Translations under genes and position numbers: made by a program
Assembly: GCA_016935655.1 (NCBI GenBank)
Contig: JAFGQM010000027.1
Span: forward strand, 1 to 8,740
Direction of reading: 5' to 3'
Source: Candidatus Altarchaeota archaeon
GTDB taxonomy: Archaea; Altiarchaeota; Altiarchaeia; JAFGQM01
DNA length: 8,740 nt
Shown: positions 1-8,740 of the stretch, one piece after another
Layout: every line of letters starts with the position of its first letter
How positions within the stretch are numbered: the first letter of the stretch is position 1
The notes under the pieces: generated by a model
What the model was told of the DNA's origin: nothing
Database searches by the model: none
The model's input: only the letters and a program-made list of their open reading frames with translations

Positions 1-332
1 CAGTCACGGTGACGCACGACAAGAGCATAGAGGAGGTCGCCAAGCTGATGACGGAGAAGGGCGTGAACCACATACCCATAGTAAAAAACGGGACGCTGGA
101 CGGAATCGTGACCTCTTGGGACGTTGCGAAGGCTGTCGCTAGGGGCAAGAGGAGACTGGACGACGTGGCGGTCAAAAGCGTCGTGACGGCGAAGCCTGCT
201 GAGACGCTGGGCATAGTCTCGGAGCGGCTGAAGAAGCACGAGATATCGGCCCTCCCAGTCGTGGACGGCCGCGGCTCTGTCCTTGGGATAATAACCGCTG
301 AAGACGTATCAAAATTCGTACAGGGATCATGA
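1..332 (+). CDS. CBS-domain pair, C-terminal end of a truncated gene (probably COG1900/DUF39-CBS, homocysteine synthesis)
   Basis: The reading frame is open to the left edge: codons from base 3 read in frame into a GTG at 9, so this is the 3' end of a longer gene and GTG 9 is probably not its start. The visible part is two CBS motifs. The first contains KLMTEKGVNHIPIV and GIVTSWDVAKAV; the second contains SERLKKHEISALPVVD and GIITAEDVSKFV. CBS pairs usually bind adenosyl ligands and regulate an attached enzyme. In methanogens a DUF39 (COG1900) enzyme with C-terminal CBS pair is encoded beside a NIL-ferredoxin and is needed to make homocysteine from aspartate semialdehyde and sulfide. The same neighbour follows here with a 4-base ATGA overlap, so that identity is inferred from context; the catalytic domain is outside the window. 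Alternatively it could be a free-standing CBS protein. Confidence 0.8.
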   Translation, partial: VTVTHDKSIEEVAKLMTEKGVNHIPIVKNGTLDGIVTSWDVAKAVARGKRRLDDVAVKSVVTAKPAETLGIVSERLKKHEISALPVVDGRGSVLGIITAEDVSKFVQGS

Positions 333-712
333 CCAAGAAGTACCTGTTGGAGTTCAGGAAGGACGTAGACAAACCGGTGTTGGCAGAGTGCATACTGGCT
401 ACAAAGGCCAGGATAAACATACTCCGGGCGGACGCCGAGGGCAGGATGCTTGTGACGATACCGAAGGAAAAGGAGGAGGAGGTAATAAGCTTCCTGAAAA
501 AGGCAGGGGTGAAGGCGAGCGAGCAGAAGAATGCGGTCGAGTATGACAAGGACCTCTGCGTCGACTGCGGGGCCTGCATCTCGATCTGCCCGACGAACGC
601 CTTCCACTTCGACGAGGACAAAAAGCTGGTCTATGACCCGAAAAAGTGCGTCCTATGCAAGCTGTGCATCGACGCGTGCCCGAGGAGGGCGCTGAAGGCC
701 CCGGAATTCTGA
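329..712 (+). CDS. NIL-domain ferredoxin with two 4Fe-4S clusters (aspartate-semialdehyde sulfurtransferase partner)
   Basis: This is a 127-residue cytosolic protein. Residues 1 to about 70 fit a NIL domain (KKYLLEFRKDVDKPVLAECI at the start), the small ligand-binding fold also seen in methionine ABC transporter ATPases. Residues 75-120 are a two-cluster ferredoxin: Cys77, 80, 83 and 87 form CxxCxxCxxxCP, and Cys107, 110, 113 and 117 form the second set. Length and order match the methanogen NIL-ferredoxin (MA1822-type) that works with the COG1900-CBS protein in sulfide incorporation into homocysteine, presumably supplying electrons or handling sulfur. The ATG overlaps the upstream stop by four bases, and its own TGA overlaps the next gene's ATG by one base. 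This implies translational coupling and one transcript. Confidence is high for the fold and moderate for the specific pathway. Confidence 0.9.
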   Translation: MTKKYLLEFRKDVDKPVLAECILATKARINILRADAEGRMLVTIPKEKEEEVISFLKKAGVKASEQKNAVEYDKDLCVDCGACISICPTNAFHFDEDKKLVYDPKKCVLCKLCIDACPRRALKAPEF

Positions 713-1398
713 TGATAGCTAATTTCGAGTTTAAGGACACTATTCTGAAGGTCAGATGCGACAGGGATATCTCCGATAAGGTCAAAAAATTCATAGTCGA
801 GAAGCGACAGGAGCTGGAAGGCTACATTGCGCGCAACCCCGGGTTCAGAACATCGCTGGAGCCGTTGGATGCTATTGGGGGGCCAAAGATCGCCCAGATA
901 ATGGCCGAGGCTGGGAAAAAGGCCGATGTGGGGCCGATGGCTGCAGTCGCAGGCACGATATCGGAGCTTCTTGCGGACGCAGCTGTGGGATGGGGCGCAG
1001 GATGGATAATCGTGGACAACGGCGGGGACATATGCCTGTGCGGCGACAAGGAGTTCACGATATCAATATTCGCAGGCTCTTCACCGCTCTCGGACAGGAT
1101 AGGATTCAGGGTCAACGCAGGTGATAAAAAGCTGGGCATCTGCACATCCTCGGCGTCGGTGGGCCACTCCATAAGCTTCGGGGACGCTGACTCGGTAACA
1201 GTAGTCGCCAAGAGCGCCCCGCTGGCGGACGCCTTCGCCACGGCAATCGGGAACGAGTCCAAGGGGAAGAGGGCCATAGAGCGAGGCATAGGTTTCGCTT
1301 CTAGGCATCTGGGCTCGATAGACGGGGCACTGGTAATAAAGGGCGACAGGATAGGCAGGGTGGGGGTGCTGCCGGATTTGGTAAAAATAGTGCATTAA
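712..1398 (+). CDS. UPF0280 / COG2122 ApbE-like protein
   Basis: This is a 228-residue protein starting at ATG 712, whose A is the last base of the upstream TGA. The frame stays open further upstream, but only by reading through the ferredoxin gene. ApbE-like features are GPMAAVAGTISELLADAA (residues 75-91), IVDNGGDI (100-107), GICTSSASVGHS (142-153) and the DADSVTVVAKSAPLADAFATAIGN stretch (158-181), which resembles the FMN-transferase core. Length is normal for UPF0280. The family is archaeal and bacterial; in methanogens a COG2122 protein has been linked genetically to sulfide-dependent homocysteine synthesis. Placement directly behind the NIL-ferredoxin, with overlapping codons, supports a shared role here. 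The exact reaction is not established. No signal peptide is visible, so it should be cytosolic, unlike secreted bacterial ApbE. Confidence 0.88.
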   Translation: MIANFEFKDTILKVRCDRDISDKVKKFIVEKRQELEGYIARNPGFRTSLEPLDAIGGPKIAQIMAEAGKKADVGPMAAVAGTISELLADAAVGWGAGWIIVDNGGDICLCGDKEFTISIFAGSSPLSDRIGFRVNAGDKKLGICTSSASVGHSISFGDADSVTVVAKSAPLADAFATAIGNESKGKRAIERGIGFASRHLGSIDGALVIKGDRIGRVGVLPDLVKIVH

Positions 1399-1446
1399 TT
1401 CCATCCAACGTTGGATATAATTAATTATATCCATATTTATTATACC
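1394..1446 (+). promoter_or_regulatory. Interlocked palindromes and TATA-like box ahead of the antiporter operon
   Basis: Bases 1403-1416 are a perfect 14-bp palindrome (ATCCAACGTTGGAT). With two mismatched pairs it extends to 1394-1425. It shares its right arm with a second perfect palindrome of 22 bp at 1412-1433, an AT-rich core between TGGATAT and ATATCCA. A further half-site, ATCCAAC, lies at 1461-1467. An AT-rich TATA candidate (TATTTATTATA, about 1434-1444) would put the transcript start near 1466-1470, just before ATG 1474. Repressor sites flanking TATA are the simplest reading. The palindromes could also help end the upstream operon. Confidence 0.5.
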
Positions 1447-1473
1447 ACCTTCTAATATTAATCCAACCTAGAA

Positions 1474-3387
1474 ATGAAGAAAAGGCTGTTATTGGTAGTG
1501 CTGGTACTGGCTCTGCTGCCGGAGGCCCTGGCAGCGAGCGGCGAGGCGGAGAACGGGATGCCCATCGAGATAGTCCTCCTCTCCGACATCGGGCTGATAA
1601 TAATCGCAGCGACCGTCATAGGCTACACCGCCTCGATCCTGAAGCAGCCGCTCATACCCGCCTATATACTGGCCGGCATACTTATAGGCCCCATGGTGTC
1701 CAATCTGGTAACAGGCGCACCCTTCATATACGACTTCGATGTCGTGGTCGCATTGTCGCAGCTTGGGATAACGTTCCTTCTGTTCACCGTCGGCATGGAG
1801 CTGGATCTGTCAAGGCTTAAGGATGTCGGTTTGGTCTCGGCTTTCGTCGGCATAGCGCAGGTCGCGGTGGTGTTCTGGGCCGGCTTCCTCGCGGCCGTTG
1901 CCTTCGGGTTTGGCGCGCAGGAGGCGCTTTTCCTAGGGCTCATAGTGGCCTTCAGCTCGACCATGGTAGTCATCAAGATAATATCAGACAGGGACGAGAT
2001 AGAGACCCTCCACGGGAGGATAATGCTGGGGATACTGCTCATCCAGGACGTTATCGTAGTCATCGTCATGTCCCTCATAAGCGCCCCAGGCGGCCTTGCG
2101 CTGGACCCGGTAGTGGATGCGCTCGTGAAGGGCTTAGGGCTCTTCGCGCTGGCTATCGTTATCAGCAGGTTCATAGCACCGGCCGCGATGAGGAGTTTGT
2201 CCAAGTCCGTCGAGCTGATATTCCTCTTCGCTCTCAGCCTTTGCTTCGTATTCGCGCTCGCAAGCCACTCCCTCGGCTTCTCGCCTGCGATAGGCGGCTT
2301 CCTGGCAGGGCTGAGCCTGGCCGTCTTCCCGTACAACCTGGAGGTATCATGCCGCATAAAGCCGCTGCGGGACTTTTTCGCCATAATGTTCTTCGTGTCG
2401 CTGGGTATGCAGATAGTGGTCGACGACATCGGCATCCTGCTGCAGCTGGCTGCCCCGATAATAGTGTTCTCTATAATAGTGCTTCTCCTTAAACCAGTGG
2501 TCATAGCCCTAATCTGCCTTATCCTGGGCTACGAACGGAGGACATCGTTCCTGGCGGGGGTAGGGCTCGGCCAGATATCGGAGTTCTCGCTGATACTCGC
2601 GCTGCCGCTCGCCCTCGAGAACCCGGCTTCGCCGGTCTTCCTCATAACCCTTGTGATAGCCATAGTTACCATATCCATAACCCCGTATCTGATCAAATAC
2701 GGCAACTCCATCTACATACCGTTCTCCGGGATGCTGGAAAAGCTCGAGAAGATGAGTTTCATCAAAAAGAGGCATCAGCTGGAGAGGTTCCCGGAGAAGA
2801 AGAAGCTGAATGACCACATAGTCTTTTTCGGCGCGCACATAATGGGCATGGAGGTGATAAACCATCTGCAGAAGTCCAAGGAGGACTTCGTAGTCGTGGA
2901 CCACAACCCTGAGATAATAAAGAAGCTGATAAACAGGGGCGTGCACAGCCTTTATGGGGACGCTGAGGACATAGAGGTACTCGAAAAGGTGAATTTGAAG
3001 GACGCAAAGCTGATAATATCGACCATACCGAACGAGGACGATAGCCTCCTGCTTATCAAAACCGTAAGGAAGGTCAACCCGGACGCCATGGTGTTCGTAA
3101 CGGCAAAGACCATAGACCATGCCATCAAGTTCTACAGGGAGGGCGCAGACTACATATTCCACCTTAAGCTGCTCGGCGGCAAGGAAGCTGCGAAGGTCCT
3201 GGACGAGTCGCTGGGGAAGGGCGGGAAGGAGCGCATCCTCAAGAGGAAGATAGACGAGATCGGGGCCTTGGAGAGAAAGCGAAGGGAGGAGATAATCGAC
3301 CGCCTGGATCCGACTTTCCTTAAACAGCTAGACGAGCTGAAGGCGCAGTGCGAGATAAAGAAAAGCGAGGAATTGGGGGAAGAGTGA
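1474..3387 (+). CDS. Kef-type monovalent cation/proton antiporter with RCK (TrkA-N) domain
   Basis: This is a 637-residue integral membrane protein of the CPA2 family. A hydrophobic N-terminus (1-20, ending LPEALA) looks like a signal peptide or extra helix. Residues about 33-405 form the Na+/H+-exchanger domain with many hydrophobic helices. Asp192 in LLIQD sits where KefC-type proteins have their ion-coupling acidic residue; GFSPAIGGFLAGLSLA (268-283) and GLGQISEFSLILA (364-376) are other family signatures. Residues about 446-575 form a Rossmann RCK/TrkA-N domain with a variant glycine motif (GAHIMG, 453-458) and acidic Asp476 for nucleotide binding. The C-terminal 55 residues are highly charged and helical. 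It probably exchanges K+ or Na+ for H+ and is gated by a nucleotide through the RCK domain. No KefF/KefG-like partner is seen. The ATG lacks a clear Shine-Dalgarno site, which fits the short predicted leader. Confidence 0.93.
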   Translation: MKKRLLLVVLVLALLPEALAASGEAENGMPIEIVLLSDIGLIIIAATVIGYTASILKQPLIPAYILAGILIGPMVSNLVTGAPFIYDFDVVVALSQLGITFLLFTVGMELDLSRLKDVGLVSAFVGIAQVAVVFWAGFLAAVAFGFGAQEALFLGLIVAFSSTMVVIKIISDRDEIETLHGRIMLGILLIQDVIVVIVMSLISAPGGLALDPVVDALVKGLGLFALAIVISRFIAPAAMRSLSKSVELIFLFALSLCFVFALASHSLGFSPAIGGFLAGLSLAVFPYNLEVSCRIKPLRDFFAIMFFVSLGMQIVVDDIGILLQLAAPIIVFSIIVLLLKPVVIALICLILGYERRTSFLAGVGLGQISEFSLILALPLALENPASPVFLITLVIAIVTISITPYLIKYGNSIYIPFSGMLEKLEKMSFIKKRHQLERFPEKKKLNDHIVFFGAHIMGMEVINHLQKSKEDFVVVDHNPEIIKKLINRGVHSLYGDAEDIEVLEKVNLKDAKLIISTIPNEDDSLLLIKTVRKVNPDAMVFVTAKTIDHAIKFYREGADYIFHLKLLGGKEAAKVLDESLGKGGKERILKRKIDEIGALERKRREEIIDRLDPTFLKQLDELKAQCEIKKSEELGEE

Positions 3388-4415
3388 AAAAGGATATAAT
3401 AAGCCTGGAGGAGGCTAGGGAGATACGTGAGCAGCTGCGGCCGGCCTTTGCAGGATATGTGACCGACGGGAACGTGTCCGACAGGGACGTGCTGGCGACT
3501 CTGATGGATTTAATTGTGAGGGGGCACATAGGCATCGACATGGAGAGCCAGAAGAAGCCGGTGAAGGTCAAGAAGGTCTACTTCTTGTCGAATCCGGAGA
3601 CACTGCTCCCGTTCGAGAGGAGGTTCATCGAAGTACTTTTTTCCGAGTCTAAGGAGCTGAGTCCAGAAAAGGTAAGGCGAAAGCTCCTTTCGGGGGAGCT
3701 ACACAAAGTTATCCGAGAAAACCTCAGCGAACTGGAGAATGCGAAGATAGTAAAATCAAGGCTTCTCTTCTATGGCAAGGACCTTGGGTATAAGACAATC
3801 AAGTACAAGGTTAATCGGGGGGAAGTTCAGCAACTGGATAGTAAGGGTATATGGACACGATGGAATGAAGGAAAAGAAGCTCGCTACAGCTGGGGGATAG
3901 CAAGGGAGATTGAGGTTAAGACCATAGGTGATTTGGAGGACTATAGGTGTTATCTGAATAGGAGTCTTGCAGGAGGGGCATTCATTATTTTGTTCGTGTT
4001 ATTTTTTTGTAGTGTCAGTATCTTAGCCGGGTTTACTTTGTATTATTTAACTCCCGTGCCTTGGGCCTTCGTGTTGATAGGCGGATTTTTTTTATTTGCA
4101 GGAGCGTCGGTACTTGTAAGCGCTATAAAGCGACGTTTAGAACTTAAGGGAGTGAAAAAGCTCCTGCTATTCCAGTTTGCGAACAACGTGGTCCCGTTCA
4201 CCAAGAGGAAATATGAAGATTTGTTTGACTTCATCCAAAAATACCCGCTCAAACAGCAGCGTCTCTATAATGAATTCATGCCGCACGCGGTCGCATTCGG
4301 GCTGGACACCTCCTGGAACGAATCGTTTGGGATACCTGAGGAAACGGTGGTCAGCTCGAGGGCGGTTAGTCAGCTATCGCCGGGAGAAAGGGAGAAGTTC
4401 GGGGATTTGGAGTAG
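3384..4415 (+). CDS. Membrane protein resembling the C-terminal half of DUF2207
   Basis: The start chosen is GTG 3384, overlapping the antiporter stop (GTGA) with GGGGGA a few bases upstream. An in-frame GTG at 3348 would add 12 residues and overlap more. The product has 343 residues. AGYVTDG plus DVLATLMDLIVRGHIGI (about 23-51) matches the 'domain after the first membrane segment' of DUF2207 proteins. Two hydrophobic segments follow at about 198-222 and 226-249. Near the end, FMPHAVAFGLDTSWNESF (299-316) matches the YAvAfGl...W signature of that family. The usual secreted N-terminal DUF2207 domain is absent, so this is a short form. Function is unknown; coupling to the antiporter suggests an accessory or regulatory membrane role. 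The middle (roughly 3850-4150) is visibly more AT-rich than the surrounding genes. Confidence 0.75.
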   Translation: MKKDIISLEEAREIREQLRPAFAGYVTDGNVSDRDVLATLMDLIVRGHIGIDMESQKKPVKVKKVYFLSNPETLLPFERRFIEVLFSESKELSPEKVRRKLLSGELHKVIRENLSELENAKIVKSRLLFYGKDLGYKTIKYKVNRGEVQQLDSKGIWTRWNEGKEARYSWGIAREIEVKTIGDLEDYRCYLNRSLAGGAFIILFVLFFCSVSILAGFTLYYLTPVPWAFVLIGGFFLFAGASVLVSAIKRRLELKGVKKLLLFQFANNVVPFTKRKYEDLFDFIQKYPLKQQRLYNEFMPHAVAFGLDTSWNESFGIPEETVVSSRAVSQLSPGEREKFGDLE

Positions 4416-4419
4416 TTAG

Positions 4420-4515
4420 TTTGAGGGTTTAAGGAGGTTGGATTGAATTGACGAACGCTATAGTTTTTGAGTTCCTTATACCCATGGATTTGAGGGTTTA
4501 AGGAGCTCCTTAAAC
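4420..4515 (+). repeat. 17-bp direct repeat and 20-bp palindrome after the DUF2207-like gene
   Basis: TTTGAGGGTTTAAGGAG occurs at 4420-4436, starting 5 bases after the stop, and again at 4489-4505. The second copy continues into its own reverse complement, giving a perfect 20-bp palindrome at 4496-4515 (GTTTAAGGAG and its inverse). The first copy lacks the inverse arm. A T-run lies between at 4464-4468. This may be a terminator, or a protein site duplicated by rearrangement. Confidence 0.6.
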
Positions 4516-4521
4516 TAATGA

Positions 4522-4540
4522 AATGAGTGCGGGGGGTACG
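4522..4540 (+). repeat. Degenerate copy of the tRNA-Leu 3' end (possible att remnant)
   Basis: AATGA-GTGCGGGGG followed by gt-ACGA here resembles AATGAAGTGCGGGGGACGA at 6152-6170, which covers the tRNA-Leu 3' acceptor end and its trailer. The orientation is the same. The exact core is the 9-base GTGCGGGGG; the match needs a 1-base and a 2-base gap. If real, the two copies bound a 1.6 kb block carrying the first fic gene. The match is short and could be chance. Confidence 0.3.
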
Positions 4541-4553
4541 AAAATGGTATCTT

Positions 4554-4577
4554 GAGTCTTCTGTCGACAGTCCTGTT
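4554..4577 (+). repeat. Dispersed repeat copy 1 (TCTTCTGTCnACAG...TCCTGTT)
   Basis: GAGTCTTCTGTCGACAG followed by TCCTGTT matches 7554-7585, where one base is inserted after GAG, the palindromic core CTGTCGACAG (4561-4570) has one change, and 7 extra bases (TTTCCAG) separate the halves. Both copies sit in fic-adjacent spacers, so this looks like a shared ancestral element rather than coding sequence. Confidence 0.55.
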
Positions 4578-4615
4578 GTTTGTTCTTAGTATGCTACATT
4601 GCCGAGAAGAAAAGC

Positions 4616-4678
4616 TTCTTATTTACTGAAGTAAATGAGTGTTTTTATAGCCTTATTTACTTACGGAAATAAGGCTAT
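4616..4678. repeat. AT-rich inverted repeats at the 3' end of the first fic gene
   Basis: ATTTACT and AGTAAAT form a 7-bp inverted repeat at 4621-4636 with GA between. Next to it ATAGCCTTATTT (4647-4658) and its perfect reverse complement (4667-4678) form a 12-bp stem with an 8-base loop. CTTATTTACT occurs in both (4618-4627 and 4652-4661). The longer hairpin lies 12 bases past the minus-strand fic stop, so it would sit in that transcript's 3' end and may aid termination or stability. No U-run follows on that strand. Confidence 0.55.
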
Positions 4679-4689
4679 GGAGGAACGTC

Positions 4690-5838
4690 TCAGTATTTGG
4701 CCTTCAGGGCCCTGATCAAACCGTCCGCAACATAGATTCTGTTCCTCTTACGGTCAGAATACTCCTTCAGAATCCCTGCATCCTGCAAACCCCTTATCGT
4801 CGACTGTGCGGTCGGGAAGGTGACCTTAAGGTATTCCGCAGCATTTTTGGCTGTTATGTAGGGGTTTATGAACAGATAATCCACTAGCCTTTCGGCGTTG
4901 ACCGTCCCTCTCGTTCTGCGAAGCTCGTCATGATACCGCTTTTGCAGCTTCAGTATACCCTCGACGTTTTGTATGGATTCCCTAGACTGCTCTGCAACTG
5001 CCTTTAGGAAAAAATCCACCCATGCAGCGTAATCGCTGTTTGCCCTTACTGCCATCAGCTTATCTGAATATTCTTCCCTGTGCTTCTCCATGTATCCGCT
5101 CAGGTACAGAAGGGGCTCAGGCATCAATCCCTGTTTGCAGAGGAACAACGTGATCAATAGCCTCCCGATTCTTCCGTTCCCGTCAAAGAAGGGGTGGAGG
5201 GTTTCAAACTGGTAATGCATTAGAGCGCATTGTATCAGGGAAGGCATTCCTTTCGGAGGATTTTGTATGAAACCCTCGAAATCCAGCAAGAGCCTTCCAA
5301 GATCCTCAGGCCTGGGGGGCACAAACTCCGCTTCCTCGATGTCGTCCGAGAACCCTATCCAGTTCTGGCCTTCCCGGAAGTTGCCGGGACGCCTATCGGC
5401 ACCCCTTACGCCCTTTAGAAGCCTCTTATGCAACTCTCCCATCAAAGATAGGCTTATCGGGCGTTTTCGGATGGCGGAAAGGGCATATACAGTGGCATCA
5501 ACATAGTTCCTGACCTCCCTTACGTGCATATATTCCTTGGGCTCCTTGTTCGTGATCTCATACAGGAAGAGGTCCGACAAAGACGCCCGAGTCCCCTCTA
5601 TCCTCGAGCTTAAGACTGCCTCTTGCCGGATGTAAGGCTGTATGAGGACGTGGGGGTTCGGCAAAAGCTGACCGATGCCCGCAAGCCTTCCCAGATAATT
5701 ATCTGCCTCGGAAAGCAAAGGTACGGTTTTGTCACTATACTCCAATTTTGTCGGAAGCGCATTAGGAACGAAAATACTTACACCATCGGAATTCTTATAA
5801 AATCTTCCGCTCGGTTTTTTGAATTCGCTTATTTTCAT
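4690..5838 (-). CDS. Class II Fic protein with C-terminal winged helix (predicted AMPylase)
   Basis: This 382-residue protein has the Fic_N-Fic-wHTH layout. The N-terminal region carries the inhibitory motif SSRIEG (77-82), fitting [S/T]xxxE[G/N], so it is class II, with the inhibitory helix before the core. The catalytic motif HPFFDGNGRIGR (215-226) is complete, including the catalytic His215 and the GNGRxxR phosphate-binding part. It should therefore be able to transfer AMP, or another nucleotide, to hydroxyl groups of target proteins. Residues about 315-382 (RLVDYLFINPYITAKNAAEY onward) fit a winged helix-turn-helix that may bind DNA. The gene stands alone on the minus strand. A palindrome and TATA candidate precede it, suggesting autoregulation through the wHTH (inference). 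Homologues act in signalling, toxin-antitoxin or defence roles; no antitoxin gene is seen beside it, consistent with inhibition in cis. Confidence 0.93.
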   Translation of the reverse strand: MKISEFKKPSGRFYKNSDGVSIFVPNALPTKLEYSDKTVPLLSEADNYLGRLAGIGQLLPNPHVLIQPYIRQEAVLSSRIEGTRASLSDLFLYEITNKEPKEYMHVREVRNYVDATVYALSAIRKRPISLSLMGELHKRLLKGVRGADRRPGNFREGQNWIGFSDDIEEAEFVPPRPEDLGRLLLDFEGFIQNPPKGMPSLIQCALMHYQFETLHPFFDGNGRIGRLLITLFLCKQGLMPEPLLYLSGYMEKHREEYSDKLMAVRANSDYAAWVDFFLKAVAEQSRESIQNVEGILKLQKRYHDELRRTRGTVNAERLVDYLFINPYITAKNAAEYLKVTFPTAQSTIRGLQDAGILKEYSDRKRNRIYVADGLIRALKAKY

Positions 5839-5865
5839 GTTAAAGAGTGTTTTAGTTAGAGATCT

Positions 5866-5914
5866 GTTATTTAAGAATTAAGGTCTTTTCTTTAATAAGA
5901 AAATTCTTATTAAA
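5866..5914 (-). promoter_or_regulatory. Promoter and palindromic operator candidate of the first fic gene
   Basis: Bases 5891-5914 form a 24-base inverted repeat: TTTAATAAGAA, two central A, TTCTTATTAAA. It lies 53-76 bases upstream of the minus-strand ATG at 5838. Between it and the gene, TTCTTAAATAAC (5866-5877, minus strand) is the best TATA candidate and would give a start near 5840-5850, a very short leader. The palindrome just upstream of TATA suits a regulator such as the Fic winged helix. Confidence 0.45.
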
Positions 5915-5959
5915 ATTAGTTTGAATAGTAACATACGGGAAGCGGGGCATTTAATGCAA

Positions 5960-5996
5960 TACCCTCTTTTTCTGAGTTTTTGTAAAAAAGAGGGTA
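5960..5996. repeat. 12-bp stem hairpin with T/A-rich arms
   Basis: TACCCTCTTTTT (5960-5971) and its perfect reverse complement (5985-5996) enclose a 13-base loop. It lies in the gene-free stretch 5839-6158 between the first fic gene and tRNA-Leu. That stretch otherwise holds the fic promoter, this hairpin, a tandem ACTCTAG pair near 6013-6026, twin-hairpin element A and the tRNA trailer; I see no coding sequence in it. Confidence 0.6.
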
Positions 5997-6027
5997 AAAA
6001 TCAGCACAGTGGACTCTAGACTCTAGA

Positions 6028-6082
6028 CACGAGGTTCAGCTTTGCTGAACCTGTGCCCAAGTTCACAAAGTGAACTTCGGGC
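6028..6082. repeat. Twin-hairpin element, copy A
   Basis: Hairpin 1: CAC, bulged G, AGGTTCAGC (6032-6040), loop TTT, GCTGAACCT (6044-6052), GTG. Hairpin 2: GCCC (6055-6058), AAGTTCAC (6059-6066), loop AAA, GTGAACTT (6070-6077), bulged C (6078), GGGC (6079-6082). The two lower stems share G6055. Copies B (7502-7550) and C (8682-8737) have the same layout with different stem sequences. A GACTCTAGACTCT stretch lies just upstream, echoed before copy C as GACTCGAGACTCT. Confidence 0.8.
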
Positions 6083-6123
6083 AGCAGACTTAAAAGGAGT
6101 GCTTTCCGCTAACTCTCCAAGCC

Positions 6124-6158
6124 CTTCATTGCCGAAACTGGGCAATATAACAATGAAG
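6124..6158 (-). other. tRNA-Leu 3' trailer with two alternative hairpins
   Basis: On the minus strand the bases directly after the tRNA discriminator read CTTCATTG (6158-6151) and pair perfectly with CAATGAAG (6131-6124). An alternative inner stem, ATTGCC (6146-6141) with GGCAAT (6133-6128), has a 7-base loop; the two overlap, so only one can form at a time. It may help 3' processing or termination of the tRNA transcript. Confidence 0.45.
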
Positions 6159-6243
6159 TGCGGGGGACGAGATTCGAACTCGCGCAGGCCTAAGCCACAA
6201 GGTCCTAAGCCTTGCCCGTTTGACCAGACTCCGGCACCCCCGC
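6159..6243 (-). tRNA. tRNA-Leu (anticodon UAG)
   Basis: This is an 85-base type II tRNA on the minus strand. Acceptor GCGGGGG pairs with CCCCCGC, and the discriminator is A. The D stem is CCG/CGG with GGTCAAA in the loop. The anticodon stem CAAGG/CCTTG encloses the loop CTTAGGA, giving anticodon TAG at 6207-6205 with G37. A long variable arm (GGC-TTAG-GCC) marks Leu. The T arm is GCGAG-TTCGAAT-CTCGT. It decodes CUA and, by wobble, other CUN codons. CCA is not encoded (CTTC follows). There is no intron. A TATA-like AAATAAA at about 6296-6290 on the minus strand may be its promoter. Confidence 0.95.
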
Positions 6244-6320
6244 ATAAAATGGGTAAGCGACTGTAGTGTAACTCGCCAGTATGCTGCGGGTTTATTTGAA
6301 ATTCCAGAAATAAAAGGGTC

Positions 6321-6710
6321 CTACTGCGACTTCGGGGCTTCCTTCTTCGCTTCCATCGGCTTTTCCTCGGGTCTTTTCTGGGCGCGCTCATTCCGCTCCA
6401 TCTCGCCCACCTTCTGCATCACCTTGTCCATCTCGCGCTTGTCCTTAGCCCTCTGGCGCATCCTCTTATCCTTCTCGGTAGTGTGGATGCCATCCTTCAC
6501 GAGATGACGGTGCTTGGCGCAGGATATGCAGGCATAGCCCTTGCTGCTGGACATGGATACGACCTCGGCGAGCTCGTAAACATCAGAGGACAACCTCCCC
6601 CCTACGTTCACTTCCACGGCCTTGTGCTTAGGCACATTCCTTCCGCAAAATGTGCATTTGATGGCTGAATCACGGCCCCTGCTGGACCACCATTTGCCCC
6701 ATTGACCCAT
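6321..6710 (-). CDS. rps26e: Small ribosomal subunit protein S26e-like, with charged C-terminal extension
   Basis: This 129-residue basic protein matches S26e in its first 75 residues: IKCTFCGRNVPKHKA (17-31) and YACISCAKHRHLVK (59-72). The two CxxC pairs (Cys19, 22, 61, 64) would bind one zinc, as in the family. S26e sits near the mRNA exit channel of archaeal and eukaryotic 30S/40S subunits. Residues 76-129 (rich in Lys, Arg, Glu, Met) are an extra charged helical tail beyond the S26e core. The ATG at 6710 is preceded by GGGTGAT at three bases' distance, an excellent archaeal Shine-Dalgarno. A TTTTTTAAACC box near 6769-6759 is a plausible TATA. U-rich sequence after the stop (minus strand, about 6318-6308) could terminate it. 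Distribution of S26e argues against a classical euryarchaeote. Confidence 0.78.
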   Translation of the reverse strand: MGQWGKWWSSRGRDSAIKCTFCGRNVPKHKAVEVNVGGRLSSDVYELAEVVSMSSSKGYACISCAKHRHLVKDGIHTTEKDKRMRQRAKDKREMDKVMQKVGEMERNERAQKRPEEKPMEAKKEAPKSQ

Positions 6711-6785
6711 ACAATCACCCTGTAATATAAGAGAAAAAAGCGTTATTTTAGCTGCTTGGGTTTAAAAAAGGGCTTTAGGCAGCTA
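6711..6785 (-). promoter_or_regulatory. rps26e promoter with inverted repeat around the TATA-like box
   Basis: Minus-strand TTTTTTAAACC near 6769-6759 lies about 50 bases ahead of the ATG, followed by GGGTGAT just before the start. TAGCTGC (6749-6755) and GCAGCTA (6779-6785) form a 7-bp inverted repeat enclosing this box. The T-run in it may also stop vapC transcripts arriving from upstream. Confidence 0.35.
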
Positions 6786-6795
6786 CCTCGGGAGC

Positions 6796-7167
6796 TTATC
6801 CCAAGAATCTGACGTTGTCGTAGCCCTCGAAGTGCTTATCGCCTGTCAACAACTGCGTCTTGTTCCTCATGGCTGTCGCATATACTACCGCATCGACCAA
6901 GTAGAGGCCTTCGTTCTTGAATTCCGCTGCCTTTAACGCTATGTCAGAGTCCAAGGGCATAAGGAGGCTTCTAGCTAATATTACATTAATGGCTTTCTCC
7001 TGATCGCTCTTGGATATCCCCTCCTTAAGGAGCTTGGCCTTGAACTCGGATAAGCATATGGTTGGCGTGAAGATTATGCCGTCGCTGTCGATGTATTGCT
7101 TTGCCTCTTCCCCTTTCTCGCTCCCTTGGAAATACTCCACCCATGCGTATGTATCGAATGTTATCAT
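6796..7167 (-). CDS. vapC: VapC-type PIN-domain ribonuclease toxin
   Basis: The start chosen is ATG 7167, one base after the antitoxin stop at 7169; an upstream in-frame ATG at 7197 would overlap the antitoxin gene and add 10 residues. The product has 123 residues, typical for VapC. It opens with the PIN strand MITFDTYAWVEYFQ (Asp5). The other conserved acids are Glu41 (LSEFKAK), Asp92 (YLVDAVVYATA) and Asp110 (LLTGDKHF). These would coordinate Mg2+ for endoribonuclease activity, usually against tRNA or rRNA in this family. The organisation, antitoxin first and toxin directly behind, is the standard vapBC operon. The neighbouring tRNA and ribosomal gene have no clear functional tie. The target RNA cannot be read from the sequence. 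Confidence 0.9.
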   Translation of the reverse strand: MITFDTYAWVEYFQGSEKGEEAKQYIDSDGIIFTPTICLSEFKAKLLKEGISKSDQEKAINVILARSLLMPLDSDIALKAAEFKNEGLYLVDAVVYATAMRNKTQLLTGDKHFEGYDNVRFLG

Positions 7168-7168
7168 G

Positions 7169-7360
7169 CTAGAACCTGTCCTCGTGTTCTCTCTCAAAAC
7201 CCTTCAGTTTCCCGCTGAGCATGCCGAAACCCTCCTTCTCAGGTTTCACAAGACCCTCGTAAAGGAACCTGTTTATGGTAGTGGAGAGCTCTCTCTTCCC
7301 AAACCTTGAGACTATGAGATGATAGACATCATCCCTCAGCAAAACAGTGGTTTTGACCAT
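7169..7360 (-). CDS. vapB: VapB-type antitoxin
   Basis: This is a 63-residue protein, MVKTTVLLRDDVYHLIVSRF at its start. The strand-helix-helix pattern (KTTVLLRDDVYHLIVSRFG then STTINRFLYEGL) suggests a ribbon-helix-helix-like DNA-binding half, and the charged tail (GKLKGFEREHEDRF) would wrap the toxin. ATGs at 7372 and 7366 are also in frame, but GGTGAT at 7370-7365 is a Shine-Dalgarno placed four bases before ATG 7360, so 7360 is preferred. It should neutralise the PIN toxin encoded one base downstream and, with it, repress the operon through the palindrome overlapping the leader. Confidence 0.85.
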   Translation of the reverse strand: MVKTTVLLRDDVYHLIVSRFGKRELSTTINRFLYEGLVKPEKEGFGMLSGKLKGFEREHEDRF

Positions 7361-7364
7361 AGAC

Positions 7365-7396
7365 ATCACCATATATGGTTTAATTTAAAAAGCAAT
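7365..7396 (-). promoter_or_regulatory. vapBC promoter, operator palindrome and Shine-Dalgarno
   Basis: ACCATATATGGT at 7368-7379 is a perfect 12-bp palindrome. Its last bases overlap GGTGAT (7370-7365 on the minus strand), the ribosome site for vapB. Upstream, CTTTTTAAATTAAA (minus strand, 7394-7381) is a good TATA candidate, putting the start near or inside the palindrome. Binding there would block both the promoter and the ribosome site, as expected for an autoregulated toxin-antitoxin pair. Confidence 0.5.
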
Positions 7397-7430
7397 CTTT
7401 AAAAACCCACTATTGTGCCGAAGGGTTAAA

Positions 7431-7498
7431 CGCCGAGGTTGAACCGACTCCGTCGGTAGCCCTCGCCGCGGGTGCTGTGAGAGTGAGCGCCGAGGTTG
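7431..7498. repeat. 11-bp direct repeat with a 3-base-loop hairpin between
   Basis: CGCCGAGGTTG occurs at 7431-7441 and 7488-7498. Right after the first copy, ACCGAC (7443-7448), loop TCC and GTCGGT (7452-7457) form a hairpin like those of the twin-hairpin family. The gene-free stretch 7380-7681 consists of this block, element B, a dispersed repeat copy and the second fic promoter; I see no coding sequence in it. Confidence 0.5.
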
Positions 7499-7501
7499 GG
7501 A

Positions 7502-7550
7502 CACGAGACTCGCTTGCGAGTCTGTGCACAGGGACCGAAGGTCCCTTGTG
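7502..7550. repeat. Twin-hairpin element, copy B
   Basis: Hairpin 1: CAC (7502-7504), bulged G, AGACTCGC (7506-7513), loop TT, GCGAGTCT (7516-7523), GTG. Hairpin 2: GCAC (7526-7529), A, GGGACC (7531-7536), loop GAA, GGTCCC (7540-7545), T, bulged T (7547), GTG (7548-7550). It has the same layout as copies A and C, including the shared G of the GTGC linker (7524-7527). Confidence 0.78.
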
Positions 7551-7553
7551 TTT

Positions 7554-7585
7554 GAGGTCTTCTGTCCACAGTTTCCAGTCCTGTT
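7554..7585 (+). repeat. Dispersed repeat copy 2
   Basis: GAGGTCTTCTGTCCACAG, then TTTCCAG, then TCCTGTT. It corresponds to 4554-4577 except for one inserted G, a G-to-C change in the palindromic core and the 7-base insert, which repeats the CAG before it. It follows element B directly. Confidence 0.55.
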
Positions 7586-7633
7586 CCGGTTATATTGCTG
7601 ACACTGGAATAAAAGCGGGGTTACGCTACCAGC

Positions 7634-7674
7634 TAACTCCACAAAATTTATTATTTATATACTTTGTGGAGTTA
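7634..7674 (+). promoter_or_regulatory. Second fic promoter: TATA box enclosed by a 12-bp inverted repeat
   Basis: TAACTCCACAAA (7634-7645) and its perfect reverse complement (7663-7674) enclose 17 bases that contain ATTTATATAC (7653-7662), a strong archaeal TATA box. Transcription would begin about 25 bases on, at or next to ATG 7682, giving a leaderless mRNA; no Shine-Dalgarno is present. A regulator bound to the arms would cover the TATA box and block initiation. Confidence 0.6.
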
Positions 7675-7681
7675 ACTAAAC

Positions 7682-8623
7682 ATGGTTCATTTCTCTGAGA
7701 AGGAGATAAAGGGTAAGAAATACCTCTATGCACTTCAGTCAGTCAGACTTAGCGATGGCACTGTGGCAAAGATAACAAAACGCATTGACAGACCAATTCT
7801 GACGCCCGAATTACAACAGTATTTTGATGGGAAAAGGAAGGACTTACTCAAAAAAGACGCTCTAAAGAAATATAGGACGGACTCCGTCTTCACGAAACAG
7901 CAGATAGAGAAGGTTGAGGAAACCAAGGTGGACTACAAGCAAATCCTCAAGAAGCTCACGAAGGCTCAGAAGAAGGACCTCTTCGACAGATTCACGGCCA
8001 ACTTCACGTACGAATCCAACGCCATAGAAGGCAACTCGCTTACACTCAAGGATGTTGCAATAATCCTTTTTGAAAACAAAGTTGTCGAAGGGAAGGATCT
8101 AAGAGAGATTTATGAGACCAGGAACTCTCGAAGGGTTGTCGACCTGATACTCGCCAACAGGTTCAAGGTGACGGAAAGGGACATAATCCAGATGCACAAG
8201 ATGCTTGTGGACGATATGGATGTGGCTACCGGGTACAAGAAAATCCCAAACTATCTGGTCGGCAGGCGGGTGAAAACGACCCCGCCGGAGCTTGTCGAGA
8301 AAGAGATGCAAGATCTCTTACACTGGTATAAGAGCGGGGAAAAAATGCACCCCATCAAAAAGGCTGCCCTTTTCCACGGAAGGTTTGAGAGGATACACCC
8401 CTTTGATGATGGGAACGGCAGGGTCGGCAGGTTTCTGATAAATGTGATTCTGATAAACGCAGGCTACGCGCCGGTTATAATACGGAAAAGCCAGAGAATC
8501 GCTTACCTGAAAGCCCTTGAAGCTTTCGACAACGGGTATACTGCGAGGCTAGAACGGTTTATGCTGTCAAAATACAAGAACACCTTCAAGAACTTCTTCC
8601 AAGTATATTTGAAATACATTTAA
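7682..8623 (+). CDS. Class II Fic protein without winged helix (predicted AMPylase)
   Basis: This is a 313-residue protein. Residues 1-100 are highly charged, lysine-rich and mostly helical. The inhibitory motif SNAIEG (112-117) fits [S/T]xxxE[G/N] and precedes the Fic core, so it is class II. The catalytic motif HPFDDGNGRVGR (239-250) is complete with His239. Activity as an AMP-transferase on protein hydroxyls, held in check by Glu116, is expected. Unlike the other Fic here it ends about 60 residues after the motif region, with no DNA-binding domain. The two proteins share little outside the motifs, so they are not a recent duplication. It stands alone behind a TATA-overlapping inverted repeat and is flanked by twin-hairpin elements on both sides. 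Physiological target unknown; defence, stress signalling or a toxin-like role are all open. Confidence 0.92.
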   Translation: MVHFSEKEIKGKKYLYALQSVRLSDGTVAKITKRIDRPILTPELQQYFDGKRKDLLKKDALKKYRTDSVFTKQQIEKVEETKVDYKQILKKLTKAQKKDLFDRFTANFTYESNAIEGNSLTLKDVAIILFENKVVEGKDLREIYETRNSRRVVDLILANRFKVTERDIIQMHKMLVDDMDVATGYKKIPNYLVGRRVKTTPPELVEKEMQDLLHWYKSGEKMHPIKKAALFHGRFERIHPFDDGNGRVGRFLINVILINAGYAPVIIRKSQRIAYLKALEAFDNGYTARLERFMLSKYKNTFKNFFQVYLKYI

Positions 8624-8681
8624 CAAGACTGGAGACCCTATTAGCCCCCTCCAAGACCCGAGACTATCGACTCGAGACTCT

Positions 8682-8737
8682 CACGCGAGGTTCACGGAGT
8701 GAACCTGTGCACAATCTCACCGGAGGTGAGATTCGTG
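8682..8737. repeat. Twin-hairpin element, copy C
   Basis: Hairpin 1: CAC, GCG, AGGTTCAC (8688-8695), loop GGA, GTGAACCT (8699-8706), GTG. Hairpin 2: GCAC (8709-8712), AATCTCACC (8713-8721), loop GGA, GGTGAGATT (8725-8733), bulged C (8734), GTGC (8735-8738). An outer CACG (8682-8685)/CGTG (8734-8737) pairing around both hairpins is also possible. It starts 58 bases after the second fic stop and reaches the window edge, so flanking sequence on the right is missing. Confidence 0.8.
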
Positions 8738-8740
8738 CCG

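What the first reader, a model, noticed from the sequence alone, without database searches (positions are those of the whole stretch)
6028..8737. Family of three twin-hairpin elements with covarying stems around two fic genes
Copies at 6028-6082, 7502-7550 and 8682-8737 share one architecture. Each has a CAC/GTG lower stem with 5' bulge, an 8-9 bp upper stem with a 2-3 base loop, a GTGC linker shared with a second 6-9 bp hairpin, and a 3' single-pyrimidine bulge before GGGC, GTG or GTGC. Upper stems differ in sequence but always pair, and the lower stem changes from GCCC/GGGC to GCAC/GTGC, a compensatory change. Conserved structure with free sequence points to selection on folding, as RNA or single-stranded DNA, not to a simple duplicated repeat. 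I know of no named archaeal element with this form. It may be a REP-like or transposase-recognised unit, or a small structured RNA.
Basis: partly seen in the sequence, partly recalled or inferred. Interest (0 to 1): 0.8.

Follow-up and report, generated by a model that had tools for sequence, protein, structure and literature searches.

The report
Jumping twin-hairpin DNA in archaea
Short stretches of archaeal DNA, about 55 letters long, that fold into two back-to-back hairpins look like copies of a mobile element that slips cleanly into new places, sometimes into the tips or joints of other hairpins, and whose hairpin sequence is free to change as long as it still folds.

Summary
The three copies (6028-6081, 7502-7550, 8684-8737) share one form: xyC-bulge-[stem-loop]-Gy'x' followed by its mirror image. 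A covariance model of these three finds it in 4 of 29 genomes of the phylum of an Altiarchaeota-named genome; a refined model finds 13 of 29 (4 of them supplied training copies), some with dozens of copies. In one genome, copies of an IS200-like transposon with and without these elements show clean insertions: no target duplication above 1 bp at three of four sites. One element carries a second twin at its centre; in another genome 13 of 31 chains sit inside another hairpin. Neighbouring units run + then - (50 against 1). Pairs change almost only by Watson-Crick swaps (10 G.T in 1,736 cells), pointing to DNA, not RNA. The refined model rings in 60 of 279 Nanoarchaeota-phylum genomes, 0 of 276 of a bacterial phylum, 1 of 274 of another archaeal phylum. 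Y1/RAYT-type transposases do not track with it. Best reading: an archaeal double-hairpin mobile element, like fungal mitochondrial DHEs, probably moving as single-stranded or dumbbell DNA. No empty site was seen for the window's own copies.

The parts
6028..6081 (.). Copy A: twin-hairpin element. + unit 6028-6055 (tag CACG, stem AGGTTCAGC/GCTGAACCT, loop ttt, GTG); - unit 6056-6081 (CCC, stem AAGTTCAC/GTGAACTT, loop aaa, bulge C, GGG); flanks A^C
   Evidence: (70.7 bits on +, 61.3 on -)
7502..7550 (.). Copy B: twin-hairpin element. + unit 7502-7526 (CACG, stem AGACTCGC/GCGAGTCT, loop tt, GTG); - unit 7527-7550 (CAC, stem AGGGACC/GGTCCCT, loop gaa, bulge T, GTG); flanks A^T
   Evidence: (60.9 bits on +, 44.1 on -)
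8684..8737 (.). Copy C: twin-hairpin element. + unit 8684-8709 (CGCG, stem AGGTTCAC/GTGAACCT, loop gga, GTG); - unit 8710-8737 (CAC, stem AATCTCACC/GGTGAGATT, loop gga, bulge C, GTG). Ends 3 nt before the end of the contig
   Evidence: 67.4 bits on +, 46.6 on -

Best explanation
The three copies belong to a large family of small (about 50-57 bp) non-autonomous mobile elements of archaea, made of two inverted hairpin units: xyC-B-[stem-loop]-Gy'x' | abC-[stem-loop]-B'-Gb'a', where B is a one-base bulge at the outer side and the stems vary widely in sequence. SHOWN (mainly in two relatives, G011 and G017): dispersal, copy number, self-symmetry, the + then - grammar, insertion of whole elements at defined boundaries into an IS200-like transposon and inside other hairpins, nesting at the centre of another twin, and covariation that is almost only Watson-Crick. 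INFERRED: the element moves as a single unit in a single-stranded or closed-dumbbell form (the two hairpins abut, so its two ends and its centre meet at one junction) and is joined into single-stranded targets such as hairpin loops and cruciform junctions, which would give insertions without target duplication. In that folded state each arm is the template for the other, so mismatches are repaired to perfect pairs and stems drift freely while staying palindromic. The enzyme is not known; the data speak against Y1/RAYT-type transposases as the general driver. The host role is probably none (selfish DNA).
For: Model R1 from the three window copies finds 4 of 29 Altiarchaeota-phylum genomes at E<=0.01, best 7e-8. 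R2 finds 13 of 29; 4 of these 13 supplied training copies, 9 did not; up to 134 matches in one genome (both strands counted, so about half as many sites; at most 150 candidates scored per genome). Structure-only scan without sequence: '+-' pairs 7 (G017), 4 (G010), 1 (G022), these three on contigs chosen for R1 hits, and 6 in ten systematically placed 20-kb stretches of G011; Markov resamplings 0 in each; 0 in 181 kb of nine other archaeal loci. Grammar: +- 34, ++ 9, -- 11, -+ 1 in G017; +- 16, ++ 8, -- 14, -+ 0 in G011; 50:1, p 4.6e-14. Empty sites: occupied versus uninterrupted copies of one IS200-like element, joined flanks without a gap 78/80, 71/80, 65/80, 69/80 at four sites. Nesting: the 56-bp element of L219 carries in L306, L220 and L305 a 52-bp twin at its centre GTA^TCC. 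In G017, 13 of 31 chains sit inside a flanking helix of 8 bp or more (5.5% for mismatched flanks). Base before the element is never C: 0 of 110 flank positions. 83 non-redundant elements, 1,736 cells: 1,707 Watson-Crick, 10 G.T, 3 A.C, 16 other. 60 of 279 Nanoarchaeota-phylum genomes ring at E<=1e-4 against 0 of 276 and 1 of 274 in two other phyla, and most of the loci printed have the same architecture with varied tags.
Against: The insertion evidence comes from two genomes; flanking hairpins are rare in G011 (1 of 15 chains), G010/G022 (0 of 5) and the window (0 of 2). At the CCA^AGG site only L219 has well-kept flanks on both sides; L306, L220 and L305 keep the left (37/40) but not the right (22/40). 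At one IS site a 4-bp, and at the nested site a 3-bp, target duplication cannot be told from a tag match. Chains such as ++- and +-- (2 of 31 in G017, 5 of 15 in G011) are not explained by twin-into-twin insertion alone. Two covariation measures do not beat shuffles in A6: pairs with a two-sided change (19 against 19.0) and further pair types (60 against 61.8); in A4 the latter (35 against 32.4) does not either. High pairing rates are partly ascertained by structure-based search. Homology between Altiarchaeota and Nanoarchaeota copies rests on architecture and weak stem resemblance. No mobilising enzyme was identified; the dumbbell/single-strand step is inference.
Confidence: 0.8

Rival explanations
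1. A REP/BIME-like or PATE-like element mobilised in trans by a Y1 (HUH) single-strand transposase of the IS200/IS605 or RAYT kind.
For: Inverted hairpin pairs with a bulge, single-strand logic and insertion without long target duplication fit such transposases (recalled knowledge of IS200/IS605). Y1_Tnp genes occur in G011 and G017.
Against: Y1_Tnp is found in 21 of 60 element-positive and 67 of 219 element-negative Nanoarchaeota-phylum genomes (Fisher p 0.53) and in 3 of 13 against 2 of 16 in the Altiarchaeota phylum (p 0.63). G046 (one 1.30-Mb contig) has 11 matches and no Y1; G010, G022 and G023 show none either, though such genomes may be incomplete. The intact Y1 element of G011 has end hairpins of its own, and copies of it are themselves targets. 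Tags are mostly not GTAG or CGTC and three of their four bases pair.
Confidence: 0.12
2. A structured RNA (terminator, processing signal, small RNA or antitoxin RNA near fic), kept by selection on RNA folding.
For: Strong covariation; depleted in long ORFs: midpoints in ORFs of 200 aa or more in 9 of 34 (G017, coding 68%) and 5 of 16 (G011, coding 73%), half of these within the first tenth of the ORF.
Against: The element is its own reverse complement in form, has only 10 G.T among 1,736 pair cells, occurs inserted in an IS200-like element, and forms nested arrays with several tag families. No Rfam family reaches its gathering score on it.
Confidence: 0.05
3. Palindromes made in place by replication template switching (quasi-palindrome correction), not by transposition; arrays grow by slippage.
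For: Would explain perfect arms, en bloc changes and the scarcity of G.T without selection (inference).
Against: Whole elements with fixed boundaries appear at sites that are uninterrupted in another IS copy, and inside other hairpins; identical elements recur in one genome; the +/- grammar and shared tags within a genome need a common source. It may still be the process that keeps arms paired.
Confidence: 0.03

Closest known systems
Double-hairpin elements (DHE) of fungal mitochondrial DNA (Allomyces; DHE-like in Candida)
   Same: Two adjacent stem-loops, dispersed, regarded as mobile, reported lack of flanking duplications (passages in PMC2800124 and PMC4618339; the Allomyces paper itself was not held and not read)
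   Different: Archaeal contigs instead of mitochondria; fixed bulge-and-tag grammar with a + then - rule; many tag families and widely varying stems (whether DHE stems vary likewise I recall but did not read); no evidence of common descent
Short palindromic repeats of green-algal organelles (Volvox carteri)
   Different: The passages describe palindromes that share more than 50% identity with one another; no paired inverted units with outer bulges in the passages read
REP / BIME elements and RAYTs
   Same: Small palindromes, often as dimers in opposite orientation, hypothesised to be mobile (abstract and section 14 of PMC3733652)
   Different: REPs carry an unpaired GTAG or CGTC tag; here tags vary and mostly pair, the linker is usually a flush 6 nt, and Y1 genes do not track
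IS200/IS605 family and its non-autonomous derivatives (PATE; recalled)
   Same: End hairpins with bulges, single-strand transposition, no target duplication (recalled)
   Different: Ends here are mirror images, there is no fixed target tetranucleotide, and Y1 genes do not track

Membership tests
Double-hairpin element (DHE) | Two adjacent stem-loops forming one unit | tested here: met
Double-hairpin element (DHE) | Mobile, without flanking duplication | tested here: met
   in relatives only: (no duplication above 1 bp at 3 of 4 sites; 4-bp ambiguity at the fourth, 3-bp at the nested site); not testable for the window copies
Double-hairpin element (DHE) | Located in mitochondrial DNA of fungi or relatives | tested here: not met
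   archaeal contigs
REP/BIME | Unpaired terminal tag GTAG or CGTC | tested here: not met
   oriented tags CCCG 107 of 122 in G017; CACG, TCCG, TCCT, TCCA lead in G011; three of the four tag bases pair
REP/BIME | Associated Y1 transposase (RAYT) in the genome | tested here: not met
   no association; no Y1 found in G046, G010, G022, G023; not testable for the window's own genome
IS200/IS605 non-autonomous derivative (PATE) | Ends matching a resident Y1 element | tested here: not met
   end hairpins of the intact G011 Y1 element differ from the twin element; hairpins near the G017 Y1 gene likewise; other genomes not examined
MITE of a DD(E/D) transposon | Terminal inverted repeats plus target duplication of fixed length | tested here: not met
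   tags are only 4 nt; no duplication above 1 bp at 3 of 4 sites
Known structured RNA family | Match to an Rfam model | tested here: not met
   at gathering thresholds only a tRNA in the window
Rickettsia palindromic element | In-frame insertion in protein genes (recalled) | tested here: inconclusive
   some midpoints fall in crude ORF calls, half of them near the 5' end; frames not examined

The most novel reading that the evidence does not exclude
A class of mobile DNA with no gene and no dedicated transposase, spread across Altiarchaeota and Nanoarchaeota-type archaea, that propagates as a closed hairpin-capped dumbbell or single-stranded circle of about 50 nt and is built by host repair enzymes into single-stranded hairpin loops and cruciform junctions. 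Because each arm is templated by the other, only the folded form is inherited exactly, so the 'genome' of the element is its structure rather than its sequence.
Probability: 0.3. Interest if true: 0.93.

Novelty: new variant of a known kind. Interest (0 to 1): 0.8.

Why it matters
Mobile elements are usually recognised by sequence; this one is conserved mostly in its fold, so sequence-based repeat finders would tend to miss or split it. It would be, as far as my six library searches show, the first cellular counterpart to the puzzling double-hairpin elements of mitochondria. It may explain hairpin arrays and assembly breaks in DPANN-type genomes, and it makes a concrete question testable: can DNA move without a transposase of its own, by folding and being joined into other folds? 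It also warns that perfect covariation does not by itself prove a functional RNA.

Tried and rejected
Fic-linked regulatory element or cassette: set aside, since copies in relatives lie in varied contexts; no direct fic-association test was made. Viral origin: a degenerate pattern in viral contigs gave 81 stretches, of which R1 scored four at E 0.083 and none better; two narrower patterns gave 4 and 0 stretches, and R2 found nothing up to E 1 in the 4. Plasmids: no match for window 5900-6160. R1 on 25 of the 80 UPF0280 loci: none up to E 1. Y1/RAYT co-occurrence: no association. Rad50 zinc hook as a marker of the Mre11-Rad50 hairpin nuclease: seen in 13 of 60 element-positive and 89 of 219 element-negative Nanoarchaeota-phylum genomes (p 0.007) and in 2 of 13 against 7 of 16 in the Altiarchaeota phylum (p 0.13). 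Element-positive genomes are larger (median 1.15 Mb against 0.9 Mb for hook-positive ones), about half of the hook hits lie below the family cut-off, and clades were not controlled, so this is a lead, not evidence. The structure-only scan misses twins whose centre is part of a longer palindrome: in G150 it finds 2 twins, while three further R2 copies that I read by eye are proper twins. MAFFT misplaced bases of copy B in A3; R1 was built on it all the same. Intact counterparts of outer hairpins were found for 6 of 7 stem patterns tried and not for the seventh (GAATTCGCC). No structure prediction was run.
Full report
What is in the window. The window is a complete 8,740-nt metagenome contig (the protein database gives 8,740 as the longest contig of the window's own protein). 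No genome is held for it. Its genes are CBS, NIL/4Fe-4S, UPF0280 (so named by sources of its homologues), a KefB-like antiporter, DUF2207_C, a SoFic-like Fic protein (5838-4690, -), tRNA-Leu (-), an S26e-like ribosomal protein (-), a PIN-domain protein with a small upstream partner (-) and a second Fic protein (7682-8623, +). Among the 120 best homologues listed, the closest with an organism name are Altiarchaeales at 47-49% identity; an unnamed JGI contig has 81%. Among 29 genomes of the phylum of an Altiarchaeota-named genome the best match is 52%. I therefore take the source to be an Altiarchaeota-like archaeon, without certainty.

The three copies. Each is a pair of hairpins with a flush 6-nt linker, and the second hairpin is the mirror image of the first: xyC-B-[stem]-Gy'x' | abC-[stem]-B'-Gb'a'. 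A covariance model built on the + strand (R1) therefore matches each copy on both strands; the next best place in the window has 8.1 bits. Adjacent perfect stem-loops: 4 pairs observed against a mean of 0.11 in 200 Markov resamplings; one of the four (7318-7355) is not a copy.

The family. R1 finds the architecture in 4 of 29 Altiarchaeota-phylum genomes, with the lower stem changed from CAC/GTG to CCC/GGG in G017. A refined model R2 (26 matches from the window, G017, G010, G022 and G011, both strands of several copies included) finds 13 of 29 genomes: G017 134, G011 86, G022 19, G010 17, G023 15, G018 6 and seven others with 1 to 3 matches. Nine of the 13 gave no training copy. Matches count both strands, and at most 150 candidates per genome were scored. 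A scanner that uses no sequence at all (perfect stem of 6 or more, loop 2-6, lower stem of 3 or more beyond a one-base bulge) finds '+-' pairs: window 2, G017 7, G010 4, G022 1 (contigs chosen for R1 hits), two chosen G011 stretches 1, ten systematic 20-kb stretches of G011 6; Markov resamplings gave none in any of these. In 181 kb of nine other archaeal loci it finds none, and neighbouring hairpins there are at the chance level (7 against 5.5). Copy C is missed by this strict typing because of its G.T lower pair. First contigs of 20 phylum members gave '+-' pairs in G017 and one, with a 4-nt linker, in G018 (four of these contigs read as N only).

Grammar. In 269 kb of G017 (26 contigs, 25 of them chosen for R1 or R2 hits) and 640 kb of G011 (32 stretches, 13 placed around known matches; so these are not density estimates), neighbouring units 3-8 nt apart are +- 34 and 16, ++ 9 and 8, -- 11 and 14, -+ 1 and 0. 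Chains that contain +- read + to the power n then - to the power m: in G017 23 +-, 4 ++--, 2 +--, 1 +++--, 1 ++---; in G011 9 +-, 3 ++-, 2 +--, 1 ++--. The G017 linker is GGGCCC in 33 of 34 twins and the tag CCCG in 107 of 122 typed units; G011 uses CACG, TCCG, TCCT, TCCA and others. Stems recur with different partners: in G017 24 distinct stems in 25 distinct pairs among 34 twins.

Mobility. G011 carries several copies of one IS200-like element (Y1_Tnp). Against the copy in L201, other copies carry whole twin elements at defined sites. With the element cut at its tags, the joined 40+40-nt flanks align to the L201 copy without a gap at four sites: 78/80 (CCA^AGG, L219), 71/80 (GAA^TAC, L220), 65/80 (GTT^TCG, L220 and L291; 63/80 in L224), 69/80 (ACA^TTG, L220). 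At CCA^AGG three further copies (L306, L220, L305) keep the left flank (37/40) but not the right (22/40). Boundaries are ambiguous by 1 bp at three sites and by 4 bp at GAA^TAC, where the tag resembles the flank. The 56-bp element of L219 contains in L306, L220 and L305 a further 52-bp twin at its centre GTA^TCC (3-bp ambiguity). I read this as the making of a four-unit array, and it would explain the grammar: growth by insertion at the +|- junction preserves the order. It does not by itself explain ++- and +--. L201 itself holds a different hairpin pair that L306 and L288 lack. The compared copies are those found in the fetched stretches and loci, not all copies of the genome.

Where it inserts. 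In G017, 13 of 31 chains are enclosed by a helix of at least 8 bp formed by their flanks, against 5.5% for mismatched flanks. Uninterrupted hairpins of such outer kinds exist for 6 of 7 stem patterns tried, mostly with 3-nt loops, and the leftover loop bases around the inserted chains are often three in all (read by eye). Four further chains interrupt another hairpin family at GAG^C on one strand or the other (L276:8333, L282:3533, L278:349, L280:223, read by eye); intact hairpins of that kind are. In G011 only 1 of 15, in G010/G022 0 of 5 and in the window 0 of 2 chains have flanking helices of 8 bp. The base before the element, read on either strand, is A 61, T 20, G 29, C 0 of 110 (sum over the four groups); ten more positions in two Nanoarchaeota-phylum genomes show A 6, T 4.

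DNA, not RNA. In 139 distinct rows (150 of 203 matches were aligned, both strands included) 98.7% of 2,907 cells pair, 1,051 cells have a two-sided change (300.7 in shuffles), the covariation score is 0.922 against 0.204, and slides of 1-3 columns bring it to 0.158 or less. Two coarser measures (pairs with any two-sided change, further pair types) do not exceed shuffles in this large set. Counting 83 non-redundant elements, 1,707 of 1,736 cells are Watson-Crick, 10 G.T, 3 A.C, 16 other. Structural RNAs tolerate far more G.U (recalled). Search by structure favours paired copies, so the absolute percentage is inflated; the scarcity of G.T beside about a thousand two-sided changes is the telling part. 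Stems seem to be exchanged or corrected as wholes (inference).

Distribution. R2 at E<=1e-4 rings in 60 of 279 genomes of the phylum of a Nanoarchaeota-named genome, 0 of 276 of the phylum of a Deltaproteobacteria-named genome and 1 of 274 of the phylum of a Methanolobus genome, with stricter filters and 20-21 candidates scored per genome. The tool warns that an empty answer alone shows little; the same settings gave the 60 positives. A separate search of 12 genomes reached through loci rang in 3 at E<=0.001 (G003, G042 and a Methanobacteriaceae-named one). Most of the loci printed show the same form, with tags such as CACG, CACT, CACA, CCCA, CCCT, CCCG, CGCT, CGCA, TGCT; some second units lack the perfect lower stem. 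In ten systematic stretches of G046 the scan finds 2 '+-' pairs and no '-+'.

Driver. Y1_Tnp is in 88 of 279 Nanoarchaeota-phylum genomes without association to the element (21 of 60 against 67 of 219, p 0.53) and in 5 of 29 Altiarchaeota-phylum genomes (3 of 13 against 2 of 16, p 0.63). G046, one contig of 1.30 Mb, has 11 matches and no Y1.

Mechanism. When folded, the two hairpins stack end to end and the element's 5' end, 3' end and centre come together; sealing the ends would give a closed dumbbell whose two central junctions have the same duplex sequence. Insertion of such a single-stranded unit into a single-stranded loop or junction would leave no target duplication and would favour hairpin tips and twin centres, as seen in G017 and at one G011 site. 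In the dumbbell a mutation in one arm is a mismatch in a duplex and can be repaired either way, which gives two-sided changes with few G.T intermediates. The fold, the sites and the covariation are shown; the dumbbell, the single-stranded target and the enzymes are inferred.

Literature. Six searches of the held library listed no paper that I could recognise as describing such elements in archaea (up to 15 rows each, titles and starts of abstracts only). A 2026 survey of inverted repeats mentions archaea 26 times and DPANN, Nanoarchaeota or Altiarchaeota not at all in its main text (PMC13155455, passages). Nearest analogues: fungal mitochondrial DHEs (passages in PMC2800124 and PMC4618339; [quoted passage not shown] By form and behaviour this works like a DHE; by location and descent it is not shown to be one, and it fails the tag and RAYT tests for REPs.

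Verdict. I rate it a new variant of a known kind (double-hairpin elements) rather than categorically new, because the organellar precedent exists.

Noticed in passing
L192, L193, L195 (G017), e.g. L192:320-575: A second hairpin family in G017: stems TAYGA...TCRTA, TTCGA...TCGAA or TCCGA...TCGGA joined by short linkers (gc, tta, at), in a cluster of up to ten hairpins.
   Followed up: partly
L191:1298-1347, L194:2558-2603 (G017), L231:16493-16536 (G015): A third twin-hairpin family seen in G017 and G015: ATGTGG[CNGAG..]ACATATGT or similar[..]CCACAT; in G017 it is a target of the CCCG elements at GAG^C, and one such pair sits in the centre of a CCCG twin (L237:18149-18254).
   Followed up: partly
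G011, L201:251-1300 and copies in L219, L220, L224, L288, L291, L300, L305, L306: An IS200-like Y1 element whose copies are interrupted by hairpin insertions at about six positions; a natural recorder of insertion history.
   Followed up: partly
window 8682-8740: The contig ends 3 nt after copy C, and some G017 contigs begin or end close to copies (L192:28, L195:3542 of 3553, L278:20); these repeats may break short-read assemblies.
   Followed up: no
window 4618-4673, 5891-5914, 7631-7677: AT-rich palindromes next to both fic genes (CTTATTTACT..; TTTAATAAGAAAATTCTTATTAAA; AGCTAACTCCACAAA..TTTGTGGAGTTAACT just upstream of fic2), possible operator sites.
   Followed up: no
window 4550-4577 and 7558-7585: A 28-nt repeat (71% identity; TCTTCTGTCCACAG..CAGTCCTGTT in the second copy) beyond the 3' end of the first fic gene (which is on the minus strand) and just after copy B.
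   Followed up: no
   Followed up: partly
G150, L347, L348, L350: Three copies of one twin element lie within a longer shared context (CTCAAG<element>AACCAYTGG), so the twin there seems to travel inside a larger dispersed repeat.
   Followed up: no
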